Part shown: positions 1 to 64,000 of the stretch, piece after piece
Numbering within the stretch: the stretch's first letter is position 1
Layout of the letters: the number at the start of each line of letters is the position of its first letter
Assembly (NCBI RefSeq): GCF_029395535.1
Contig: NZ_CP113920.1
Location: 992,001 to 1,056,000 of the forward strand
Origin: Bifidobacterium sp. ESL0732
GTDB taxonomy: Bacteria > Actinomycetota > Actinomycetes > Actinomycetales > Bifidobacteriaceae
DNA: 64,000 nucleotides
Direction of reading: 5' to 3'
Made by a program: the position numbers and the translations under genes
Notes under the pieces: model-generated
Database searches by the model: none
What the model was told of the DNA's origin: nothing
What the model saw: the letters and a program-made list of their open reading frames with translations, nothing else

Positions 1-387
1 CGTGGTGAAGATGCTGTCAAGCGCGTCATGGATATGACGGACGGTGACGGGGCAGATTCTGTGCTCGAATGTGTGGGCACGCAGGAATCCACCGCGACGG
101 CGCTTCAAATTGTGCGTCCAGGAGCTGTCGTTGGTCGCGTCGGCGTTCCGCATGGCAAAGAGATCGACACTACGAAACTTTTCTGGAACAACACCGGGCT
201 TCGTGGCGGTGCCGCATCCGTAACTACGTATGACAAGAATATCCTGCTCAACGCCGTTCTTGATGGTCGTATCGAGCCCTGTCGCGTGTTCACTCAACGC
301 TTCGACCTCGACCATATCCAGCAGCCCTATGAGGCCATGGATCAGCGCGAAGCCATCAAGTCCCTTATCATCGTGAGCGAAGCGTGA
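1..387 (+). CDS. Zinc-type alcohol dehydrogenase, C-terminal part (5' end outside window)
   Basis: The reading frame is already open at base 1 and ends at TGA 385-387, so only the last 128 residues are visible. The segment reads as the end of the Rossmann nucleotide-binding half and the C-terminal catalytic half of a medium-chain zinc-dependent dehydrogenase: a GAD-x-VLECVGT stretch, then VGRVGVPHG, then a final segment with NNTGLRGGAAS and AMDQREAIKSLI. The zinc-binding cysteines would lie upstream and cannot be checked. It converges with the methyltransferase that follows on the other strand. The substrate cannot be told. Confidence 0.8.
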   Translation, partial: RGEDAVKRVMDMTDGDGADSVLECVGTQESTATALQIVRPGAVVGRVGVPHGKEIDTTKLFWNNTGLRGGAASVTTYDKNILLNAVLDGRIEPCRVFTQRFDLDHIQQPYEAMDQREAIKSLIIVSEA

Positions 388-439
388 AATTCTCATAGCT
401 TGGTGACGCTGCTCGAATTCGCCTCAAAGCAGCCGAAAC

Positions 440-1420
440 TCAGGCCTTTCGCGCCACAATCGAGAACGTCAGGGGGATGCGCGGGTAGCCTTTGGGCATG
501 TGCCATGACTCGTCTTGTTTGTTGTATTCGAGCATCGGCAACGATTGCCAGTCGGAAACGTCGTATTCGCCGATCCGTTCGATGCGCAGGCCTGCGTCGA
601 TGAGCACACGCGTGATCTCGTCGAAGTCGTGGGCCCAGTTATGGTTGTGGATATGGGTGATTTTCGGCGCTTCCGAGCTTTCATTTCCGGCGGACTTGTC
701 CGAATCCGTGTAATCGGAATTCTCCGTTTGCGGAGCCATCGTATAAGTGTTTTCAGTATCGTATGAATCCTCGGTACCTGGAAAATAGCTGTTGCCGATG
801 CTCAAGCCGTCATCGCCGAGCGCAAACAGCAACGGATGGTTGTCGCGAATCATAAAGACGCCGTTCGGTGCCAGCAGCTTAGAGATGGATTGTGCCCATT
901 CCTCCAATGCCGGCAGCCATGTCACCGTTCCGACGCTGGTGACAATGACATCGAACTGTCTGCCCGGAAGCGCTTCGGCCGCTTTGCGAGCGTCGGCTTC
1001 GACATAGGTGATATCCTCTCCGGCCTGTTCGGCTATCTGACGGGCGTAACGCAGCGAGGCAGGGGAGAAATCTAACCCGCAGACGTCTTTCGCGCCGAGT
1101 CTCGCCCAGCAGACGGTGTCGGTGCCGATATGGCATTGCAGATGCAGCAGCCGCTGGCCGCGGACCGAATGGTTCGGCAGGTACGGTTTCAGCACTTCGT
1201 AATCACGTCTGACAATGGGATTCGAGAGGGGCGAGCCGCCAATCAATGCGTCGATATTCCCGTATCCTCCGTTGAAATGGACTTCGGCTCGGTCGTCCCA
1301 ATTCTCGCGATTTTCTTCGATTTCCTGTGAATCGTTCTTTATGGAATCATGCTCCTGCGGGTTGTCAACATCGGCAGTCATAAATAATCGGCTTTCTTCC
1401 GGTTGTTTCTTCTCAATCAC
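440..1420 (-). CDS. Class I SAM-dependent methyltransferase
   Basis: A 326-residue protein with a Rossmann methyltransferase core. Motif I is degenerate (LLHLQCHIGTDT), followed by LGAKDVCGLDFSPASL, an acidic VEADARKA motif II and DVIVTSVGTVTWL. A family-typical IRDNHPLLF segment follows, then a 60-residue acidic, polar insertion near residues 200-260. The chosen GTG start has AAGG five bases upstream; an internal ATG at 1381 is the alternative. It lies 44 bp downstream of the PH-like gene and 71 bp further from tetR, all on the same strand, so the three may be co-transcribed. The methyl acceptor is unknown. Confidence 0.75.
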   Translation of the reverse strand: MIEKKQPEESRLFMTADVDNPQEHDSIKNDSQEIEENRENWDDRAEVHFNGGYGNIDALIGGSPLSNPIVRRDYEVLKPYLPNHSVRGQRLLHLQCHIGTDTVCWARLGAKDVCGLDFSPASLRYARQIAEQAGEDITYVEADARKAAEALPGRQFDVIVTSVGTVTWLPALEEWAQSISKLLAPNGVFMIRDNHPLLFALGDDGLSIGNSYFPGTEDSYDTENTYTMAPQTENSDYTDSDKSAGNESSEAPKITHIHNHNWAHDFDEITRVLIDAGLRIERIGEYDVSDWQSLPMLEYNKQDESWHMPKGYPRIPLTFSIVARKA

Positions 1421-1464
1421 GACAACCTTATCAGAAAGCCGATTGATTTTTTCGGTTTGGTCTT

Positions 1465-1848
1465 TTACTCGATAGCTGTGTTGATGGCATCTGCAACTTG
1501 GCGAGGGTCAGCTACGCCGAGCACAAGGCGATCAAACTCCTCGTCATGAAGCTGGATGACGAGTGGCTGTTCCGGTTGGGCGATGTTCCAGAACTCGACA
1601 TCACCGTCGGGGAACTTGAACGTGCCAGCCTTTTTACCAGGGGTGGCCAAGCCGGGGTCGCGGAACGCGCGTCGTCCGGACATGTTGAATCCGGGATCGA
1701 GTGTAGCGCCGGCCACATGAAACAGCGGAATTTCGAGATTACCCTTGAACGACCAAAGTTTGTTGAGACCATTCGGAACGACTTTCAGGGTCTTTCCTTC
1801 GATGGTCACGGTGTTGCTGCCTTTTTGATTATTTTGTATTTCGGACAT
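1465..1848 (-). CDS. Bacterial PH-like domain protein
   Basis: A 127-residue soluble protein without signal or membrane segment. The pattern IPLFHVAGATLDPG, then a glycine/arginine loop, AGTFKFPDGDVEFWNI, VIQLHDEEFDRLVLGVADP resembles small actinobacterial proteins with a pleckstrin-homology-like beta barrel and C-terminal helix. ATG start with AAGAAG about seven bases upstream. No catalytic residues are apparent; a binding or scaffolding role is plausible but unproven. It sits between the TetR regulator and the methyltransferase. Confidence 0.55.
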   Translation of the reverse strand: MSEIQNNQKGSNTVTIEGKTLKVVPNGLNKLWSFKGNLEIPLFHVAGATLDPGFNMSGRRAFRDPGLATPGKKAGTFKFPDGDVEFWNIAQPEQPLVIQLHDEEFDRLVLGVADPRQVADAINTAIE

Positions 1849-1919
1849 AGTGATACTTCTTTTTTATAATCTTGGTTTTAAAAAGATCGATTGATCGGAT
1901 ATCTACGGATAATGTTGAT

Positions 1920-2453
1920 TCAATCAGTCATCGGCTTTGTGGCAATTCCAGCACGATTAAGCAGATTGTCCCCGAGCGCCTGTGGTAGCAATACTGCATG
2001 CTCGGGCGGAATCAGAGATCGCCACTGAGCGATGATATCTCGAACCTTCGCGTTATGGGGCGCAAGTTCCAGGCAGGCGATGGTGACAACTGTCAGAACG
2101 TCAACTGAAAAAAGGCTATTTGCAGGTAATTGCGGTTCAGGTCGGATCGTCTTTCGGCTAGCTTCAGACTGAGCCAATGGGGAAGTGGTGTTGGTGGGAA
2201 CGTCATCGCCTTCGCCCTCGCTGGATTCAGATTTATTTGCCGATTTGTTCCTGAACGTAGCGTTCAACGTACTCTGCAACACTTTCAGGAACACCCCGCG
2301 TTTGCTTCCAAACGCTTGGTAAAGGCTCCCGCGTTTGAGCCCGGTCGCAACAACGAGGTCGTCGATTGAGGTGGCGTCGTAGCCGTGCACACAGAAAACT
2401 TCGCGACATCGTTCGAGCACTTTGTGTTCGTCGAAACTTCTCGGTCTTGCCAT
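1920..2453 (-). CDS. TetR-family transcriptional repressor
   Basis: A 177-residue regulator. The N-terminal helix-turn-helix is clear: MARPRSF start, FCVHGYDATSIDDLV, GLKRGSLYQAFGSKRGVFLKVL. The C-terminal ligand domain is divergent, with an acidic/Ser/Thr-rich insertion around residues 80-110. I place the start at the ATG at 2453 rather than the upstream TTG at 2489, because that TTG is itself the first triplet of a -35 box whose -10 box lies seven bases before this ATG. The mRNA is then leaderless. It is divergent from the luciferase-like oxidoreductase, a plausible target. Confidence 0.85.
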   Translation of the reverse strand: MARPRSFDEHKVLERCREVFCVHGYDATSIDDLVVATGLKRGSLYQAFGSKRGVFLKVLQSTLNATFRNKSANKSESSEGEGDDVPTNTTSPLAQSEASRKTIRPEPQLPANSLFSVDVLTVVTIACLELAPHNAKVRDIIAQWRSLIPPEHAVLLPQALGDNLLNRAGIATKPMTD

Positions 2454-2492
2454 ACGTGTCACTATAACAATTTTTGAACGAATAGTCAAAAA
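2454..2492 (-). promoter_or_regulatory. tetR promoter with overlapping operator dyad
   Basis: On the minus strand: -35 TTGACT (2489-2484), a 17-bp spacer and -10 TATAGT (2466-2461), followed after seven bases by the tetR ATG. An inverted repeat, TTTTTGA and TCAAAAA with an 8-bp centre (2471-2492), covers the -35 box, which fits autorepression by the TetR protein. Confidence 0.65.
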
Positions 2493-2728
2493 TAAATCTG
2501 ATATGTATTATTTCAATTAATTAGGTCTCGAATAATCTTCTCCAAGTCGAGGTTGGCAAATCTTTCGGGCTAAAGCGGAAATCGTTGATTTCCTGAATGG
2601 CATTGCTGTAGCGTTGACGATACATTCCGGAGCGATCCGGCCGATTCGGCCATGGGTTATGCAAGGGGGCGCCGAGAAGCGCGACGACAGAAAAGTATCG
2701 GAATGTGGATAAGGATAGGAGAGCAACC

Positions 2729-3745
2729 ATGAAATTAGCCGTTCATGATTTGTTGATGCTCAACACCGGCGAGACGCCGAAAGAGAACGTGCAGAAAACC
2801 AAAGGACTGGTGCAATATGCCGAAAGCCTCGGATATAGCCGTTACTGGTTCTCTGAGCATCATGGCTTCCCGGCCAGTGCGAGCATTGCGCCTGAACTGC
2901 TGGTGGCCTATTACGCGGCCGCCACGAAGACGATGCGCCTTGGAACAGGCGGTACCATGATCATGCATTATTCCCCGTTGAAGATTGCAGAGACCTTCAA
3001 GACGCTCGAGGCGATTGCACCGGGACGGATTGACTTGGGTCTGGGACGTGCTCCGGGCGGCGGCCCTGCGGAAATCATGGCCTTGTCCGAAGGGCGACCG
3101 ATGCTGGATCGTGATCCGCAGATGTATGGCAAGATCAATGACATTCTTGCGCTGCTTACCGATGGAAGAGCCACGGAGGCGAGCCCGTTATACCGCAACG
3201 TTTTCGCTGCCCCCAATACCGGTGATGACGTCCCTCAGCCCTGGATGCTTGGTTCGAGCGGTCAATCGGCGATGAAGGCGGCCGAACTCGGCCTGGGCTA
3301 CAGCTTCGTGAAATGGTTCGGTTACAATCCGGGCATTTCGCCTGCGGTATTCCAATCCTATCGTGATTCCTTCAAGCCGAGTGTCTTCTTCGACCATCCG
3401 ATTGTCAGTATGGATTATCGAGTGCTGATCACCGACACTGAGGAAGAGCTGCATCGTCATGAAAAATCGTTCGAACTGTCGTACCTGACCTTGGGCCAGC
3501 CGCAGGCCACATTGGTCTCGCCAGACCGTGCTGAGTCGTACGTCTACACCGAGGCTGACGAAGCTCGCTTGAAGCACGCCTACGACAACAGGATCTTGAT
3601 CAAAGGCACCAAACAGCAGGTCAAGGACATCCTTGACGAGGAGATCGCGGCCTACCATATCGATGAATTGATGGTTCACGTTCCGGTCTATAGTCTCGAG
3701 GCTCGCAAGAACACGTATAAATATCTCGCAGACATGTATCTGTAA
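2729..3745 (+). CDS. Luciferase-like flavin-dependent monooxygenase (LLM class, MsnO8-type)
   Basis: A 338-residue F420/FMN-type alpha-beta barrel oxidoreductase. Family marks: an N-terminal beta strand (LAVHDLLML), GYSRYWFSEHHGFPASAS with the conserved histidine pair, LRLGTGGTMIMHYSPLKIAE, then RIDLGLGRAPGG, and a C-terminal segment TKQQVKDILDEEIAAYHIDELMV. ATG 2729 has AGGAGAG upstream; an in-frame ATG at 2705 lacks a ribosome site. Such proteins use reduced flavin and oxygen on unknown small molecules, often in stress or xenobiotic response. Divergent from tetR and followed by a strong terminator. Confidence 0.85.
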   Translation: MKLAVHDLLMLNTGETPKENVQKTKGLVQYAESLGYSRYWFSEHHGFPASASIAPELLVAYYAAATKTMRLGTGGTMIMHYSPLKIAETFKTLEAIAPGRIDLGLGRAPGGGPAEIMALSEGRPMLDRDPQMYGKINDILALLTDGRATEASPLYRNVFAAPNTGDDVPQPWMLGSSGQSAMKAAELGLGYSFVKWFGYNPGISPAVFQSYRDSFKPSVFFDHPIVSMDYRVLITDTEEELHRHEKSFELSYLTLGQPQATLVSPDRAESYVYTEADEARLKHAYDNRILIKGTKQQVKDILDEEIAAYHIDELMVHVPVYSLEARKNTYKYLADMYL

Positions 3746-3851
3746 GTTGCCGCTGGCTTTGGTCGCGATTGGTGAGCCAGGCTCGATGATAATTTGAATA
3801 TCTTCCTTTTATGGCTTGTCGGAATATTTTGACCCGGTAGCACAGATATGA

Positions 3852-3901
3852 AAAGGGAATCCTTCTCGTGCGAACAAACACGTGCGAGAAGGATTCCCTT
3901 T
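3852..3901. terminator. Bidirectional terminator between the monooxygenase and katA
   Basis: Perfect 17-bp arms (3852-3868 and 3885-3901) with a 16-nt loop. A-rich and T-rich flanks on both sides allow it to stop transcription of both convergent genes. Confidence 0.85.
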
Positions 3902-3939
3902 TTGCTGTTTAGACGCAGAAACTGTGCGTCATTCCACTT

Positions 3940-5394
3940 TCACTTGATATCGTCGAGATTCAGACCAAGCGTTTTGGCCACGCGGGTGCCATAGTCGGGG
4001 TCGGCCTGATAGAACTGGCGGGTCTCGAGGACCTTGATTTCCTCGGCGTGCTCGCCCTCGACCTGACCTAGGTTGGAGGCGATGGTTTCGACCAGACGTT
4101 GCTTTTCGTCCTCGCTAAGCACGTTGTAGAGCGCGCCGGCGGCGGAGAAGTTGTCGGGCTCGTAGGCGGCATAGTTGCCGGTCTTGCCTTCAAGTTCGTC
4201 GCCATGGTTGCGGGCAGAATTATCTTCCGTCGGACCGTCGAAGCTATTCGGCTCATAGTCGACGGCGCCGTCTTGCGCGTTGTTCGACATAAAACCGTCA
4301 CGCTCGTAGTTGTGCGTCTCGACCACCGGGCGGTTGACCTTGAGCTGCTCGTAGTTGGCACCGAGGCGATAGCGCGCAGCGTCCTTATAGGCGAACAGGC
4401 GGCCCTGCAGCATCTTGTCGGGGGAGGGCTCGATGCCCGGCACGAAGTTGGACGGGGCGAACGCGGATTCTTCGATGTCCTCGAAGTAGTTGTCGGGATT
4501 GCGGTTCAGAGTGAATTCACCGATCTCGACCAGCGGGTAGTCCTTGTGCGAGACGACCTTGGTGATGTCGAAGATGTCGTGCTTATAATTCAGCCCCTCC
4601 TCGTAGGGAAGAATCTGCACGCAGACCTTCCACGACGGGTAGTTCTTCGATTCGATGGCGTCGAACAGATCGTGCAGCAGGTAGTCAGTGTCCTCGCTGG
4701 CGGCCTTGGCGGCGGTCTCATTGCTCATGTTCTGCACGCCCTGCTCGCTCATGAAGTGATACTTGATCCAGAAGGCGGTGCCGTCGGCGTTGACCCACTT
4801 GTAGGTGTGGCTGCCGTAGCCGTTCATGGTACGGTAGCTGGCCGGGTTGCCGCGATCACCCATCAGGTAAGTGACTTGGTGTACGGACTCGGGGGAGTGC
4901 GACCAGAAGTCCCACTGACGGGTCTGATTACGCAGGTGGGTGCGCGGGTCGCGCTTCTGGGAGTGGATGAAATCGGGGAACTTCAGCGGGTCATTGATGA
5001 AGAAGGTCGGCGTGTTGTTGCCGACGATGTCGTAGTTGCCCTGCTGGGTGTAGAAACGCAGTGCGAAGCCGCGCACGTCGCGCATGGTATCCGGATAGCC
5101 GAGCTCGCCGGCCACCTGCGAGAAGCGCAGAAAGACCGGAGTCTCCTTGCCAACGCCGTTGAATACGTCGGCTTTGGTGTACTCGCTCATGTCCTTCGTG
5201 AGTTTGAAGGTGCCGTAAGCTCCAGCGCCCTTGGCGTGCACCACGCGCTCGGGGATGCGTTCGCGGTTGAAGTGTGCGAGTTTCTCCACCAGCTGGTAGT
5301 CCTGCAGGAGCACCGGGCCGCGTACGCCGGCGGTCTGCGAATGTGTGTTGTCGGCCCACGGCTGGCCGGAAGCGGTATTGAGATTAGCAGTCAT
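3940..5394 (-). CDS. katA: Haem catalase (small-subunit, clade 3-like)
   Basis: A 484-residue monofunctional catalase that splits hydrogen peroxide to water and oxygen in the cytoplasm. Visible active-site features: distal His53 in ERVVHAKGAGAYG, distal Asn in the VGNNTPTFF motif near residue 126, and the proximal haem-ligand tyrosine in RLFAYKDAARYRLG. Length fits small-subunit catalases; it lacks the C-terminal flavodoxin-like domain. ATG start with AAAGGGA six bases upstream. Most bifidobacteria lack catalase, so this is an accessory trait here. Enzyme activity would depend on haem being made or taken up; no haem genes are in the window. The peroxide-stress gene yaaA lies divergently next to it. 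Confidence 0.95.
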   Translation of the reverse strand: MTANLNTASGQPWADNTHSQTAGVRGPVLLQDYQLVEKLAHFNRERIPERVVHAKGAGAYGTFKLTKDMSEYTKADVFNGVGKETPVFLRFSQVAGELGYPDTMRDVRGFALRFYTQQGNYDIVGNNTPTFFINDPLKFPDFIHSQKRDPRTHLRNQTRQWDFWSHSPESVHQVTYLMGDRGNPASYRTMNGYGSHTYKWVNADGTAFWIKYHFMSEQGVQNMSNETAAKAASEDTDYLLHDLFDAIESKNYPSWKVCVQILPYEEGLNYKHDIFDITKVVSHKDYPLVEIGEFTLNRNPDNYFEDIEESAFAPSNFVPGIEPSPDKMLQGRLFAYKDAARYRLGANYEQLKVNRPVVETHNYERDGFMSNNAQDGAVDYEPNSFDGPTEDNSARNHGDELEGKTGNYAAYEPDNFSAAGALYNVLSEDEKQRLVETIASNLGQVEGEHAEEIKVLETRQFYQADPDYGTRVAKTLGLNLDDIK

Positions 5395-5750
5395 TGAAAT
5401 CCCTTTCTTAACGAGAGTTAGGAAGAAGATAACAATTCTTTGGGCTTAAAACAAGGGTTCTACGCTCTTTTGTGGGCTTTTCTACATTTGTCGTTAAGGC
5501 CCTTGACAGCTCGGTTTTTCAATGGTTCCAGCTGCTTGGAAGCGTACGAGGCGAAATTCGAATTTTCACTTAGCGAACGAAAGAAAAGACGATTTATAAC
5601 GCTTGAGGTATTGAGGTTTAGCTGATTTTGCGTGTAGTCTTCAGAAGGCTTAAATCGCATATTTACAGATATACCAGGTTTGTCTATTATGACATTTCTG
5701 ATTCATCAGTCACGATGTTTCGGTTTGCTGGTCCGATAAACTGGTGAATT
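5395..5750. other. Intergenic region katA/yaaA
   Basis: 356 bp between divergent genes. It holds the katA promoter on one side and presumably the yaaA promoter on the other. It is AT-richer than its surroundings. Small open frames here have no ribosome site or recognisable product. Confidence 0.5.
5423..5454 (-). promoter_or_regulatory. katA promoter
   Basis: Minus strand: -35 TTGTTT (5454-5449), 17-bp spacer, -10 TATCTT (5431-5426), giving a leader of about 25 nt before the katA ATG. A short dyad, AAGAA (5423-5427) with TTCTT (5436-5440), overlaps the -10 region and could be a regulator site. No PerR-like box was seen. Confidence 0.5.
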
Positions 5751-6563
5751 ATGCATCTTCTTTTACCGCCATCTGAAGGTAAGGCCGCACCGGCTGAGGG
5801 ACCGAAGTTCAATCTTGCCCATCTGTCCTTTCCCGAACTCAATGACGCCAGAGAGAAGGTTCTGTCCGTTTTGATCGAGACATCGAAACGCGAGGATGCG
5901 GGCAAAATATTGAAGGTCGGCGCCAAGGGAATGCGTGAAATCATCGCCCAACGCGATATTCTCAACGCCCCGACAGCTGCAGCGCGTGTGGTCTATACCG
6001 GTGTACTGTACGAGGCCGCGCAGTTGGATCAAGGCGACGATGTGTTGATTTTCTCGGGTCTGTTCGGTGTGACGACAGGCGAGGACCTGATACCCTCTTA
6101 CCGGCTTTCCATGAATGTCTCCCTGCCTGGCATCGGCCCGCTGAAAACGTTCTGGCGCAAGGCGCTCGCGGGTTGGAGTCCGGAGACCGGTTTTGGCGAC
6201 GAATCGGAGATCGTCAAAAAAGAGGATGCTGATACCGTGGCAGATGATAATGCCAATCAGCAGATGTCGGAAAGTACCGTTGTCGATAATGACAATGTCA
6301 CGGTCGATCTGCGTTCGGAACTCTATCGAGTCACCAAGTCGGGCCCGGAAGATTCAAACGTCCAATGGTGGGACGTCCGCATCGCCGACTCACGCAACAA
6401 GACGATCTCCCACATGGCCAAGCACTACCGAGGCTTGTTGACGCGAGCTCTGCTCGATTCGCCAACCCAGTCCGTAGATGAAGTCGCCCGCACGCTTGGC
6501 GCCGTAGCTATCGAAAACGAAGGTAACATCCGCCACCTCACGCTGGTTCCTTTCGGCCTCTAG
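5751..6563 (+). CDS. yaaA: Peroxide stress protein YaaA (UPF0246/DUF328)
   Basis: A 270-residue YaaA-family protein. Signature features are the N-terminal LLPPSEGK motif, the RVVYTGVLYEAAQL segment, FSGLFGVTTGEDLIPSYRLSM, and a C-terminal KTISHMAKHYRGLLTRALL stretch. A Glu/Asp-rich insertion near residues 150-180 makes it slightly longer than the E. coli protein (about 258). In E. coli YaaA limits free iron and Fenton damage during peroxide stress. Its position divergent from katA gives a small oxidative-defence pair. Confidence 0.88.
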   Translation: MHLLLPPSEGKAAPAEGPKFNLAHLSFPELNDAREKVLSVLIETSKREDAGKILKVGAKGMREIIAQRDILNAPTAAARVVYTGVLYEAAQLDQGDDVLIFSGLFGVTTGEDLIPSYRLSMNVSLPGIGPLKTFWRKALAGWSPETGFGDESEIVKKEDADTVADDNANQQMSESTVVDNDNVTVDLRSELYRVTKSGPEDSNVQWWDVRIADSRNKTISHMAKHYRGLLTRALLDSPTQSVDEVARTLGAVAIENEGNIRHLTLVPFGL

Positions 6564-6622
6564 ACAAATCGGTGGTTCCGGATTCTGTTGCGATGCGGAA
6601 CCGCCGAATTTGTTGACGAATG

Positions 6623-7423
6623 TCATTCCCACGCCACGTTGCCGAGGTCGATGCCTTGGGCGTCGGCGTTGGCTTCGATGACTTCGCAGAGCCACTGGGC
6701 CAGGCCGGGCTCGATGTCATCGTAGTGCTTTTTGAAGCGTGGGTCGGCGACGTACATGCGGCCTAGGCAGACCTGCATGGATCGGGTGACCTCGTAGTAG
6801 TAGAGGGATGCACGATGTTGCTCGGCGAGTTCATTGGCCTCGTTGCTGCCAGGCTTGACACCACGACGTTTGGCGTCGGCCAGTTTTGCTTCGACCTCGC
6901 GCATGTGTTGCTCTTGCCTCATCTTTGTTTTCCCGTCAGTAGTGGTTTGCTGTTCGGCGAATTCCATCCATTGTTTGGTGTCGCCCCAGCGATCTTTGGC
7001 CTCGCTTTGCCGTTGGTCGATGGAATCTGTATTGGTCATGGTCGTTCCTTTCTCTGCCATGTCGATGAGCCGGTCGGTCTCGTCAAGGATTTTCTGGAGA
7101 TGATGCAATCTCTTTTCGAGGTCGTTTCGTCCCGCTTTGAGCTCCTTGACGACCTGTGGCGCAGGTGCATCGAGCAATCGTCCGATGCGTGTGGCCGGTA
7201 CGCCGAGCTCCTTGTAGACGAGCAGACGACGGAGTCGATTCAGGTCACCGGGCGTGTAGGACCGATAACCGCTGGCATCGCGTTCCGGTGAGAGCAGACC
7301 AAGGTCTTCCCAATGTCGGAGCATGCGCACGCTGACATGGAACATCTTCGACACTTCGCCGATGGTCAGGCCGATGGCTTCGGTCTGTGCCCATGACGTT
7401 TTATCGGTAGCGGTATCACTCAT
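6623..7423 (-). CDS. MerR-family regulator with TipAS ligand domain
   Basis: A 266-residue protein: winged helix-turn-helix of the MerR type at the N terminus (LTIGEVSKMFHVSVRMLRHWEDLGLL, then YRSYTPGDLNRLRRLLVYKELGVP), a dimerisation coiled coil (residues about 80-125), then an all-helical TipAS drug-recognition domain ending with QVCLGRMYVADPRFKKHYDDIEPGLA. TipA-type regulators bind thiopeptides or other large antibiotics and activate their own promoter. Start at ATG 7423, five bases after GGAGG; the ATG at 7441 lies upstream of that site. No resistance gene is adjacent. Confidence 0.9.
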   Translation of the reverse strand: MSDTATDKTSWAQTEAIGLTIGEVSKMFHVSVRMLRHWEDLGLLSPERDASGYRSYTPGDLNRLRRLLVYKELGVPATRIGRLLDAPAPQVVKELKAGRNDLEKRLHHLQKILDETDRLIDMAEKGTTMTNTDSIDQRQSEAKDRWGDTKQWMEFAEQQTTTDGKTKMRQEQHMREVEAKLADAKRRGVKPGSNEANELAEQHRASLYYYEVTRSMQVCLGRMYVADPRFKKHYDDIEPGLAQWLCEVIEANADAQGIDLGNVAWE

Positions 7424-7474
7424 TGCGTCCTCCTTCGTCATCTCGTCTGCGGCCGGATTGCGGTCGCAAAAGAA

Positions 7475-7505
7475 ACGCTATGCCCTGACAATATGTCAGG
7501 GTCAA
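7475..7505 (-). promoter_or_regulatory. MerR-type promoter with 19-bp spacer and operator dyad
   Basis: Minus strand: -35 TTGACC (7505-7500), a 19-bp spacer and a weak -10 TAGCGT (7480-7475). The spacer region carries a perfect dyad, CCCTGACA (7483-7490) and TGTCAGGG (7494-7501), with a 3-bp centre. A long spacer with a centred dyad is the hallmark of promoters untwisted by MerR-family activators, so autoactivation is likely. Confidence 0.75.
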
Positions 7506-7615
7506 CAACCTTCGGCGTGTCGTACAGCTGGAAGTGTTCAAATTTTCCTGGATTGAGGGCTCGACTATGATTTCAGATAAGAGATGACGGACTGAACGAT
7601 AAGGTTTGATATCGC

Positions 7616-9517
7616 ATGAAACGCAATGATGATCAGCAACAGCCCATAGATGAAGGAGCCTCGCAGCTTCCATTTGATAGTAGTGAGGCTGAGCACACCG
7701 GCGAAACCGATCGGGCCGAACGGACTCCCGAAACCGATCGAGCCAATGAAACCAATCGCACTAGTCAGACTGTCCAAACCGCAGCAGGAGATTCCGCACC
7801 AAGCCGTAGGAAGCCGAGTGCTGATGTCGCCAGCGCTTTATCCACGTCCGGTTGGGTAACGGAGCCCGACAATGCGCCAATAGATACATATTCCAACAAG
7901 CCTTCCCTGCAAGACATCGAGATGAATAAAAAGGCCGACAAGCTTCAGATTCTTGTCATCGTTGTGGTGATTATCGTGGTCGTTCTGGCTTCTGCCGTCG
8001 GTTTCGGGATAAGGGGAAGAGCCCAACGTGCCGAGCAAATGATTGAAATGCTCAAGAAGGACATGTCCACTCCCGGCCGACCGACCGTTGACAAGGTGAG
8101 CAACCAAGTATCCAGACTCCGCAGCGACCGTTCTGCCATCGACAAGCAAGTGCAAGACATGATCAGAAGCAAGAACGTCGGCGAAGCGGACATGACGAAG
8201 CTCAACTCCCTTGTTTCCGATGCTGATGCCGACAACGCGAAGTTCGCGGGACTCGACGGCATGGATAGCGCGGAGGTAAAGATGCAACTCGATCGCTATA
8301 CCAAGGCCTACGCCGCCGACAAGGCTTTGCTCGGCGATTACATCAACCACGCACCGGCGATTTCGACGATGTACAAGACCTGTGGTGGGAATTGGGGAAG
8401 CATTTCAGCCAGCAATGAGAATAAGGTAAAGTATGACAAAATGATGGCCTCGTGCCGCAGTACGGTGGTGCCCCTTTCGGATTCCGACGATGCTGCGATG
8501 AAGACTCTTATCGCTTCGGTGAATGCTACTTTGGATTCCAGCGTTAAGGCCGCCAAGCAGATAGTCCCGATTGATGAGGATGCAGACGATATCACGGCCC
8601 AGGTCGACCGGATGGATGATCTTGAAGCAGACGCGGATCCGTCGTTCGCTATCAGGGAGCACGTGGAACAATACGGCCGTGACCTGCTCGCTGAACGTAA
8701 GGCGTTTCATCTTCAATGGTGTGTCGACCGCGCCCACAAAACCGAAAGCGCACAGAAGAAGTCCGCAGCAGCCGGCGCAACGGCGCGCAAAGCGTACCTG
8801 AAAGGGCCAGGTAAGGCCGATAACGCCAGGAATCCGGAGGCGACGGCGAAGGCTGTGGGCAACGTCGCCCGGCAATGGAATCTGCTGGACTCCACCGTTG
8901 AGGCGCTTAACATCGAAGGCATGGGAAGTCTGGAGTCCGTTGACCTCGACGATCTGGGCGCCGTCATCAAAGCCGCGGACACGGCCAACGATGAACTTGC
9001 CAAGCAGATGGACGCCAACGGGGAAAAGGATGATAAAGTATTCAACGATTATCTGTCAAGCTATCGCAAGGACAAGTCGCTGATTACTGCGTACGCAACC
9101 ACCATACTTGCGGTTTCGAATTCGAAATCGTCTTGCGCGAACCTGCCCGAGCAGCCGTCTTTGGATGCCAATTACACCCAGTTTTCCGGTTACGTGGACG
9201 CCTGTTCGGCTGCTTTGAAGCCTTTGAAAAAGGCAAAGGACAACAAGACCCATGACCTGTACGCAACAATGTCGGCGAATGCGAACAAGAACTCGAAGAT
9301 TGTCGCTCGACTGAAGGCTCTAGGGGCGCCGAGCGATGCCGCCAACGGGCCACACGGCCATGAGTACCAGCAACTTCGCGCCCAAATCATTAAGAACACG
9401 GATTTCAAACACATGGAAACGTTCGACAACTATGCCAGTGATTTCAACCATGCACGCAATGCGGTGGATGTGTTCGACGCGTTGCAACGCCTGTCAGGAC
9501 AGTCGGTGAATGACTGA
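7616..9517 (+). CDS. Large single-pass membrane protein, helical extracytoplasmic domain, unknown function
   Basis: 633 residues, not recognised. Residues 1-105 are hydrophilic, with short repeats of the type ETDRAE/ETDRAN/ETNRTS. One strongly hydrophobic segment lies near residues 113-133 (ILVIVVVIIVVVLASAVGFGI), followed by RGR and about 500 residues of mostly helical, Lys/Asp-rich sequence. The topology is probably cytoplasmic N terminus and long outer domain. Four cysteines occur as well-spaced pairs in the outer part and might form disulphides. ATG start with a weak ribosome site. It is transcribed toward aroA with a 149-bp gap. A cell-envelope role is likely but unproven. Confidence 0.65.
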   Translation: MKRNDDQQQPIDEGASQLPFDSSEAEHTGETDRAERTPETDRANETNRTSQTVQTAAGDSAPSRRKPSADVASALSTSGWVTEPDNAPIDTYSNKPSLQDIEMNKKADKLQILVIVVVIIVVVLASAVGFGIRGRAQRAEQMIEMLKKDMSTPGRPTVDKVSNQVSRLRSDRSAIDKQVQDMIRSKNVGEADMTKLNSLVSDADADNAKFAGLDGMDSAEVKMQLDRYTKAYAADKALLGDYINHAPAISTMYKTCGGNWGSISASNENKVKYDKMMASCRSTVVPLSDSDDAAMKTLIASVNATLDSSVKAAKQIVPIDEDADDITAQVDRMDDLEADADPSFAIREHVEQYGRDLLAERKAFHLQWCVDRAHKTESAQKKSAAAGATARKAYLKGPGKADNARNPEATAKAVGNVARQWNLLDSTVEALNIEGMGSLESVDLDDLGAVIKAADTANDELAKQMDANGEKDDKVFNDYLSSYRKDKSLITAYATTILAVSNSKSSCANLPEQPSLDANYTQFSGYVDACSAALKPLKKAKDNKTHDLYATMSANANKNSKIVARLKALGAPSDAANGPHGHEYQQLRAQIIKNTDFKHMETFDNYASDFNHARNAVDVFDALQRLSGQSVND

Positions 9518-9518
9518 A

Positions 9519-9612
9519 TTTTTCACTTGGGTCAAGTTGGTTTGCTTCGCTGTATCGCTTGTCCGTAAAAGTCGGAAGTTGATTGGGTTTTTCACTTGGG
9601 TCAGGTTGCTTG
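9519..9612. repeat. Direct repeat upstream of aroA
   Basis: Two near-identical copies beginning TTTTTCACTTGGGTCA, at 9519 and 9588, each followed by a similar GGTTxGCTTG-type sequence, 69 bp apart. They lie in the gap between the membrane protein and aroA. Function unknown; a local duplication or paired regulatory site are both possible. Confidence 0.5.
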
Positions 9613-9666
9613 CCGCGTTTGGATATTTGGAGGCAACTGTAGGGGAGTTCCACTAAAATCGCGACT

Positions 9667-11250
9667 ATGACAAGCGTTGAAGACTTTGACAGCAGCCGTG
9701 ATGATCGCCAGAACGACAACCTGACCGGACCTTCTCATAGCGAGAGCAATAAACCGAATGGGAATGTAGTTTCCTCATTGTCCACCGAATCCAAGTCGCC
9801 TGAACTGCCCGACCCGTGGCCGGCTCCTGTCGCCAAAGGCAGACTAAATGCGACCGTGGTCATCCCCGGCAGCAAGTCGTTGTCGAACCGGTATCTGATT
9901 CTGGCCGCGCTCGGGCACAGACCGGTGTCGATCGAGGGCATGCTGCGCTCGCGTGATACGGAGCTGATGGCCGGTGCGTTGCGGACGCTTGGCGTCGGTG
10001 TCGAATTTGACGAAAACGAAGAAACCCGTGTGACGGTGACGCCGCCCGCCTCCGGACGATTCAACGGCAATGTCACGGTATTCTGCGGACTTGCCGGAAC
10101 CGTGATGCGCTTCGTGCCGGGTTTGGCGCTATTTGCCGACGGCCCGGTGCGTTTCGACGGTGACAAGCAGGCTTACGCGCGACCAATGCACCCGCTACTC
10201 GATGGGCTTGAGCAGTTGGGAGCGTATGTCGAATACGAAGGGAAGCCCGGATTCCTTCCGTTCATCATTACGCCGCAGGAAATCCGGGAAAGCGATGGAA
10301 ACGAGCAGGATTATGCGGATTCGAACTCCTCTTCTGGCTCTTCGGACTCACAGCTTTCATCTATGGCCATCGATTCGTCTTCATCCTCGCAGTTCATTTC
10401 CAGCCTGTTGCTGATCGGCTCGCGTCTGCCGTCGGGTCTCGATTTGCGTCATACCGGCACCAAGCTTCCCAGCATGCCGCATATCCGTATGACCATGGCC
10501 GATGTCAACGGTGCCGGCGGCGATGCCGGAATGCCGGAAATCGGCCACTGGCAGGTGGCTCATCGCTCCTTGCAACTGCCTGACGGGGTAGTGGTGGAGC
10601 CTGATCTCTCGAATGCCGCCCCGTTCCTCGGCGCCGCGATGATCGCCGGTGGCGCGGTGAGCGTACCGAACTGGCCGACCTCCACGACTCAGCCAGGCGG
10701 TCTGCTCCCTGATATCCTGCAGAAAATGGGAGCCACGGTCTCGTTGAATGGACAACCTTTCGACGAGGTGATGGCGGACGTACGCAATCCTGAAAAGTCA
10801 GCTTCCGCACCGAGAAACGGGACATTGACGGTTTCGATGGATGGGCCCATTCGCGGGTTGGGCAAGGCATTCGACATGTCGGCGGCAGGGGAGATTGCTC
10901 CCAGCATCGCCGCGTTGGCTGCCCTGGCCGAAGGCCCCAGCGAGTTGGTCGGTATCGGCCATCTTCGTGGCCACGAGACGAATCGTCTGGCGGCCTTGGT
11001 CGCCGAAATCACCCGCATCGGGGCCGGAGCCGAGGAGTTGCCCGACGGGCTGTCCATCACGCCGGTGCCGCGTAACCTGCTGCACGGTGAGATTATGGAA
11101 ACCTACGCCGACCACCGCATGGCGACGTTCGCTGCGATGATCGGCTTGGCAGTGCCGGATACCCGTATCCGCAACATTGCCACTACACGCAAGACCATCC
11201 CCGACTTCCCGGGTATGTGGTGCAAGATGCTCAAAAGCGTTGAAGACTAG
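9667..11250 (+). CDS. aroA: 3-phosphoshikimate 1-carboxyvinyltransferase (EPSP synthase)
   Basis: Sixth step of the shikimate pathway: shikimate-3-P plus PEP gives EPSP. Diagnostic motifs are VVIPGSKSLSNRYLILAALG (substrate-binding Lys, Ser and Arg), GLAGTVMRFVPGLA, SSQFISSLLL, and near the end MET-YADHRMATFAAMIGL. At 527 residues it is about 90 longer than usual: an N-terminal polar extension of about 55 residues and an acidic/Ser-rich insertion around 215-240 account for this. A TAAAAT -10-like box ends eight bases before the ATG, so a leaderless or very short-leader mRNA is possible. aroC and aroKB lie far away at 62-64 kb. Confidence 0.93.
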   Translation: MTSVEDFDSSRDDRQNDNLTGPSHSESNKPNGNVVSSLSTESKSPELPDPWPAPVAKGRLNATVVIPGSKSLSNRYLILAALGHRPVSIEGMLRSRDTELMAGALRTLGVGVEFDENEETRVTVTPPASGRFNGNVTVFCGLAGTVMRFVPGLALFADGPVRFDGDKQAYARPMHPLLDGLEQLGAYVEYEGKPGFLPFIITPQEIRESDGNEQDYADSNSSSGSSDSQLSSMAIDSSSSSQFISSLLLIGSRLPSGLDLRHTGTKLPSMPHIRMTMADVNGAGGDAGMPEIGHWQVAHRSLQLPDGVVVEPDLSNAAPFLGAAMIAGGAVSVPNWPTSTTQPGGLLPDILQKMGATVSLNGQPFDEVMADVRNPEKSASAPRNGTLTVSMDGPIRGLGKAFDMSAAGEIAPSIAALAALAEGPSELVGIGHLRGHETNRLAALVAEITRIGAGAEELPDGLSITPVPRNLLHGEIMETYADHRMATFAAMIGLAVPDTRIRNIATTRKTIPDFPGMWCKMLKSVED

Positions 11251-11498
11251 GAATTTCGAATTTCAGTGAGAACTTCACGATGTATTACAATAGGTTACAG
11301 TGCTAAACGATTTTTCGCTATGCGATGATTGCACTGTACTCTAAACTTATTTTTATAATTCTCTTGGCATCTGCTGAAAGATATTGTTGTCCTCGTGGCA
11401 AGGCATTATATTCTAAGTTAATTGTGTCTAAATACCTTAGTAGCTAAGGTGCAGGAATAATGTTTAGTTGGATTCGAAAGTCTGATAGAAGGGATTCC

Positions 11499-12161
11499 AT
11501 GAAAAACCGTGCTGTCAGATTGGAGCCTTTGGGCGAACAAATTGCTGATGATTTGCGGTCTAAGATAATTTACCAGACTATTCCTGCGGGCGAACGGTTG
11601 GTCGAGACGGAAGTTGCTCGGCAGTATGACGTCAGCCGTGGACCGGTACGTGATGCTTTCATGCTGTTGATGAATGAAGGTTTGATAGAGAAAAAACGCC
11701 AAAGCTGTGTGGTCCGTGGTCTTTCGGAAAAAGACGTCCGTGATATGTATGAAGTCCGTGTCGCTTTTGAAGAGATAGCGGTGACGCATATCGTCTCCGA
11801 CATCTCATCGATTTCTTGGAAGGAAATGGATGATTGCATCACCAGGATGGACGCTGCGATCAAAGCAAATGACACCAATCGTTACGCTCAAGAGGATCTT
11901 GACTTTCATGACGAACTCATCAAAAGTTCCAAAAACGAAAGGGTCATCGATTTTTGGTCGACATTGATGCCAATTTTCTCTGTGATGCTTCAGGTTACCA
12001 ATGCCGAGGATGAAGATCTCACTCCCTCTTTCGATGATCATGTGGTGATTCTTAATTCGCTGAAAGCCGGCAAAACCGCGGATGTCAAGACTCTGATCGA
12101 TCGTCATCTTGAAGGTTCGCTCAATAGGATGGTCCGTGCTTTGGACGGAGAAGCCATTTAA
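11499..12161 (+). CDS. GntR-family regulator (FadR/FCD subfamily)
   Basis: A 220-residue regulator. The N-terminal winged helix shows QIADDLRSKIIYQTIPAGERLVETEVARQYDVSRGPVRDAF; the C-terminal FCD helical domain has EVRVAFEEIAV, DLDFHDELIKSS and a final HLEGSLNRM with the histidine expected for metal-dependent ligand binding. ATG 11499 with AGAAGGGA upstream is preferred over the ATG at 11460. FCD regulators usually sense small organic or sugar acids. It lies tail-to-tail with the DUF4862 gene and next to the sugar-acid operon, which it probably controls. Confidence 0.88.
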   Translation: MKNRAVRLEPLGEQIADDLRSKIIYQTIPAGERLVETEVARQYDVSRGPVRDAFMLLMNEGLIEKKRQSCVVRGLSEKDVRDMYEVRVAFEEIAVTHIVSDISSISWKEMDDCITRMDAAIKANDTNRYAQEDLDFHDELIKSSKNERVIDFWSTLMPIFSVMLQVTNAEDEDLTPSFDDHVVILNSLKAGKTADVKTLIDRHLEGSLNRMVRALDGEAI

Positions 12162-13162
12162 TCTGTTATCGTGGCCTCGTATGCAGGTAGCTTATAGACA
12201 TTGTTGAGCTGTCTCAGGCCATACTTCACCAAAGCGGTTTTCGCCTCAACTGGTGAGTCAAGCGGGCGTATCGAAGTTTTAATGCCGTCATAAAGCAGTT
12301 CGTCTCCAGCCAACATCCGGCTTTCTTGCAACAATTGTGAGGTTAAAGCAGACGTCGGTTCACCCGGGTCTAGATCGGTGTTTGGACGAAGCGGAAGATG
12401 AGCATCGGTCCATGCCGGTCCGAATGCGTTGGCGACAGGGCTTGCTGATGAATACATAAGACCATAAAGCACGTTCGCTTCTCGACAATGTGAGATATGG
12501 TCGTTTACAGCAGCGCCATCTCGTAGCTCTATGGCGCTTCTTCCCCAATTGAGCGTGATGCCGACCGGCGTGCGGGATTGCGCCTCGCGTGCTTTCAAAA
12601 CCGCTGATACCTCGTCATCCAAGGTGAGGAATCCCTTGGCCGGAGTATGTTGAGTGGTGAAAGCATCGCAATGTTCCACACAAATTGCCGCTCCAGACCA
12701 ATCCCAAGAGGCGATTTCCAGCAAGGATTCGGTGAATGCTTCCCGCGTCTCAGGTTCACTCTTCATTTGGGGTGCACTCTGGATTTCGACTGCGAAAATT
12801 CTCTGATTATGTTCCCGGTTGAGTTTCGCCACAATATCTCTTACCGAGGCTAGCATCTTGAGCGAGAGGTCCCTTCCCTCGTCGTTTTGGGAAGCGAGAC
12901 CGAAGTTTTCGTTTTCTTCGATTGCCTCCATTGTGGCAGTGATCATGGTGAATACATTGGACGTGTTCGCGCCGAGTTCACTCCAGAGCCACGATGCGTC
13001 TTCTTTGTACAGATTTGAGAAGATCGGTATTTCCAACCCCGTGCACAACCCTAAGCCCATGATTTTTTGAATCAGTTCGAGACGTTGCTGCTGGTTTTCG
13101 CCCTCCAAGGCATAAGCTCCGACGATTCTTTTCATAGTGTTTTGATATGTAAATTTTTCCAT
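12158..13162 (-). CDS. DUF4862 family protein (TIM-barrel, sugar isomerase-like)
   Basis: 334 residues. Matches the DUF4862 pattern: near-N-terminal VGAYALEG, FGLASQNDEGRDLSL, FAVEIQSAPQ, EIASWDWSGAAICVEHCDAF, KGFLTLDDEVSAVL, ITLNWGRSAIE. The conserved E, H and N residues at strand ends resemble the xylose-isomerase-like barrel superfamily. No reaction is established for the family; actinobacterial members occur beside sialidase and sialate-lyase-like genes. It is divergent from the aldolase and shares its control region. Its 3' end overlaps the end of gntR by 4 bp. A role as mutarotase, isomerase or epimerase on the imported sugar acid or its aldose product is my inference. Confidence 0.75.
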   Translation of the reverse strand: MEKFTYQNTMKRIVGAYALEGENQQQRLELIQKIMGLGLCTGLEIPIFSNLYKEDASWLWSELGANTSNVFTMITATMEAIEENENFGLASQNDEGRDLSLKMLASVRDIVAKLNREHNQRIFAVEIQSAPQMKSEPETREAFTESLLEIASWDWSGAAICVEHCDAFTTQHTPAKGFLTLDDEVSAVLKAREAQSRTPVGITLNWGRSAIELRDGAAVNDHISHCREANVLYGLMYSSASPVANAFGPAWTDAHLPLRPNTDLDPGEPTSALTSQLLQESRMLAGDELLYDGIKTSIRPLDSPVEAKTALVKYGLRQLNNVYKLPAYEATITD

Positions 13163-13195
13163 TTTTGTCTGACCTTTCCGCGCGTTGCGTTTGCA

Positions 13196-13248
13196 AAATT
13201 AAACAGATTTGGTTATCATGTCAATTGTTAACAGAAGACTGTTAACAA
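13196..13248. promoter_or_regulatory. Divergent control region with perfect operator dyad
   Basis: A perfect inverted repeat, arms TTGTTAACAG (13225-13234) and CTGTTAACAA (13239-13248) with a 4-bp centre, lies between the DUF4862 gene and the aldolase. Directly beside it on the minus strand is a strong promoter for the DUF4862 gene: -35 TTGACA (13224-13219), 17 bp, -10 TAATTT (13201-13196). The GntR protein encoded nearby is the likely ligand. Confidence 0.75.
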
Positions 13249-13273
13249 CAAATTCTAGTACGAGGGAGTATAC

Positions 13274-14140
13274 ATGGGCGCTAGGCCTGAGATAATAACA
13301 GCTGCAATCGCCGTCTTTGACGATTCTGGAAATCTAGATGAGCAGGGTAATAAGGCCTTCCTCAAACGGGTGGAACCGTATGTGGACGATGTGCTTGTGG
13401 CAGGGACGACGGCTGAGTTTCCTGCTCTCAGTGGCAATGAGCGTGCCTTGCTCTCCCGTTGGGCCATTGAATTGTTCGGTCCCGAACGTACGATCATCCA
13501 CATCGGTGCGCCGTCGGTGAGGCAGGCATTGGACAATATGCAAGCTGCTAAGGATGTCGGCGCGACGAGATTCGCCGCCATTACACCTTATTACTACACC
13601 GCTTCGCAGCATGGCGTGTTGGAATATTACCAAGCGTTGCGTGATGCAATCGATACGGAGCTGAACGCATATATCTACCCGGATGTCGCATGTACTGATG
13701 TCACGCCGGAAACGTTGACGCAGCTGCAGGAAGTCGGTCTCGATGGTGTGAAGCTTTCGGGTCTTGCCTCACAGCGGGTCGAACAATATCGGGATGCCGC
13801 ACCCCAGCTGAAGCTGTGGTCGGGCAACGACGCTGATCTTCCTCATGTTCTTAAGTGCGGGGGAGCAGGAGTGGTTTCCGGTGTCTCGGGTGTGGCACCG
13901 ACCGCATGGGCCGATTTGCGTGAGGCCTTCGTCTCTGGCGACCAGAAGACCATAGATGAGGCGCAGAAGAAAGTCGAGCGTCTGGTAGAGGTCCTTGGTC
14001 CCAGCATCAACCGTCTGAAGTATGCCTTGGGTGTGCTTGGCATTCCAGCTGGTATTTGCCGAGTTCCTATTGATCAACCCGATGAGCAAACGAAGGAGGA
14101 AATTGCCGCTGTATTGAAAACATCTAGAGTTTTATCCTGA
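13274..14140 (+). CDS. DapA/NanA-superfamily pyruvate aldolase (N-acetylneuraminate lyase-like)
   Basis: A 288-residue class I aldolase barrel. The catalytic set is present: Schiff-base Lys160 in DGVKLSG, Tyr133 in AYIYPD (the family usually has YNxP), and a GTTAE loop (residues 44-48) where lyases normally have GTTGE or GSTGE. These enzymes split or form a bond between pyruvate and an aldehyde. The neighbours (cytoplasmic sialidase-like protein, MHS symporter, arabinose-5-P isomerase, ribokinase) argue against lysine synthesis and for breakdown of a 3-deoxy-2-ulosonic acid. GAGGGAG precedes the ATG by six bases; it is the first gene of the operon. Confidence 0.85.
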   Translation: MGARPEIITAAIAVFDDSGNLDEQGNKAFLKRVEPYVDDVLVAGTTAEFPALSGNERALLSRWAIELFGPERTIIHIGAPSVRQALDNMQAAKDVGATRFAAITPYYYTASQHGVLEYYQALRDAIDTELNAYIYPDVACTDVTPETLTQLQEVGLDGVKLSGLASQRVEQYRDAAPQLKLWSGNDADLPHVLKCGGAGVVSGVSGVAPTAWADLREAFVSGDQKTIDEAQKKVERLVEVLGPSINRLKYALGVLGIPAGICRVPIDQPDEQTKEEIAAVLKTSRVLS

Positions 14141-14153
14141 AATAAGGTGATAG

Positions 14154-14188
14154 GCCTCCACCCTGGAGTGAAAAGGCAGGGAGGAGGC
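14154..14188 (+). other. Intra-operon stem-loop
   Basis: GCCTCC (14154-14159) pairs with GGAGGC (14183-14188), with an inner CCTG/CAGG pairing. It sits between the aldolase and the transporter and has no T-tract, so it is more likely an RNA-processing or stability element than a terminator. Confidence 0.4.
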
Positions 14189-14222
14189 GATCCAATCATT
14201 GTTTACAGATAAAGGAAAATAC

Positions 14223-15677
14223 ATGAAAACAACAACTGGTGAAGCAGTTGCTTCAACACAAGATTCTAGTCCAGTTGATAAGAAATATCTGGCGAAAGTC
14301 GTTTTTTCAAGTTTTATTGGCAATACGCTTGAGTATTACGATTACTTTGTATATGGGACTGCGGCGGCCATTGCCTTCCCGACAGTGTTCTTCGCTCATC
14401 AGAGCCCATTCGTCGCCACGCTTTCATCGTTCGCCACATTTGCCGTCGGTTTCATCGCAAGGCCTCTCGGCGGTGTGATTTTCGGACAACGAGGGGATAA
14501 GAAAGGCCGTAAGTCCACACTCATTATGACGCTTTTGGTGATGGGTCTTGGCACTTTCCTGATCGGATGCATCCCATCGGTGGCGACCATCGGTATTGCG
14601 GCTCCAATCGCCCTTATCGTTCTTCGTCTCATCCAAGGGTTCGCCGTGGGTGGAGAATGGGGCGGTTCCATGATTATCGTTCTGGAATCCGCACCGACAA
14701 AACACCGTGGATTCTGGGCTGCATGGCCGAATACCGGCGGTTTCTCCTCCCAGATCATTATCACCCTCATCTTTGCGTGGGTCTACACGCTGCCGAAGGA
14801 CCAGATGATTAGCTGGGGTTGGAGGATTCCGTTCTGGTTCTCCGCCGTCGTTATGCTTGTGGGCCTGTGGATGCGTCGTTCACTCGAGGAAAGCCCTGTC
14901 TATACCAAGGCCAAGGCCGAACTTGAGAAGCAAAGCCGTAACCGTGCACTCACTGCCGAGAACTTCGATGCGACCGTGGCCGATCAGAAGAAAGCCAATG
15001 CCGAAAAGGCCGCTGCTCCTGCTGCTCCGGCACAGCAAGAACACGGATTGCTCTATAAGGTCTTCGTCGAGGATTGGCGTAACCTGCTGCGTATCATCGG
15101 TTTGCGTTTCGCGGAATCGGTGCCGTACTTCCTGCTCTGCACCTTCGCTTTGTCATATGCTCCAGGGCATCTGGGCATTCCCAAGGATCAGCTTAATTGG
15201 GCGATTCTTATCATGTCCGTGCTCGCCTTCCCGGCACATGGTCTCTTCGCGGCATTGTCCGATAGAATCGGGCGTAAGCCTGTCTATCTGATCGGCACCA
15301 TCATCGTGTTCATCATGGCCTTCCCGTTCTTCATGGCTTTGCAGACCAAGTCGTTCATCGTGATTACTTTGGCCTACATCGTCATGCTCAACCTTGGTCA
15401 CAATGCAATTAATGCGGTGCAGCCTTCGTTCTTCGCTGAGCTGTTTCCGGCCGACCGGCGCTATTCCGGGGCTGCTGCGGGTCGTGAGATCGCGTCCATC
15501 CTTTCCGGTGGACTCACCCCGTTCATCGCCACCGCTCTTGCCGGCGCTGACGGTTCACGCTGGTATCTGGTAGCCATCTACACCATGATCGCTGCGGTCA
15601 TCACGGCAATTGCGCTGTGGCTGACCCCTGAGACCTATCACAACAACCTCAACTCGTTGACGAGGGATGCCAAATAA
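14223..15677 (+). CDS. MFS metabolite:H+ symporter (MHS family, ShiA/ProP/KgtP-like)
   Basis: 484 residues and twelve predicted membrane segments. Family marks: GNTLEYYDYFVYGTAAA in TM1, RPLGGVIFGQRGDKKGRKSTL (loop 2-3 motif), LRLIQGFAVGGEWGGS, and LSDRIGRKPVY in the second half. A Lys/Ala-rich cytoplasmic loop lies at residues about 225-275. MHS members import organic and sugar acids such as shikimate and 2-oxoglutarate with protons. ATG 14223 follows AAAGGAAA; the ATG at 14199 has no ribosome site. It is presumably the importer for the substrate of this operon. Confidence 0.88.
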   Translation: MKTTTGEAVASTQDSSPVDKKYLAKVVFSSFIGNTLEYYDYFVYGTAAAIAFPTVFFAHQSPFVATLSSFATFAVGFIARPLGGVIFGQRGDKKGRKSTLIMTLLVMGLGTFLIGCIPSVATIGIAAPIALIVLRLIQGFAVGGEWGGSMIIVLESAPTKHRGFWAAWPNTGGFSSQIIITLIFAWVYTLPKDQMISWGWRIPFWFSAVVMLVGLWMRRSLEESPVYTKAKAELEKQSRNRALTAENFDATVADQKKANAEKAAAPAAPAQQEHGLLYKVFVEDWRNLLRIIGLRFAESVPYFLLCTFALSYAPGHLGIPKDQLNWAILIMSVLAFPAHGLFAALSDRIGRKPVYLIGTIIVFIMAFPFFMALQTKSFIVITLAYIVMLNLGHNAINAVQPSFFAELFPADRRYSGAAAGREIASILSGGLTPFIATALAGADGSRWYLVAIYTMIAAVITAIALWLTPETYHNNLNSLTRDAK

Positions 15678-16822
15678 TGAACAAATTACCTGAACGCTGG
15701 ATGGTTTCAGGCAATTCCGAACTCTGGCGGCAGTGCCATGCATCGACATTGGTGCGGTCGCCGGAGAGCGGGGTCGTTACTGTCGCTTGGTTTGCCGGCG
15801 CCCATGAAGGGGCAGTCGACAATGCTATCTGGATGAGCCGGGGAATACCCGCAGGTCCTTGGGACGCGCCAAAAGTCGTGATGCGTGGACACCGTAGGGC
15901 CTGGTGGAACCCGGTGCTTGCCTACGGTCCCGATCGTAGACTGTGGCTTTTTGCAAAAAATGGTCCACAAATCTCATATTGGAAGACGTGGTATCGCGTT
16001 TCGGATGATGACGGGGAAACCTGGAGCGTTGAACGTGAACTGGTTCCCGATGATGACCAAGGAGGTAGAGGGCCGGTCAAGAACCCGCCTCTGGTGACCT
16101 CCTTGGGTACGTGGGTCGCGCCCAATTCAATAGAATCCGGCGGAGACAACCCGCAATGGAACTGTCGTTTCGACATCAGCCGAGATAGCGGTCGTACATG
16201 GCAGCTTCGTCGTGTTCCGCTGAACCGCTCGAAGCTCAAAGGAGCGGGAATCATACAACCTACCCTTTGGGAGATGAAAAATCGGTCCGGCAATGACGGT
16301 ATGCCGACTCTTGTGGCTATGTGCCGTTCGACAGAAGGCAAGGCTTTCCGTACTGTCTCCAAGGATGACGGTTCAACGTGGAGCGAGGCTGTGACAGTGG
16401 ATCTGCCGCAGAATAACTCCGGCTTCTGCGCCGTCAAGCTTGATGAGGATGGTCGGACGGCAGCCATCGTGCATAACCCGGTCTCTGATTCTTGGGGTGC
16501 CCGATGCCCGCTTTCGATTTCCATCACCAAAGATGGCGGGTTGACTTGGCGTCAGTGCTACACCATTGAGGACGGCAAGACGTCGCTCATGATCCCGACA
16601 GGTAGCCATATGCCGCAATTACACACATCGGCCGATGCGGTTGAAGGATATACCGGTAATGACGGAGGCATTATCACCTCTGGCATTAATGAATATTCAT
16701 ATCCAACCGCAATACGAACGGATGATGACGAGTTGCTGGTCAGCTATACATGGCAGCGCCGTGCAATCGTTGTGGCTCGTGTCCCTCTTGATGCACTCAA
16801 AGCCGAATATGACAAAGCCTGA
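15677..16822 (+). CDS. Cytoplasmic sialidase-fold protein (BNR/Asp-box family)
   Basis: 381 residues with four clear Asp-boxes (S/T-x-D-x-G-x-T-W) starting at residues 109, 168, 228 and 284, spaced as in a six-bladed sialidase propeller. The N-terminal CHASTLVRSPESGVVTVAWFAG-type segment and later SHMPQLH and NEYSYPTAIR stretches fit the BNR_2-type group. No signal peptide or membrane segment, so it acts on something already imported. True sialidases use an arginine triad, Tyr/Glu and Asp; I cannot verify these here, and many relatives have other or unknown substrates, including Kdo hydrolases. ATG overlaps the transporter stop by one base. Confidence 0.8.
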   Translation: MNKLPERWMVSGNSELWRQCHASTLVRSPESGVVTVAWFAGAHEGAVDNAIWMSRGIPAGPWDAPKVVMRGHRRAWWNPVLAYGPDRRLWLFAKNGPQISYWKTWYRVSDDDGETWSVERELVPDDDQGGRGPVKNPPLVTSLGTWVAPNSIESGGDNPQWNCRFDISRDSGRTWQLRRVPLNRSKLKGAGIIQPTLWEMKNRSGNDGMPTLVAMCRSTEGKAFRTVSKDDGSTWSEAVTVDLPQNNSGFCAVKLDEDGRTAAIVHNPVSDSWGARCPLSISITKDGGLTWRQCYTIEDGKTSLMIPTGSHMPQLHTSADAVEGYTGNDGGIITSGINEYSYPTAIRTDDDELLVSYTWQRRAIVVARVPLDALKAEYDKA

Positions 16823-16874
16823 GTGTGTCGAACAGAAAAGATGCCATTCATTTATGAATGATGAAGGAAGTTTT

Positions 16875-17495
16875 ATGACTGAGAAAAAGGAAATCGTTTC
16901 GTTGATTGAGGAGGTGTTTCATTCCGAGGTCGAGGCCATAGAGGACGTGGAGAGTCATGTTGATTGCGCGTATACCGATGCCGTCGAATTGATTTTGTCC
17001 GGCAAAGGAAGAGTGATATTTACCGGCGTCGGTAAATCCGGCCACATTGGTTCAAAACTTGCAGCCACATATGCGAGTCTTGGGATTCCCTCATTCTTTA
17101 TGCATTCGACCGAAGCCGTCCATGGAGATTTGGGGATGGTTACCAAAGAGGATATCGTGATTGCCATTTCCAACAGTGGAGAGACCAATGAAGTGCTTCG
17201 CGTCATTCCTTCGCTTAAGGCCAAGGGCGTGAAAATCATCTCAATCACTGGGAATCGTGAATCCACACTGGCGAAAGCTTCGGACATTCCCATTGAGGTC
17301 CATGTCGACCATGAGGCCGACAAGTTCGATCTTGCTCCATCCAACAGTTCGACTGCCACTTTGGTGGCCGGTGATGCAATAGGACTGACGTTGTCCAGAC
17401 TCATCAACTTCTCCGAGCGAGATTTCGGATTGAACCACCCTGGCGGTGCACTTGGTAAAAGGCTCGTCGAACAAGGAGTCCTCAAGGAGATTTAG
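16875..17495 (+). CDS. KpsF/GutQ-type sugar-phosphate isomerase (arabinose-5-phosphate isomerase-like), SIS domain only
   Basis: 206 residues forming one SIS domain: GRVIFTGVGKSGHIGSKLAATYASLG, HSTEAVHGDLGM, ISNSGETNE, and SNSSTATLVAGDAIGLTL then RDFGLNHPGGALGKRL. These match D-arabinose-5-phosphate isomerases, which interconvert ribulose-5-P and arabinose-5-P. The tandem CBS domains of KdsD are missing. In Gram-negatives the enzyme feeds Kdo synthesis for LPS; here there is no LPS, and the pairing with an aldolase and ribokinase suggests the catabolic direction. ATG 16875 follows GAAGGAAG; an upstream frame extension is without ribosome site. It is one base from the kinase ATG. Confidence 0.85.
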   Translation: MTEKKEIVSLIEEVFHSEVEAIEDVESHVDCAYTDAVELILSGKGRVIFTGVGKSGHIGSKLAATYASLGIPSFFMHSTEAVHGDLGMVTKEDIVIAISNSGETNEVLRVIPSLKAKGVKIISITGNRESTLAKASDIPIEVHVDHEADKFDLAPSNSSTATLVAGDAIGLTLSRLINFSERDFGLNHPGGALGKRLVEQGVLKEI

Positions 17496-18422
17496 ATGCG
17501 CAAGATTCTGGTAATCGGAAGTTTCATGACAGACTTGGTGTTCCGTTCACATGAATTCGTGCGCGAGGGAGAAACCGTCACTGGTCTTTCATTCAATCGT
17601 TTCCCTGGAGGGAAAGGAGCGAATCAAGCGGTCGCCGCTGCGCGTTCCGGCGCTGAGGTCACTATGATGGGAAAACTCGGGAAAGATGATTTCGGTGAAG
17701 AACAGATAGCTTCATTGCAGGCTTCTGGCATCGATCATCATGCGGTCTTGTTTACCGACGAGGCGGTTTCTGGCGTTGGCAATCCTCAGCTGGATGACCA
17801 TGGACGTAATCGCATCGTCATTATTCCAGGAGCGAATTCACTGTTCACCCCGGTAGAGATAGAACATATGGAGTCATTGATTGAGGACAATGATATCATC
17901 GTTCTGCAGCTTGAAATACCTCTGGAAACGGTGTATCGGGCAATCGAGATCGCTCATCGACGCGATAAGACGATCATTCTCAATCCCGCACCGGCACAAC
18001 GGATTGATGCGAAACATGCTTCCATGGTCAATTGGATTGTTCCCAATGAACACGAGGCTGAAACATTGAGCGGCATCCGGGTCGATTCTTTGCAATCGGC
18101 TGAACGAGCGTCGGAAAAGCTGATGAGGCAGGGCTTCGGCAATGTCGTCATCACACTTGGCTCACACGGTTCTTTCTATAAGACCGCGGATGCTGAAGAT
18201 AAGATAGATGCGTTTGAAGTCAACGCAGTCGATTCAACTGCAGCCGGTGACGAGTTCATCGGAGCATTTGCCAGCCAGATAGCCAAAGACTCCGATATTT
18301 CCAATGCCTTGGTATATTCATCGGCTGCTTCTGCTCTTGCGGTCACAAAATTAGGAGCGCAAGCCTCACTTCCGACCAGTCAGGAAATCGAAGCCTTTTT
18401 GCATGAGCGGAATGCGGTTTAG
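17496..18422 (+). CDS. Ribokinase-like PfkB sugar kinase
   Basis: 308 residues with the ribokinase pattern: GSFMTDLVFRSHEFVREGETV, FPGGKGANQAVAAARSGAEV, AVSGVGNPQLDDHGRN, ILNPAPAQ, WIVPNEHEAETLSG. The C-terminal anion-hole motif reads DSTAAGDEF (residues 246-254), with Ala249 in place of the usual Gly of GAGD; catalytic Asp252 is kept. Ribokinases phosphorylate ribose at O5, and some also take D-arabinose. The gene follows the KpsF-type isomerase with no gap, so its product is probably that isomerase's substrate, arabinose-5-P. A strong terminator follows. Confidence 0.88.
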   Translation: MRKILVIGSFMTDLVFRSHEFVREGETVTGLSFNRFPGGKGANQAVAAARSGAEVTMMGKLGKDDFGEEQIASLQASGIDHHAVLFTDEAVSGVGNPQLDDHGRNRIVIIPGANSLFTPVEIEHMESLIEDNDIIVLQLEIPLETVYRAIEIAHRRDKTIILNPAPAQRIDAKHASMVNWIVPNEHEAETLSGIRVDSLQSAERASEKLMRQGFGNVVITLGSHGSFYKTADAEDKIDAFEVNAVDSTAAGDEFIGAFASQIAKDSDISNALVYSSAASALAVTKLGAQASLPTSQEIEAFLHERNAV

Positions 18423-18462
18423 TATCCTCTGAACTTGCCAAAGCAACGTGCATAACATTATT

Positions 18463-18513
18463 GCGGAGGACGTAGGGAATATTGGTATCGTTTCCTATGC
18501 CCTCCGCTTTTTT
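18463..18513 (+). terminator. Terminator of the sugar-acid operon
   Basis: GCGGAGG-type arm (18463-18479) pairs with CCTATGCCCTCCGC (up to 18507), allowing G:U pairs, followed by six T. It closes the 13.3-18.4 kb operon. Confidence 0.85.
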
Positions 18514-18607
18514 CCTGACAGATTTTGGTGTGTTGGTGGAGTCAATGCACACACTGTGCAATGCTATAATTCTCAAAATCTGTTATACATATTTGTATGG
18601 ATATGCA

Positions 18608-18651
18608 AGAGGTTGCTTCCTAAAGAGTTAACTCAATGGGAAACAACCTCT
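18608..18651. other. Nested inverted repeats before the ackA 3' end
   Basis: AGAGGTTG (18608-18615) pairs with CAACCTCT (18644-18651); a second, perfect palindrome GAGTTAACTC (18625-18634) sits in its loop. There is no T-tract. A further weak stem, TGATTGC/GCAATCA (18669-18713), may end the ackA transcript from the other strand. Confidence 0.4.
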
Positions 18652-18721
18652 CACTGTTATATATGACGTGATTGCTCAACAAGGCGGCATGCATCTTGTG
18701 TCTTATGCAATCAAGCTTATA

Positions 18722-19951
18722 TTACTTCTTGAAGACGTTGCCGTAGCTGTCCTTGCCCTCGGTCGCGATCTTGTCGGCCTTGTGAGCGATGGCCAGCTCC
18801 TCGTTGGTGGGGATGACGGCGATGATCACCGAGCTGTCGGGCGTGGAGATGATGCGCGGTTCCTTGGAACGAGCGTCGTTCTTGGCCTTGTCGAGCTTCA
18901 CGCCGAACGGAGCGAGACGCTCGCAGACGTGGGCACGCACGTTGTTGTCGTTCTCGCCGACGCCGGCGGTGAAAGTAATCACGTCCACGCCGCCCATTTG
19001 AGCGGTGTAGTTGCCGATATAGCCGACGATGCGGTGGATGTAGATATCCATGGCGAGAATAGCGTCTTCGTTGCCTTCGCTGATGAGGCGATCGACCTCG
19101 CGCATGTCGCCATAGCCGGTCATGCCGGTCATGCCGGATTTCTTGTTGAAGAGTTCATCGATTTCGTCCACATTCATGTGGGCGTTGCGGATGAGATGGA
19201 AGACGGCAGCCGGGTCGATGTCACCGGTGCGTCCGCCCATCACCAGGCCTTCGAGCGGGGTCAAGCCCATGGAGGTGTCGATTGGACGGCCGGAAATCTG
19301 AGCGGAGGCGGAAGCGCCATTGCCGATGTGCAGCACAATCTGCTTCAGGCCTTCGGCAGGCTTGCCGACGACTCCGGGGACGACGCTGCCGATGTACTCG
19401 TGGCTGGTGCCGTGGGCGCCATAACGGCGGATCTTGTACTTCTCGGCGACTTCCTTGTTGAGCGCATAGGTGCTGGCTTCCTTCGGAAGCTGGAAGAAGA
19501 AGGAGGAATCGAAGACAAAAATCTGCGGGACGTCGGGCAGAAGCTGTTCCATGACTTCGGCGCCAGTGGCCTCAGGGCCGTTGTGCAGCGGCGCGAGCAC
19601 GGCAAGGTCCTTGACCTGCTGAATGGTCTTGTCGTTCACGAGCGCCGGCTGCGGGAAGACGGAGCCGCCTTGCACCACGCGGTGACCGACTGCGACGATG
19701 CCGGATTCCTGAAGATCGGGGCCGTATTCCTTGAAGAAGCCAAGGACGCGCTTCAAACCGTCGGCATGGGTCTTGATTGGCTCTTCGAGCTCGTGTTTCT
19801 CACCCTTGTATTCGTGCTTGTAATGGCCATCGATGGGTTCACCGATTTTCTCCACGAGGCCGCTTGCGAGAGCATCCCCGCTTCCTAAATCCACCAGCTG
19901 ATACTTAATCGAGCTGGAACCGGCATTGATGACAAGGACGGTTTTCGCCAT
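18722..19951 (-). CDS. ackA: Acetate kinase
   Basis: 409 residues: last step of the bifid shunt, acetyl-P plus ADP to acetate plus ATP. Motifs: VLVINAGSSSIKYQLVD at the N terminus, VGHRVVQGG, FDSSFFFQLP, RRYGAHGTSHEYI, VLHIGNGASASAQ, DTSMGLTPLEGLVMGGRTGDIDP, FTAGVGENDNNVR. Complete and typical in length. ATG with GGAGGATG upstream. In most bifidobacteria I know of, pta is the neighbour; here pta lies 7.6 kb away beyond the glycyl-radical locus. Confidence 0.97.
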   Translation of the reverse strand: MAKTVLVINAGSSSIKYQLVDLGSGDALASGLVEKIGEPIDGHYKHEYKGEKHELEEPIKTHADGLKRVLGFFKEYGPDLQESGIVAVGHRVVQGGSVFPQPALVNDKTIQQVKDLAVLAPLHNGPEATGAEVMEQLLPDVPQIFVFDSSFFFQLPKEASTYALNKEVAEKYKIRRYGAHGTSHEYIGSVVPGVVGKPAEGLKQIVLHIGNGASASAQISGRPIDTSMGLTPLEGLVMGGRTGDIDPAAVFHLIRNAHMNVDEIDELFNKKSGMTGMTGYGDMREVDRLISEGNEDAILAMDIYIHRIVGYIGNYTAQMGGVDVITFTAGVGENDNNVRAHVCERLAPFGVKLDKAKNDARSKEPRIISTPDSSVIIAVIPTNEELAIAHKADKIATEGKDSYGNVFKK

Positions 19952-20352
19952 TGTTTACATCCTCCATATAGATTAATTGACCCGTGGATGTTACCACGGC
20001 TACCAAGTTTTCAGTTTACTCACGAGCTGTTACAAAGACTCCTGGATTTCCGTCCGTTTTGGACCCGGGAAAGTTCAATATCCCGAAGTTTGTTCGGCGA
20101 TGATCTTCGCCAAAAATCTCGGTTGCTCTATTTTTTCAAGGGAATGAAAAAATACACACGTTGTATGAAAAAAATTGCTTATGTTTTTCCTTTAATATCG
20201 AGTAAAACCTTAAATAAGGCGATAAGAAGGAAAGCTTTCTTGTTGGGAATTTCATTTGCCGGACTTTAAATTGGAGATGAGCTTGATAGCTGGCGGTCCC
20301 TTTCAGGACCGTCCCATTTGAGATTAAAAGAAGTTAGGCAAGGAGGCTAAAT
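19952..20352. other. Divergent control region of ackA and the glycyl-radical operon
   Basis: 401 AT-rich bp. Two direct copies of ATGAAAAAA start at 20144 and 20165, 21 bp (two helical turns) apart, as expected for a DeoR-type repressor site. A stem-loop, CGGTCC (20294-20299) with GGACCG (20306-20311), lies in the likely leader of the kinase mRNA. Neither is followed by a T-tract. Confidence 0.4.
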
Positions 20353-21348
20353 ATGGAGAATAATCCAGAAGAGCGTAAGGACTTGGTATCGTTCGGTGAT
20401 ATCAATGCTGATTACACCCCAATTTTCCGCCGTGGTTTTTCCAAACAGCGTTGCTATGAGATGAACCTCGGAGGCACGGCATCGAATGTCGCCGTCGCTG
20501 CAGCAAGACTTGGTGCGAATACCTCATTCGTTGGCAAGGTCGGTGACGATTTCATGGGAAGGTTCCTGCGCAGGGAGCTGCAGAGCAACGGTGTGGATTG
20601 CAGTTCGCTGCTCACCGATCCTGATCTGTTCACTTCCCATGTGTTCGTCAGTCTTTTCAACGGGGAGCGCAGCTTCAGTTTTGCCGTCGATGGCAGCGCC
20701 TCGCTCAATGTCAATACTGATGAATTGGATCTTGACAAGGTTCTCAATACCCGCATGCTCTATGTGGCGGGCGTGAGTTTCGTCGATGCTCCTTTGGGTC
20801 GTACGGCGCATGTTTTGCTTTCCGAAGCCAAGAAACGCAATATCCCAGTGGCCATCGACATGAACTATCGTCCGACCGTCCACAAGTCCCCACAGAAACT
20901 GATCGACGCATTGAACGAGGAAATGAGCAATATATCAATCCTCAAGGGTTCCGTCGAAGATTTCGATGTCGTGTTCGGCACTCGTGATCTTGAAGCGGTG
21001 TCCCGTTTGGTCAACTCTAAGGGCGTGCGTCTGTTGATCATGACCGAAGATGCAAGAGGAGCCTCCTGGGCATGGGATGGCGAGGAGCACAGCATCAACG
21101 GATTCCGCACCAACCTGATCGACACCACCGGCGCAGGCGACTGTTTCATGGGCGCGTTCCTTTACACGCTTCTGCATCATTGCGATCTGTGCGACCTAAA
21201 GAAGGACGAGCTCAACGAGATGGTCCGTTTCGCCAACGCCGCAGCGTCGCTGTGCGTGGAAGGATACGGAGCCGTCGAAGCGATGCCGTATCCAGCCGAG
21301 GTCGAGGAACGCAATGAAAGCCAGACGATCGACGAAAGGAGTAAGTGA
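20353..21348 (+). CDS. PfkB-family carbohydrate kinase of the glycyl-radical locus
   Basis: 331 residues. Substrate site MNLGGTASNVAVAAARLGAN near the N terminus, VAIDMNYRPTVHKS in the middle, and the ATP/anion-hole motif DTTGAGDCF (residues 257-265; catalytic base Asp263). It resembles fructokinase/ribokinase-type kinases that phosphorylate a terminal hydroxyl of sugars or polyols. First gene of the operon, with AAGGAGG six bases before ATG. Given that the pathway appears to end in DeoC, its substrate should be a C5 compound; a pentitol is my best guess, deoxyribose or another sugar the alternative. Confidence 0.88.
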   Translation: MENNPEERKDLVSFGDINADYTPIFRRGFSKQRCYEMNLGGTASNVAVAAARLGANTSFVGKVGDDFMGRFLRRELQSNGVDCSSLLTDPDLFTSHVFVSLFNGERSFSFAVDGSASLNVNTDELDLDKVLNTRMLYVAGVSFVDAPLGRTAHVLLSEAKKRNIPVAIDMNYRPTVHKSPQKLIDALNEEMSNISILKGSVEDFDVVFGTRDLEAVSRLVNSKGVRLLIMTEDARGASWAWDGEEHSINGFRTNLIDTTGAGDCFMGAFLYTLLHHCDLCDLKKDELNEMVRFANAAASLCVEGYGAVEAMPYPAEVEERNESQTIDERSK

Positions 21349-21349
21349 G

Positions 21350-22093
21350 ATGAAAAGCATAAAACAGATGCATTGGTGGACCCTGGTCACCGATCGTGAG
21401 CAATGGACACTGAAACCCTATTCCCTGTTACGCAGAATCCTCGTCAATCTTGTCGGCGTCGTCATCGTCTCCATCGGCATCGGCGTCTGCAACGTCGGCT
21501 TCGTGGGCGTTGACCCGTACGCGGCGTTCCTGATGGCACTTTCCCATCTCACGGGCATCGCCTACACGTGGATGGTGCCTCTGGTGAACACGATTCTATT
21601 CATACTGATTGTTATTCCTTTCGATCGCTCGATTTTCGGCTTCGGCATGATCACCAACATGACGCTCGTAGGATTCTTCACTGATACGTTCACTTCGATC
21701 TACCATCACTTCTACAACCCGACGTTCTCTTGGTGGATTCTCGCGATTCATCTGGTCATCGGCCTGTTCTTCTTCTGCCTCGGCGTTTCCCTGCAGATTC
21801 GTCCGAACCTCGGTGCCTGCCCGTATGACGGTATCGCCCCCAGCCTGCACCGTCACTTCCCGAAGATCAGCTATCGCGTGTTCCGCACCTGCCAAGATAT
21901 CATCACGATTATCATCGCCGGCATCCTGATCAAGTTCAACCTCGGTATCGGCATCCTCGGTATCGGCACGATCATCATGGGATTCTTCATCGGCACCATC
22001 GTGGATTGGTTCAGCAAGCACTTCACCGAAAAACTCCTCGGTGTCCGTGGTGAGAACAACGAGCCTATCAAGAAGGCTGCACTCGCACAGTAA
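21350..22093 (+). CDS. YczE/YitT-like integral membrane protein, possible transporter
   Basis: 247 residues with about six hydrophobic helices; the pattern NLVGVVIVSIGIGVCNVGFVGVDPYAAFLMAL and later LGVSLQIRPNLGACPYDGIAP resembles the YczE/YyaS/YitT group of membrane proteins of unknown function. ATG 21350 is two bases after the kinase stop, with AAAGGAG upstream. No other transporter lies in this operon, so it may move the substrate across the membrane, but no family member with that activity is known to me. Confidence 0.7.
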   Translation: MKSIKQMHWWTLVTDREQWTLKPYSLLRRILVNLVGVVIVSIGIGVCNVGFVGVDPYAAFLMALSHLTGIAYTWMVPLVNTILFILIVIPFDRSIFGFGMITNMTLVGFFTDTFTSIYHHFYNPTFSWWILAIHLVIGLFFFCLGVSLQIRPNLGACPYDGIAPSLHRHFPKISYRVFRTCQDIITIIIAGILIKFNLGIGILGIGTIIMGFFIGTIVDWFSKHFTEKLLGVRGENNEPIKKAALAQ

Positions 22094-22184
22094 AACATCT
22101 TTACTTGCTACGGCTTTATCGGTCTGAAAAGGCAATGAGGCCATAGCGACATTGGTTATATGACGATGGAAAAAGGAGGTCATT

Positions 22185-24599
22185 ATGACCAGAACAATGA
22201 TGAAAACCAAAGGCAAGATAGGTTTGCTTGCCCCCAAGCGCACGGAGATTCTCAATGATGAGATACGTTCTGTCAAACCGAGAATCGATGTCGAACGGGC
22301 GGGAATCGTTACCGAAAGCTACGAGAAGACCGTCGGATTGCCGCAAGTGCTTCGCCGAGCGTATGCGTTGAAAGATCTGTTGATGAAAAAGACCATTTTC
22401 ATCGGCGACAACGAACTAATTGTGGGCAACCACGGTTCCACACTCCGTTCTGCACCGATTTATCCGGAATTCGGCAGTCTTTCACGCGAAGAGCTCGAGA
22501 AGATGCCGGTTCGCCAGGTCGATACCCTCCAGATCGCACCTGAGGAGATCGACTATCTGGTCGATGACATTTTCCCGAAGTGGGAAGGCTATTCCACCAG
22601 TTCGCTTGCTCGTAACCTGCTGCCTTCGCAGATCACTGATATCCTCGACTCTCCATATCGTCCCTTTGACCCGCTGAGCAGAGCCTCGTCCGGTTACGGA
22701 CATTATCAGCCCAATATCAAGCGGATTATCGACGAAGGTTTTGAGGGTTCAGAGCGTCTTGCGGCAAAGAAACTTGCGCAGCTCGATCCGACAGATCTGG
22801 AATATTCCGACAAGCGTTCGTTCTATATGGCTGTTCAGGTCGTTGTGGACGGTGTGCGCATCTTCCAGCAGCGCTTCTCGGACTTGGCGACCGGCATGGC
22901 CAATGAGACCGATGACCCAGAACGTGCCAAGGAACTGAGACTCATCGCCAGCAATTGTGCTCAGGTACCGTATCGCCCGGCCCGCAATTTCTTCGAGGCG
23001 GCTCAATCCTATTGGTTCACGCTGCTCATCGATTACTGCGCCCAGAACGGCGGTGCCATTTCCGGCGGACGTTTCGACCAGTACATGTACCCCTTCTACG
23101 TCAAGGATCTCAAGGACGGAACCTTCACCAAAGATGAGATTTCGACCATCATCCAGGCACTGTGGGTCAAGCACATGGATCTGATCAAGGCCAAGTCCTA
23201 TTCGTCGGCACGCAACAATGGCGGTTTCGCCACTACTATCGGCATCACCCTCGGTGGCGTCGACAAGAATGGCAATGACGCGGTCAACGACTTGTCGTAT
23301 CTGTGTCTCGATGCAGAAGAGGCCGTGTTCAATTCCGAGCCGAACGTGGGCATCCGTGTCAGCAAGAAGACTCCGGATGAGTTCATCAATCGAGTCCTTC
23401 GGATTCTCGGCCACAAGGAAGGCGGCAAGGACCCATTCTTCAATGACGAACGGATCATCCCCGCCCTGATGCGCGAACACGGCATGAGCCTCGAAGAAGC
23501 GCGTGACTGGTCGTTGGTGGGTTGTGTGGAACCGACCGGCCAAGGCAATACCATGGCTCGCACCAACAGCTGCTACTTCAACCTCGCCAAGTGCCTCGAG
23601 CTGGCAATCAACGACGGAAAATGCCCGGTCTCCGGCCAGCAGCTCGGCCCGCACACCGGCCATTTCGCCGATATGAACACCTTCGACGACGTTAAGAAGG
23701 CCTACAGCGAGCAGGTCGACTACTTCGTCTCGCTGATGGTTTGCTCGCTCAATACGATGGCGACGCTTCACAAGCGCCAGACGCCGCACATCTATTCCTC
23801 GATCCTGATCGACGGATGTCTTGAATCCGGCCATGACTGCACCAATAGCGGTGCTCTCTATGATGCCACAGGCGTCAACGGCGTGGGTCTTTCGGATGTG
23901 GCGGATTCCCTGCTGGTCATGAAGCAGCTGGTGTTCGACGAGTCGAAGATGAGCCGTGAGGAGCTCGTCAAGTCTCTTGAGACTGACTTCTCCGACAAGG
24001 TGATCCAACAGCGTTGTCTGAACGTACCGAAGTACGGAAATGACAACGACGAGGCGGATGAGATGGTCGCATTCGTGGCCAAGCAGTATTCGGATTCCGT
24101 GCGTCGGTTCAAGAGCCCGGGCGGCGGCCACTATATTCCAGGCCTGTTCTGCCTTTCTTCGAACACGCCGCTTGGCCGTCAAGTCGGTGCGCTTCCCAGT
24201 GGCCGTAATGCGTTGACACCGTTGGCCGACGGCGGCATCTCGCCCAAGCAGGGTGAGGACGTCGAAGGGCCGACCGCCGAGATGAAGTCGGTGGCCAGCT
24301 GGGACCAGACACAAGCGATCAACGGTGTCTGCCTGAACATCAAGTTCGTGCCTGCTTTGATTCGTAATGCCACTGATCGAAAGAAGGTCGTCGACCTGAT
24401 TCGCGGTTATTTTGATATCGGCGGGGTCCATATCCAGCTCAACGTCCTGTCTTCAGAGACGCTCATCGACGCGCAGAAGCACCCCGAGAACTATCGCGGC
24501 TTAGTAGTTCGTGTAGCCGGATATTCGGCGTTCTTCGTGGAGTTGGACCGCGACATCCAGAACGAGATCATCTCTCGAACCATCAACGAAAGTGTCTGA
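22185..24599 (+). CDS. Glycyl radical enzyme (diol dehydratase/PFL2-like group)
   Basis: 804 residues, full length. The C-terminal glycyl-radical loop is RVAGYSAFF with radical Gly779. The active-site loop is SLVGCVEPTGQGN, with thiyl Cys447 and base Glu449. GCVEP is the mark of dehydratase-type GREs (glycerol, propanediol, choline and hydroxyproline enzymes) and not of pyruvate formate-lyase, which has adjacent cysteines. The rest of the loop (TGQGNTMARTNSCYFNLAK) does not match a subgroup I can name. GGAGG precedes the ATG. With a kinase before and DeoC after, a pentitol-5-phosphate dehydratase making 2-deoxyribose-5-P is proposed. The enzyme would be destroyed by oxygen when active. Confidence 0.92.
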   Translation: MTRTMMKTKGKIGLLAPKRTEILNDEIRSVKPRIDVERAGIVTESYEKTVGLPQVLRRAYALKDLLMKKTIFIGDNELIVGNHGSTLRSAPIYPEFGSLSREELEKMPVRQVDTLQIAPEEIDYLVDDIFPKWEGYSTSSLARNLLPSQITDILDSPYRPFDPLSRASSGYGHYQPNIKRIIDEGFEGSERLAAKKLAQLDPTDLEYSDKRSFYMAVQVVVDGVRIFQQRFSDLATGMANETDDPERAKELRLIASNCAQVPYRPARNFFEAAQSYWFTLLIDYCAQNGGAISGGRFDQYMYPFYVKDLKDGTFTKDEISTIIQALWVKHMDLIKAKSYSSARNNGGFATTIGITLGGVDKNGNDAVNDLSYLCLDAEEAVFNSEPNVGIRVSKKTPDEFINRVLRILGHKEGGKDPFFNDERIIPALMREHGMSLEEARDWSLVGCVEPTGQGNTMARTNSCYFNLAKCLELAINDGKCPVSGQQLGPHTGHFADMNTFDDVKKAYSEQVDYFVSLMVCSLNTMATLHKRQTPHIYSSILIDGCLESGHDCTNSGALYDATGVNGVGLSDVADSLLVMKQLVFDESKMSREELVKSLETDFSDKVIQQRCLNVPKYGNDNDEADEMVAFVAKQYSDSVRRFKSPGGGHYIPGLFCLSSNTPLGRQVGALPSGRNALTPLADGGISPKQGEDVEGPTAEMKSVASWDQTQAINGVCLNIKFVPALIRNATDRKKVVDLIRGYFDIGGVHIQLNVLSSETLIDAQKHPENYRGLVVRVAGYSAFFVELDRDIQNEIISRTINESV

Positions 24600-24611
24600 G
24601 AGGTAAAAGAA

Positions 24612-25607
24612 TTGACAACGGACCATCCGTCCATGGGACGAGTATTCAATATCCAGCGGTTCTCGATTCACGACGGACCGGGCATACGCACCGTGGTGTT
24701 CTTGAAGGGCTGCTCCTACTCGTGCACCTGGTGCGCCAATCCCGAAGGCATCAAGCCGTATCGGCAGGTGATGTTCTCGTCGAAGAAATGCATCGAATGC
24801 GGCCTTTGCGTGCAAGCGGCGCAGAACGGTGAAGTCGAGATGCAGGACGGGAAATTGGTGCTGCACCGTGAGCGGATACGTCCGTCGCAACTCGAATGGG
24901 TGAAGGCCTGTCCCACAGGAGCTTTGAAGATCGTAGGCAATATGCAAAGCCCTGAGGAAGTCACTGAAAAGGTCTTGCGGGACATGCCTTTCTACCGCAG
25001 AAGCGGGCAGGGCGGCGTCACCTTCTCTGGCGGGGAGCCGTTGGTGCAGGCCAGATTCGTCGATGAGACGGCAAGGCTGTGCAAAGAGCACGGTCTGCAT
25101 ACCGCGGTCGAAACAGCTGCTGGTGTGCCGCTGAAATCGATTGTCGAGGTGAGCGACAACATCGATCTGTTCATCTGCAGCCTGACGTCCACCGACCCTG
25201 AAACCTACCGAAAGTACATGGGACATTCCAACGAAACCTCATTGGACAATATCCGTTGGATGGCACATTACGACCCGGAGCGGCTCTGCGTGAGGTCCCC
25301 GTTGATACCGGGCATCAATATGGAAAACGGTCAGGTCGAAGACATGATTGAATTTCTGGCTGACGCCGGAGTGAAATACTACGATGTGCTGCCATTTCAC
25401 CGTTTGGGCACCTCAAAATACACAGGGCTGGGAAGAGCCTACGACTTTGCCAAGCTCGACCCGCCCAGTGATCAATGCATGGAAGAAATCCGTGGCGAAA
25501 TTCGTCGTCACGGCATGAGTACGGATTTTCCCAAAGGCCTGTCCAACGGGCACAAGGCGGAAATACGTCAAGATTTTTCAGTTACAAAAGGAGTAAAAAA
25601 TGACTGA
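24612..25607 (+). CDS. Glycyl radical enzyme activating enzyme (radical SAM)
   Basis: 331 residues. The radical SAM cluster motif CSYSCTWC has cysteines 34, 38 and 41; before it stands FSIHDGPGIRTVVFLKGC, typical of GRE activases. A ferredoxin-like insertion follows (CIECGLC, then KACPTGA), then the GGVTFSGGEPLVQ SAM-binding motif. The TTG start at 24612 has AGAGG upstream; the first ATG (24633) is an alternative but has no ribosome site. It installs the glycyl radical on the enzyme encoded 12 bp upstream and overlaps deoC by 8 bp. One [4Fe-4S] site seems shorter in cysteines than in classic two-cluster activases. Confidence 0.93.
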   Translation: MTTDHPSMGRVFNIQRFSIHDGPGIRTVVFLKGCSYSCTWCANPEGIKPYRQVMFSSKKCIECGLCVQAAQNGEVEMQDGKLVLHRERIRPSQLEWVKACPTGALKIVGNMQSPEEVTEKVLRDMPFYRRSGQGGVTFSGGEPLVQARFVDETARLCKEHGLHTAVETAAGVPLKSIVEVSDNIDLFICSLTSTDPETYRKYMGHSNETSLDNIRWMAHYDPERLCVRSPLIPGINMENGQVEDMIEFLADAGVKYYDVLPFHRLGTSKYTGLGRAYDFAKLDPPSDQCMEEIRGEIRRHGMSTDFPKGLSNGHKAEIRQDFSVTKGVKND

Positions 25608-26325
25608 AGGAACAACACAACGCAAACCTGCGAAAGAGATGACGAAAGCTGAACTGGCCAGATATATCGACCATACGATTCTCCGTCCAGAAGCCACCGA
25701 AGACGAGATCAAGCAGATCACGCGAGACGGTGTCGGTTTCGGTGTGGCTTCCGTCTGTGTCAATCCGGCATCGCTTGATTTTGTGTCTCCTATCGTGGAG
25801 AACACCAATACAGGTATGTCCGTCGTCTGCGATTTCCCCTTCGGGCAGGGAACCGCCGAAGACAAGACGCAATTGGCAAAGGAATATTGCCGCCACGAAG
25901 GCCTGACGGATCTGGACCTGGTCATCAACTACGGTATGGTGCGCTCGGGTCATGCGGCGCAGGCCGGTGAGGAGCTTCGTGGTGCCGTCGATGCCTGCAG
26001 GGAGGCAGGAGTGGTTTCCAAAGTCATTATCGAAACGGATGCGCTTTCCGATGAGCAGATTGTCGAAGCCACCGAAGCGGTGATTGCCTCCGGTGCTGAT
26101 TTCGTCAAGACCTCGACCGGTTTCTATACTGGAGGCCCTACGGTTGGCGGATCGGTGGAAGTGATGAAGAAGGTCATGAAAGCTGCTGACGGGCGTATCA
26201 AGGTGAAGGCTTCAGCGCACATTCGCACCCGTGAGCATTTCTTGGCGCTTATCGACCTTGGTGTCGATCGTATCGGTCTAAACTGCACTTCCACGCCGAA
26301 AGTGCTGGCCGGTGCCGCTGAGTAA
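25600..26325 (+). CDS. deoC: Deoxyribose-phosphate aldolase
   Basis: 241 residues. Catalytic residues of class I DERA are visible: Schiff-base Lys170 in GADFVKTSTGF and Lys203 in VKASAHIRT, with the DLVINYGM strand. It splits 2-deoxyribose-5-P to glyceraldehyde-3-P and acetaldehyde. ATG lies inside the activase gene with AAAGGAG upstream, so translation is coupled. Being last in a kinase-GRE-activase operon, rather than in a nucleoside operon with phosphorylases, suggests that deoxyribose-5-P is made by the GRE. A terminator follows. Confidence 0.93.
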   Translation: MTEGTTQRKPAKEMTKAELARYIDHTILRPEATEDEIKQITRDGVGFGVASVCVNPASLDFVSPIVENTNTGMSVVCDFPFGQGTAEDKTQLAKEYCRHEGLTDLDLVINYGMVRSGHAAQAGEELRGAVDACREAGVVSKVIIETDALSDEQIVEATEAVIASGADFVKTSTGFYTGGPTVGGSVEVMKKVMKAADGRIKVKASAHIRTREHFLALIDLGVDRIGLNCTSTPKVLAGAAE

Positions 26326-26429
26326 AAGGCCGAAAATCGGTAGGTTAACTCAGGTTGCTTCGGTATCAGACACAGTGCACTTTCCATGACGTAGAACTGA
26401 TATCTTTGATAACCGAGAATATGCAAAGT

Positions 26430-26465
26430 AAAAGGTGGGAATCCCTATGGGACTTCCACCTTTTT
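26430..26465. terminator. Bidirectional terminator deoC/deoR-type regulator
   Basis: AAAAGGTGG arm (26430-26438) pairs with CCACCTTTT (26457-26465), with a second pairing TCCC/GGGA inside, and T and A flanks on both sides. It separates the convergent deoC and regulator genes. Confidence 0.8.
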
Positions 26466-26509
26466 CCATGGATATGTTTATACCGAATATGGCATGTGAC
26501 CGCGTGCAA

Positions 26510-27334
26510 TCATAGCGGTTTGGTGCCTATCCCGCTGTTTTCGGCGTTGGCTTCCGGACCGACCGTGATCAGTTGGGTATGGGCTTCGGCGAGCTGCTCC
26601 GGCTTGATGTTTGCGGGCGTCTTGTCGGTGATGATGTAATCGAAATCGGACAGGGTTCCTGCGATGTACAGGGCACGTTTGCTGAATTTCGAATTGTCCG
26701 CCAGAAGAATCTTGGTTTCGGATATTGAAAGCATGGCCGACTTCAGTTCGGCGGTTGCGTCATAGGAATCGGCGGCGCCACGGCTGGTGACGGAAGTCGT
26801 CGAGATAAAACAGATGTCCGCTTGCAATGATTGCAATGCGTGAATCGCCATGTGGCCATGAAAAGCGTTGGCCCAAGGATAATAAAGTCCTCCCGTCATA
26901 TAGAGACGTATACCTGAGGCGCTCATCAATTGTTCCCCGGCGAAGACGGAATTGGTGATGACGGTGAGCGGAGCTTTCTTTTTGATGAAATCCAACAGAG
27001 GTAGTACTGTCGAGGAGTCATCGAGGATGATGGTCGAATCCGGACGAATAAATTCCGAAGCTCTGGTACAGATGATTTCCTTGGCTGCAAGGTTGCTTTC
27101 GTATCGTGAAGAAGGCGGTATCTCGCTGGCGAAGGAGCGCGAAAGCACGACGATGCCGTTGTCGAGCTGAAGAATGCCTTCCTTTTCGAGCTTCTTGATA
27201 TCGCGATAGATGGTGACATCCGAAAAATGCAGCTGTTCAGCGATATCCTTGACCTTGGTTGGTCCGTTTTCCGCAAGCAGATGCTGGATTTGGACGTGAC
27301 GCGCGCCGATGTCTTCTCGTTGATTTCCCGGCAT
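26510..27334 (-). CDS. DeoR-family transcriptional regulator
   Basis: 274 residues. N-terminal HTH: IQHLLAENGPTKVKDIAEQLHFSDVTIYRDIKKLEKEG. The C-terminal sugar-phosphate sensor domain has TIILDDSSTVLPLL, LTVITNSVFAGEQL, LYMTGGLYYPWANAFHG, DICFISTTSV and ILLADNSKF. ATG 27334 is four bases after AAGAAGG; the ATG at 27337 is too close. DeoR proteins bind phosphorylated sugars and usually repress neighbouring catabolic operons; the kinase-GRE-deoC operon, convergent with it, is the evident target. Confidence 0.9.
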   Translation of the reverse strand: MPGNQREDIGARHVQIQHLLAENGPTKVKDIAEQLHFSDVTIYRDIKKLEKEGILQLDNGIVVLSRSFASEIPPSSRYESNLAAKEIICTRASEFIRPDSTIILDDSSTVLPLLDFIKKKAPLTVITNSVFAGEQLMSASGIRLYMTGGLYYPWANAFHGHMAIHALQSLQADICFISTTSVTSRGAADSYDATAELKSAMLSISETKILLADNSKFSKRALYIAGTLSDFDYIITDKTPANIKPEQLAEAHTQLITVGPEANAENSGIGTKPL

Positions 27335-27462
27335 CATACCTTCTTTTCCTGTTTCGACCTGGTTGCTACTGGAATGGAAAGCCTTAATCGTAATGGTTCG
27401 TGAAATTCAAAACCGGTGTGCAGCGTTTCTTTTATTTGTCTAAAAATAATCTCGTCATAAAA

Positions 27463-27530
27463 CAATCGGGACATGCAAAGAATCGTCAATCTTTTATAAA
27501 ATTGGCGGATTGCCTTACATGTCCCGATTG
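27463..27530 (-). terminator. Terminator of pta
   Basis: Perfect 13-bp arms CAATCGGGACATG (27463-27475) and CATGTCCCGATTG (27518-27530) with a long 42-nt loop; on the minus strand the stem is followed by TTTTAT. Confidence 0.7.
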
Positions 27531-27555
27531 CTTCATAAACGTTGTCCTTTGCTGT

Positions 27556-29238
27556 TTACTGCTGGGCCTCCACCGCGGTCAACGCCACCGTGTTGATGAT
27601 GTCTTCGACCAAGGCGCCGCGTGAGAGGTCATTGACGGGCTTGTTGAGGCCTTGGAGCACCGGGCCGATGGCGATGGCGCCGGAGGTGCGCTGCACGGCC
27701 TTATAGGCGATGTTGCCGGCGGCAAGCGACGGGAAAACGAACACGTTGACATGGCCCGCCACATCGTTGCCCTTGGCCTTCGTAGCGGCCACGGTGGGCG
27801 ACCAGGCGGCATCAAACTGGATGGAGCCGACGGCAGGCAGATCTGGGGCCTTCTCGTGAACGAGCTTCGTGGCTTCCTCGACCAGATCGACGTCCGGGCC
27901 CTTGCCGGAGCCAAGGGTGGAGTAGCAGAGCATGCCCACCTTGGGGTCGATACCAAAGGACTTGGCGGTCTGCGCGGACTGGATGGCGATGTCGGCCAGC
28001 TGTTCGGCGTTCGGGTTGAGGTTGATGGCGCAGTCGGCGAAGACGGCCACATGGTCTTTGAAGCACATAAGGAACGCGCCGGAGACCAGCGAGGCGCCGG
28101 GCTTGGTCTTGATGACTTGCAGTGCTGGGCGCACGGTGTTGGCTGTGGAGTTGATCGAGCCGGAGACCAGGCCATCGGCCTTGCCAAGTACTACCAGCAT
28201 GGTGCCGAAATAGCTCGGGTCGGTCAGCTGCTTGCGGGCCTGCTCGGGCGTCATGCCCTTCTTGGCGCGCAGTTCGCACAGTTTGGTGGTCATCGGCTCG
28301 AGCACGCTCTCATCGTCCATCGGCTGATAGGAGGCCTTCTCGAGCGACTTGAGACCGAGTTCCTTGCCGCGAGCAAGGATGGCGTCCTTGTCGCCGACGA
28401 TGATCAGATTGACGATGTCGCGCTCCAACAGGTAATCCGCGGCTTTGATGATGCGGTCTTCCGAACCTTCCGGCAGCACGATGGTCTTCTTGTGAGCCTT
28501 GGCGCTGGCCAGCAGGCCATTCTGGAATGCGTACGGCGTGGTCGGGGCGTCGAACGATGTGCGAGCCGCAGCCACGACCTCGGAGGCGGGAGCGTTGTCG
28601 GCAAAGGCCTTGGCGGCCTTATCAGCGGCATCAGAATCAGTGTCGGAGGGGAAGTCAACGGCAGGGATAGTCCAGACCGGAACGGGGGAGTCCTTCAGGG
28701 CTTCCTTGGCGTCTGTGGCCTTTTCATCGGTGCAACCGGTGACAAAGACGCCGACGACCTTTCCGCCGGCCTGTTCGACTTCAGCCGTGCAGGTTTCGAC
28801 GCTCGCCTTCACCTGTTCGCCGTTGCGTGGAATGGTGCAGATGGCGAGGAAGGTCTTGGCCTTGAGGTCGGATGCGATTTCGGCATTGAAGGTGAACGCT
28901 TCCGGGTCGAAGATGGCGGAACCGTCGCTGCCGACGATCACCATCGAGTCAGGGTTGGTGCGTTCCAGCTCGGCGCTATAAGCGGCGACGATATCACCTC
29001 GTGCCGAGGCTTTGTCTTTGCGTGCGCACTTGGGGCACACACCGCGCACCTGGTCGACGGACTGTCCGGCATTGGAGGCCTTGAGCAGTTCGGCGCTGAA
29101 CGTTTCCTTCTTGCAGGCGACCGGACGGAATACGGCCGTCTTTCCTTGGGCGGAAAGGGCTTTCACCACGCCGTAGGCCACTACGTTACGGCCGTTCTTG
29201 CCTTCTGGGCTGGCGATATAAATGACTTCGTTTGTCAC
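27556..29238 (-). CDS. pta: Phosphate acetyltransferase (phosphotransacetylase)
   Basis: 560 residues. An N-terminal P-loop-like/DRTGG-type half (residues 1-210, with the SPEGKNGRNVVAYG start) precedes the C-terminal PTA_PTB catalytic half: IVLPEGSEDRIIKAADYLLERD, DPSYFGTMLVVLGKADGLVSGSINSTANTVRPALQ, AIQSAQTAKSFGIDPKVGMLCYSTLGSGKG, and GHVNVFVFPSLAAGNIAYKAVQR. It exchanges acetyl-P and acetyl-CoA, linking the bifid shunt to biosynthesis. GTG start with AAGGAG upstream. Codons avoid AT-rich types, as in highly expressed genes, which creates a long spurious frame on the opposite strand. Confidence 0.96.
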   Translation of the reverse strand: MTNEVIYIASPEGKNGRNVVAYGVVKALSAQGKTAVFRPVACKKETFSAELLKASNAGQSVDQVRGVCPKCARKDKASARGDIVAAYSAELERTNPDSMVIVGSDGSAIFDPEAFTFNAEIASDLKAKTFLAICTIPRNGEQVKASVETCTAEVEQAGGKVVGVFVTGCTDEKATDAKEALKDSPVPVWTIPAVDFPSDTDSDAADKAAKAFADNAPASEVVAAARTSFDAPTTPYAFQNGLLASAKAHKKTIVLPEGSEDRIIKAADYLLERDIVNLIIVGDKDAILARGKELGLKSLEKASYQPMDDESVLEPMTTKLCELRAKKGMTPEQARKQLTDPSYFGTMLVVLGKADGLVSGSINSTANTVRPALQVIKTKPGASLVSGAFLMCFKDHVAVFADCAINLNPNAEQLADIAIQSAQTAKSFGIDPKVGMLCYSTLGSGKGPDVDLVEEATKLVHEKAPDLPAVGSIQFDAAWSPTVAATKAKGNDVAGHVNVFVFPSLAAGNIAYKAVQRTSGAIAIGPVLQGLNKPVNDLSRGALVEDIINTVALTAVEAQQ

Positions 29239-29360
29239 GAGATAACTCCTTTATGCATGTTGCACACGATCTTTTCGATCAACTACGATATCGATCGTTT
29301 CCATTTTAGGCGGAGGTGTGACGTAGCCGACGTTGGTTGTCCAATACTGAAATTGAATAA

Positions 29361-29400
29361 TAGAAAAGGGCACCGGGCCGAAACCCGATGTCCTTTTCTA
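29361..29400 (-). terminator. Terminator of xfp
   Basis: TAGAAAAGG-containing arm (29361-29375) pairs with the arm CCCGATGTCCTTTTCTA (29384-29400), with G:U pairs; the minus strand ends in TTTTCTATT. It lies downstream of xfp and upstream of pta. Confidence 0.75.
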
Positions 29401-29439
29401 TCAAATGACTACTTGAAGCGTAGTCGAATGAGAATCAGC

Positions 29440-31920
29440 TCATTCGTTGTCGCTGCCGGTGCTCATGGCGGCTTTGGCGGTGGCTTTGGCGTCCTGGTTT
29501 TTGACGTCGGAGTAGACGAAGCCGGTGTAGTCGGGGTGGTCGTAGCCTTCGTCGACGGCGAACTGGAAGGCGTCGGTGCGGAACTGTTCGAGCTTGTCGA
29601 TCTCGTGGGCGTACTTGTCCGGGTCGAGGGTGCGGAGCACCTCGGCGGTGAGCTCGTAGCGGTCCATGTCGTTGACGCGCACCATGTCGTAGGGCGTGGT
29701 GGTGGAGCCTTCCTCCTTGTAGCCGTGGACGTTGAAGCTGTCGTGGTTGGGGCGGTCGTAGATGAGGGCGTGGATGTCGTGGGCGTAGGAGTGGTAGGCG
29801 AGGAGGACGGGCTTGTCCGGGGTGAACAGCTCGGTGAACTCGTCGTCGCTCAGGGCCTCGTCGTTGTCCTTGGGGCTTTGCAGCTTGAGGGTGTCGACGA
29901 TGTTGACGACCTTGAATTTGATGCCGAACTCCTTGAGCTTCTCGCTGGCGGCCATGGTCTCGAGGGTGGGCACGTCGCCGACGCAGGCGAGCACGATCTG
30001 GGCCTCGTCGTTGTCCTTGGCGGTGGAGGCCCACTTCCATTCGGCCGCGCCCTTCTCCAGTTCGGCGCGGGCCTCGTCGAGGGTCTGCCAGGTGGCGGCG
30101 GGCTGCTTGCCGGCGAAGATGGCGTTGATCTTGTTCGTGGATTTGAAGGCCTTCTCGGCGACGGCGAGCAGCATGTTGGCGTCGGCGGGGAAGTACTCGG
30201 CCACGACGTGGTCGTTGTTGAACGCCTTGTTGAGCAGCACGGAGCTCACGCCCGGGTCCTGGTGGGAGAAGCCGTTGTGGTCCTGGCGCCAGACGTGCGA
30301 GGAGATCAGCATGTTGATCGAGGCGACGGGCTTGCGCCACGGGATGTGGCGGACGGTGGCCTCGAGCCATTTGGCGTGCTGGTTGAGCATGGAGTCGATG
30401 ACGTGGGCGAAGGACTCGTAGGTGCTCCAGATGCCGTGGCGGCCGGTGAGGACGTAGCCCTCGAGGAAGCCCTCCATCTGGTGCTCGGAGAGCTGCTCGA
30501 TGACCTGGCCGGTCACGGCCAGGTGCTCGTCGGTCTGTTCGGAGAGGTAGCCGTTGTCCCACTGCTTGTCGGTGACCTCGTAGGCGGCCTGCAGGCGGTT
30601 GGACGCGGTCTCGTCGGGCCCGAAGATGCGGAACGAGTCCGGGTTCATCTTGATGATGTCGCGGGTGTAGTTGCCCAGCTGGCGGGTGGCCTCGAGCTGT
30701 CCCCAGCCGTGGCCGAACTCCTTGACGCCCTTGACCTCGTAGGCGTCGAGGGCCGGCAGGCGCAGGTCCTCGCGGATGCGGCCGCCGTTGGCGTTCGGGT
30801 TCTGGCCCAGGCGCAGCTCGCCGGTGGGCATGAACGCGGTGACCTCGGGGCGCACGGCGCCCTTCTCGTCGAAGAGCTCCTCGGGCCGGTAGGACTCCAT
30901 CCAGCCCTTGAGGACCTGGAAGTGGGCCTCGGTGTCGCGGGCGCTGGCCAGCGGGACCTGGTGGGCGCGCCAGGAGCCCTCGGTCTTCTTGCCGTCGATG
31001 TACTTCGGGCAGGTCCAGCCCTTGGGGGTGCGGAAGATGATCATCGGGTAGGTGGGGCGGTCCATGTCGTCGGTCTGGGCCTTGGCCTTGATGTCGCAGA
31101 TCCTGTCGAAGACCTCCTCGAGCATGCCGGCGAAACGGCGGTGGATGGACATGTGGTCCTCGTCGTCGAAGCCCGCGACGAACTCGAAGGGCTCGTAGCC
31201 CATGCCCGCGAAGAACTCGTGCAGCTCCTCGTCGGGGATGCGGGAGAGGATGGACGGGTTGGCGATCTTGTAGCCGTTGAGGTGCAGGATCGGCAGCACG
31301 ATGCCGTCGGTGCGCGGGTTGACGAGCTTGTTGGACTGCCAGCTCGTGGCCAGCGGGCCGGTCTCGGCCTCGCCGTCGCCGACCACGGCCGGCACGAACA
31401 GGCTCGGGTTGTTCATGATCGCGCCGTACGCGTGGCTCAAAGCGTAGCCGAGCTCGCCGCCCTCATGGATCGAGCCCGGCGTCTCCGGGGCGAAGTGCGA
31501 CGGGATGCCGCCAGGATACGAGAACTGGCGGAAGAATTTCTGCAGCCCCGCCTCGTCCCTGGTGACCTCCGGATAATACTCCGTATACGTACCATCAAGA
31601 TACGACTGCGAGGTGCCTGCAGGGCCGCCGTGGCCAGGGCCCATGATGAACACGGTGTTCTGCTGGTGGTCGGCGATAAGACGGTTGATGTGGCCGAACA
31701 GGAAGTTCAGACCCGGGGTGGTGCCCCAGTGGCCCACGAGACGATACTTGACGTCCTTGCGGGTGAAGGGCTCCTTCATCAACGGGTTGCTACGCAGATA
31801 AATCTGACCGATGGAAAGATAGTTGGCGGTACGCCAATACTTGTCGACTCCTTCGAGAGCCTCATCAGAAACCGGCTTGCCGAGCTTCTTCCACGGGGTG
31901 CCAATAACAGGACTAGTCAT
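29440..31920 (-). CDS. xfp: Xylulose-5-phosphate/fructose-6-phosphate phosphoketolase
   Basis: The key enzyme of the bifid shunt: it splits fructose-6-P to acetyl-P and erythrose-4-P and xylulose-5-P to acetyl-P and glyceraldehyde-3-P, using thiamine diphosphate. 826 residues, the usual length. Motifs: [61 protein letters not shown]-like region, [16 protein letters not shown] (ThDP-binding), and a C-terminal [22 protein letters not shown] with AGGAG upstream. Strong codon bias indicates very high expression. Its products feed pta and ackA. Confidence 0.98.
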
Positions 31921-32362
31921 TTATGCTCCTGTACTCCTGTACACATTGTGTGCAATTGATTATTTTCTTCGGGCTCAAACCTTTGTTAATATTGATGTTC
32001 AGGTTCGTGCCCAATCGATGTTCACTTTACGTGTCGACTCAGACTTTTGGACGTTTTTTTGCATCTGTGTGCGATGTTGGGCTATTTTTGTGAAATAATG
32101 TTATATTCTACAAATAATTTGTGAGATTTTCGCACGTAAAAAAACAACTTACAAACGTTGAAATTGAGCCATAAACTCCGTAACGCCAAGGCTTAGCAAT
32201 GTTCGATTCACAGAAAATTCACGCGGCGTGTTGTTTTTTGTGATGTTGTTTTTTGTTTGTTCCACTTCCACCATCGAAACTCTTGATTTTGTCGCCTTGA
32301 ACCGCGAGAATGGACACTACTTTATATCTGTTTCATACTGAGATTATCTATAGGGAGAATCC
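31921..32362. other. Divergent intergenic region xfp/guaA
   Basis: 442 AT-rich bp holding the promoters of two highly expressed genes. The xfp leader carries a short direct repeat (TACAGGAG twice near 31926-31942). The guaA side ends with AGGGAGAA before ATG. No RNA gene or confident riboswitch was recognised; no guanine-aptamer-like core was found. Confidence 0.4.
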
Positions 32363-33925
32363 ATGGCAAAAGGTCCAGTGCTTGTCGTTGACTTCGGTGC
32401 ACAATATGCCCAGCTTATCGCGCGGCGCGTGCGTGAGGCGCATGTCTATTCCGAATTAGTACCGCATTCCATGCCGGTGGACGAGATGCTGGCGAAGGAT
32501 CCAAAGGCCATCATCCTTTCTGGTGGCCCCGCCTCAGTCTACGAGCCGGGCGCTCCGAAGATTGACAAGAAGATCTTCGATGCGGGCGTGCCGGTGCTGG
32601 GCATCTGCTATGGCTTCCAGGTTATGGCCAACGAGCTGGGAGGCAAGGTCGATAAGGCAGCGCTCGGTGAATACGGCAAGACCGAGGCCGTGATCGATGA
32701 TGCCGAAGGCGTACTTGCCGGTTCGCCGGACGAACAGACTACATGGATGAGCCATGGAGTCGCCGTCGAAAAAGCTCCAAAGGGCTTCAAAGTACTCGCG
32801 CATACCGAAGGTGCCCCTGTGGCCGCGATGGAGGACGAGTCCCGCAAACTTTATGGCGTGCAGTGGCATCCAGAAGTCAAGCACACTCCGCTTGGTAACG
32901 AGCTATTCTCCACGTTCCTTCACAAATGCGCCGGTCTGCCCAGTGATTGGGATGCCGACAATATTATTGACACGCAGGTCAAGAAAATCCGCGAGGAGGT
33001 CGGTGATGCCGAGGTCATCTGCGGGCTTTCCGGCGGTGTCGATTCCGCCGTTGCGGCGACTTTGGTGCACAAAGCCATCGGCGACCAGCTCACCTGTGTC
33101 TTCGTCGACCACGGCATGCTGCGCAAGGGTGAGGCCGAGCAGGTCCGCCATGATTTCGTCGAGGCCACGGGCATTCGTCTCATTGAAGTCGACGCTTCCG
33201 AAGAGTTCTTGGCCGCTCTGAAGGGAGTCACCGAGCCGGAACGCAAGCGCAAGATCATCGGCGAGAAGTTTATCCGCACCTTTGAGAAGGCCCAGAAGCA
33301 GGTCCTCGAGGAGGCCGGAGCCCGCGGCAAGGAAGTCAAATTCCTCGTGCAGGGCACGCTCTATCCGGATGTCGTTGAATCCGGCGGCGGCGACGGTGCG
33401 GCAAATATCAAGTCGCATCACAACGTCGGCGGACTGCCCAAGGACGTCAAGTTCAAGCTCATCGAGCCGTTGCGCAGTCTTTTCAAAGATGAGGTTCGTG
33501 CGATCGGCACCAAGCTCGGCCTTCCGGATAATATCGTCTGGCGCCAGCCGTTCCCAGGACCGGGTCTCGGCATCCGTATCATCGGTGAAGTCACCCGTGA
33601 ACGTCTTGATCTGCTTCGTGAGGCCGACGCCATCGCCCGCGAGGAAATGACCAAGGCCGGACTCGACCGCGACATCTGGCAGTGCCCGGTGGTCCTGCTC
33701 GCCAACGTCCATTCTGTGGGTGTACAGGGCGATGAACGCACGTACGGCTCGCCGATCGTGCTGCGTCCTATCTCTTCAGACGACGCGATGACCGCCGACT
33801 GGTACCGCCTGCCCTACGATGTGCTGGCCACGATTTCCACGCGCATCACCAACGAGTGCCGCGGCATCAACCGTGTGGTGCTGGACTGCACCTCCAAGCC
33901 GCCGGCCACCATCGAGTGGGAGTGA
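32363..33925 (+). CDS. guaA: GMP synthase (glutamine-hydrolysing)
   Basis: 520 residues. Class I glutamine amidotransferase domain first ([10 protein letters not shown]; nucleophile Cys in [18 protein letters not shown]), then the ATP-pyrophosphatase domain with the P-loop [15 protein letters not shown], then the C-terminal dimerisation domain with [16 protein letters not shown] and the terminal [12 protein letters not shown]. It converts XMP to GMP. Complete, with AGGGAG before ATG; a strong terminator follows. Confidence 0.97.
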
Positions 33926-33949
33926 GCCAAGCAGACTTTTTGCCTGGAT

Positions 33950-33990
33950 GGTGTTGTGCCCGCATGCCAATACGGGCACAACGCCTTTTT
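33950..33990 (+). terminator. guaA terminator
   Basis: Perfect GC-rich arms GGTGTTGTGCCCG (33950-33962) and CGGGCACAACGCC (33973-33985), one G:U pair, followed by TTTTT. Confidence 0.9.
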
Positions 33991-34228
33991 GTTTATTCTG
34001 TTGGTTTGTGCAATAAACATATCGTTCCAGCGCCATGTGAAAGCTTTCGGCCCGGCACGGCTGCCTGAAGTGACTGAACCGATGGGAATCCGGAATATCA
34101 TTGATTTGATTGCATGGATCGATAACCTGTTCATGTGTTCGGCAATGTGAGATATAGCCTGACCCGAAATAACCCAAGAACGGTGATAATCAATCTGACA
34201 GTTTGCCGCTTTGAAAGGAAAATGAAAT
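33991..34228. other. Gap between guaA terminator and the acetyltransferase
   Basis: About 240 bp without a recognisable gene or RNA. The last bases (GAAAGGAAAATGAAAT) give the ribosome site of the next gene. Confidence 0.4.
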
Positions 34229-34708
34229 ATGGACAACGAATTGACATTCAGATATGCACAGCGAAAAGACGTTACGCTTATTCTGAAATTCATCAAGGAA
34301 CTTGCCGATTACGAGAAAATGCTGGACGAGGTCGTCGCCGATGAGGAAACGCTCGAGGAATGGATTTTCGACAAGCAGAAGGCGGAGGTCATTTTCGCCT
34401 GTCTTGGCCACAAGGAGATAGGCTTCGCACTGTTCTTCCATAATTTCTCGACGTTTTTGGGCAGAGCAGGCCTGTATCTGGAGGATTTGTATGTTTCGCC
34501 GGAATACAGGGGACACGGCTATGGTAAAGCGATATTGAAAGAGCTGGCCAGGATTGCCGTCGAGCGCAAATGCGGCCGTTTGGAATGGTGGTGCCTGGAC
34601 TGGAACAAGCCAAGCATCGATTTCTACCTGTCGTTGGGTGCCGAACAGATGTCCGATTGGACGACATACAGGATTGCCGGCGACACATTGAAAGAACTTG
34701 CACGATAG
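34229..34708 (+). CDS. GNAT-family N-acetyltransferase (diamine acetyltransferase-like)
   Basis: 159 residues. The pattern RYAQRKDVTLILKFIKELADYEKM, then GFALFFHNFSTFLGRAGLYLEDLYVSPEYRGHGYGKAILKELARIA, then LEWWCLDWNKPSIDFYLSLGAE is that of the spermidine/spermine (SAT1-like) branch of GNAT. The acetyl-CoA-binding motif is RGHGYG. The substrate may be a polyamine, lysine-like amine or other primary amine. ATG 34229 with AAGGAAAATG upstream. Single gene. Confidence 0.85.
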   Translation: MDNELTFRYAQRKDVTLILKFIKELADYEKMLDEVVADEETLEEWIFDKQKAEVIFACLGHKEIGFALFFHNFSTFLGRAGLYLEDLYVSPEYRGHGYGKAILKELARIAVERKCGRLEWWCLDWNKPSIDFYLSLGAEQMSDWTTYRIAGDTLKELAR

Positions 34709-34903
34709 AAAAACAAATCCGTCGGTAGGTCGGTTACTGTAGATAGTGCGAAATTGACGGCTTATAGTTTCAACCCGCCGGGTTGTTGCCGGTCGTTCGA
34801 TTGAGATGATGCCAAAATATAATGTCACGATGCCTTGTTCGCCTGCAAAGGTGAGAGATGATAGGCATGATTGAGTCAACGAACAGTTTAGGAGGATTGA
34901 TAA

Positions 34904-36118
34904 GTGAGCAAGCATATGAGCAGGGGCGCATGGCTGGTGGTTTTGGGATTGATACTGGCCGGTGCGAACTTGCGTATGCCGATCACTATGATGCCGCCGC
35001 TGCTGAACGATCTGAAGGCCGAAATCGGCTTGCCGACTTCACTGGCGGGGTTGCTGACCACCATCCCGTTGTTGGGATTCGCGTTCGCCTCGCCTCTGAT
35101 GGGTAAGTTCGGTGCCAAACACGGCAGCGACAAAGTGCTTGTCGTTTCGCTGATTATTCTGAGCGTCGGCAGTTACCTGCGCGTCATTCCCTCTTCTTGG
35201 GCTCTGATGATTGGGACGGCCGTTCTCGGAATCGGCATCGCGGGCGGCAACGTCTTGCTGCCGGCGGTCATCAAGGACCGTTTTCCGCAAAACATCGCTG
35301 GCATGACCACGCTTTACACCATGGCTCAGGTGATCGTCGCCTCGCTGGGCACCGCCACCTCCGGTATCGTCGCTTCGAGAATTGGCATCCAGTCCAGTAT
35401 GGCGACGTTTGCGCTGGTGGGACCTGTCGCGCTTGTCGTATGGATTGCCATTGCGGTGCTCAACCAGCGCCATTCCGGCTCGTCACACGATGCCGTCGAA
35501 GCCAGTGTCGACCGTCCGATGATCGACAGAACACCGTGGCGTTCGCCGTTGGCTTGGGTGATTCTGGCTTACTTTGGCCTACAATCGATGCTTTATTACT
35601 CGTTGCTCACATGGTTGCCATCGATGTGGCAGGAGGCCGGTTTCAGCGCTGTCGCTGCGGGCAATCTCGCCACGATCTTCCAGCTCACCGGCATGCCCTT
35701 GACGCTGACGGTGCCGATGATCGCCGAGCACAAACACGGGCTGTCCATTATCAACGGCATCGTAGGTGGCGGGTTTGCCTTGGGTGTACTGGGTATTCTC
35801 GTTCCAGGCGCGAACCTTCCGCTCAATGTGGTGGCCTCCGCCCTGATGGGCATGGCCTCGGCTGCGGCGTTCAGCATCTGCGTGATTTTCTTCCAGAAGC
35901 GCACTTCGAACGCGGCTGACACCGCCCGCCTTTCCGGCATGGCCCAGTCCGGTGGCTACCTGCTGGCCGCGGTCGGTCCGGTGGCGCTCGGTGCACTAGA
36001 TGGTGCCCTGCATTCTTGGACGCCGATTATCGTACTGGTCCTTGTTGTCGTCGTCCTGATGTTCCTTTCCGGCATCGTCGTGATTCGCCATCGCGATATC
36101 TATGAGGGGCTAGACTGA
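34904..36118 (+). CDS. MFS transporter, CynX/NimT-like
   Basis: 404 residues, twelve hydrophobic helices. The N-terminal SRGAWLVVLGLILAGANLRMPITMMPPLLNDLKAEIGLPTS resembles the CynX/NimT cyanate-permease group, which includes exporters of small anions and of nitroimidazole-like drugs. The GTG start at 34904 is chosen because AGGAGG stands seven bases before it. It lies 36 bp before the aldo-keto reductase and is probably co-transcribed with it. The substrate is unknown. Confidence 0.82.
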   Translation: MSKHMSRGAWLVVLGLILAGANLRMPITMMPPLLNDLKAEIGLPTSLAGLLTTIPLLGFAFASPLMGKFGAKHGSDKVLVVSLIILSVGSYLRVIPSSWALMIGTAVLGIGIAGGNVLLPAVIKDRFPQNIAGMTTLYTMAQVIVASLGTATSGIVASRIGIQSSMATFALVGPVALVVWIAIAVLNQRHSGSSHDAVEASVDRPMIDRTPWRSPLAWVILAYFGLQSMLYYSLLTWLPSMWQEAGFSAVAAGNLATIFQLTGMPLTLTVPMIAEHKHGLSIINGIVGGGFALGVLGILVPGANLPLNVVASALMGMASAAAFSICVIFFQKRTSNAADTARLSGMAQSGGYLLAAVGPVALGALDGALHSWTPIIVLVLVVVVLMFLSGIVVIRHRDIYEGLD

Positions 36119-36154
36119 ATATCATCAGTCTTAAACAACCGAAAGGCAGAAGCA

Positions 36155-37003
36155 ATGACGATTCTTACTGATACCTATACACTCAATAACGGAGTGAAGA
36201 TTCCGAAGATCGGTTTCGGCACTTGGCAGATTCCCGATGGGGAAGTGGCCTACGATTCGGTGCGGATGGCACTGGACGTAGGCTATCGCCACATCGATAC
36301 CGCCTACGTGTACGGCAACGAACGCAGCGTTGGACGTGCCATCAGAGAATCGGGAATCGACCGTGATGAGATTTTCGTGACCTCGAAGCTGCCGGCAGAA
36401 GTGAAGCAGGCCGACGGGGTCTTGCCTCATTTCGAGAAGACGATGAAAAACCTCGGTCTCGACACGCTTGACCTTTACCTGATTCACGCACCATGGCCTT
36501 GGGAACATGCCGGAACGATGCGCATGGATGATGAGAATCTGGCCGTGTGGGCCGAGATGGAGAAGATCTATCGTTCAGGCCGTGTCCGAGCCATCGGTGT
36601 ATCGAATTTCGACGACCATGACCTCAAAAACATTCTTGATCATTCGGACGTGACTCCCGCTGCTAACCAGATCCAGTATTATATTGGTGCAACAGAGCCG
36701 AGGAACAGGACATTTGCGCAATCCCATGGCCAGCTGATCGAGGCCTATTCGCCGCTGGCCACCGGAGGGTTGCTCTCTTCGCCCGAACTTAAGACAATGG
36801 CCGAAAAGTACGGGGTCTCCACCGCCCAGCTAGCGATTCGCTTCTGCCTGCAGAACGGTGTATTGCCACTCCCCAAGGCGACGAGTCGCGAGCATATCGA
36901 AGCCAACGCGCAGGTCGATTTCACCATCGAAGGCGCGGATATGGACAAGCTGAACGCCTTCGCCGATCCGAACCCCGACAACCATAATCCCAGCCAGCGG
37001 TAA
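36155..37003 (+). CDS. Aldo/keto reductase
   Basis: 282 residues, NADPH-dependent alpha-beta barrel oxidoreductase of the 2,5-diketo-D-gluconate reductase type. Motifs: IPKIGFGTWQIPDGE, GYRHIDTAYVYGNE (catalytic Asp and Tyr), VTSKLPAE (catalytic Lys), LYLIHAPWP (His), VRAIGVSNFDDHDL, and PLPKATSREHIEAN for cofactor binding. ATG with AAAGGCAG upstream. It may reduce aldehydes or diketones; no specific substrate can be assigned. Confidence 0.9.
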   Translation: MTILTDTYTLNNGVKIPKIGFGTWQIPDGEVAYDSVRMALDVGYRHIDTAYVYGNERSVGRAIRESGIDRDEIFVTSKLPAEVKQADGVLPHFEKTMKNLGLDTLDLYLIHAPWPWEHAGTMRMDDENLAVWAEMEKIYRSGRVRAIGVSNFDDHDLKNILDHSDVTPAANQIQYYIGATEPRNRTFAQSHGQLIEAYSPLATGGLLSSPELKTMAEKYGVSTAQLAIRFCLQNGVLPLPKATSREHIEANAQVDFTIEGADMDKLNAFADPNPDNHNPSQR

Positions 37004-37146
37004 TAGAAATATGATGCGTGTGCTTTCCGTTGGTTGGTTTTATTCGAGAACGGAATTTCTCTGAGATTTTCACTACTGGTGGTACTCGCCAACAGAGGTG
37101 ATTTAATAGAACAGTGTCTGCTTGTCATTAAACGAGGAGGAATATC

Positions 37147-38319
37147 ATGAACGAACAAGAAGCCATGGATTTGCTACGCAAGTTCATTGGGTTGCATACC
37201 GAAAACGGCAACGAGAAGGTCGTCGCCGACGAGATCAAAGCAATCTTTGATAAGGCTGACGTGCCGTGCAAAGTTTTGCCACTTGAGGACGATCCGACCC
37301 GCGCCAACCTGGTAGCCGAACTCGGGCACGGCGATCCGATTCTCGGCATCACCGGGCATATGGATACTGTATCGGCTCAGCAGGAAGGCTGGAAGACCGA
37401 TCCATTCGAGCTTACTGAAGACGGCGATCTGGTGTATGGCCGTGGCGTCACCGATATGAAGGCAGGTCTTGCCGCCATGGTCTTCGCCATGCTCGACTTG
37501 AAGAAGCACGAGGACAAGATGCACGGCACCGTGCGTTTTCTGGCTACCGCAGGTGAGGAAGTCGGCATGCCGGGTGCTGCGGCGCTCGAAAAGCAGGGTT
37601 ATATGAAAGGCGTGGAGGCACTGCTCGTCGGCGAACCTTCCGGTTATAACATCGTCTATGCCACTAAAGGCGAGCTCAATCTCAACATCGCGATGAAAGG
37701 CAAGGCCGCGCACAGCTCGACGCCTGCACTCGGCATCAACGCGGTGGAGAACCTGCTTGAGTTCCTCGATACTGTTTCCAAGCGTATCAAGACGGCGGCT
37801 GCAGATAAAAGCAATCCCGACCTCGGCGATACCGTATACAACATCGACGTCATACGTGGCGGCCAGCAGGTCAACGCCATCCCTGAATCGGCCAACGCCG
37901 AGATCAACATCCGCGTCATCCCCGAATTTGACAACAAGGAGATTCTGGCGATTGTTGATGAGGAAGTCGAGAAGTTCAACAAGAGCCACAAGGCGAGTGT
38001 CTCCTATACCGTCGGCATGGATATCATTCCCGTCATCGGGCCGAAAAGCGCCAAGCTCGTCGATATCGTCAAGTCCGTGGGGGAGCGCCACTTAAACGAG
38101 CAGGGCAAGTCCGCCGAAATTCCGATGTTCGGCGTTTCCGGCGGCACCGACGGCAGCGTGCTCCTGCTCGATAGCCCCAAGGACACCGCCTACGTGATGT
38201 TCGGACCGGGCAACGACACGATGCACTGCGTCAACGAAAGTCTGCCCAAGGCGATGTACTTCGACTTCATCGGCATCTACAACGACATCATCGACGAATA
38301 CATGGGAATTAGCAAGTAG
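37147..38319 (+). CDS. M20-family metallopeptidase (ArgE/DapE-like deacylase)
   Basis: 390 residues. Metal and catalytic motifs: GITGHMDTVSA, YGRGVTDMKAGLAAM, ATAGEEVGMPGA (catalytic Glu), LLVGEPSGYN, then the lid domain with KGKAAHSSTPALGINAVENLLEFL, and a C-terminal MFGPGNDTMHCVNESL. Closest in style to acetylornithine deacetylase/succinyl-diaminopimelate desuccinylase proteins of Gram-positives. GAGGAGG before ATG. It is a single gene, so it could serve lysine synthesis or peptide/amide salvage. Confidence 0.87.
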   Translation: MNEQEAMDLLRKFIGLHTENGNEKVVADEIKAIFDKADVPCKVLPLEDDPTRANLVAELGHGDPILGITGHMDTVSAQQEGWKTDPFELTEDGDLVYGRGVTDMKAGLAAMVFAMLDLKKHEDKMHGTVRFLATAGEEVGMPGAAALEKQGYMKGVEALLVGEPSGYNIVYATKGELNLNIAMKGKAAHSSTPALGINAVENLLEFLDTVSKRIKTAAADKSNPDLGDTVYNIDVIRGGQQVNAIPESANAEINIRVIPEFDNKEILAIVDEEVEKFNKSHKASVSYTVGMDIIPVIGPKSAKLVDIVKSVGERHLNEQGKSAEIPMFGVSGGTDGSVLLLDSPKDTAYVMFGPGNDTMHCVNESLPKAMYFDFIGIYNDIIDEYMGISK

Positions 38320-38380
38320 CCTAATGCATTTCGGCGTGATTCGGTATCAGTCGGCTTCCCGATTGTGCCAGTGAACGGCA

Positions 38381-38425
38381 AAAAGTGGTCTTATCGAATA
38401 GATAAATTTCGGTGAGACCACTTTT
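38381..38425. terminator. Bidirectional terminator M20 peptidase/pbuX
   Basis: AAAAGTGGTCT (38381-38391) pairs with AGACCACTTTT (38415-38425), continued by a few G:U-tolerant pairs, with T-rich sequence on both strands. Confidence 0.8.
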
Positions 38426-38532
38426 GTGTCAACGATTTCCGTCATCGAAAGATGAATTTTCCGTTGATGGATGAAGCTTTTGCGGTGTCAGAGCAGCAAT
38501 GTGATACCCCAAGTGCGGCAGCTGTTTTATTT

Positions 38533-40095
38533 TCAGTCTTTGGCTTCCGTCGTATCGTTTTCGCCGGAACCGCTATGAGTGTTGACGAGGAAATGTTCCT
38601 CACTGGGAAGCACGGCGTTCAAAATTACTGCGACCACGAACGAGACCGCAATGCAGTTGGTGGCAAAAATCGACTGGAAGAGCTGCGGGAACTGGGCGAA
38701 GATGCCTCCGACCTGCGTGAAGCCGATGCCGATGGTGAGCGAGAGCGCTGCGATGGTGGTGTTGCGCTGACTGAAGCCAGCTTCGGCGATCATCTGGAAG
38801 CCGGAGAGGATGATGTTGCCAAACATCATGATGGTGCAGCCGCCGAGCACCGCCTGCGGCATGGAGTTGAACAGCTGGGCCACGCCAGGCACAAAGCTGG
38901 CGAGGATGAGGATGAGCCCGCCGGAAAGAATGACCTTACGGTTGACCACTTTGGTGACCGCGACCAGCCCGATGTTCTGGGCAAACGACGTGAGCGGCAG
39001 GCAGCCAAACAGGCCGGAAACAGTGGAGATCAGTCCGTCGCCGGCGATGGCTCCCGAAGTCTCCTTGTCGGTGGGCAAACGATTCAGACCGACCTGAGAA
39101 AGCGCTGCGGTATCACCCAGAACCTCGACGGAGGAAACGACATAGAGCAGTGCGAAGGAAATGATGGAGCCGATGTCGAATGTCGGGGCGAACGGCATGA
39201 AATGGGGGAGGCTTACGACCTGCAGATGCTGGAAGCCTGAGAAATCAACCTTGCCCATCGGTATGGCGACGATATAGCCTACGACCAGACCGAAGAGGAT
39301 GGAAAGCTGTTTGACGGTGCCTTTCATCAACAGCTGGAAGGCGAGGCAGGCGACCAGCGAGATGAGGCCCAGCGTGAGGTTCTGCCAGCTGCCGAAGTCT
39401 TTGGCGCCTGATCCGCCGCCAAACGAGGAAGCGCCGGTGGAAAGCAGGGAGAAACCGATCGAGGTTACGACGATGGCGGAGACGATCGGCGGCACGTATT
39501 TCTTCCAGAATGTGGCGGTCAGGCCCAGTACCAGCTCAAGCAGGCCACCCACGATAATGGCTCCGACCAAAGCACCGTAGCCTTGTTTACCGACGATGGC
39601 GGTGGCTGCGGCGACATAGGTGAATGAGATGCCGGTAACCATCGGCAGGCGGCTGCCGACGCGCCAGAGCGGATAAAGCTGCAGACAGGTGCCGAGGCCG
39701 GCTACCAGCAGGCCATTCTGGATGATCATCGCCGACTGTGCAGGCGTCAGGTGAGCGGCAGCCGTCACCAGGAAGATCGGGGCGAGATTGGCGACGAACA
39801 TCGCCATGACGTGCTGCAGGCCAAAGGGGACGCCGCGCCAGAAGGAAATCTGCCCATCGAGGCTGGTCAGTGCCTCTTCGGTACTGGGTTTTGGCTGTTT
39901 TGATTTCCGTGCGCTAGGATTGTCGTTTTGCTTGTTCCACGGCAGGTGGGAGGCAAACCCTGAAGCGTTATTATCTGCTGCTGTCTGCTTGGTTGATGAA
40001 GCCGCGGCCGATTTGCCGTCAGACTCGTTTTGATTATTTGGGATGATATTTGCTGGTTCGGCCTCTTCGTGAGTGCCGTGCTGATCAGTGCTCAA
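38533..40095 (-). CDS. pbuX: Xanthine/uracil permease (NCS2 family)
   Basis: 520 residues with about twelve to fourteen membrane helices after an unusual hydrophilic N-terminal tail of about 85 residues. Family marks: GVPFGLQHVMAMFVANLAPIFLV, QLYPLWRVGSRLPMVTGISFTYVAAA, the long VEVLGDTAALSQVG signature with its Glu, and CLPLTSFAQNIGLVAVTKVVNRKV. The start is uncertain: TTG 40095 is the first possible start and its ribosome site is weak; a later non-ATG start would shorten the tail. It lies 93 bp downstream of xpt, the usual xanthine salvage pairing. Confidence 0.88.
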   Translation of the reverse strand: MSTDQHGTHEEAEPANIIPNNQNESDGKSAAASSTKQTAADNNASGFASHLPWNKQNDNPSARKSKQPKPSTEEALTSLDGQISFWRGVPFGLQHVMAMFVANLAPIFLVTAAAHLTPAQSAMIIQNGLLVAGLGTCLQLYPLWRVGSRLPMVTGISFTYVAAATAIVGKQGYGALVGAIIVGGLLELVLGLTATFWKKYVPPIVSAIVVTSIGFSLLSTGASSFGGGSGAKDFGSWQNLTLGLISLVACLAFQLLMKGTVKQLSILFGLVVGYIVAIPMGKVDFSGFQHLQVVSLPHFMPFAPTFDIGSIISFALLYVVSSVEVLGDTAALSQVGLNRLPTDKETSGAIAGDGLISTVSGLFGCLPLTSFAQNIGLVAVTKVVNRKVILSGGLILILASFVPGVAQLFNSMPQAVLGGCTIMMFGNIILSGFQMIAEAGFSQRNTTIAALSLTIGIGFTQVGGIFAQFPQLFQSIFATNCIAVSFVVAVILNAVLPSEEHFLVNTHSGSGENDTTEAKD

Positions 40096-40188
40096 AGGGT
40101 CTCTTTTCTTGATGAAATTGAGATAGTGCTGACAGCTGAAAGTTTATGCTCACCAGTAGGCAGAACGGGTTCAGGGCGTTTCTTAAGA

Positions 40189-40767
40189 CTATGCGAATTC
40201 GACGGTTCCGCTTTCGCCATCCATGGCCTTGACGATGGCTAGCGATGCAACTTCATAACCGGCTTCACGCAGTTCCTTGCCACCGCGCTGGAAGCCTTTT
40301 TCGATGGCGATGCCAATGCCTTCGATGACGACGCCAGCTTCGTTGCAGATGTCGATGAGACCGTGCATGGCCTTGCCGTTGGCGAGAAAATCGTCGATGA
40401 GCAAAACGTGCTCGCCGGGGTTCAGGAAGCGCTTCGAGACGATGACCGGGAATTCCTTCTGTTTGGTATAGGAATAGACTTTTGCCGTGTACTGGTCGCC
40501 GTCGAGATTGATGGACTGGGTTTTCTTGGCGAAAACGACGGGGCAGTTGCCGAAGTGCTGGGCCGCGATGCAGGCGATGCCAATGCCGCTGGCCTCGATG
40601 GTCAGGATCTTGTCGATTTTCTTGCCGGCGAAGATGCGGGCCCATTCGGCACCCATATGGTCGAACAACGTCACGTCGCACTGGTGGTTAAGGAAGGCAT
40701 CGACCTTGAGCACCTCGCCTGGTTTCACGGTTCCGTCCCGACGAATCCTATCTTCAAGTTCCTTCAT
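40189..40767 (-). CDS. xpt: Xanthine phosphoribosyltransferase
   Basis: 192 residues: xanthine plus PRPP gives XMP, which guaA can then aminate. Marks: [31 protein letters not shown] at the N terminus, [19 protein letters not shown], and the PRPP loop [18 protein letters not shown] with GAGAGGA upstream. In Firmicutes a guanine riboswitch often precedes xpt-pbuX; I looked in the 200 bp upstream and saw no such aptamer. Confidence 0.95.
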
Positions 40768-40967
40768 GTCATCCTCTCGTTTCCGTCGGCAAGTGGTTAC
40801 TGCGATGCCCCTGCAACGCGCATATATGGTCTACGAGCATAATCACGGGAGGTGACGTTCGCCAAAAATGTTGGGCAAACATGATTAGTTCTATCAGGCA
40901 AGACTATAAAGACGTTTTCAAACAGACCAGAATCACTAGATATCGGGCTGGTAATCACATCGGAAAA

Positions 40968-42215
40968 TTATTGACGGAAAAGATAATCTGGGGAAAGGCT
41001 TTCTTCCGTGCCTTCGACCATACATCCCACAACTCCTCCCAATCTTCCGAGGCAACTGCGTCGAATGACCAGATTTCGTGTCGCCAATGGCCGCGTGAGG
41101 CTATAAACGCTCGTGCGGATTTGTGTGATGAGCTCATCGCTGTTTTCTGCAATGAGACCGAATATCATTACCTGTCGTGGATTAAGTATATTGCAAAGAT
41201 ATGCCACGGCTTGTCCTATGGCTTTCCCGGCCATTCTGACCACGTTCTGTGCGTTTTCATCATGTTGTTGAAGTTGTTTGATCAACTCCTCAACTGTCGC
41301 AATTTGTTTGTCTGGGCTGACTCTGTTGAACTCTTCGAGCATGGCCGGCAAAGATGCAATTGTTTCCAAGCAACCTGTCATACCACACTTGCATTTTCTG
41401 GTGTTTCGGGGGTCGAAAGACGTGTGCCCTATTTCTCCGGCTGATCCATCGAAGCCATGGAATATCTCACCTTCGACGTCCACGATTCCGGCCCCGATAC
41501 CGGTGGCGACTTTGATAGCAATCAATGGTCTTTGGTCGGCGGGGACGGCGGCGGTCTCGCCAAGAGCGTGGATATTAACGTCATTGTCGGTGGAAACAGG
41601 ACAATGCATCAGTTCGGACATGGTTTTGCCGGGATTTGATACATCCCATCCAGGCATGATCGGGGGCCTGAACAGTTCATGGGTTTTGACGTCTATTCTA
41701 CCTGGCAAGTCGATGACGCAATGTCTGAACTTCTGATCTGGGGTCAGTTCATTCCTAAGTTTTTCCAACTGCTCGCTCACTTGTTTGAGAAGTTGGTCGG
41801 GAGCGTGCGTCTTAACGCTGATTAATTGGTTTTGATAGCCGATGATATGCAGGTTCATATCGGCGATGGCGAGCGTGGTGTGTTCTGCTCCAATATCTGC
41901 GATTCCCAATATCCCCAAGGAAGGAGAAATCTGCAATTTGTTTGCCGGACGGCCGCGGTCGGTTTCAATGACGCCATTGTTGGAAATGATTCCTTTTCGC
42001 ATCAGGTAATCGATGTCGGAAGTTATGGTCGATCTTGAAAATCCTGTAATACGTCCAAGCGACGCCTTGCTTTGTGCTTTTCCTGATGCAATAAGCCTAC
42101 ACAGAAGGGAAAGCATCTGTGTCCTGCCCGCTACCGTCATCGACGGAATTTGCGGCAGAGAAAGCTCGGGAAGCGTCGGATTTCTCACAATTGAATCGTC
42201 ATTGATATATGTCAT
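40968..42215 (-). CDS. ROK-family transcriptional repressor
   Basis: 415 residues: an N-terminal winged helix (QMLSLLCRLIASGKAQSKASLGRITGFSRSTITSDIDYLMRKGII) followed by a ROK kinase-like sugar domain, with IKVATGIGAGIVDVEGEIFHGFDGSAGEIGH and the zinc motif CKCGMTGCLE. The ATP-binding residues look relaxed, as in repressors such as NagC and Mlc. ATG has a weak AGGA site and follows a TATAAT box by 12 bases. It is divergent from the allulose-type operon and most probably represses it. Confidence 0.9.
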   Translation of the reverse strand: MTYINDDSIVRNPTLPELSLPQIPSMTVAGRTQMLSLLCRLIASGKAQSKASLGRITGFSRSTITSDIDYLMRKGIISNNGVIETDRGRPANKLQISPSLGILGIADIGAEHTTLAIADMNLHIIGYQNQLISVKTHAPDQLLKQVSEQLEKLRNELTPDQKFRHCVIDLPGRIDVKTHELFRPPIMPGWDVSNPGKTMSELMHCPVSTDNDVNIHALGETAAVPADQRPLIAIKVATGIGAGIVDVEGEIFHGFDGSAGEIGHTSFDPRNTRKCKCGMTGCLETIASLPAMLEEFNRVSPDKQIATVEELIKQLQQHDENAQNVVRMAGKAIGQAVAYLCNILNPRQVMIFGLIAENSDELITQIRTSVYSLTRPLATRNLVIRRSCLGRLGGVVGCMVEGTEESLSPDYLFRQ

Positions 42216-42275
42216 ATTTATGTCCTAATTATACATATATATGTCGTTGTGGAACATATATAGACATTCTACACT
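42205..42275. promoter_or_regulatory. Divergent promoters and ROK operators
   Basis: Plus strand: -35 TTGTGG (42247-42252), 17 bp, -10 TACACT (42270-42275) for the alsE-like operon. Minus strand: -10 TATAAT (42233-42228) for the repressor. A perfect palindrome ACATATATATGT (42233-42244) abuts the latter, and a degenerate copy ACATATATAGACA starts at 42254, exactly 21 bp on, inside the plus-strand promoter spacer. A half copy (ATATATGT) lies at 42205. Confidence 0.65.
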
Positions 42276-42344
42276 CGAATTAAACAGAAAAGCAATTGTG
42301 CCGGGAAATCCAAAGCTGGATTGAAAAGCATGGAAAGGACTATC

Positions 42345-43040
42345 ATGAACGCTCCTCGATTTGCAGTCTCGCTGATGTGTATGGATTTTGCCAATGTGGC
42401 TGAGCAGATAAGCGCATTGAACAAACATGCGGACTCGTTTCACCTCGATGTGATGGATGGGCATTTCGCCCCGAATCTCGCTTTGAGCCCCGATTGGATC
42501 AGTGCCATCGTTCCGTATACAAAGATTCGTACCGAAGTGCATCTGATGGCCGATGAGCCCGAGCGCTGGATTGAACCATTGGCGCATGCGGGTGTCGACA
42601 TCATCTCACCGCATGTAGAGACCATTCACAATGATGCTTTCAGAATTATGAACCGAATAAAGGAAAACGGTTGCAGAACAGGATTGGTACTCAATCCTCT
42701 GACTCCGTTCGAAGAAGTCAAGCTTCTGCTGCCTCGCGTCGATTTGCTGACGTTCATGAGTGTCGACATTGGTTTTGCCGGTCAGTCGTTCATCGATGAG
42801 GTTCTGCCGAAGATACGTCAGGCGGTTGAATTCCGCGAACGCGAAGGGCTGAACTACGAGATTCAAATCGATGGGCATTGTTTCGAGGGGACTTATAAGA
42901 AAGTTCGCGAAAGTGGTGCGGATACCTTCATCGTCGGCAATGCCGGTCTTTTCAATCTTTCCAAGGATGTGGATGAGGCTTGGTCGCTGATGCTTGATAC
43001 CTACGAGCGTGCCACTGGTGAAAAGGTGGATCGCAAATGA
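42345..43040 (+). CDS. alsE: D-allulose-6-phosphate 3-epimerase
   Basis: 231 residues of the ribulose-phosphate 3-epimerase barrel family. It follows the AlsE pattern rather than Rpe: VSLMCMDFAN, HADSFHLDVMDGHFAPNLALSP, GFAGQSFIDEVLPKI, FREREGLNYEIQIDG, and DTFIVGNAGLFN-DVDEAW. Metal ligands (His and Asp in the FHLDVMDGH and EVHLM strands) are kept. It converts allulose-6-P to fructose-6-P, the phosphoketolase substrate. ATG 42345 follows AAAGGA; the TTG at 42321 lacks a ribosome site. Confidence 0.85.
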   Translation: MNAPRFAVSLMCMDFANVAEQISALNKHADSFHLDVMDGHFAPNLALSPDWISAIVPYTKIRTEVHLMADEPERWIEPLAHAGVDIISPHVETIHNDAFRIMNRIKENGCRTGLVLNPLTPFEEVKLLLPRVDLLTFMSVDIGFAGQSFIDEVLPKIRQAVEFREREGLNYEIQIDGHCFEGTYKKVRESGADTFIVGNAGLFNLSKDVDEAWSLMLDTYERATGEKVDRK

Positions 43041-44017
43041 ACGAGGCGGAGGCGGTTGCAAAATATTGGCGGGCAATGCCCATGGGAAAAACACCCGATG
43101 GGGAAACGCCTGTGGTTTTGGGGATTGATTGTGGCGGTACTCACTTGCGAGTGGGCCTGATTGACAGTTCTGGGGAAATATTATCTGTTGAAGTTGTCGA
43201 TACCCAGAAAACGTTGGATGGCAAAGACGCGATTAAGCCTCTGGCATCGTTCCTTTCCGGTTTTCTCGATAGGAATCTCTCCCAGAGCTATCGACTGTCC
43301 GCAATATCCGCTGGTTTCCCGTCCCTGATAGATCAGAATCGTCGCAAGATCATTCAGACCACATTTATTGAAGGCCTTCAGAACGTAGACGTAGTGAAAG
43401 GATTGTCGCAGTTCAAGGTGCCTGTGTTCATTGACCGAGATGTTAATTTCTTGCTCAAATATGACAGTGTGCGATTCGAATTGCCCAAGTGCGGCGCTTG
43501 GGTCGGTTGCTATATCGGTACAGGTTTGGGCTGTGCTTTGGCATTCGATGGCAAGATCATGGTGGGCAAACATGGTGTTGCCGGAGAACTTGGGCATGTT
43601 CCCGGCGGTACGGGTATTCGTTGCGGATGCGGCAATATGGGTTGTCTTGAAAGCAAGACTGCGGGCCATGCCCTTGTCGAGATGCTTAAAGAACACTATG
43701 GCGAGGATGAACCCATCGGTGAGGTATTCGTGCGTCATGGTGATGAACCGTTCGTCGACGAATGGTTGGAATACTTGGCACGAGCTTTCGCCACGGCAAT
43801 CAATCTCTTGGATCCGCAATGTGTCCTTGTTGGGGGAGGCATCCCTCAGATGAAGGGCTTTCCGAAACAAAAATTAGAGGAAAAAATTCGTGTCATGGCC
43901 AGGAAGCCTGTACCCGCAAGCGACTTGGAATTGACCTATACCACAGTTGCCCCGATGGATGGGGTGTTAGGAGGCGCCATGGTTGCATTCGAACAACTTG
44001 CTCTAGACGGGCAATGA
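43037..44017 (+). CDS. alsK: ROK-family sugar kinase (AlsK-like)
   Basis: 326 residues. ROK motifs: LGIDCGGTHLRVGLID (ATP phosphate 1), VFIDRDVNFLL, GTGLGCALAFDGKIMVGKHGVAGELGHVP, zinc-site CGCGNMGCLE, and LLDPQCVLVGGGIPQM. The run RDVN, GKHGVAGELGH, FVRHGDEPFV and ARAFATAINLLDP parallels E. coli allose kinase AlsK. ATG overlaps the epimerase stop (ATGA), so translation is coupled. It should phosphorylate allose or allulose at O6. Confidence 0.82.
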   Translation: MNEAEAVAKYWRAMPMGKTPDGETPVVLGIDCGGTHLRVGLIDSSGEILSVEVVDTQKTLDGKDAIKPLASFLSGFLDRNLSQSYRLSAISAGFPSLIDQNRRKIIQTTFIEGLQNVDVVKGLSQFKVPVFIDRDVNFLLKYDSVRFELPKCGAWVGCYIGTGLGCALAFDGKIMVGKHGVAGELGHVPGGTGIRCGCGNMGCLESKTAGHALVEMLKEHYGEDEPIGEVFVRHGDEPFVDEWLEYLARAFATAINLLDPQCVLVGGGIPQMKGFPKQKLEEKIRVMARKPVPASDLELTYTTVAPMDGVLGGAMVAFEQLALDGQ

Positions 44018-44063
44018 AAGTTTTTGACAGTGACTAATGGTATTGACTGAAAGGGAGACAAAG

Positions 44064-45035
44064 ATGTCAAGTAAAAAAATAATCATTGATACCGATCCGG
44101 GCGTAGGAATCCCGGGAACGGATGCCGACGATCCCATCGCCCTGCTTTTTGCGCTGGCGGATAAGCGACTGGATCTTCTGGCTGTTACGAGCACGTTCGG
44201 CAATTGCCCTCCGTGGTTGACCGCGCGTGGGGCGAAAAAAGTCCTGCAGGCTGCCGGTCGAGACGATATCCCGGTGGCCCAGGGTATTCCGCTTCCTTTG
44301 GGCGGCGTCTTGCCTCAGGAATTGCAGGAAGCCTATAAGGGACCTCGTGGAAAGGTCGGTAAGATTGATCTTCCAGAACTCGAAAAAGGCTCGTCGTCAA
44401 TCGCTCCTGAACAAATCATCAAAACCGTTCATCAATATCCACATGAGGTGACGGTTGTGGCGATTGGCCCTCAGACCAATGTCGCGGCTGCTTTGCTGAT
44501 CGATCCAAGCATTGCCGATGAAATCAAAGAAATCGTTTTTATGGGCGGTGGCCTTGGTATCAACCCGACATACGGGAAAGGCAATGTCACCCCGGTTGCG
44601 GAATGCAATATCTATTTTGATCCCATTGCGGCCAATATCGTCTTTTCTTCGGGCATCCCGATGAGAATGGTCAGCCTTGACGTGACCAATCCTGAAACAG
44701 GTGTAATTCTGCGTGACGATGCCATCAAAGCTATCCCAGCGGACAAGTCGCCGGCCAACGCCTTGTTCGCCGAGATTTGCGCGACTTATATGGAAAAGCC
44801 GATGTTCGACTGGGGCGATGGCTGTGTGCTTTACGATCCGTTGGCCGTGCTTGCCGCTGCCGATCCAGAAGTAGGCACATATGAATCGATGTCGGTGAAG
44901 GTGGAAACCAAGGGGCAGTACACATTGGGTGAAACCGTGCCTGACAAGCAATCTGCTCCGAATATGCAGGTCATGACTGATGTTGATGGCGCTGCAGCCA
45001 TAGCTGAAATTGTCAAGACAATAGAAACGTTGTGA
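44064..45035 (+). CDS. Nucleoside hydrolase family protein (IUNH)
   Basis: 323 residues. The calcium-binding start is DTDPGVGIPGTDADDP (residues 9-24): the classic DTDPG-x-DDA motif is stretched by an extra few residues. Later marks: VAIGPQTNVAAAL, FMGGGL, VAECNIYFDPIAANIVF, and VLYDPLAVLAAADPE, where the catalytic His of the usual HDPLAV is Tyr. Nucleoside hydrolases cut ribonucleosides to base and ribose; those lacking the His often have other purposes. ATG 44064 follows AAAGGGAG. Placed between a sugar kinase and a sugar porter, it may release the sugar from an N-glycoside. Confidence 0.85.
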   Translation: MSSKKIIIDTDPGVGIPGTDADDPIALLFALADKRLDLLAVTSTFGNCPPWLTARGAKKVLQAAGRDDIPVAQGIPLPLGGVLPQELQEAYKGPRGKVGKIDLPELEKGSSSIAPEQIIKTVHQYPHEVTVVAIGPQTNVAAALLIDPSIADEIKEIVFMGGGLGINPTYGKGNVTPVAECNIYFDPIAANIVFSSGIPMRMVSLDVTNPETGVILRDDAIKAIPADKSPANALFAEICATYMEKPMFDWGDGCVLYDPLAVLAAADPEVGTYESMSVKVETKGQYTLGETVPDKQSAPNMQVMTDVDGAAAIAEIVKTIETL

Positions 45036-45061
45036 AAGAGAATCAAGAAAAGGAGTTCATG

Positions 45062-46459
45062 ATGAGTACATCATCAAAGCAGCCAGACACTGCTTCAAAA
45101 GGTAAAACCGGGGAGGCGACCGGCTCGGTCATATTAATCGCCTTTATCACTTCGATTGGTGGCTTCCTTTTTGGTTTTGATAATGGAAGTATCTCCAGCT
45201 CGATCGGTTTTTTGACGACCAAATTCCATCTTTCTGCAGCCGGCACAGGTTGGGTGACTTCCTGCATCACTGTAGGCTGCATTATCGGCGTGATTTTCGC
45301 AGGTCGTCTTTCCGATTTGTTCGGACGCAAGAAGGTCTTGGTCGCCGTCGCAGCACTGTTCATCATTGGTGCTACAGGTGAGGCCATTGCCCCTAATGTC
45401 GTGTTCCTCGTGGTTGCCCGTATGATGGTCGGTTTCGGCATTGGTTTGGAGACGACGGTGGCACCGTTGTATATCGGTGAGGTTTCACCTGCTCGTATTC
45501 GTGGTCGTCTGGTTTCTTTCAACCAGCTCTTCAATGTCATCGGCAATCTGGTCATCTTCTCGGTGTCCGCGGCTGTCATTAGCATGCATGCCGAAGCGTG
45601 GAATGTTCAGTACAGCTGGAGAACTATCTTCATTATCGGCATCATTCCTGCTCTCATTCTTATCGTCTGCCTTCGTTTCATTCCTGAAAGCCCGCGTTGG
45701 CTTATTCAGCAGGGACGCACTGAAGATGCTCGCAAGGCCATTGGCCGCATCTTCACCGATGAAAAGGCTGTTGACGAAGAGATGGAACGTATCAACGTCG
45801 TCATCGCTTCTGAGGAAAAACCAAAGATTTCCGAGATTTTCGCTCCCCGTATGCGTCGTCGCTTGCTCATCGTCACTGGAGTGCCTTTCTTTATGCAGCT
45901 GACAGGCATCACCGCAGTTTTCTACTATGCTCCTGAAATCTTCAAGACCGCCGGCTTCGGAAGCAACGCGGCGGTGCAGAGCACGGTTCTGGTTGGTGTC
46001 GCGATGGTAGCCGGTACGCTTCTCTCCGTATGGATCATTGATAAGGTGGGAAGGCGTCCGCTTCTTCTGTTCGGCTCCGTCGGTATGGCTATCCTTTTGG
46101 GCCTTATCGCTTGGCTCTTTACCGTGGCCCATCCGAATGGTCCTCTACTGATTGCGCTGCTTTTGGCCTATGTCATCGTCTGGAGCGTAAGCTTCGGTAC
46201 GGTCTCCTACGTTCTGCCGGGTGAGATGTATCCGACACGTATCCGTGGTCTGGGACAGTCGGCCAACACCTTCTCACAATGGATTTTCACTTTCCTTGTC
46301 GCACAGCTGTTTCCGATTCTTGTTGACAAGTATGGCTCCATGGTCACATTTGCCGGCTTGGCTGTGTTCTCCGTCCTCGCTTTCTTCTTCTGCTATGTTC
46401 TCGTGCCAGAGACCAAGCAGAAGCCGTTGGAACAACTCGAACTGGAGCTTTCCAAGTAA
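45062..46459 (+). CDS. Sugar porter (SP family, MFS)
   Basis: 465 residues, twelve helices. SP-family signatures: GFLFGFDNGSISSSIGFL, GRLSDLFGRKK, RMMVGFGIGLETTVAPLYIGEVSPARIRGRLVSFNQL, PESPRWLIQQGR, DKVGRRPLLL, and PGEMYPTRIRG with the PETK-type end (VPETKQKPLEQLE). It is a proton-linked hexose/pentose importer. ATG 45062 is six bases after AAGGAG; the frame begins with an overlapping GTG at 45032 that has no ribosome site. Last gene of the operon; a terminator follows. Confidence 0.93.
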   Translation: MSTSSKQPDTASKGKTGEATGSVILIAFITSIGGFLFGFDNGSISSSIGFLTTKFHLSAAGTGWVTSCITVGCIIGVIFAGRLSDLFGRKKVLVAVAALFIIGATGEAIAPNVVFLVVARMMVGFGIGLETTVAPLYIGEVSPARIRGRLVSFNQLFNVIGNLVIFSVSAAVISMHAEAWNVQYSWRTIFIIGIIPALILIVCLRFIPESPRWLIQQGRTEDARKAIGRIFTDEKAVDEEMERINVVIASEEKPKISEIFAPRMRRRLLIVTGVPFFMQLTGITAVFYYAPEIFKTAGFGSNAAVQSTVLVGVAMVAGTLLSVWIIDKVGRRPLLLFGSVGMAILLGLIAWLFTVAHPNGPLLIALLLAYVIVWSVSFGTVSYVLPGEMYPTRIRGLGQSANTFSQWIFTFLVAQLFPILVDKYGSMVTFAGLAVFSVLAFFFCYVLVPETKQKPLEQLELELSK

Positions 46460-46505
46460 TAATAGCGACTATCGGTATCGTAGATTTTTCCGGTATTGAT
46501 GATTC

Positions 46506-46547
46506 AGGTGTGTGCCTTTGCTGATTGCTGAGGTACACACCTTTTTA
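46506..46547 (+). terminator. Terminator of the alsE-alsK-NH-porter operon
   Basis: AGGTGTGTGCCT (46506-46517) pairs with AGGTACACACCT (46531-46542) with one mismatch, followed by TTTTT. Confidence 0.85.
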
Positions 46548-46708
46548 CACGTTTGTATATCACTAAATCGTAAAAAGGGAAGCTAGGGGTCCTGACTCTG
46601 GTTTGTGGAGGTTTTTGATTTTCAACGGCAAATGATTGTTTGCTTGTCATGATTAAGCTATCCACGCCCAAATGTAACTGATGGAATTAGTAATGTATTT
46701 TTAAATGC

Positions 46709-49537
46709 ATGATGACAACTGTGTGTGATAAAAATGAAGTCCTATGGCAGGCGGGCTGGCTCAGATTAAGGGAGCTCGCGAAACGGCTTTCGAAGGGAAT
46801 GGGTGTGGCACAGGATCCGGATTTGATTGCACGAAGCTCCGAGGAACTTGTCGGTGATTTGAACCCGCAGCAGGCCAAGGCGGTGCAGTATCGCGGGCCA
46901 GCGCTGTTGATTGGGGCAGGTGCCGGCTCTGGCAAGACGCGCGTGCTGACACGTCGAGTGGCGTGGATTCTTTCCCAATTCGGGGCCTGGCCCAGCCAGA
47001 TCTTGGCCATCACCTTCACCAACAAGGCCGCTGCCGAAATGCGCGAGCGCTTGGAAGCCTTGATTGGTCCAGTTGCCGAGCATATGTGGATTTCGACGTT
47101 CCATTCCGCTTGCGTGCGCATTTTGCGACGCGACGGCAAAACCATCGGTCTCAATTCCGGCTTCTCCATCTATGACACCGCCGACAGCCAACGGCTGATT
47201 AAGCTCATTGGTACCGGCCTCAACGTCGATCTGAAGCGTTATACGCCTCGTGCCATTCTTGGCCAGATTTCCGATTACAAGAACAAACTGGTCGGATGGA
47301 AAGAACTGCTCAATACTTACGCACCCGATTACAAGCCTGGCCAGCAAGGCTATCAGATGGGACGTGCCGACAACGCAGATGCGGTGTATGCCGTGATATA
47401 CGCGGAATACCAGTATCGCTTGGCCGCGGCGAACGCCGTGGATTTCGATGATCTGATCGTGCGCACGGTCGAGCTGCTGCACGACCACCCGGAAGTCGCG
47501 GATTGCTATCATCACAAATTCCGTTACATCTTGGTCGATGAATACCAGGACACCAACCACGCCCAGTACCAGCTGGTGCGTGAGCTTTCCGGCATCGACA
47601 GCGCCGATCGACCGGCGCTGGGCTCGATGGCAGGAAACCAGCCAACCGCAGGGCGTGAAGGCCCGGCTTGGGTGACCGTTGTCGGCGATTCGGACCAGTC
47701 CATCTACGCCTTCCGTGGCGCCGATATCAGCAATATCCAGGACTTCGAGAAGGATTTTCCGGGCGCCCTCACGATTATGCTGGAGCAGAACTACCGTTCT
47801 ACGCAGACCATCCTCGACGCGGCCAACGCCGTCATTTCCAAGAACACTGGACGCAAGCCCAAGAAACTCTGGACATCGCTCGGCAAGGGCGACCCGATTG
47901 TCGGCTATGCGGCCGACAACGCCCAGCAGGAGGGCGGTTGGATCGCCAACGAAATCGCCAACCTAAAAAGTGAGAACGGCTATCGCTATTCCGACATGGC
48001 CATCATGTATCGCGCCAACGCCCAGTCGCGCGCGCTGGAAGAGGCGCTGATCAATGCTGGCATTCCCTACCAGCTCGTCGGCGGCACGAAATTCTATGAA
48101 CGTCGCGAGGTCAAGGATGCCATCGCCTACTTGCAGGCCATTACCAATCCCGCTGATTCCGTAAACATGCGCCGCATCATGAACACGCCCAAGCGCGGCC
48201 TTGGTGCCCGAGCTGAATCGATGGTCGCGAGCTTCGCTGAGGCGCACGACATGCCGTTCTGGGGCGGCATCGAACAGATGGACGAGATTCCCGATCTGCC
48301 TACGCGCACGCGCACCAAGCTCGGCGAATTCCAGGATCTGATGCGAGGACTGATGCAGTTTGCCTCAGATCATAATTCCAAGCCTTCCGAGATCGTCGCC
48401 GAAGTGCTCAACCAGTCCAAGCTGCTCGAAGAGCTGCAACGTTCCACCGATCCGCAGGACGAGTCGCGCGTCGAGAACCTTTCGCAGCTGCAGTCCGTGG
48501 CAGCCGAGTTCGAGCAGAAGACGCCCGATGCCACGCTGTCCGGGTTCCTTGAGACCACGGCGTTGGTCGCCGATTCCGATCAGCTTCCCGGCGAAGGGGA
48601 GGACAGCGGCAAAGTCACGCTGATGACGCTGCACACCGCCAAGGGCCTGGAGTATCCGGTCGTCTTTTTGACCGGCATGGAACAAGGCACGTTCCCGCAT
48701 TCGCGCTCGCTGGAGGACGAGCAGGAGCTTTCGGAAGAGCGTCGTCTGGCTTATGTCGGCATCACCCGCGCCAAGCAACGGCTCTACGTCACCCGCGCGG
48801 CCGTGCGCTCGCAGTGGGGCCAGGCCAACGACATGATGCCCAGCCAGTTCCTCGACGAGATTCCCGACGAGCTAATCGAATGGAAACGCCGCGAGGCCGG
48901 TGTGGAACGCATGCGTTCCAGCTGGAGTTCAGGCGGTGACGGAGATTTCGATGACGAGTTCGGCGGCTGGGAGGATGACGACGGTTTCTCGTCTGGCTCT
49001 ACGTTCGGTGGTTCCGGTTCCTCGTCGTATGGCGGTTCGCGCGGTTCCAGGCGTTCCGGCTACGGTTCGTCGTACAGTTCCCGTTCAGGCTATGGTTCCC
49101 ACTCGTCCGGCGGTTCGTCGTATGGCTCGCGTTCTCGTTCGCACTCGCTCTACGGCGCGGGTTCGGACTATCGGAGCTCCTCGTCGCGTTCCGGTTACGG
49201 TTCCCGTTCTTCAGGCGGCTCGTCGTATGGCTCTCATTCCGACTATGGCTCGTCCTCGTACTCTTTGGGCTCGCGCACTCGCGGTGGCAAAGTGACCACT
49301 CGCCGTACTACGCCTAAATCAGCCTCGCGCTCGGTGCCGGCCTCGTCGCTCAAAAAAGACAACAAGCTGAGCATCGCCGACTTCTCGATCGGCGATAAGA
49401 TTACTCACGACCAATACGGCTTAGGCACCGTCGTCGACACGCAGGACAAGGGCCGCAACTCCATCATCACGGTCGATTTCGGCTCCGACGGTGTCAAGCG
49501 CCTGATGCTCCGTGTCGCCCCGATCGAGAAATTGTGA
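46709..49537 (+). CDS. pcrA: ATP-dependent DNA helicase, UvrD/PcrA type, with low-complexity C-terminal linker
   Basis: 942 residues, a 3'-5' superfamily 1 helicase for repair and replication restart. Motifs: NPQQAKAV (Q), GAGAGSGKTRVLTRRVAW (I), TFTNKAAAEMRERL (Ia), VDEYQDTNHAQY (II), GDSDQSIYAFRGAD (III), EQNYRST (IV), TLMTLHTAKGLEYPVVFLTGMEQGTFPH (V) and EERRLAYVGITRAK (VI). Residues about 740-860 are an acidic stretch then Ser/Gly/Tyr/Arg repeats; a Tudor-like RNA polymerase-binding domain follows (about 885-942). The start is uncertain: ATG 46709 has no ribosome site, whereas AAGGGA stands six bases before a GTG at 46805. Confidence 0.95.
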   Translation: MMTTVCDKNEVLWQAGWLRLRELAKRLSKGMGVAQDPDLIARSSEELVGDLNPQQAKAVQYRGPALLIGAGAGSGKTRVLTRRVAWILSQFGAWPSQILAITFTNKAAAEMRERLEALIGPVAEHMWISTFHSACVRILRRDGKTIGLNSGFSIYDTADSQRLIKLIGTGLNVDLKRYTPRAILGQISDYKNKLVGWKELLNTYAPDYKPGQQGYQMGRADNADAVYAVIYAEYQYRLAAANAVDFDDLIVRTVELLHDHPEVADCYHHKFRYILVDEYQDTNHAQYQLVRELSGIDSADRPALGSMAGNQPTAGREGPAWVTVVGDSDQSIYAFRGADISNIQDFEKDFPGALTIMLEQNYRSTQTILDAANAVISKNTGRKPKKLWTSLGKGDPIVGYAADNAQQEGGWIANEIANLKSENGYRYSDMAIMYRANAQSRALEEALINAGIPYQLVGGTKFYERREVKDAIAYLQAITNPADSVNMRRIMNTPKRGLGARAESMVASFAEAHDMPFWGGIEQMDEIPDLPTRTRTKLGEFQDLMRGLMQFASDHNSKPSEIVAEVLNQSKLLEELQRSTDPQDESRVENLSQLQSVAAEFEQKTPDATLSGFLETTALVADSDQLPGEGEDSGKVTLMTLHTAKGLEYPVVFLTGMEQGTFPHSRSLEDEQELSEERRLAYVGITRAKQRLYVTRAAVRSQWGQANDMMPSQFLDEIPDELIEWKRREAGVERMRSSWSSGGDGDFDDEFGGWEDDDGFSSGSTFGGSGSSSYGGSRGSRRSGYGSSYSSRSGYGSHSSGGSSYGSRSRSHSLYGAGSDYRSSSSRSGYGSRSSGGSSYGSHSDYGSSSYSLGSRTRGGKVTTRRTTPKSASRSVPASSLKKDNKLSIADFSIGDKITHDQYGLGTVVDTQDKGRNSIITVDFGSDGVKRLMLRVAPIEKL

Positions 49538-49573
49538 GTTCCGTCCGTACCCTGCGGGTAAAATAAGAGTTTG

Positions 49574-49757
49574 TGTCTGCCATAAGGCGGACATTATCTG
49601 GAGTCTTAGCCCATCAGTGGGTCGGCGGTATGCTCGGCAAAACGGGGATATCGTTGGCGCTTGGCGCCTTGAAGCACTGGAGAGGCCCGACTCAGCGCGT
49701 TCTTGAAAAAGAATCGCGTTCCGTTCAGATAACGACAGAATACAAAGGAACAACAGA
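49574..49757 (+). promoter_or_regulatory. Structured leader of rpsD
   Basis: The 220-bp gap before rpsD holds several hairpins in series: TGTCTGCC/GGCGGACA (49574-49593), CCCA/TGGG near 49610, and a GGCGC-rich self-complementary stretch near 49655-49670. Ribosomal protein S4 represses its own mRNA in other bacteria; a similar control here is possible but the known structures are not clearly matched. Confidence 0.35.
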
Positions 49758-50384
49758 ATGACTAACATTCAGCGTTCTCGCCGTCAGGTGCGCCTTTCGC
49801 GTGCCCTCGGCATCGCACTGACCCCTAAGGCTCAGCGCATCTTTGAGAAGCGTCCGTACGCTCCTGGTGAGCATGGCCGCACGCGTCGCCGCACTGAATC
49901 CGATTACGCGGTTCGTCTGCGCGAGAAGCAGCGTCTGCGCGCCCAGTACGGCGTCTCCGAGAAGCAGCTTCGTGCAGCTTATGAAAAGGGCACCCATACC
50001 AAGGGCCAGACCGGTGATGCAATGCTCGTCGATCTCGAGACCCGTCTCGACGCTCTGGTGCTCCGCGCAGGCTTCGCCCGCACGACCGCCCAGGCACGTC
50101 AGTATGTCGTGCACCGTCACATCATGGTCGACGGCAACGTGGTGGACCGTCCGTCCTACCGCGTCAAGCCCGGCCAGACCATCCAGGTCAAGCCGAAGAG
50201 CCAGACCATGGTTCCCTTCCAGATTGCCGCTGAAGGCGTGCACCGCGATGTGCTGCCTGCAGTCCCCGGATACCTGGACGTCAACCTCGCCTCTCTCAAG
50301 GCGACTCTCACCCGCAAGCCGGAGACCAAAGAGATCCCGGTCGAGGTCAACATTCAGTACGTCGTCGAGTTCTACGCTCGCTGA
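49758..50384 (+). CDS. rpsD: 30S ribosomal protein S4
   Basis: 208 residues. S4 N-terminal domain (RRQVRLSRALGIALTPKAQRIFEKRPYAPGEHG, then YAVRLREKQRLRAQYGVSEKQLR) and the S4 RNA-binding domain (ETRLDALVLRAGFARTTAQARQYVVHRHIMVDGNVVDRPSYRVKPGQTI). No zinc-binding cysteines, so the C-minus form. ATG with AAAGGAA upstream. It binds 16S rRNA and nucleates assembly of the small subunit. Confidence 0.98.
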   Translation: MTNIQRSRRQVRLSRALGIALTPKAQRIFEKRPYAPGEHGRTRRRTESDYAVRLREKQRLRAQYGVSEKQLRAAYEKGTHTKGQTGDAMLVDLETRLDALVLRAGFARTTAQARQYVVHRHIMVDGNVVDRPSYRVKPGQTIQVKPKSQTMVPFQIAAEGVHRDVLPAVPGYLDVNLASLKATLTRKPETKEIPVEVNIQYVVEFYAR

Positions 50385-50417
50385 TTTCTGAATCCCATTC
50401 CTTTAAAGGACATACCG

Positions 50418-50454
50418 CAAGGGCCCGGTGAGTTTCAAGCTCACAGGGCCCTTG
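50418..50454. terminator. Stem-loop between convergent rpsD and holin-like gene
   Basis: CAAGGGCCC (50418-50426) pairs with GGGCCCTTG (50446-50454), with an inner GTGAG/CTCAC pairing. There is no long T-run on either strand, but the position fits shared termination. Confidence 0.7.
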
Positions 50455-50473
50455 GCGTTGTCGGAATAGTTGG

Positions 50474-50863
50474 TCACTCGCCGATAACGGCATCGACGAT
50501 GGCGGAGACGATCGACATGATGATGGTGCCGATTATCGAGGCGAAGAAGCCCGAAATATAAACGCCTACGCCAAATAGCGACACCGCCAGCCACGAAGCC
50601 AACCGCATGCATAGCCAGTTGACGACCAAGAGCAGGATGATCGAGATCAACCCCAGCGACATGATCGAAAGCGGAAGAGCGAAAACCTGCGTGACTACGT
50701 TGAGAATCGGCCGGATGACGGCATTGACCAGTGCCAGGAACAGCGCGAATACGGCAATGCCTAGAATCGGGGGAGTACCGATTGGCTGCATACTCGGGAT
50801 GAGCAGCACCATCGTGGCAGCGGCAATGGTCAGGATGATCCAGCGGGTGAAGAATCGTGTCAT
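50474..50863 (-). CDS. Four-helix membrane protein, 'phage holin' family 4 (DUF360/YvlD-like)
   Basis: 129 residues, four hydrophobic helices. The NAVIRPILNVVTQVFALPLSIMSLGLISIILLLVVNWL core is that of the chromosomal PF04020 family. Despite its name it is common in non-phage settings, and no phage genes are near; in some Gram-positives relatives belong to envelope-stress responses. A CATACT -10-like box ends seven bases before the ATG, suggesting a leaderless mRNA. Confidence 0.82.
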   Translation of the reverse strand: MTRFFTRWIILTIAAATMVLLIPSMQPIGTPPILGIAVFALFLALVNAVIRPILNVVTQVFALPLSIMSLGLISIILLLVVNWLCMRLASWLAVSLFGVGVYISGFFASIIGTIIMSIVSAIVDAVIGE

Positions 50864-50978
50864 GGAACCAGTATGGCAAACAAAGAAGGTTTATTGACCG
50901 TTGTTTTCAGAACATTTTCAAGCGCTTCGCCGTTGGTTGAATAGATATTGAATGCCAGAAATGAAGCTGGAATAAAAA

Positions 50979-51045
50979 CGGCCTACCGAATCGACGTTCT
51001 GATATTTGGTATCAATATGAACGGTTATTTGGCAGGCCGATTTTG
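50979..51045 (-). terminator. Terminator of the ABC transporter operon
   Basis: ACGGCCTACC (50978-50987 region) pairs with GGCAGGCCG (51031-51039) with one mismatch; on the minus strand the stem is followed by TTTTATTCC. Confidence 0.6.
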
Positions 51046-51066
51046 TTCGAAGCTGGATTTTGCTGT

Positions 51067-51921
51067 TTAGAACCCGTCTTCGAAGAACTCAAGCAAGTCG
51101 CTCATGGTCAGTTTCTTCTTCTCTTCGGCGTTCAGGTCGCGCGCGATCTGGCCTTTTTGCAGTACGATGAGGCGGTTGCCATATTTGAGGGCGTCATCGA
51201 GCCGGTGGGTGATCATCAGGCAAGTCAGGTGTTGGTCGTTGATGGTGCTCGCAGTGATGGCCATGAGCTGCTTGGAGGTCTTCGGGTCGAGGGCCGCGGT
51301 GTGCTCGTCGAGCAGCAGCAGGTCTGGTTTGGTGATGGTTGCCATGATGAGGCTCAGTGCCTGACGCTGGCCGCCGGAAAGATTGCCGGCAGGGGTGTTC
51401 AGATGTTCCTCAAGCCCGTTGCCGATGCCTTTGCAGAGCTCGTAGAAACGGTCGTGGTTGGCCGCCATCTCGCGCATCTTGAAGCGTCGTGGCTGGCCGC
51501 GTCGAGTCGCGAGCAGCAGGTTTTCCGCCACTGTCATACGTGGTGCCGTACCCATCTTCGGGTCTTGGAATACCCGGGCGATGTACTTCGCGTGTGTCTC
51601 TTGCGAGGTCGAGGTGACGTCTTCACCGTTGAGCAGCACACGCCCGGTTGTGGGGTGGATGCCGCCGGCGATGACGTTGAACAGGGTGCTTTTCCCTGCG
51701 CCGTTGCCGCCGAGCACGGTGATGAAATCTCCTGGTTTCACCGCGAGGTTGGCGTCGGTCAGGATTTCCTTGGTATCGTTCATCCCGTTATCGACTCTCA
51801 CCGAGCAGTGTTCGACTGCGAGGCGAATATCCTTCAGGTCGCTGACATCCTGCATCTCGGCCGCACTGGCGGTCAACGCAGCATCGGTTTTGTTGGATTT
51901 GATCAAGGTCTCGTCTTTCAT
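51067..51921 (-). CDS. ABC transporter ATP-binding protein
   Basis: 284 residues. Walker A GGNGAGKSTLFN, Q-loop near ARVFQDPKMGTAPRMTVAENLLLATRRG, signature NLSGGQRQALSL, Walker B DLLLLDEHTAALD, and H-loop MITHRLDDAL. It is of the branched-chain-amino-acid/ribose-like importer class and overlaps the permease gene by 4 bp. Its energy drives import by the permease encoded directly upstream. Confidence 0.95.
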   Translation of the reverse strand: MKDETLIKSNKTDAALTASAAEMQDVSDLKDIRLAVEHCSVRVDNGMNDTKEILTDANLAVKPGDFITVLGGNGAGKSTLFNVIAGGIHPTTGRVLLNGEDVTSTSQETHAKYIARVFQDPKMGTAPRMTVAENLLLATRRGQPRRFKMREMAANHDRFYELCKGIGNGLEEHLNTPAGNLSGGQRQALSLIMATITKPDLLLLDEHTAALDPKTSKQLMAITASTINDQHLTCLMITHRLDDALKYGNRLIVLQKGQIARDLNAEEKKKLTMSDLLEFFEDGF

Positions 51922-52841
51922 GAGTTTGCCTTTCCGCTGGACACTACAGTGTCATCCTTCTTGAAGTATTTCTCGAAACCTGTGGTCAGGTGCAACGCCC
52001 GCTTGAACTGCGGGATAAGCATGCACAGCGAGAGCACGACGGCAGAGAAGAACTTCAAATACGTGGTGTCGAAGCCAAGTCGGATGACCAGCAGAATTAG
52101 GAGCTGATAGATGATGCTGCCGACCACGGTGGCGAGCATGCGTTGGAAGAAGGAGAGTTCGCCAAAGAGGACTTCGCCGATGATGATGGAGGAGAGGCCG
52201 ATGACGATGGTGCCCACGCCCTTGCTCACGTCGGCGTAGCCGTCATGCTGGCTGATGAGCGCACCGGAAAGCGCAATCAGTCCGTTGGAGAGCATAAGCC
52301 CCACATTTGTCATACGTTCAGTATGAATGCCGAGCGATTTAGCCATGGATTCGTTGTCTCCGGTGGCGATGTAGGCCTGGCCGAATTCGGTGTTGAAGAA
52401 CAGGGACATCAGGCCAATGACGATGGTCACGGCCAAAAGCCCAATGAAGACGGTGTCGTAGTTTTCCGGCAGGTTCAGCGGACGGAAGACGTCCTGGATC
52501 TTCGGCAGGTTCAGCAGAGAAAGGTTCGGTGATTTCATGACGAACAGCATCACGGAGTTCAATGCGGACATCACCAGAATGCCGGCGAGAACCACGGGAA
52601 TCTTGCCTTTCGTGTAGAGAAGACCGGTCACCAGTCCCGCACACATGCCGGCCAGGACTCCGAGCAGGGTGGCGAGGAACGGGTTGACGCCCATGGTGAT
52701 GGCCGCCACGCACACCGCGCCTCCCAGCGGGAACGAGCCTTCCGTAGTCATATCGGGGAATCCGAGGATACGGTAGGTCATGAAAATGCCGAGGCCGAGC
52801 ATGCTCCACAGCATGCCCTGGCCGATTGATGAGATGATCAT
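51918..52841 (-). CDS. ABC transporter permease (BPD_transp_2 family)
   Basis: 307 residues with eight to nine hydrophobic helices. The MIISSIGQGMLWSMLGLGIFMTYRILGFPDMTTEGSFPLGGAV start and the later ALNSVMLFVMKSP and NVGLMLSNGLIALSGALISQHDGYADVS segments match permeases that work with PF04392-type binding proteins. Overlaps both neighbours by 4 bp, so the three genes are translationally coupled. Confidence 0.93.
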   Translation of the reverse strand: MIISSIGQGMLWSMLGLGIFMTYRILGFPDMTTEGSFPLGGAVCVAAITMGVNPFLATLLGVLAGMCAGLVTGLLYTKGKIPVVLAGILVMSALNSVMLFVMKSPNLSLLNLPKIQDVFRPLNLPENYDTVFIGLLAVTIVIGLMSLFFNTEFGQAYIATGDNESMAKSLGIHTERMTNVGLMLSNGLIALSGALISQHDGYADVSKGVGTIVIGLSSIIIGEVLFGELSFFQRMLATVVGSIIYQLLILLVIRLGFDTTYLKFFSAVVLSLCMLIPQFKRALHLTTGFEKYFKKDDTVVSSGKANS

Positions 52842-53902
52842 TTGTTGCTGCCTTCCTCGCCGACGACCTTCGCATTCTTCATCACCGAGTCGGGGACGGT
52901 GATGCCGTTGAGGTCTGCTTCCTTCTTATTGATGTAGACGTCGCCACCGTTGAACACGTAGACGGGTGTGGTAGCGGTCTTGGATTTGCCGCTCAACACG
53001 TCGGCCATCATTTCGCCGGTTTTCAGGCCGAAGTCGTACTGACTGGGGGCGATGGTGGCGACGGCACCCTGCTTGACCATGGTGTCGGCGGCCACGATGA
53101 CGGGTTCATGCTTCTTGTTGGCCTCTTGCGTGACGGTAGGCATCGCGTTGGCGATGGCGTTGTCGTTGGGGATGAAGATGAAATCGACTTGGCCGCTCAT
53201 GATCTGCACGGTCTGGGCGATCTCATTGCTGGTCGGAACCGCGAAGCGCTTGGTCTCAAGCCCCATTTTCTTGGCGATGGCGTCGGCGTGATCGACCTGT
53301 GATTTGGCGTTGACCTCGTCGGAGTTATAAAGGAAGCCGACCGACTTCGCTTTTGGCAGGAGTTTGCGGGCGAGTTCCAGCTGTGCTTTGAGCGGTGGGA
53401 CGTTGGAGACTCCGGTGATGTTGCCGCCAGGGTGTTTGAGGTCCTTGACCACGCCTGCGGCGACCGGGTCGGTGACCGCTCCGAGCATGATCGGGATGTC
53501 CTTGGTGGTGTTGGCCAGAGCCTGCGTGGCACCGGTGGCGATGCCGCACAGCGCGTCGGGCTTCTTGTTGACGAGCTGCTGGCTCATGGTGGCGAGCTTG
53601 CTCTGGTCGCCTTCGCCGTTCATGCTGGTGACTTCGAGGTTCTTGCCTTCGACATAGCCGCCCTTTTTGAGGCCGTCGATGACGCCTTGATGGATCTGGT
53701 CGAGTGCCGGATGACTCATGGTCTGTAAGATGCCGACCTTCTTGACTGTTTGCGTCTGTGCGGTCGCGGCCGTTTGGCTAGTGGTCTTTTTCACACTGTG
53801 CTCACCTACGAAATACATGGCGACACCGACGACGACCACTGCTACCGCCGTAACTGCAGCGGTTACCAGCGTGCTTGGTGAACGATGTTCTTTTTCGGAC
53901 AT
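52838..53902 (-). CDS. ABC transporter substrate-binding protein, PF04392 type (copy 1)
   Basis: 354 residues. An N-terminal hydrophobic segment (residues 11-32) has no lipobox cysteine, so the protein is probably membrane-anchored by an uncleaved signal. The binding fold follows: VGILQTMSHPALDQIHQGVIDGLKKGGYVEGKN, QQLVNKKPDALCGIATGATQALA, PIMLGAVTDPVAAGVV, GGNITGVSN, SQVDHADAIAKKMGLE, FIFIPNDNAIANAMP. Streptococcal relatives bind tryptophan or tyrosine; the substrate here is unknown. It overlaps the permease by 4 bp. Confidence 0.9.
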   Translation of the reverse strand: MSEKEHRSPSTLVTAAVTAVAVVVVGVAMYFVGEHSVKKTTSQTAATAQTQTVKKVGILQTMSHPALDQIHQGVIDGLKKGGYVEGKNLEVTSMNGEGDQSKLATMSQQLVNKKPDALCGIATGATQALANTTKDIPIMLGAVTDPVAAGVVKDLKHPGGNITGVSNVPPLKAQLELARKLLPKAKSVGFLYNSDEVNAKSQVDHADAIAKKMGLETKRFAVPTSNEIAQTVQIMSGQVDFIFIPNDNAIANAMPTVTQEANKKHEPVIVAADTMVKQGAVATIAPSQYDFGLKTGEMMADVLSGKSKTATTPVYVFNGGDVYINKKEADLNGITVPDSVMKNAKVVGEEGSNK

Positions 53903-53990
53903 GGTGTTTATCTTCTTTTTAAAAATTGGTTAAATTTAAGAGGGATCGAAAATATTTATTTCTATCGACAGATAGCAGCAAAGCTGTCAT

Positions 53991-55052
53991 CTATTTCTTG
54001 CCGACATCAGTGGTGACGAGCTTGGCGTTTTTCATGAGCTTTTCCGGCACATTGATGCCGAGGCGCTGCGCCTGCTCCTTGTTGATGATGGTGTCACCAG
54101 TGGAGAAGGTATAGACGGGCGTGGTTGCCGGTTTGCTCTTGCCTTTGAGAATGTCTGCGGCCATCTTGCCGGTTTGGATCCCCAGCTGGTATTGGTTGAC
54201 GCCAATGGTGGCGAGTCCTCCTTGGGTGACCATGGTGTCCACTGAGGTAATGACCGGCTTGTTCTGTTTGTTGGCCTCTTCGGTGACGGTTGGCATGGCA
54301 TTGGCGATGGTGTTGTCCAGCGGTATGTAGATGAAATCGACCTGTCCGCTCATCACTTGAACGGCCTGAGCGATTTCGTTACTGGATGGCACTGCGAATT
54401 TCTTGACCTGCAACCCGAGTTTCGTGGCGGCCTTCGTTGCCGTATCGACCTGCGACTTGGAATTGTCTTCGGTAGAGGAATAAAGCATACCCACCGTCTT
54501 TGCCTGTGGCATCAGTTCCTTGCCGAGCTTGATTTCCGAGGCAACGGGCGGCTGGTCGGAGACGCCGGTGATGTTCTTGCCGGGAGCCTTCATGTCATTA
54601 ACCAACCCTGCTGCGACGGGGTCGGTGACCGCGCCGAGGACAATCGGGGTGGTACTGGTTGCGTTGGCCAGCGCCTGTGCGGCTGGGGTGGCGATGCCGA
54701 CCAATACATCGGCCTTTTTGTTGACCAGCTGCTCGCTCATCGTGGCGAGTTTGCTTTGGTCGGCCTGCCCGTTCTGGTCCATAATCTGGATGTTCTTGCC
54801 GTCGATGAAGCCTTCCTTTTCCAACTCATCGACCACGCCCTTGTGAATCTGGTTCAATGCGGGGTGGCTGACATATTGGAGGATGCCGACACGCTTCAGC
54901 GCATGTTGCGAGGTCGACGTGCCGGTGTCGTCGGCCAGCGCATGTCGCCGGCCGAGTTGGTAGGTGAAGCCGCCGACGAGGATGAGGATGATGACGATGA
55001 TGGTCGCCGTCAGCGCCCTTCCGTGTGAGGCTTGGTGGTTTTCGTTGCTCAT
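53991..55052 (-). CDS. ABC transporter substrate-binding protein, PF04392 type (copy 2)
   Basis: 353 residues from ATG 55052 (AGGA five bases upstream); a frame extension to 55094 has no ribosome site. It parallels copy 1 along its length (VGILQYVSHPALNQIHKGVVDELEKEGFIDGKN, VGIATPAAQALANATSTTPIVLGAVTDPVAAGLV, GKNITGVSDQP, FIYIPLDNTIANAMP) and shares the N-terminal anchor without a lipobox. Clearly an old tandem duplication, 88 bp upstream of copy 1 and first in the operon. The two may differ in ligand or affinity. Confidence 0.9.
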   Translation of the reverse strand: MSNENHQASHGRALTATIIVIILILVGGFTYQLGRRHALADDTGTSTSQHALKRVGILQYVSHPALNQIHKGVVDELEKEGFIDGKNIQIMDQNGQADQSKLATMSEQLVNKKADVLVGIATPAAQALANATSTTPIVLGAVTDPVAAGLVNDMKAPGKNITGVSDQPPVASEIKLGKELMPQAKTVGMLYSSTEDNSKSQVDTATKAATKLGLQVKKFAVPSSNEIAQAVQVMSGQVDFIYIPLDNTIANAMPTVTEEANKQNKPVITSVDTMVTQGGLATIGVNQYQLGIQTGKMAADILKGKSKPATTPVYTFSTGDTIINKEQAQRLGINVPEKLMKNAKLVTTDVGKK

Positions 55053-55426
55053 AGCGTTCCTGTTGCTCTTTCGATTGGTTTTGGCCCACGCCAAGTGTAA
55101 GGGTTATCGGTTTCCAAAAATCGAACAATTACCGAATAAAACGCAGTGATACTCAAATTCCCGATATACGGAACTACGATGGAAATTCGATAAAGACAAG
55201 TGACGCCTTGGCGAAGGCACGATATTAAATTCTGGTTTACTTAACAGATTGTGTTAGCTACGCCAGCCACGCCAAACAAAATGCAGCGGGAGTCGTGATG
55301 TCGAAGTCATATCGACTGCTCCTTTCATTGCATTCTCAAAACTGCTTCTAAACATAGAAGGCAAGGCTCCCAATGGCAAAACCGTGACTCACATAATGAG
55401 ACATGGCGCTGTGCGATAATGGAGCC
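55053..55426. other. Divergent intergenic region ABC operon/histidine phosphatase
   Basis: 374 bp. An extended -10 box TGCGATAAT (55412-55420) ends six bases before the phosphatase ATG at 55427 and implies a leaderless mRNA. For the ABC operon no T-box or riboswitch fold was recognised. Confidence 0.4.
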
Positions 55427-56101
55427 ATGTTGTTGCATCTTCATCTTGTCCGCCATGGGCAGACCTATTTCAATCGCTATAACCGTTTGCAGGGTTGGTC
55501 GAATTCACCATTGACCGATTCCGGCATTGCCGACGCAGGCAAGGCTGGAGCGAAACTCAAGGATTTCGATTTCGCTGCCGCCTATTGCTCCGACACGACC
55601 CGTGCCGAGCAGACCGCAGCCCGAATCCTTGATATCAACGAGCAGAATGGCCACACGCGCCCAAAGCTGGTCGCCGATATGCACTTTCGTGAGCAGTTCT
55701 ATGGCTATTTCGAAGGTCAGGATATGAATATGGCATGGTGGGCCGCCGGCGCTCCGCACGGTGCCAAGACCTATAACCAGATCATCGAAAAATATGGACT
55801 CAAAGGCACCCGAGATTTCCTCAAGGAAGCCGACCCTTTCCACGACGCCGAAAGTGACGACGAATACTGGGAGCGTGTCGAAGGCGGGTTTGCGCTGATT
55901 GCCGCGAATGCCAGTCTCAAGGATGGCGACGACGTCCTCCAGATCTCCCACGGCAACACACTCTTGAGTCTGATGCACCGCTTCGCCGGCCCGGGCTACG
56001 ACCTTTCCGAACGTCCGGCCAACGGAAGCGTCACAACATTGGATTTCGACACCAACAAACCAATCGGGAACGCGGTGACGGTAGTCGCCTATAATCAATG
56101 A
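55427..56101 (+). CDS. Histidine phosphatase family protein (phosphoglycerate mutase-like)
   Basis: 224 residues. Catalytic LVRHGQTYFNRYNRLQGWSNSPLTDSG at the N terminus (phospho-histidine in RHG), SDTTRAEQTAARIL, and the second histidine in DVLQISHGNTLLSLM. The insertion with FREQFYGYFEGQDMNMAWWAAG is typical of small acid-phosphatase-like members rather than of glycolytic mutase. ATG 55427 is chosen over 55403 because a -10 box lies between them. Substrate unknown. Confidence 0.87.
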   Translation: MLLHLHLVRHGQTYFNRYNRLQGWSNSPLTDSGIADAGKAGAKLKDFDFAAAYCSDTTRAEQTAARILDINEQNGHTRPKLVADMHFREQFYGYFEGQDMNMAWWAAGAPHGAKTYNQIIEKYGLKGTRDFLKEADPFHDAESDDEYWERVEGGFALIAANASLKDGDDVLQISHGNTLLSLMHRFAGPGYDLSERPANGSVTTLDFDTNKPIGNAVTVVAYNQ

Positions 56102-56189
56102 TTTTTTCCATTCAGCGTCGTTGGCGTTGGGTAACCTTGTGTTTTATTATGGCTGAAATGTCGAGGAACCGTATCGGAAAGAGGCTTAC

Positions 56190-56615
56190 ATGAGTATTGG
56201 GGACATCGCAGGGCTTATCGCCGCCATAGCATTCGCTGTGCTGGCGGGGTTCCTGATCTATCCGCTCATCAGGCTGGGCAAGCTGTTCGACCAGCTCGCG
56301 CAGACCGTCAAGGATTCCGGCGATCACGCCATCCCCGCGCTTGACGAAGGCGTGACCACGGTACGTCAGGTCAACAAGTCGCTTGAGGATGTCAACAAGA
56401 TTTCCTCGGCTGCTTCCACGACTGCCGGCAACATCGGAGCATTGACCGATCTTTATGGTTCGTTCCTGGGCAAGCCGGTCATCAAACTGGCTTCGTCCTT
56501 CTATGCTTTGAAATCCACCGCGCAAAGCTTCATGCATCAGAAAGGCGCAGGTTCGGCAGGGGATGCCACTAAGCCCAAAGCCACTGCAGCGAAGCCGAAA
56601 GGCGGCAAGGAGTAA
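56190..56615 (+). CDS. DUF948 domain protein
   Basis: 141 residues: one N-terminal membrane helix (residues 4-27, AGLIAAIAFAVLAGFLIYPLIRLGKLF) and an amphipathic helical part with QVNKSLEDVNKISS, then a Lys/Ala/Pro-rich tail. A DUF948 gene before alaS is a conserved actinobacterial arrangement. Two bases separate it from the next small gene. Envelope function, otherwise unknown. Confidence 0.75.
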   Translation: MSIGDIAGLIAAIAFAVLAGFLIYPLIRLGKLFDQLAQTVKDSGDHAIPALDEGVTTVRQVNKSLEDVNKISSAASTTAGNIGALTDLYGSFLGKPVIKLASSFYALKSTAQSFMHQKGAGSAGDATKPKATAAKPKGGKE

Positions 56616-56617
56616 CG

Positions 56618-56854
56618 ATGGTCAAACGAATTTTCTGGGTATCGCTTGGTGTGGTCATCGGGGTGGTCGCGGTTTCCAAGGCTGAGGCCTATGTGCGGGC
56701 CAATACTCCGGACAAGGCTCGTCAGTTTGTGCTAGGCCCCGATCAGGACCATGTGATGCAACGTTCCTTGCGAGGACTCTTCGACGAATTCAACGCCACG
56801 CGTCTTGCACGCGAGCAGGAGCTCAATTCACAATATGCCGACAAGCTTGGATAA
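56618..56854 (+). CDS. Small membrane-anchored protein upstream of alaS (DUF6167-like)
   Basis: 78 residues: an N-terminal helix (FWVSLGVVIGVVAVSKAEAY), then a charged segment ending LAREQELNSQYADKLG. It occupies the slot between DUF948 and alaS where actinobacteria carry a short conserved protein. ATG is preceded by AAGGAG at the end of the DUF948 gene. Function unknown. Confidence 0.65.
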   Translation: MVKRIFWVSLGVVIGVVAVSKAEAYVRANTPDKARQFVLGPDQDHVMQRSLRGLFDEFNATRLAREQELNSQYADKLG

Positions 56855-57047
56855 GCGGTTGCCTTTTCGTAGCGGATTTGGACGCCTGGCATCGTCTATA
56901 AAATCCGATAAACAATGCTCGTAAATAATAAGTTTTGTCACAAGCGGGAATCGGTTGAACGATTCCATATAATTCCATTTTTAGTTTGATTCGATAAGTA
57001 CAATCGCAACAATTTCGTTGCGAACAAACCAAGGAGCAGCAGCAAGC

Positions 57048-59729
57048 ATGCGCACCTCTGAAATCGCCAGCCGGTTCCAAACCTATTTCGAGAAGCAAGG
57101 TCATTTGGTTCTTCCCTCGGCGTCATTGATTTCGCCGAACCCGACCACGTTGTTCACCATCGCTGGCATGGTCCCGTTCATTCCTTATCTGCTGGGGGAG
57201 CAGACTCCACCGAGCAAGCGCGTGACCTCCAACCAGAAGTGCGTGCGCACCCTCGACATCGACGAGGTCGGCAAGACGACCCGCCACGGCACCTTCTTCC
57301 AGATGCTCGGTAACTTCTCCTTTGGCGACTATTTCAAGGCCGAGGCCATCCACTATGCATGGGAACTGCTGACCACGCCGCAGGACAAGGGCGGCCTGGG
57401 CTTCGACCCCGAGACGCTGTGGGTCACCACTTATACTGACGACGATGAGGCACGCTCACTGTGGGTCAACGAGGGCATGGACCCCGAGCACATGGAAATC
57501 CTCGGTATGGAAGACAACTTCTGGACCACCGGCGGCCCCGGCCCCGGCGGCCCCTGCTCCGAGATTTACGTCGATCGCGGGCCGAAGTATGGCAAGGAGG
57601 GCGGCCCCAGCGCCGACGACAACCGCTACATCGAGATCTGGGATCTGGTCTTCGAGAATTACGCCGTCGACAATGTCAAATCAAAGACCGACCTGCATAT
57701 CGTCGGTGAACTCGAGCACAAGAACATCGACACCGGTGCGGGTCTCGAGCGCGTGGCCTACCTGCTGCAAGGCAAGCAGAACATTTACGAAACCGATGAA
57801 ATCTATCCGGTCATCGAAGCTGCCGAGAAGATTTCCGGTCACAAGTACGGCGAGGATCAGGAATCCGATGTCCGCTTCCGTGTCGTGGCCGATCATGTGC
57901 GTTCTGCTTTGATGATTATGAGCGACGGCGTGCGCCCCAGCAATGTCGGCCGAGGCTATGTGCTGCGCCGCCTGTTGCGCCGTACTGTGCGCTCTATGAA
58001 GATGCTTGGTGTCAACGAACCGGTGCTGCCTACGCTTTTCCCAGTCTCCAAGGACGCGATGGTACCCAGCTATCCGGAATTGAACGACACGTTCCACGAC
58101 GTTTCCGAAGCCGCCTACGGTGAGGAGGATGCGTTCCGCCGCACGCTTGAAAACGGCACGACTATCCTCGACACGGCCGTCAAGAAGGCCAAGAAGTCTG
58201 AAAACGGTGAGGTCTCCGGAAAGGACGCCTTTACCCTGCACGACACCTATGGTTTCCCGATTGAGCTCACGCTTGAGATTGCGGGCGAACAGGGCGTCAA
58301 GGTCGATAAGAAGGGCTTCCAAGAGCTGATGGACGAGCAGAAGTCGCGTGCCCGCGCCGACGCCCTCAAGAAGCGTCACAATGTGGATGTCAGTGTTTAT
58401 GACGATTTCAAGAAAACGCTTGACAAACCGGTTGAGTTCGTTGGCTACAAGGATCATTCCAGTCGTTCAACCATCCTTGGCATCTTTGAGGAAGGCAAGG
58501 GTAGCGTACACAGCGTCGAAGGTCCAGCCAACGTCGAAATCGTGCTCGACCGCACCCCGTTCTATGCGGAGCAGGGCGGCCAGCTGGCCGATGAAGGTGA
58601 GATGATCTCCGACGACGGCGCGGTGCTCGAGGTCGATGACGTGCAGAAGCCCATCAAGGACCTGACCGTGCACAGCTGCCGTTTGACTGAAGGTAAGCTC
58701 AGCGTCGGCGAGAAGGTCAACGCCACCATCGACGAGGAACGTCGCCGCGGTTTGGCACGTTCCCACACCGCCACACACATGCTGCACAAGGCCCTGCGCG
58801 AGGTGCTCGGCGAGCAGGCGACCCAGCGCGGTTCGTTGGTCGCCCCTGACTACTTGCATTTCGACTTCCAATGGCCCACTGCCATGACGCGTGAACAGAT
58901 TGACCAAGTCGAAGCTCGTGTGGTCGAACGCGCTTGCGATGATTTGCCGGTCACCATGGTCGAGATGGATTATAAGAAGGCACTCGAACTCGGTTCCATG
59001 CATCTCTTTGGTGAAAAATATGGCGACCGTGTGCGCGTGGTGACCATTGGTGAGGACGCGTGGAGCCGCGAACTTTGCGGCGGCACTCACCTCGATGCCA
59101 CCGGCAAGATCGGCGAATTCGTCATTACCTCCGAGTCTTCGGTTGGTTCCGGTGTTCGCCGCATCGAGGCGTTTATGGGCAAAAAAGCTTACGAATTCAA
59201 CGATGCGCAGCATAAGACAGTCTCCGGCTTGGCCGACGAACTCAAAGTGCGTCCCGAAGAACTGCGCGACCGTGTGCTTTCCCTTGAATCCAAGGTCAAG
59301 GAGGCCGACCAGCGTCTGAACTCGCTTTATGAATCCCAACTCGAAGCCGCGGTTCCGGCTCTGATTGCGCAGGCGGAAGCCGATGCGAATGCCACGGTCG
59401 AGCTGGTGGCCTCGAATGTCGGTCATTTCGGCTCGTTCGATGCACTGCGCAAGACCGTCATGGACATCCGTGCCAAGATCGGCGACAAGAAGTCCGCGGT
59501 TATCGCGCTTTCCGGCGTCAACGACCAAGGCAAGCCGATGGTCGCTGTGGCCACCAACGACGATGCACGCAAGGCTGGCTTCAAGGCCGGTGACCTCGTG
59601 CGCGTGGCCTCGAAGGTGCTCGGCGGTGGTGGCGGCGGCAAGCCGGACTTCGCCCAAGGCGGAGGAGCCGATGCCTCCAAGATCGACGAGGCGCTGAAAG
59701 CCCTGCGTCAGGCCGTGCGCAAGGACTGA
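57048..59729 (+). CDS. alaS: Alanyl-tRNA synthetase
   Basis: 893 residues. Class II core: [72 protein letters not shown]-like [29 protein letters not shown]; editing domain with [13 protein letters not shown] and [10 protein letters not shown] (zinc ligands His-His-Cys-His); C-terminal DHHA1 domain with [18 protein letters not shown] 57048 after AAGGAG; an upstream in-frame ATG at 57018 is unlikely. Start of the alaS-ruvX-mltG cluster. Confidence 0.98.
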
Positions 59730-59737
59730 AACCTTCG

Positions 59738-60193
59738 ATGACATGGCTGGGCGTGGATTTGGGAGACGCCAGGGTCGGTTTGGCTTTAAGTGACCCTGAG
59801 CTCTCCTTTGCGCACCCGGAAGGTAATATCCAGGCTTATGGCGATTCGTTCCGCGCCTTGGATGAAGTCGTGGATTTCATTGATGAGCATACCGATATCG
59901 ATAAAGTCGTCGTTGGTCTTCCGCTGCTTCTGAGCGGAGAAGCGGGGAAAAGTGCTAAAAAAGCCAAGCGTTGGGCGTCAAATCTTGCCAAAAGGCTGCA
60001 AAATGCCGTCCAGAGCGAGGAATATAAAATAGACAATGTTCCTGAGATAGTACTTCAGGACGAGCGTCTCACCACGGTGAGCGCACACCACCAGTTGAGC
60101 CAAGCCAGCGTCCAGAGCAGAAATCACCGGCCGGTGGTCGATCAGCAGTCGGCGGTTGTCATCCTTCAGTCGGCTTTGGATGGACGCAACTGA
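59738..60193 (+). CDS. ruvX: Holliday junction resolvase-like protein RuvX/YqgF
   Basis: 151 residues of the RNase H-like YqgF fold: WLGVDLGDARVGLALSD (first Asp), VVGLPLLLSGEAG, VLQDERLTTVSA, and HRPVVDQQSAVVILQ (last Asp). Members process pre-16S rRNA or resolve branched nucleic acids. Nine bases follow the alaS stop, so co-transcription is near certain. Confidence 0.93.
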   Translation: MTWLGVDLGDARVGLALSDPELSFAHPEGNIQAYGDSFRALDEVVDFIDEHTDIDKVVVGLPLLLSGEAGKSAKKAKRWASNLAKRLQNAVQSEEYKIDNVPEIVLQDERLTTVSAHHQLSQASVQSRNHRPVVDQQSAVVILQSALDGRN

Positions 60194-60218
60194 CAATCCG
60201 GAAGCAGAGAGGGAATTC

Positions 60219-61394
60219 ATGCCTGAAGACTTCAACGAGCTTTTCGATTCGAACGCCGAGTGGGTCAACCCTGAAGGTCAATCCGCTCAGCTTGAGCCGC
60301 CAAAGCCGCCGAAATCGCGCCATGAAATGCGTCTGCGCAAGCAACAACAGCGTCGTCGGCGGATGACCATTGCAGCCATTGTGGCAGTGGTTCTGCTTAT
60401 TGTCGGTTGTGGCGGCTTCTTCGGCATCAGAGCCGTGACCCATCACGTCAATAACAATGCGCAGGAGGTTCCCTCGGATTATTCCGGTCCGGGAACAGGA
60501 CAAGTGTGGTTCACCGTCGATACTGGCGAAAGCGTCGCTTCCATAGCGAAGCATCTGGTCAAGGCAGGCGTGGTCAAGAATGCTGATACGTTCGCGAGCA
60601 CGGTGGCTGCCAACAACAGCACGCTCTATCCGGGCACGTACGAGCTCAAAAAGCACATGTCATCCGTGGACGCGGTGAAGATTCTTTCCGACAGGACCAA
60701 AGCCACTGGATTCCTTGAGGTGAAAGCAGGGGAGCGAAGTTCGGATGTAATAGCGCAGGCCGCACAGCTTTCTGGTATCGATAAATCTCAGTTCGATGCG
60801 ATAATCAATGGCGGCGGACAGGGGATTCTTCCTGCTGAAGCTGGCGGCAAATTCGAAGGCTGGTTCGAACCGGGTGTCTACGATGTCAAGAAGAAGGGCA
60901 GCACGGCTGCCTCGATTTTAAAGTCGATTGTCGATAAGCGCGTGGCCAGGCTCAACGATTTGAAAGTGCCGACCGGCACCGAACGCGAGACCATCCTCAA
61001 TATGGCCTCCATCGCCGAATCTGAAGTGAACCGTTCGGAATACTACGGCAAAGTCGTGCGCGTCATCATGAATAGGCTTAATCAGGGCATGGCTTTGGGT
61101 ATGGATTCCACGGTTGCCTACGGGGCGAATGTCAAGCCGAGTGATCTTACCGATGCGATGCTCAACGACGCATCCGACCCCTACAACACGCGCATCAACA
61201 AGGGTCTGCCGCCTACGCCAATCAGTTCTCCGGGAGACGAAGCCATCCAGGCCGCGATGAATCCGACACCTGGCAATTGGCTCTATTTCGTCACCACGAA
61301 CTTGCAGACGGGCGAAACAAAGTTCGTCACCACCCAAGATGAATTCAACCAAATCCGCAATGAATACAAGGCCCAAAATCCCAACGCCAACTGA
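60219..61394 (+). CDS. mltG: Endolytic murein transglycosylase
   Basis: 391 residues: a cytoplasmic tail of about 55 residues, one membrane helix (MTIAAIVAVVLLIVGCGGFFGI), a LysM-like part (VWFTVDTGESVASIAKHLVKAGVVKN) and the YceG catalytic domain with ILNMASIAESEVN, where the Glu is catalytic, then VIMNRLNQGMALGMDSTVAYG and INKGLPPTPISSPGDEAIQAAMNP. It cuts nascent glycan strands to end peptidoglycan chains. ATG 60219 follows AGAGGGA. Confidence 0.95.
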   Translation: MPEDFNELFDSNAEWVNPEGQSAQLEPPKPPKSRHEMRLRKQQQRRRRMTIAAIVAVVLLIVGCGGFFGIRAVTHHVNNNAQEVPSDYSGPGTGQVWFTVDTGESVASIAKHLVKAGVVKNADTFASTVAANNSTLYPGTYELKKHMSSVDAVKILSDRTKATGFLEVKAGERSSDVIAQAAQLSGIDKSQFDAIINGGGQGILPAEAGGKFEGWFEPGVYDVKKKGSTAASILKSIVDKRVARLNDLKVPTGTERETILNMASIAESEVNRSEYYGKVVRVIMNRLNQGMALGMDSTVAYGANVKPSDLTDAMLNDASDPYNTRINKGLPPTPISSPGDEAIQAAMNPTPGNWLYFVTTNLQTGETKFVTTQDEFNQIRNEYKAQNPNAN

Positions 61395-61404
61395 ATTGAG
61401 TTCA

Positions 61405-61935
61405 TTATATTGTGGTCAATAAGATTGCAATAATTGCCGAGGCCGTGATTACGGGGACGAACGGGGCTTTACGAGAGTTGGCGGATGAGTGATGAGCCAG
61501 TTTGGGATAGAGGTGGATCCAGAGGAGACCTAGGACGCCCATGAGTAGCCACCAATAGAGGTAGGGCATCAGGTCGAAGGAGCCTACGGCAAGGCCAATC
61601 AGAAACGATGCGGTGACGTCTCCGAATCCTAGGGCGCCGGGCTTGAAGCGCGAGAGTAGGAACTGGATGGCGGCCGATAGCAGCGCGTATCCAAGCGGTA
61701 GCAAAGCTTTGGCGGGATTACGTTCGACGATGGCAAGGGCGAGGAAGACCGCGAGCTGTATCAACACTCCTATGGCCACCCATGTTCTGGGCACTCGAAA
61801 ACGGCGGATGTCTTCGACGGCAAGCGCCAGTCCGAAAATCAGACTCGGCAGTACTGCAATGTAGGCCATATCGGTAAGATAGTGCATAAACCCATTATTT
61901 GACGAATGGAAAGCGCGAAAAAGCGCAAAGTTCAA
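61405..61935 (-). CDS. Type IV prepilin peptidase (A24 family)
   Basis: 176 residues with about five to six membrane helices and no N-terminal methylase domain. The two catalytic aspartates are in EDIRRFRVPRTW and ALGFGDVTASFLIG; the family consensus GxGDxK has Thr in place of Lys here. It would process Flp/Tad-type or sortase-independent pilins. It is transcribed against the mltG-aroC direction, with only 10 bp between its end and mltG. Confidence 0.83.
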   Translation of the reverse strand: MNFALFRAFHSSNNGFMHYLTDMAYIAVLPSLIFGLALAVEDIRRFRVPRTWVAIGVLIQLAVFLALAIVERNPAKALLPLGYALLSAAIQFLLSRFKPGALGFGDVTASFLIGLAVGSFDLMPYLYWWLLMGVLGLLWIHLYPKLAHHSSANSRKAPFVPVITASAIIAILLTTI

Positions 61936-61985
61936 GGTTTATTTTTTGAAGGTCGCTATTCGTCAAGGTTCGGCAAGGAGTGAAT

Positions 61986-63170
61986 ATGTTGCGTTGGCAG
62001 ACGGCAGGGGAGTCGCACGGTGAGGCGTTGGTCGCCATGATTGAAGGGCTTCCGGCCGGCGTAGAGGTGCGCTCGCAGGACGTCGTGGACGCACTGGCTC
62101 GCAGGCGTCTGGGCTATGGCCGTGGGGCGCGCATGAAGTTCGAGCAGGACAAAGTGCGGCTGCTGACTGGCGTACGTCACGGCAGGACGCTGGGTTCGCC
62201 GGTGACCATCGAAATCGCCAATACGGAATGGCCGAAGTGGACCGAAGTGATGAGCGCCGATCCGCTCGACCACGAGTTGCCGCCGACTGGTCGTAACGAA
62301 CCGCTGACCCGTCCACGTCCCGGCCATGCCGATCTGACCGGCATGCGCAAGTACGGTTTCGACGATGCCCGCAACGCGCTTGAACGTTCCAGCGCTCGAG
62401 AGACAGCTTCGCGTGTGGCTTTGGGTGAAGTTGCTGCGAAATTCCTTGAACAGACAGTAGGCATTCGCACGGTTGCTCATGTAGTTGCTCTGGGCGGTGA
62501 AAAGGCTGATACCAGCACATTGCCGACGCCTGCCGATGTCGAGGCGCTTGATGCTTCTCCGGTGCGCACGCTCGATAAGGATGCCGAGAAACGCATGATG
62601 GCGAAGGTTGATGAGGCCAAGTCACGTGCCGATACGCTGGGCGGCGTCGTGGAAGTCATCGCCTACGGCGTGCCCGCAGGATTGGGTACATACGTGGAAA
62701 GCGACCGGAGGCTTGATGCTGCACTCGCCGGTGCCTTGATGGGGATTCAGGCTATCAAGGGCGTCGAAGTCGGCGACGGATTCCTCGAGGCCGATCGGTT
62801 CGGCTCCGAGGCCCATGACGAAATGTTCGTGGATGACAACGGCCATATCGAGCGTTATTCCAACCGTTCCGGTGGCACGGAAGGTGGCATGTCCGACGGC
62901 CAGCCGATTCGCGTGCGTGCCGCGATGAAGCCGATTCCCTCGATTCCGCGTGCGTTGCGCACCGTCGATGTTACCAACGGCGAAGAGGCCAAGGCCATCA
63001 ACCAGCGTTCCGACACCACTGCGGTTCCCGCCGCTTCTGTGGTCGCCGAGGCTATGGTGCGCCTGACACTGGCAAAGTTCGTGCTTGAGAAATTCGGCGG
63101 CGACAGCGTCGAAGAGACCCGTCGCAACGCACAGAGTTATCTCGATTCTTGGCCGGAGCATATGCGCTGA
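61986..63170 (+). CDS. aroC: Chorismate synthase
   Basis: 394 residues. Marks: [100 protein letters not shown], and the [16 protein letters not shown] and [17 protein letters not shown] motifs. Last step to chorismate from EPSP, using reduced FMN. ATG 61986 is five bases after AAGGAG; a GTG six bases earlier overlaps that site. Confidence 0.97.
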
Positions 63171-63269
63171 GTGTTTTTGCTGCGAGATTGCATGCCACAT
63201 TCTGCAGAAACTAAAAACTATCAAAATAGAGAGAAAACGTAGAATACAGAGAGACAAGGTGCAGTAATC

Positions 63270-64000
63270 ATGAGTGGTCATCGTCCGCTTGCCGTGGTCA
63301 TCGGTATGCCCGGTGCCGGCAAGACTCGCGTGGGGCGTGAGGCGGCGCAGATGCTCGATGTTGATTTCGTCGACGCGGATATCGAAATCGAGCAGGAAGC
63401 GGGCATGAAGATTCCCCGATATTTCGAAAAATATGGGGAACCTGCGTTCCGTAAGCTGGAAGCCGAAGTTATTGCTGACTTGCTCGGGTCGTTTGATGGT
63501 CTGCTTGCATTGGGTGGCGGCGCGCCTATGACACAGTCGACGCGAGACGCGCTGGCCCACTATATCGACGACGGCGGCAAACTGGTCTATCTGGAAGCCG
63601 ATAAAAACGAGGCCATGGAACGAGCTGCGCGAAGTGGCAACCGACCGATGCTCAACGGCGATGCCAACAAACGCTGGCTAAAACTTTATGAAGAGCGCGA
63701 CCCCGTTTTCCGTGAAATCTCCAATCTGCATGTGCATACCCATGGTTCGACGCCGCGGGTGGCGGCAAGGAAGTTGAGCAATATGATTCAGGAACGCATT
63801 GTCCATGTCACCGGTTCGGGTATCGAACCCTATGACGTTTGTATTGGTGAAGGCACGCTGAACCGCTTGCCGGAAATGGTCGGTCCGGACGTACTTCGTG
63901 TTGCGTTGATTCACACCCAACCGGTGCAACGCCATTCCGATCAGGCGCGCGCTTTGTTGCGTCAGGCCGGTTACGAGGTCTATGACATGGTTATTCCCGA
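63270..64000 (+). CDS. aroKB: Fused shikimate kinase/3-dehydroquinate synthase (3' end outside window)
   Basis: Open to the last base; 243 codons visible. Residues 1-170 form shikimate kinase: Walker [12 protein letters not shown], substrate Asp in [14 protein letters not shown], and a short lid near RSGNRPML. From about residue 178 ([31 protein letters not shown]) the N-terminal part of 3-dehydroquinate synthase begins, including the [20 protein letters not shown] segment. The fusion is typical of bifidobacteria. AAGGTG precedes ATG by eight bases. Confidence 0.93.

Follow-up and report, generated by a model that had tools for sequence, protein, structure and literature searches.

A tight operon between ackA and pta

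The window, a stretch of 64,000 nucleotides from Bifidobacterium sp. ESL0732, contains five genes on the forward strand (positions 20353 to 26325) that form a real, tight operon, as the preliminary description had seen. Their order is PfkB kinase, YczE-type membrane protein, glycyl radical enzyme (GRE), activase and DeoC-type aldolase; the first four are separated by gaps of 4, 91 and 12 bases, and the activase and aldolase genes overlap by 8 bases. For the membrane protein we chose the start at 21353 (the frame is open back to 21314), in agreement with the starts in the two other bifidobacterial genomes that carry the operon, G085 and G090. The features of the locus are:

20129..20154, no strand, perfect palindrome TATTTTTTCA-N6-TGAAAAAATA upstream of the kinase gene, candidate operator
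20167..20189, no strand, imperfect palindrome GAAAAAAAT ... ATGTTTTTC, candidate second operator
20353..21348, + strand, PfkB-family carbohydrate kinase (PF00294, 182.8 bits)
21353..22093, + strand, YczE-type membrane protein (YczE model NF052291, 63.9 bits, below the cut-off of 205)
22185..24599, + strand, GRE of the eliminase/dehydratase type (PF02901, 595.5 bits; PF01228, 111 bits)
24612..25607, + strand, radical-SAM GRE activase (TIGR02494, 297.9 bits, cut-off 174.35)
25600..26325, + strand, DeoC-type class I aldolase of a divergent subfamily (TIGR00126, 161.5 bits, cut-off 117.3)
26510..27337, - strand, DeoR-family transcriptional regulator, convergent with the operon and within the same inserted block

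All the genes lie where they had been described, but the regulator converges on the operon, and the gene first taken as deoC comes from a divergent subfamily.

The operon and its regulator are inserted between ackA and pta, which are adjacent in 14 of the 14 other genomes with an ackA match. The GC content of the genes in the block is 52-55%, against 59-64% for ackA, pta and the phosphoketolase gene. In G085 and G090, pilin and sortase genes (assigned by Pfam in G085 and by likeness in G090) lie between ackA and the kinase gene; neither is a transporter gene.

The perfect palindrome may be an operator. A single match to the pattern TTTTTTCAN{4,8}TGAAAAAA is present in the window, against a mean of 0.00 in 100 shuffled sequences, and in G085 and G090 the right arm of the palindrome is identical and the left arm nearly identical. 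The imperfect palindrome is unchanged across the three species. No inverted repeat was reported 5' of the regulator gene, and scans for promoters (4 sites versus 5.5 in shuffles) and terminators (4 versus 7.8) gave no excess.

Distribution of the module

The GRE is present in 3 of 112 genomes of the genus. The whole block, regulator included, is kept in these three species, at 93-99.6% identity in G085 and G090, where the DeoR-type regulator occupies the same place (93-95% identity). Outside the genus, a Chloroflexota metagenome-assembled genome (MAG; contig L026) carries kinase, GRE, activase and aldolase in identical order, with genes overlapping or closely spaced, at 51%, about 67-71%, 55% and 62% identity, respectively. 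Given this conservation within the genus and the recurrence of the four enzymes in the MAG, the block is not a chance arrangement, and since the gene order is the same in both, the four enzymes probably act together.

Across everything searched, the module was found in four genomes only. Among 396 sampled genomes of the same phylum (E <= 1e-150), only the genome itself and one 38% relative were recovered, and among 301 genomes sampled from the phylum to which G507 belongs (E <= 1e-170), only G507 itself. Of 72,556 plasmid records, 24 matched (E <= 1e-120), none with at least 60% identity (37% for the best listed). One set of patterns had no match in viral contigs, and another matched 25 stretches with no relative among them. 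A scan of genome contigs, which required exact 8-residue matches and can thus miss more divergent orthologs, matched 371 stretches, 351 of them relatives; among the best 80 of these 351, only L026 and L027 exceeded 50% identity. The GRE of L027, the next relative (51-52%), sits after ribose-type ABC permeases with neither kinase nor aldolase beside it, and the matches in its genome are at only 29-30% for the kinase and 25-37% for DeoC. The gene cluster of another related GRE, L028, includes a 6-phosphofructokinase and an FBP aldolase, both over their cut-offs, and a Zn-dependent dehydrogenase and part of a transketolase, both below theirs.

The glycyl radical enzyme

The GRE contains the PFL-like and Gly_radical domains, an active-site Cys and the glycyl loop RVxGYS that mark the PFL-like superfamily. 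We confirmed the catalytic residues Cys447, Glu449 and Gly779, of which Cys447 and Gly779 are invariant among 32 aligned GREs. The residue before Cys447 is Gly446, which bears out the earlier view that the enzyme has the loop of radical dehydratases and lacks the cysteine pair of pyruvate formate-lyase. The absence of this pair, together with a TIGR01255 score of 176 bits against a cut-off of 994.2, rules out pyruvate formate-lyase proper; the other GRE of this genome exceeds that cut-off with 1002.2 bits.

Naming the enzyme by homology was rejected, as neither it nor the L026 and L027 proteins reach any NCBIfam equivalog cut-off. Equivalog models of the HypD, CutC and sulfopropanediol dehydratase groups gave 547.8, 511.4, 544.5 and 535.1 bits against cut-offs of 1100, 1050, 1000 and 1000, and the PflD model PRK09983 gave 536.5 against 1109. 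In a tree of 50 GREs the enzyme falls in a clade of its own that has no characterised member, outside the clades of PflD and YbiW, the anhydro-sugar phosphate lyases. The preliminary description would have been contradicted by a grouping with a characterised enzyme of other substrate, and the tree gave no such grouping. The glycerol/1,2-propanediol dehydratases (1r8w, 5i2a and 9rco) are its closest solved relatives both by sequence (558, 525 and 485 bits) and by a predicted model of the GRE (mean pLDDT 92.2; Z 52.5-53.5). They share its catalytic Cys, Glu and Gly, and diol dehydration is the chemistry proposed here, but they are 35-38% identical to it and stand in a separate clade (100% SH-aLRT in a quick tree), and our operon has a kinase and an aldolase in addition. 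Judged on its sequence, the GRE is of the eliminase/dehydratase type and outside every named group tested.

We take the substrate contacts of glycerol dehydratase to be H164, H281, S282, Y339, E435 and D447. The GRE keeps His164 and Glu435 and differs at the other four presumed contacts (His281 to Gly290, Ser282 to Ala291, Tyr339 to Thr351 and Asp447 to Asn461). By this alignment and these presumed contacts, the changes would fit a larger polyol. No feature identifying a phosphate site was found in the GRE sequence.

A divergent aldolase and its partners

The aldolase keeps the Asp and both Lys of DeoC (DLDLVINYG, VKTSTG and KVKAS aligned with the canonical enzyme), which we take to be catalytic, and it scores over the TIGR00126 cut-off. 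Its counterparts of the canonical motifs that presumably hold the phosphate, GG(I/V) and G-x-S, are nevertheless altered: GGIH is replaced by AHIR (GNVR in L026) and GVS-A by GLNCTS, and there are insertions of 4 and 2 residues. Identity to the canonical DeoC proteins of bifidobacteria with which it was compared is 34-37%, and it forms a separate branch with 100/100 support. An ordinary DeoC was rejected on the remodelled motifs and insertions, and the protein belongs to a distinct DeoC subfamily with a remodelled phosphate-site region. Of the earlier proposal that a DeoC takes 2-deoxy-D-ribose-5-phosphate here, the assignment to the DeoC family stands; because of the altered motifs and the insertions, however, that compound may not be the substrate.

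The subfamily is also found without a GRE ortholog in three bifidobacterial genomes (G003, G073 and G102). Its neighbours there are a GntR regulator and a protein resembling DUF218, which in the two genomes tested scores at the Pfam cut-off or slightly under it. Two enterococci have the subfamily as well, beside an AraC regulator and a YdeI-like gene; no GRE is annotated in the surrounding 12 kb. None of these five contexts revealed a hint of the substrate.

Naming the substrate of the kinase by homology was likewise rejected: 22 NCBIfam models matched and none was over its cut-off. The best was IolC-N (183 bits, cut-off 300), and the kinase is nearer to this model and to fructokinase (165.7 bits) than to ribokinase (119.9 bits). 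The YczE-type protein, found in the three bifidobacterial species and absent from the L026 module, is a possible transporter.

A possible pentitol route and its alternatives

The sequence shows which genes the operon has, that they are conserved together, the class of each enzyme and the catalytic residues. We infer an anaerobic catabolic operon, whose substrate, reaction order, product, uptake and control would be as follows. The pentitol taken up, with the YczE-type protein as candidate carrier, would most likely be ribitol or D-arabitol, and the PfkB kinase would phosphorylate it at C5. The activase would install the radical on Gly779 of the GRE, whose Cys447 would abstract a hydrogen from C1 of ribitol-5-P or D-arabitol-5-P, with loss of water from C2. 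The product would be a 2-deoxy aldose phosphate, 2-deoxy-D-ribose-5-phosphate, which the aldolase would cleave to acetaldehyde and glyceraldehyde-3-phosphate. The palindromes would serve as operators. Reduction of the acetaldehyde to ethanol would make a polyol dehydrogenase unnecessary, and the operon has no gene for one. The inferred sum, from pentitol to ethanol, acetate and formate, balances exactly, and the route is plausible and in redox balance; the genome encodes PFL, Pta and AdhE that exceed the cut-offs of their NCBIfam models, as well as a protein of the acetate kinase family. On paper, the case made from stereochemistry for ribitol-5-P or D-arabitol-5-P is sound, provided that the aldolase has ordinary DeoC specificity.

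This pentitol-phosphate route, with the operon horizontally acquired, is the reading that we favour, at somewhat less than an even chance. Formation of 2-deoxy-D-ribose-5-phosphate by the GRE is in itself a slightly more tentative claim. The route already proposed for this DNA keeps its support from the dehydratase type of the GRE and from the kinase and aldolase that travel with it across phyla; the divergence of the aldolase and the occurrence of its subfamily without a GRE ortholog weaken it.

Ma et al. reportedly studied YbiW and PflD. In anhydroglycolysis, the class I aldolases FsaA/FsaB act after these enzymes and give glyceraldehyde-3-P and a small carbonyl compound. YbiW and PflD are GREs that cleave phosphorylated anhydro-polyols, as 1,5-anhydroglucitol-6-P and 1,5-anhydromannitol-6-P lyases, respectively (PMC12441222). 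The resemblance lies in GRE cleavage of a C-O bond in a phosphorylated polyol-type sugar; there, however, PTS phosphorylation and Fsa are used, and here a PfkB kinase and a DeoC-type aldolase, and the window GRE is 35% (PflD) and 32% (YbiW) identical. Loci of the SPU bacterial microcompartments likewise use a DeoC-type aldolase and acetaldehyde in catabolism, but our operon has no shell protein or aldehyde dehydrogenase, and the available parts of these sources mention no GRE for SPU loci (PMC8217296, PMC4207490).

The strongest alternative, although rather unlikely, gives the GRE a different phosphorylated polyol or anhydro-sugar as substrate, for instance the phosphate of an anhydropentitol, or that of a hexitol with erythrose-4-P as a product, and has the aldolase adapted to what the GRE forms. 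The remodelled phosphate motifs and insertions might be needed for a substrate that is longer or lies differently, erythrose-4-P would be usable by the bifid shunt, and the GRE and PflD both have T350, G389 and, at 290, a small residue (L026 has Thr at 389). Yet, by our reasoning, C3 of mannitol, sorbitol and galactitol is not configured as DeoC-type stereochemistry requires. Opening of an anhydropentitol in the manner of YbiW and PflD would give a 1-deoxyketose, and we know of no DeoC-type enzyme that cleaves one. The GRE is also nearer to the diol dehydratases than to PflD.

That the GRE dehydrates a free pentitol to 2-deoxyribose, with the PfkB protein then acting as a deoxyribokinase before aldol cleavage, is distinctly improbable. 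It would suit the top-ranked structures, which are of enzymes that use unphosphorylated diols, and PfkB kinases phosphorylate mostly sugars, deoxyribokinase being a member of the family. The kinase, however, scores better with the models of IolC-N and fructokinase than with ribokinase, and YbiW and PflD, the GREs known to us to feed an aldolase, take phosphorylated substrates.

Very improbable is removal by the GRE of another leaving group from an amino or sulfo polyol, the aldolase taking the resulting aldehyde. Cleavage of C-N and C-S bonds occurs in the superfamily (the structure matches include CutC and isethionate lyase) and the clade has no characterised member, but the module has no amine- or sulfite-handling gene, and the CutC, HypD and sulfopropanediol models score far under their cut-offs. 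Deoxynucleoside salvage by an aldolase that lies beside an unrelated GRE operon by chance is hardly credible: the aldolase is indeed the only DeoC-family match of this genome, but the four-gene association recurs in the same order in another phylum, G085 and G090 each keep a separate canonical DeoC, and G507 has a second DeoC-family gene (32% identity, on a long branch).

Implications

The preliminary description knew of no GRE described with pentitol-phosphate dehydration, and we recognised no pentitol-acting GRE or GRE-DeoC pathway among the open-access matches listed, judged by title and start of abstract; earlier publication elsewhere is possible. If the pentitol-phosphate route is correct, a pentitol-phosphate dehydratase would be an added reaction for the GRE superfamily, and a bifidobacterium-like anaerobe would have a dehydrogenase-free pentitol pathway, a redox-balanced fermentation that makes ethanol, acetate and formate from ribitol or D-arabitol. 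Deoxyribose-5-phosphate would then have an origin that bypasses ribonucleotide reductase and needs no polyol dehydrogenase either. Even with a different substrate, the cross-phylum four-enzyme module offers three jointly testable functions, those of the GRE, the PfkB kinase and the divergent DeoC.

Conservation of the module

Gene calls and domain matches bear out the genes, coordinates and strands of the preliminary description. A PfkB kinase, a YczE-type membrane protein, a glycyl radical enzyme (GRE), an activase and a DeoC-type aldolase (20353-26325) follow one another; successive genes are 4, 91 and 12 bases apart, and the last two overlap by 8 bases. A DeoR-family regulator is convergent with them. 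The kinase is preceded by a pair of palindromes (20129-20189) that is conserved across three closely related species and makes a candidate operator.

A fen Chloroflexota MAG carries a module (L026) in which kinase, GRE, activase and aldolase are ordered as in the window, at identities of 51%, 67%, 55% and 62%, respectively, and in which activase and aldolase share the same 8-base overlap; the YczE gene is absent from it. The strongest argument for a single pathway is that four unlike enzymes keep their order across phyla. The Treponema MAG with a related GRE (L027) has only distant matches to the kinase (29-30%) and to DeoC (25-37%), which leaves the three bifidobacteria and L026 as the only cases in which the full module is seen. 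On one Treponema contig, a stretch of about 17 kb contains three DeoC-family matches (G508:C204:8124-25393).

The nearest described logic is that of anhydroglycolysis, in which an aldolase step follows GRE cleavage. In that pathway, phosphorylated anhydro-polyols are cleaved by YbiW or PflD (PMC12441222). The operon module differs in kinase type, aldolase type and GRE clade. No published description of such a module was found among the matches listed in the open-access literature.

Insertion and distribution

The GRE is found at 96-100% identity in 3 of 112 genomes of the genus, the window's own (a single contig of 2.39 Mb) and those of two further species, G085 and G090, in which kinase, YczE protein, GRE, activase, aldolase and regulator keep the same order at 93-99.6% identity. 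Since ackA adjoins pta in all 14 other genomes with an ackA match (12 of the genus and 2 of other genera, from 18 searched), the block was inserted between these two genes. Its genes have a GC content of 52-55%, whereas ackA, pta and the phosphoketolase gene have 59-64%. The last of these scores over its cut-off, and its place beside pta and ackA, together with the genome size, suggests a Bifidobacterium-like bacterium. The operon block is a mobile, co-inherited unit.

Between ackA and the kinase, G085 and G090 have genes for a pilin and a sortase (L121:3080-6180 and L122:2789-5884); this interval is only 401 bases in the window. Adjoining ackA in the window is a second sugar cluster, not found in the operon stretches of G085 and G090 (L121, L122):

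13274-18422: DHDPS/NanA-family lyase (PF00701), MFS symporter, BNR-repeat (sialidase-like) protein
13274-18422, continued: KpsF/GutQ-like sugar-phosphate isomerase, ribokinase (over the TIGR02152 cut-off)

The glycyl radical enzyme

Sequence and alignment agree with the earlier claim that the GRE has Cys447, Glu449 and Gly779 and lacks the PFL cysteine pair. None of the window, L026 and L027 GREs reaches an NCBIfam equivalog cut-off. In a quick tree of 50 GREs (SH-aLRT support only, deep forks unsettled, four rows on long branches) these three form one clade with 100% support, next to which lie the related GREs L028 and L029 (93 and 99%). When clustering with a characterised group was examined in this tree, the clade lay outside the branches of PflD, YbiW, HypD and the glycerol/propanediol dehydratases.

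The predicted structure (mean pLDDT 92.2) has its closest counterparts in 1,2-propanediol and glycerol dehydratases (Z 52.5-53.5, 35-38% identity), followed by CutC, PflD, HypD and YbiW, most at Z 49.8-51.2. Among residues that we take to have functional roles in glycerol dehydratase, the alignment shows His164 and Glu435 retained, whereas His281, Ser282, Tyr339 and Asp447 are replaced by Gly290, Ala291, Thr351 and Asn461; judging from sequence, a larger, more open pocket than that of glycerol dehydratase is expected. The GRE resembles PflD in T350, G389 and a small residue at 290, but this is weak evidence for a phosphate, because Thr stands at 389 in L026 and none of the three is shared by YbiW, whose substrate is also phosphorylated.

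The neighbours of related GREs suit a carbohydrate substrate for L028 and L027. Downstream of L028 lie an aldehyde dehydrogenase, a 6-phosphofructokinase, a class II FBP aldolase, a Zn-dependent dehydrogenase, an MFS transporter and part of a transketolase, with only the phosphofructokinase and FBP aldolase over function cut-offs; upstream of L027 are two permeases that match ABC models for ribose, galactofuranose and arabinose best, at scores below cut-offs. L029 is set among TRAP-transporter genes.

Another GRE of the window's genome (L001, G000:C1:2051095-2053473) falls together with E. coli YbiW (100% support) and is a candidate 1,5-anhydroglucitol-6-phosphate lyase; similar copies occur in several relatives. 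In the activase (24612-25607), as in that of L026, the ferredoxin-like insert has by eye only four cysteines (CIECGLC ... ACPTG), so one auxiliary iron-sulfur cluster is likely, not two.

A divergent aldolase

The identification of the last gene as deoC holds in part. Its product passes the DeoC model and retains the catalytic Asp and two Lys, but it is not canonical: it scores 161 bits against 258-290 for canonical DeoC, which 14 genomes of the genus carry, and this lower-scoring kind (161-168 bits) occurs in six genomes of the genus. In a tree that carries a warning on long branches, a second DeoC-family gene from the genome of L026 among them, it falls with 100/100 support in a separate subfamily with L026, three bifidobacteria (G003, G073, G102) and two enterococci. 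Members of this subfamily carry insertions of 4 residues after STGF and of 2 residues near the end. Two motifs that hold the phosphate in canonical DeoC are changed, GG to AH in the operon aldolases and GN in L026, and the last motif to GLNCTST and GLSYKST, respectively. Canonical DeoC is encoded elsewhere in G085 and G090; the window's genome has the operon DeoC only. In the operon the aldolase seems to have a dedicated role. Annotation alone is insufficient to name 2-deoxyribose-5-phosphate as its substrate, and the aldolase is the weak link of the proposal.

G003, G073 and G102 have the subfamily and no GRE ortholog; G102 has another GRE, 33% identical, on a separate contig. In these three genomes the aldolases (L118:8516-9226, L119:8967-9725, L120:8685-9452) have a GntR regulator and a DUF218-like protein nearby.

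A possible pentitol route

A pentitol route in which the kinase acts first is plausible, if tentative. The GRE would remove the C2 hydroxyl of ribitol-5-phosphate or D-arabitol-5-phosphate to give 2-deoxy-D-ribose-5-phosphate, as first suggested, for cleavage by the aldolase. By our reasoning from ordinary DeoC stereochemistry, only these two among the common pentitol phosphates yield that product, and the C3 configuration of xylitol, mannitol, sorbitol and galactitol does not fit. The same pentitol route with kinase and GRE in reverse order is unlikely; beyond these two orders, most of the probability goes to a GRE acting on another polyol or an anhydro-sugar phosphate.

The kinase-first pentitol route would require no dehydrogenase, and the operon has none. 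The window's genome encodes PFL (TIGR01255, 1002.2 bits), Pta and bifunctional AdhE (1309 bits), all over cut-offs, and an acetate-kinase-family protein; because these enzymes are general, they are consistent with the proposal and not proof of it. Through acetaldehyde reduction, pyruvate formate-lyase and Pta/AckA, a pentitol (C5H12O5) would be converted in exact balance to ethanol, acetate and formate.
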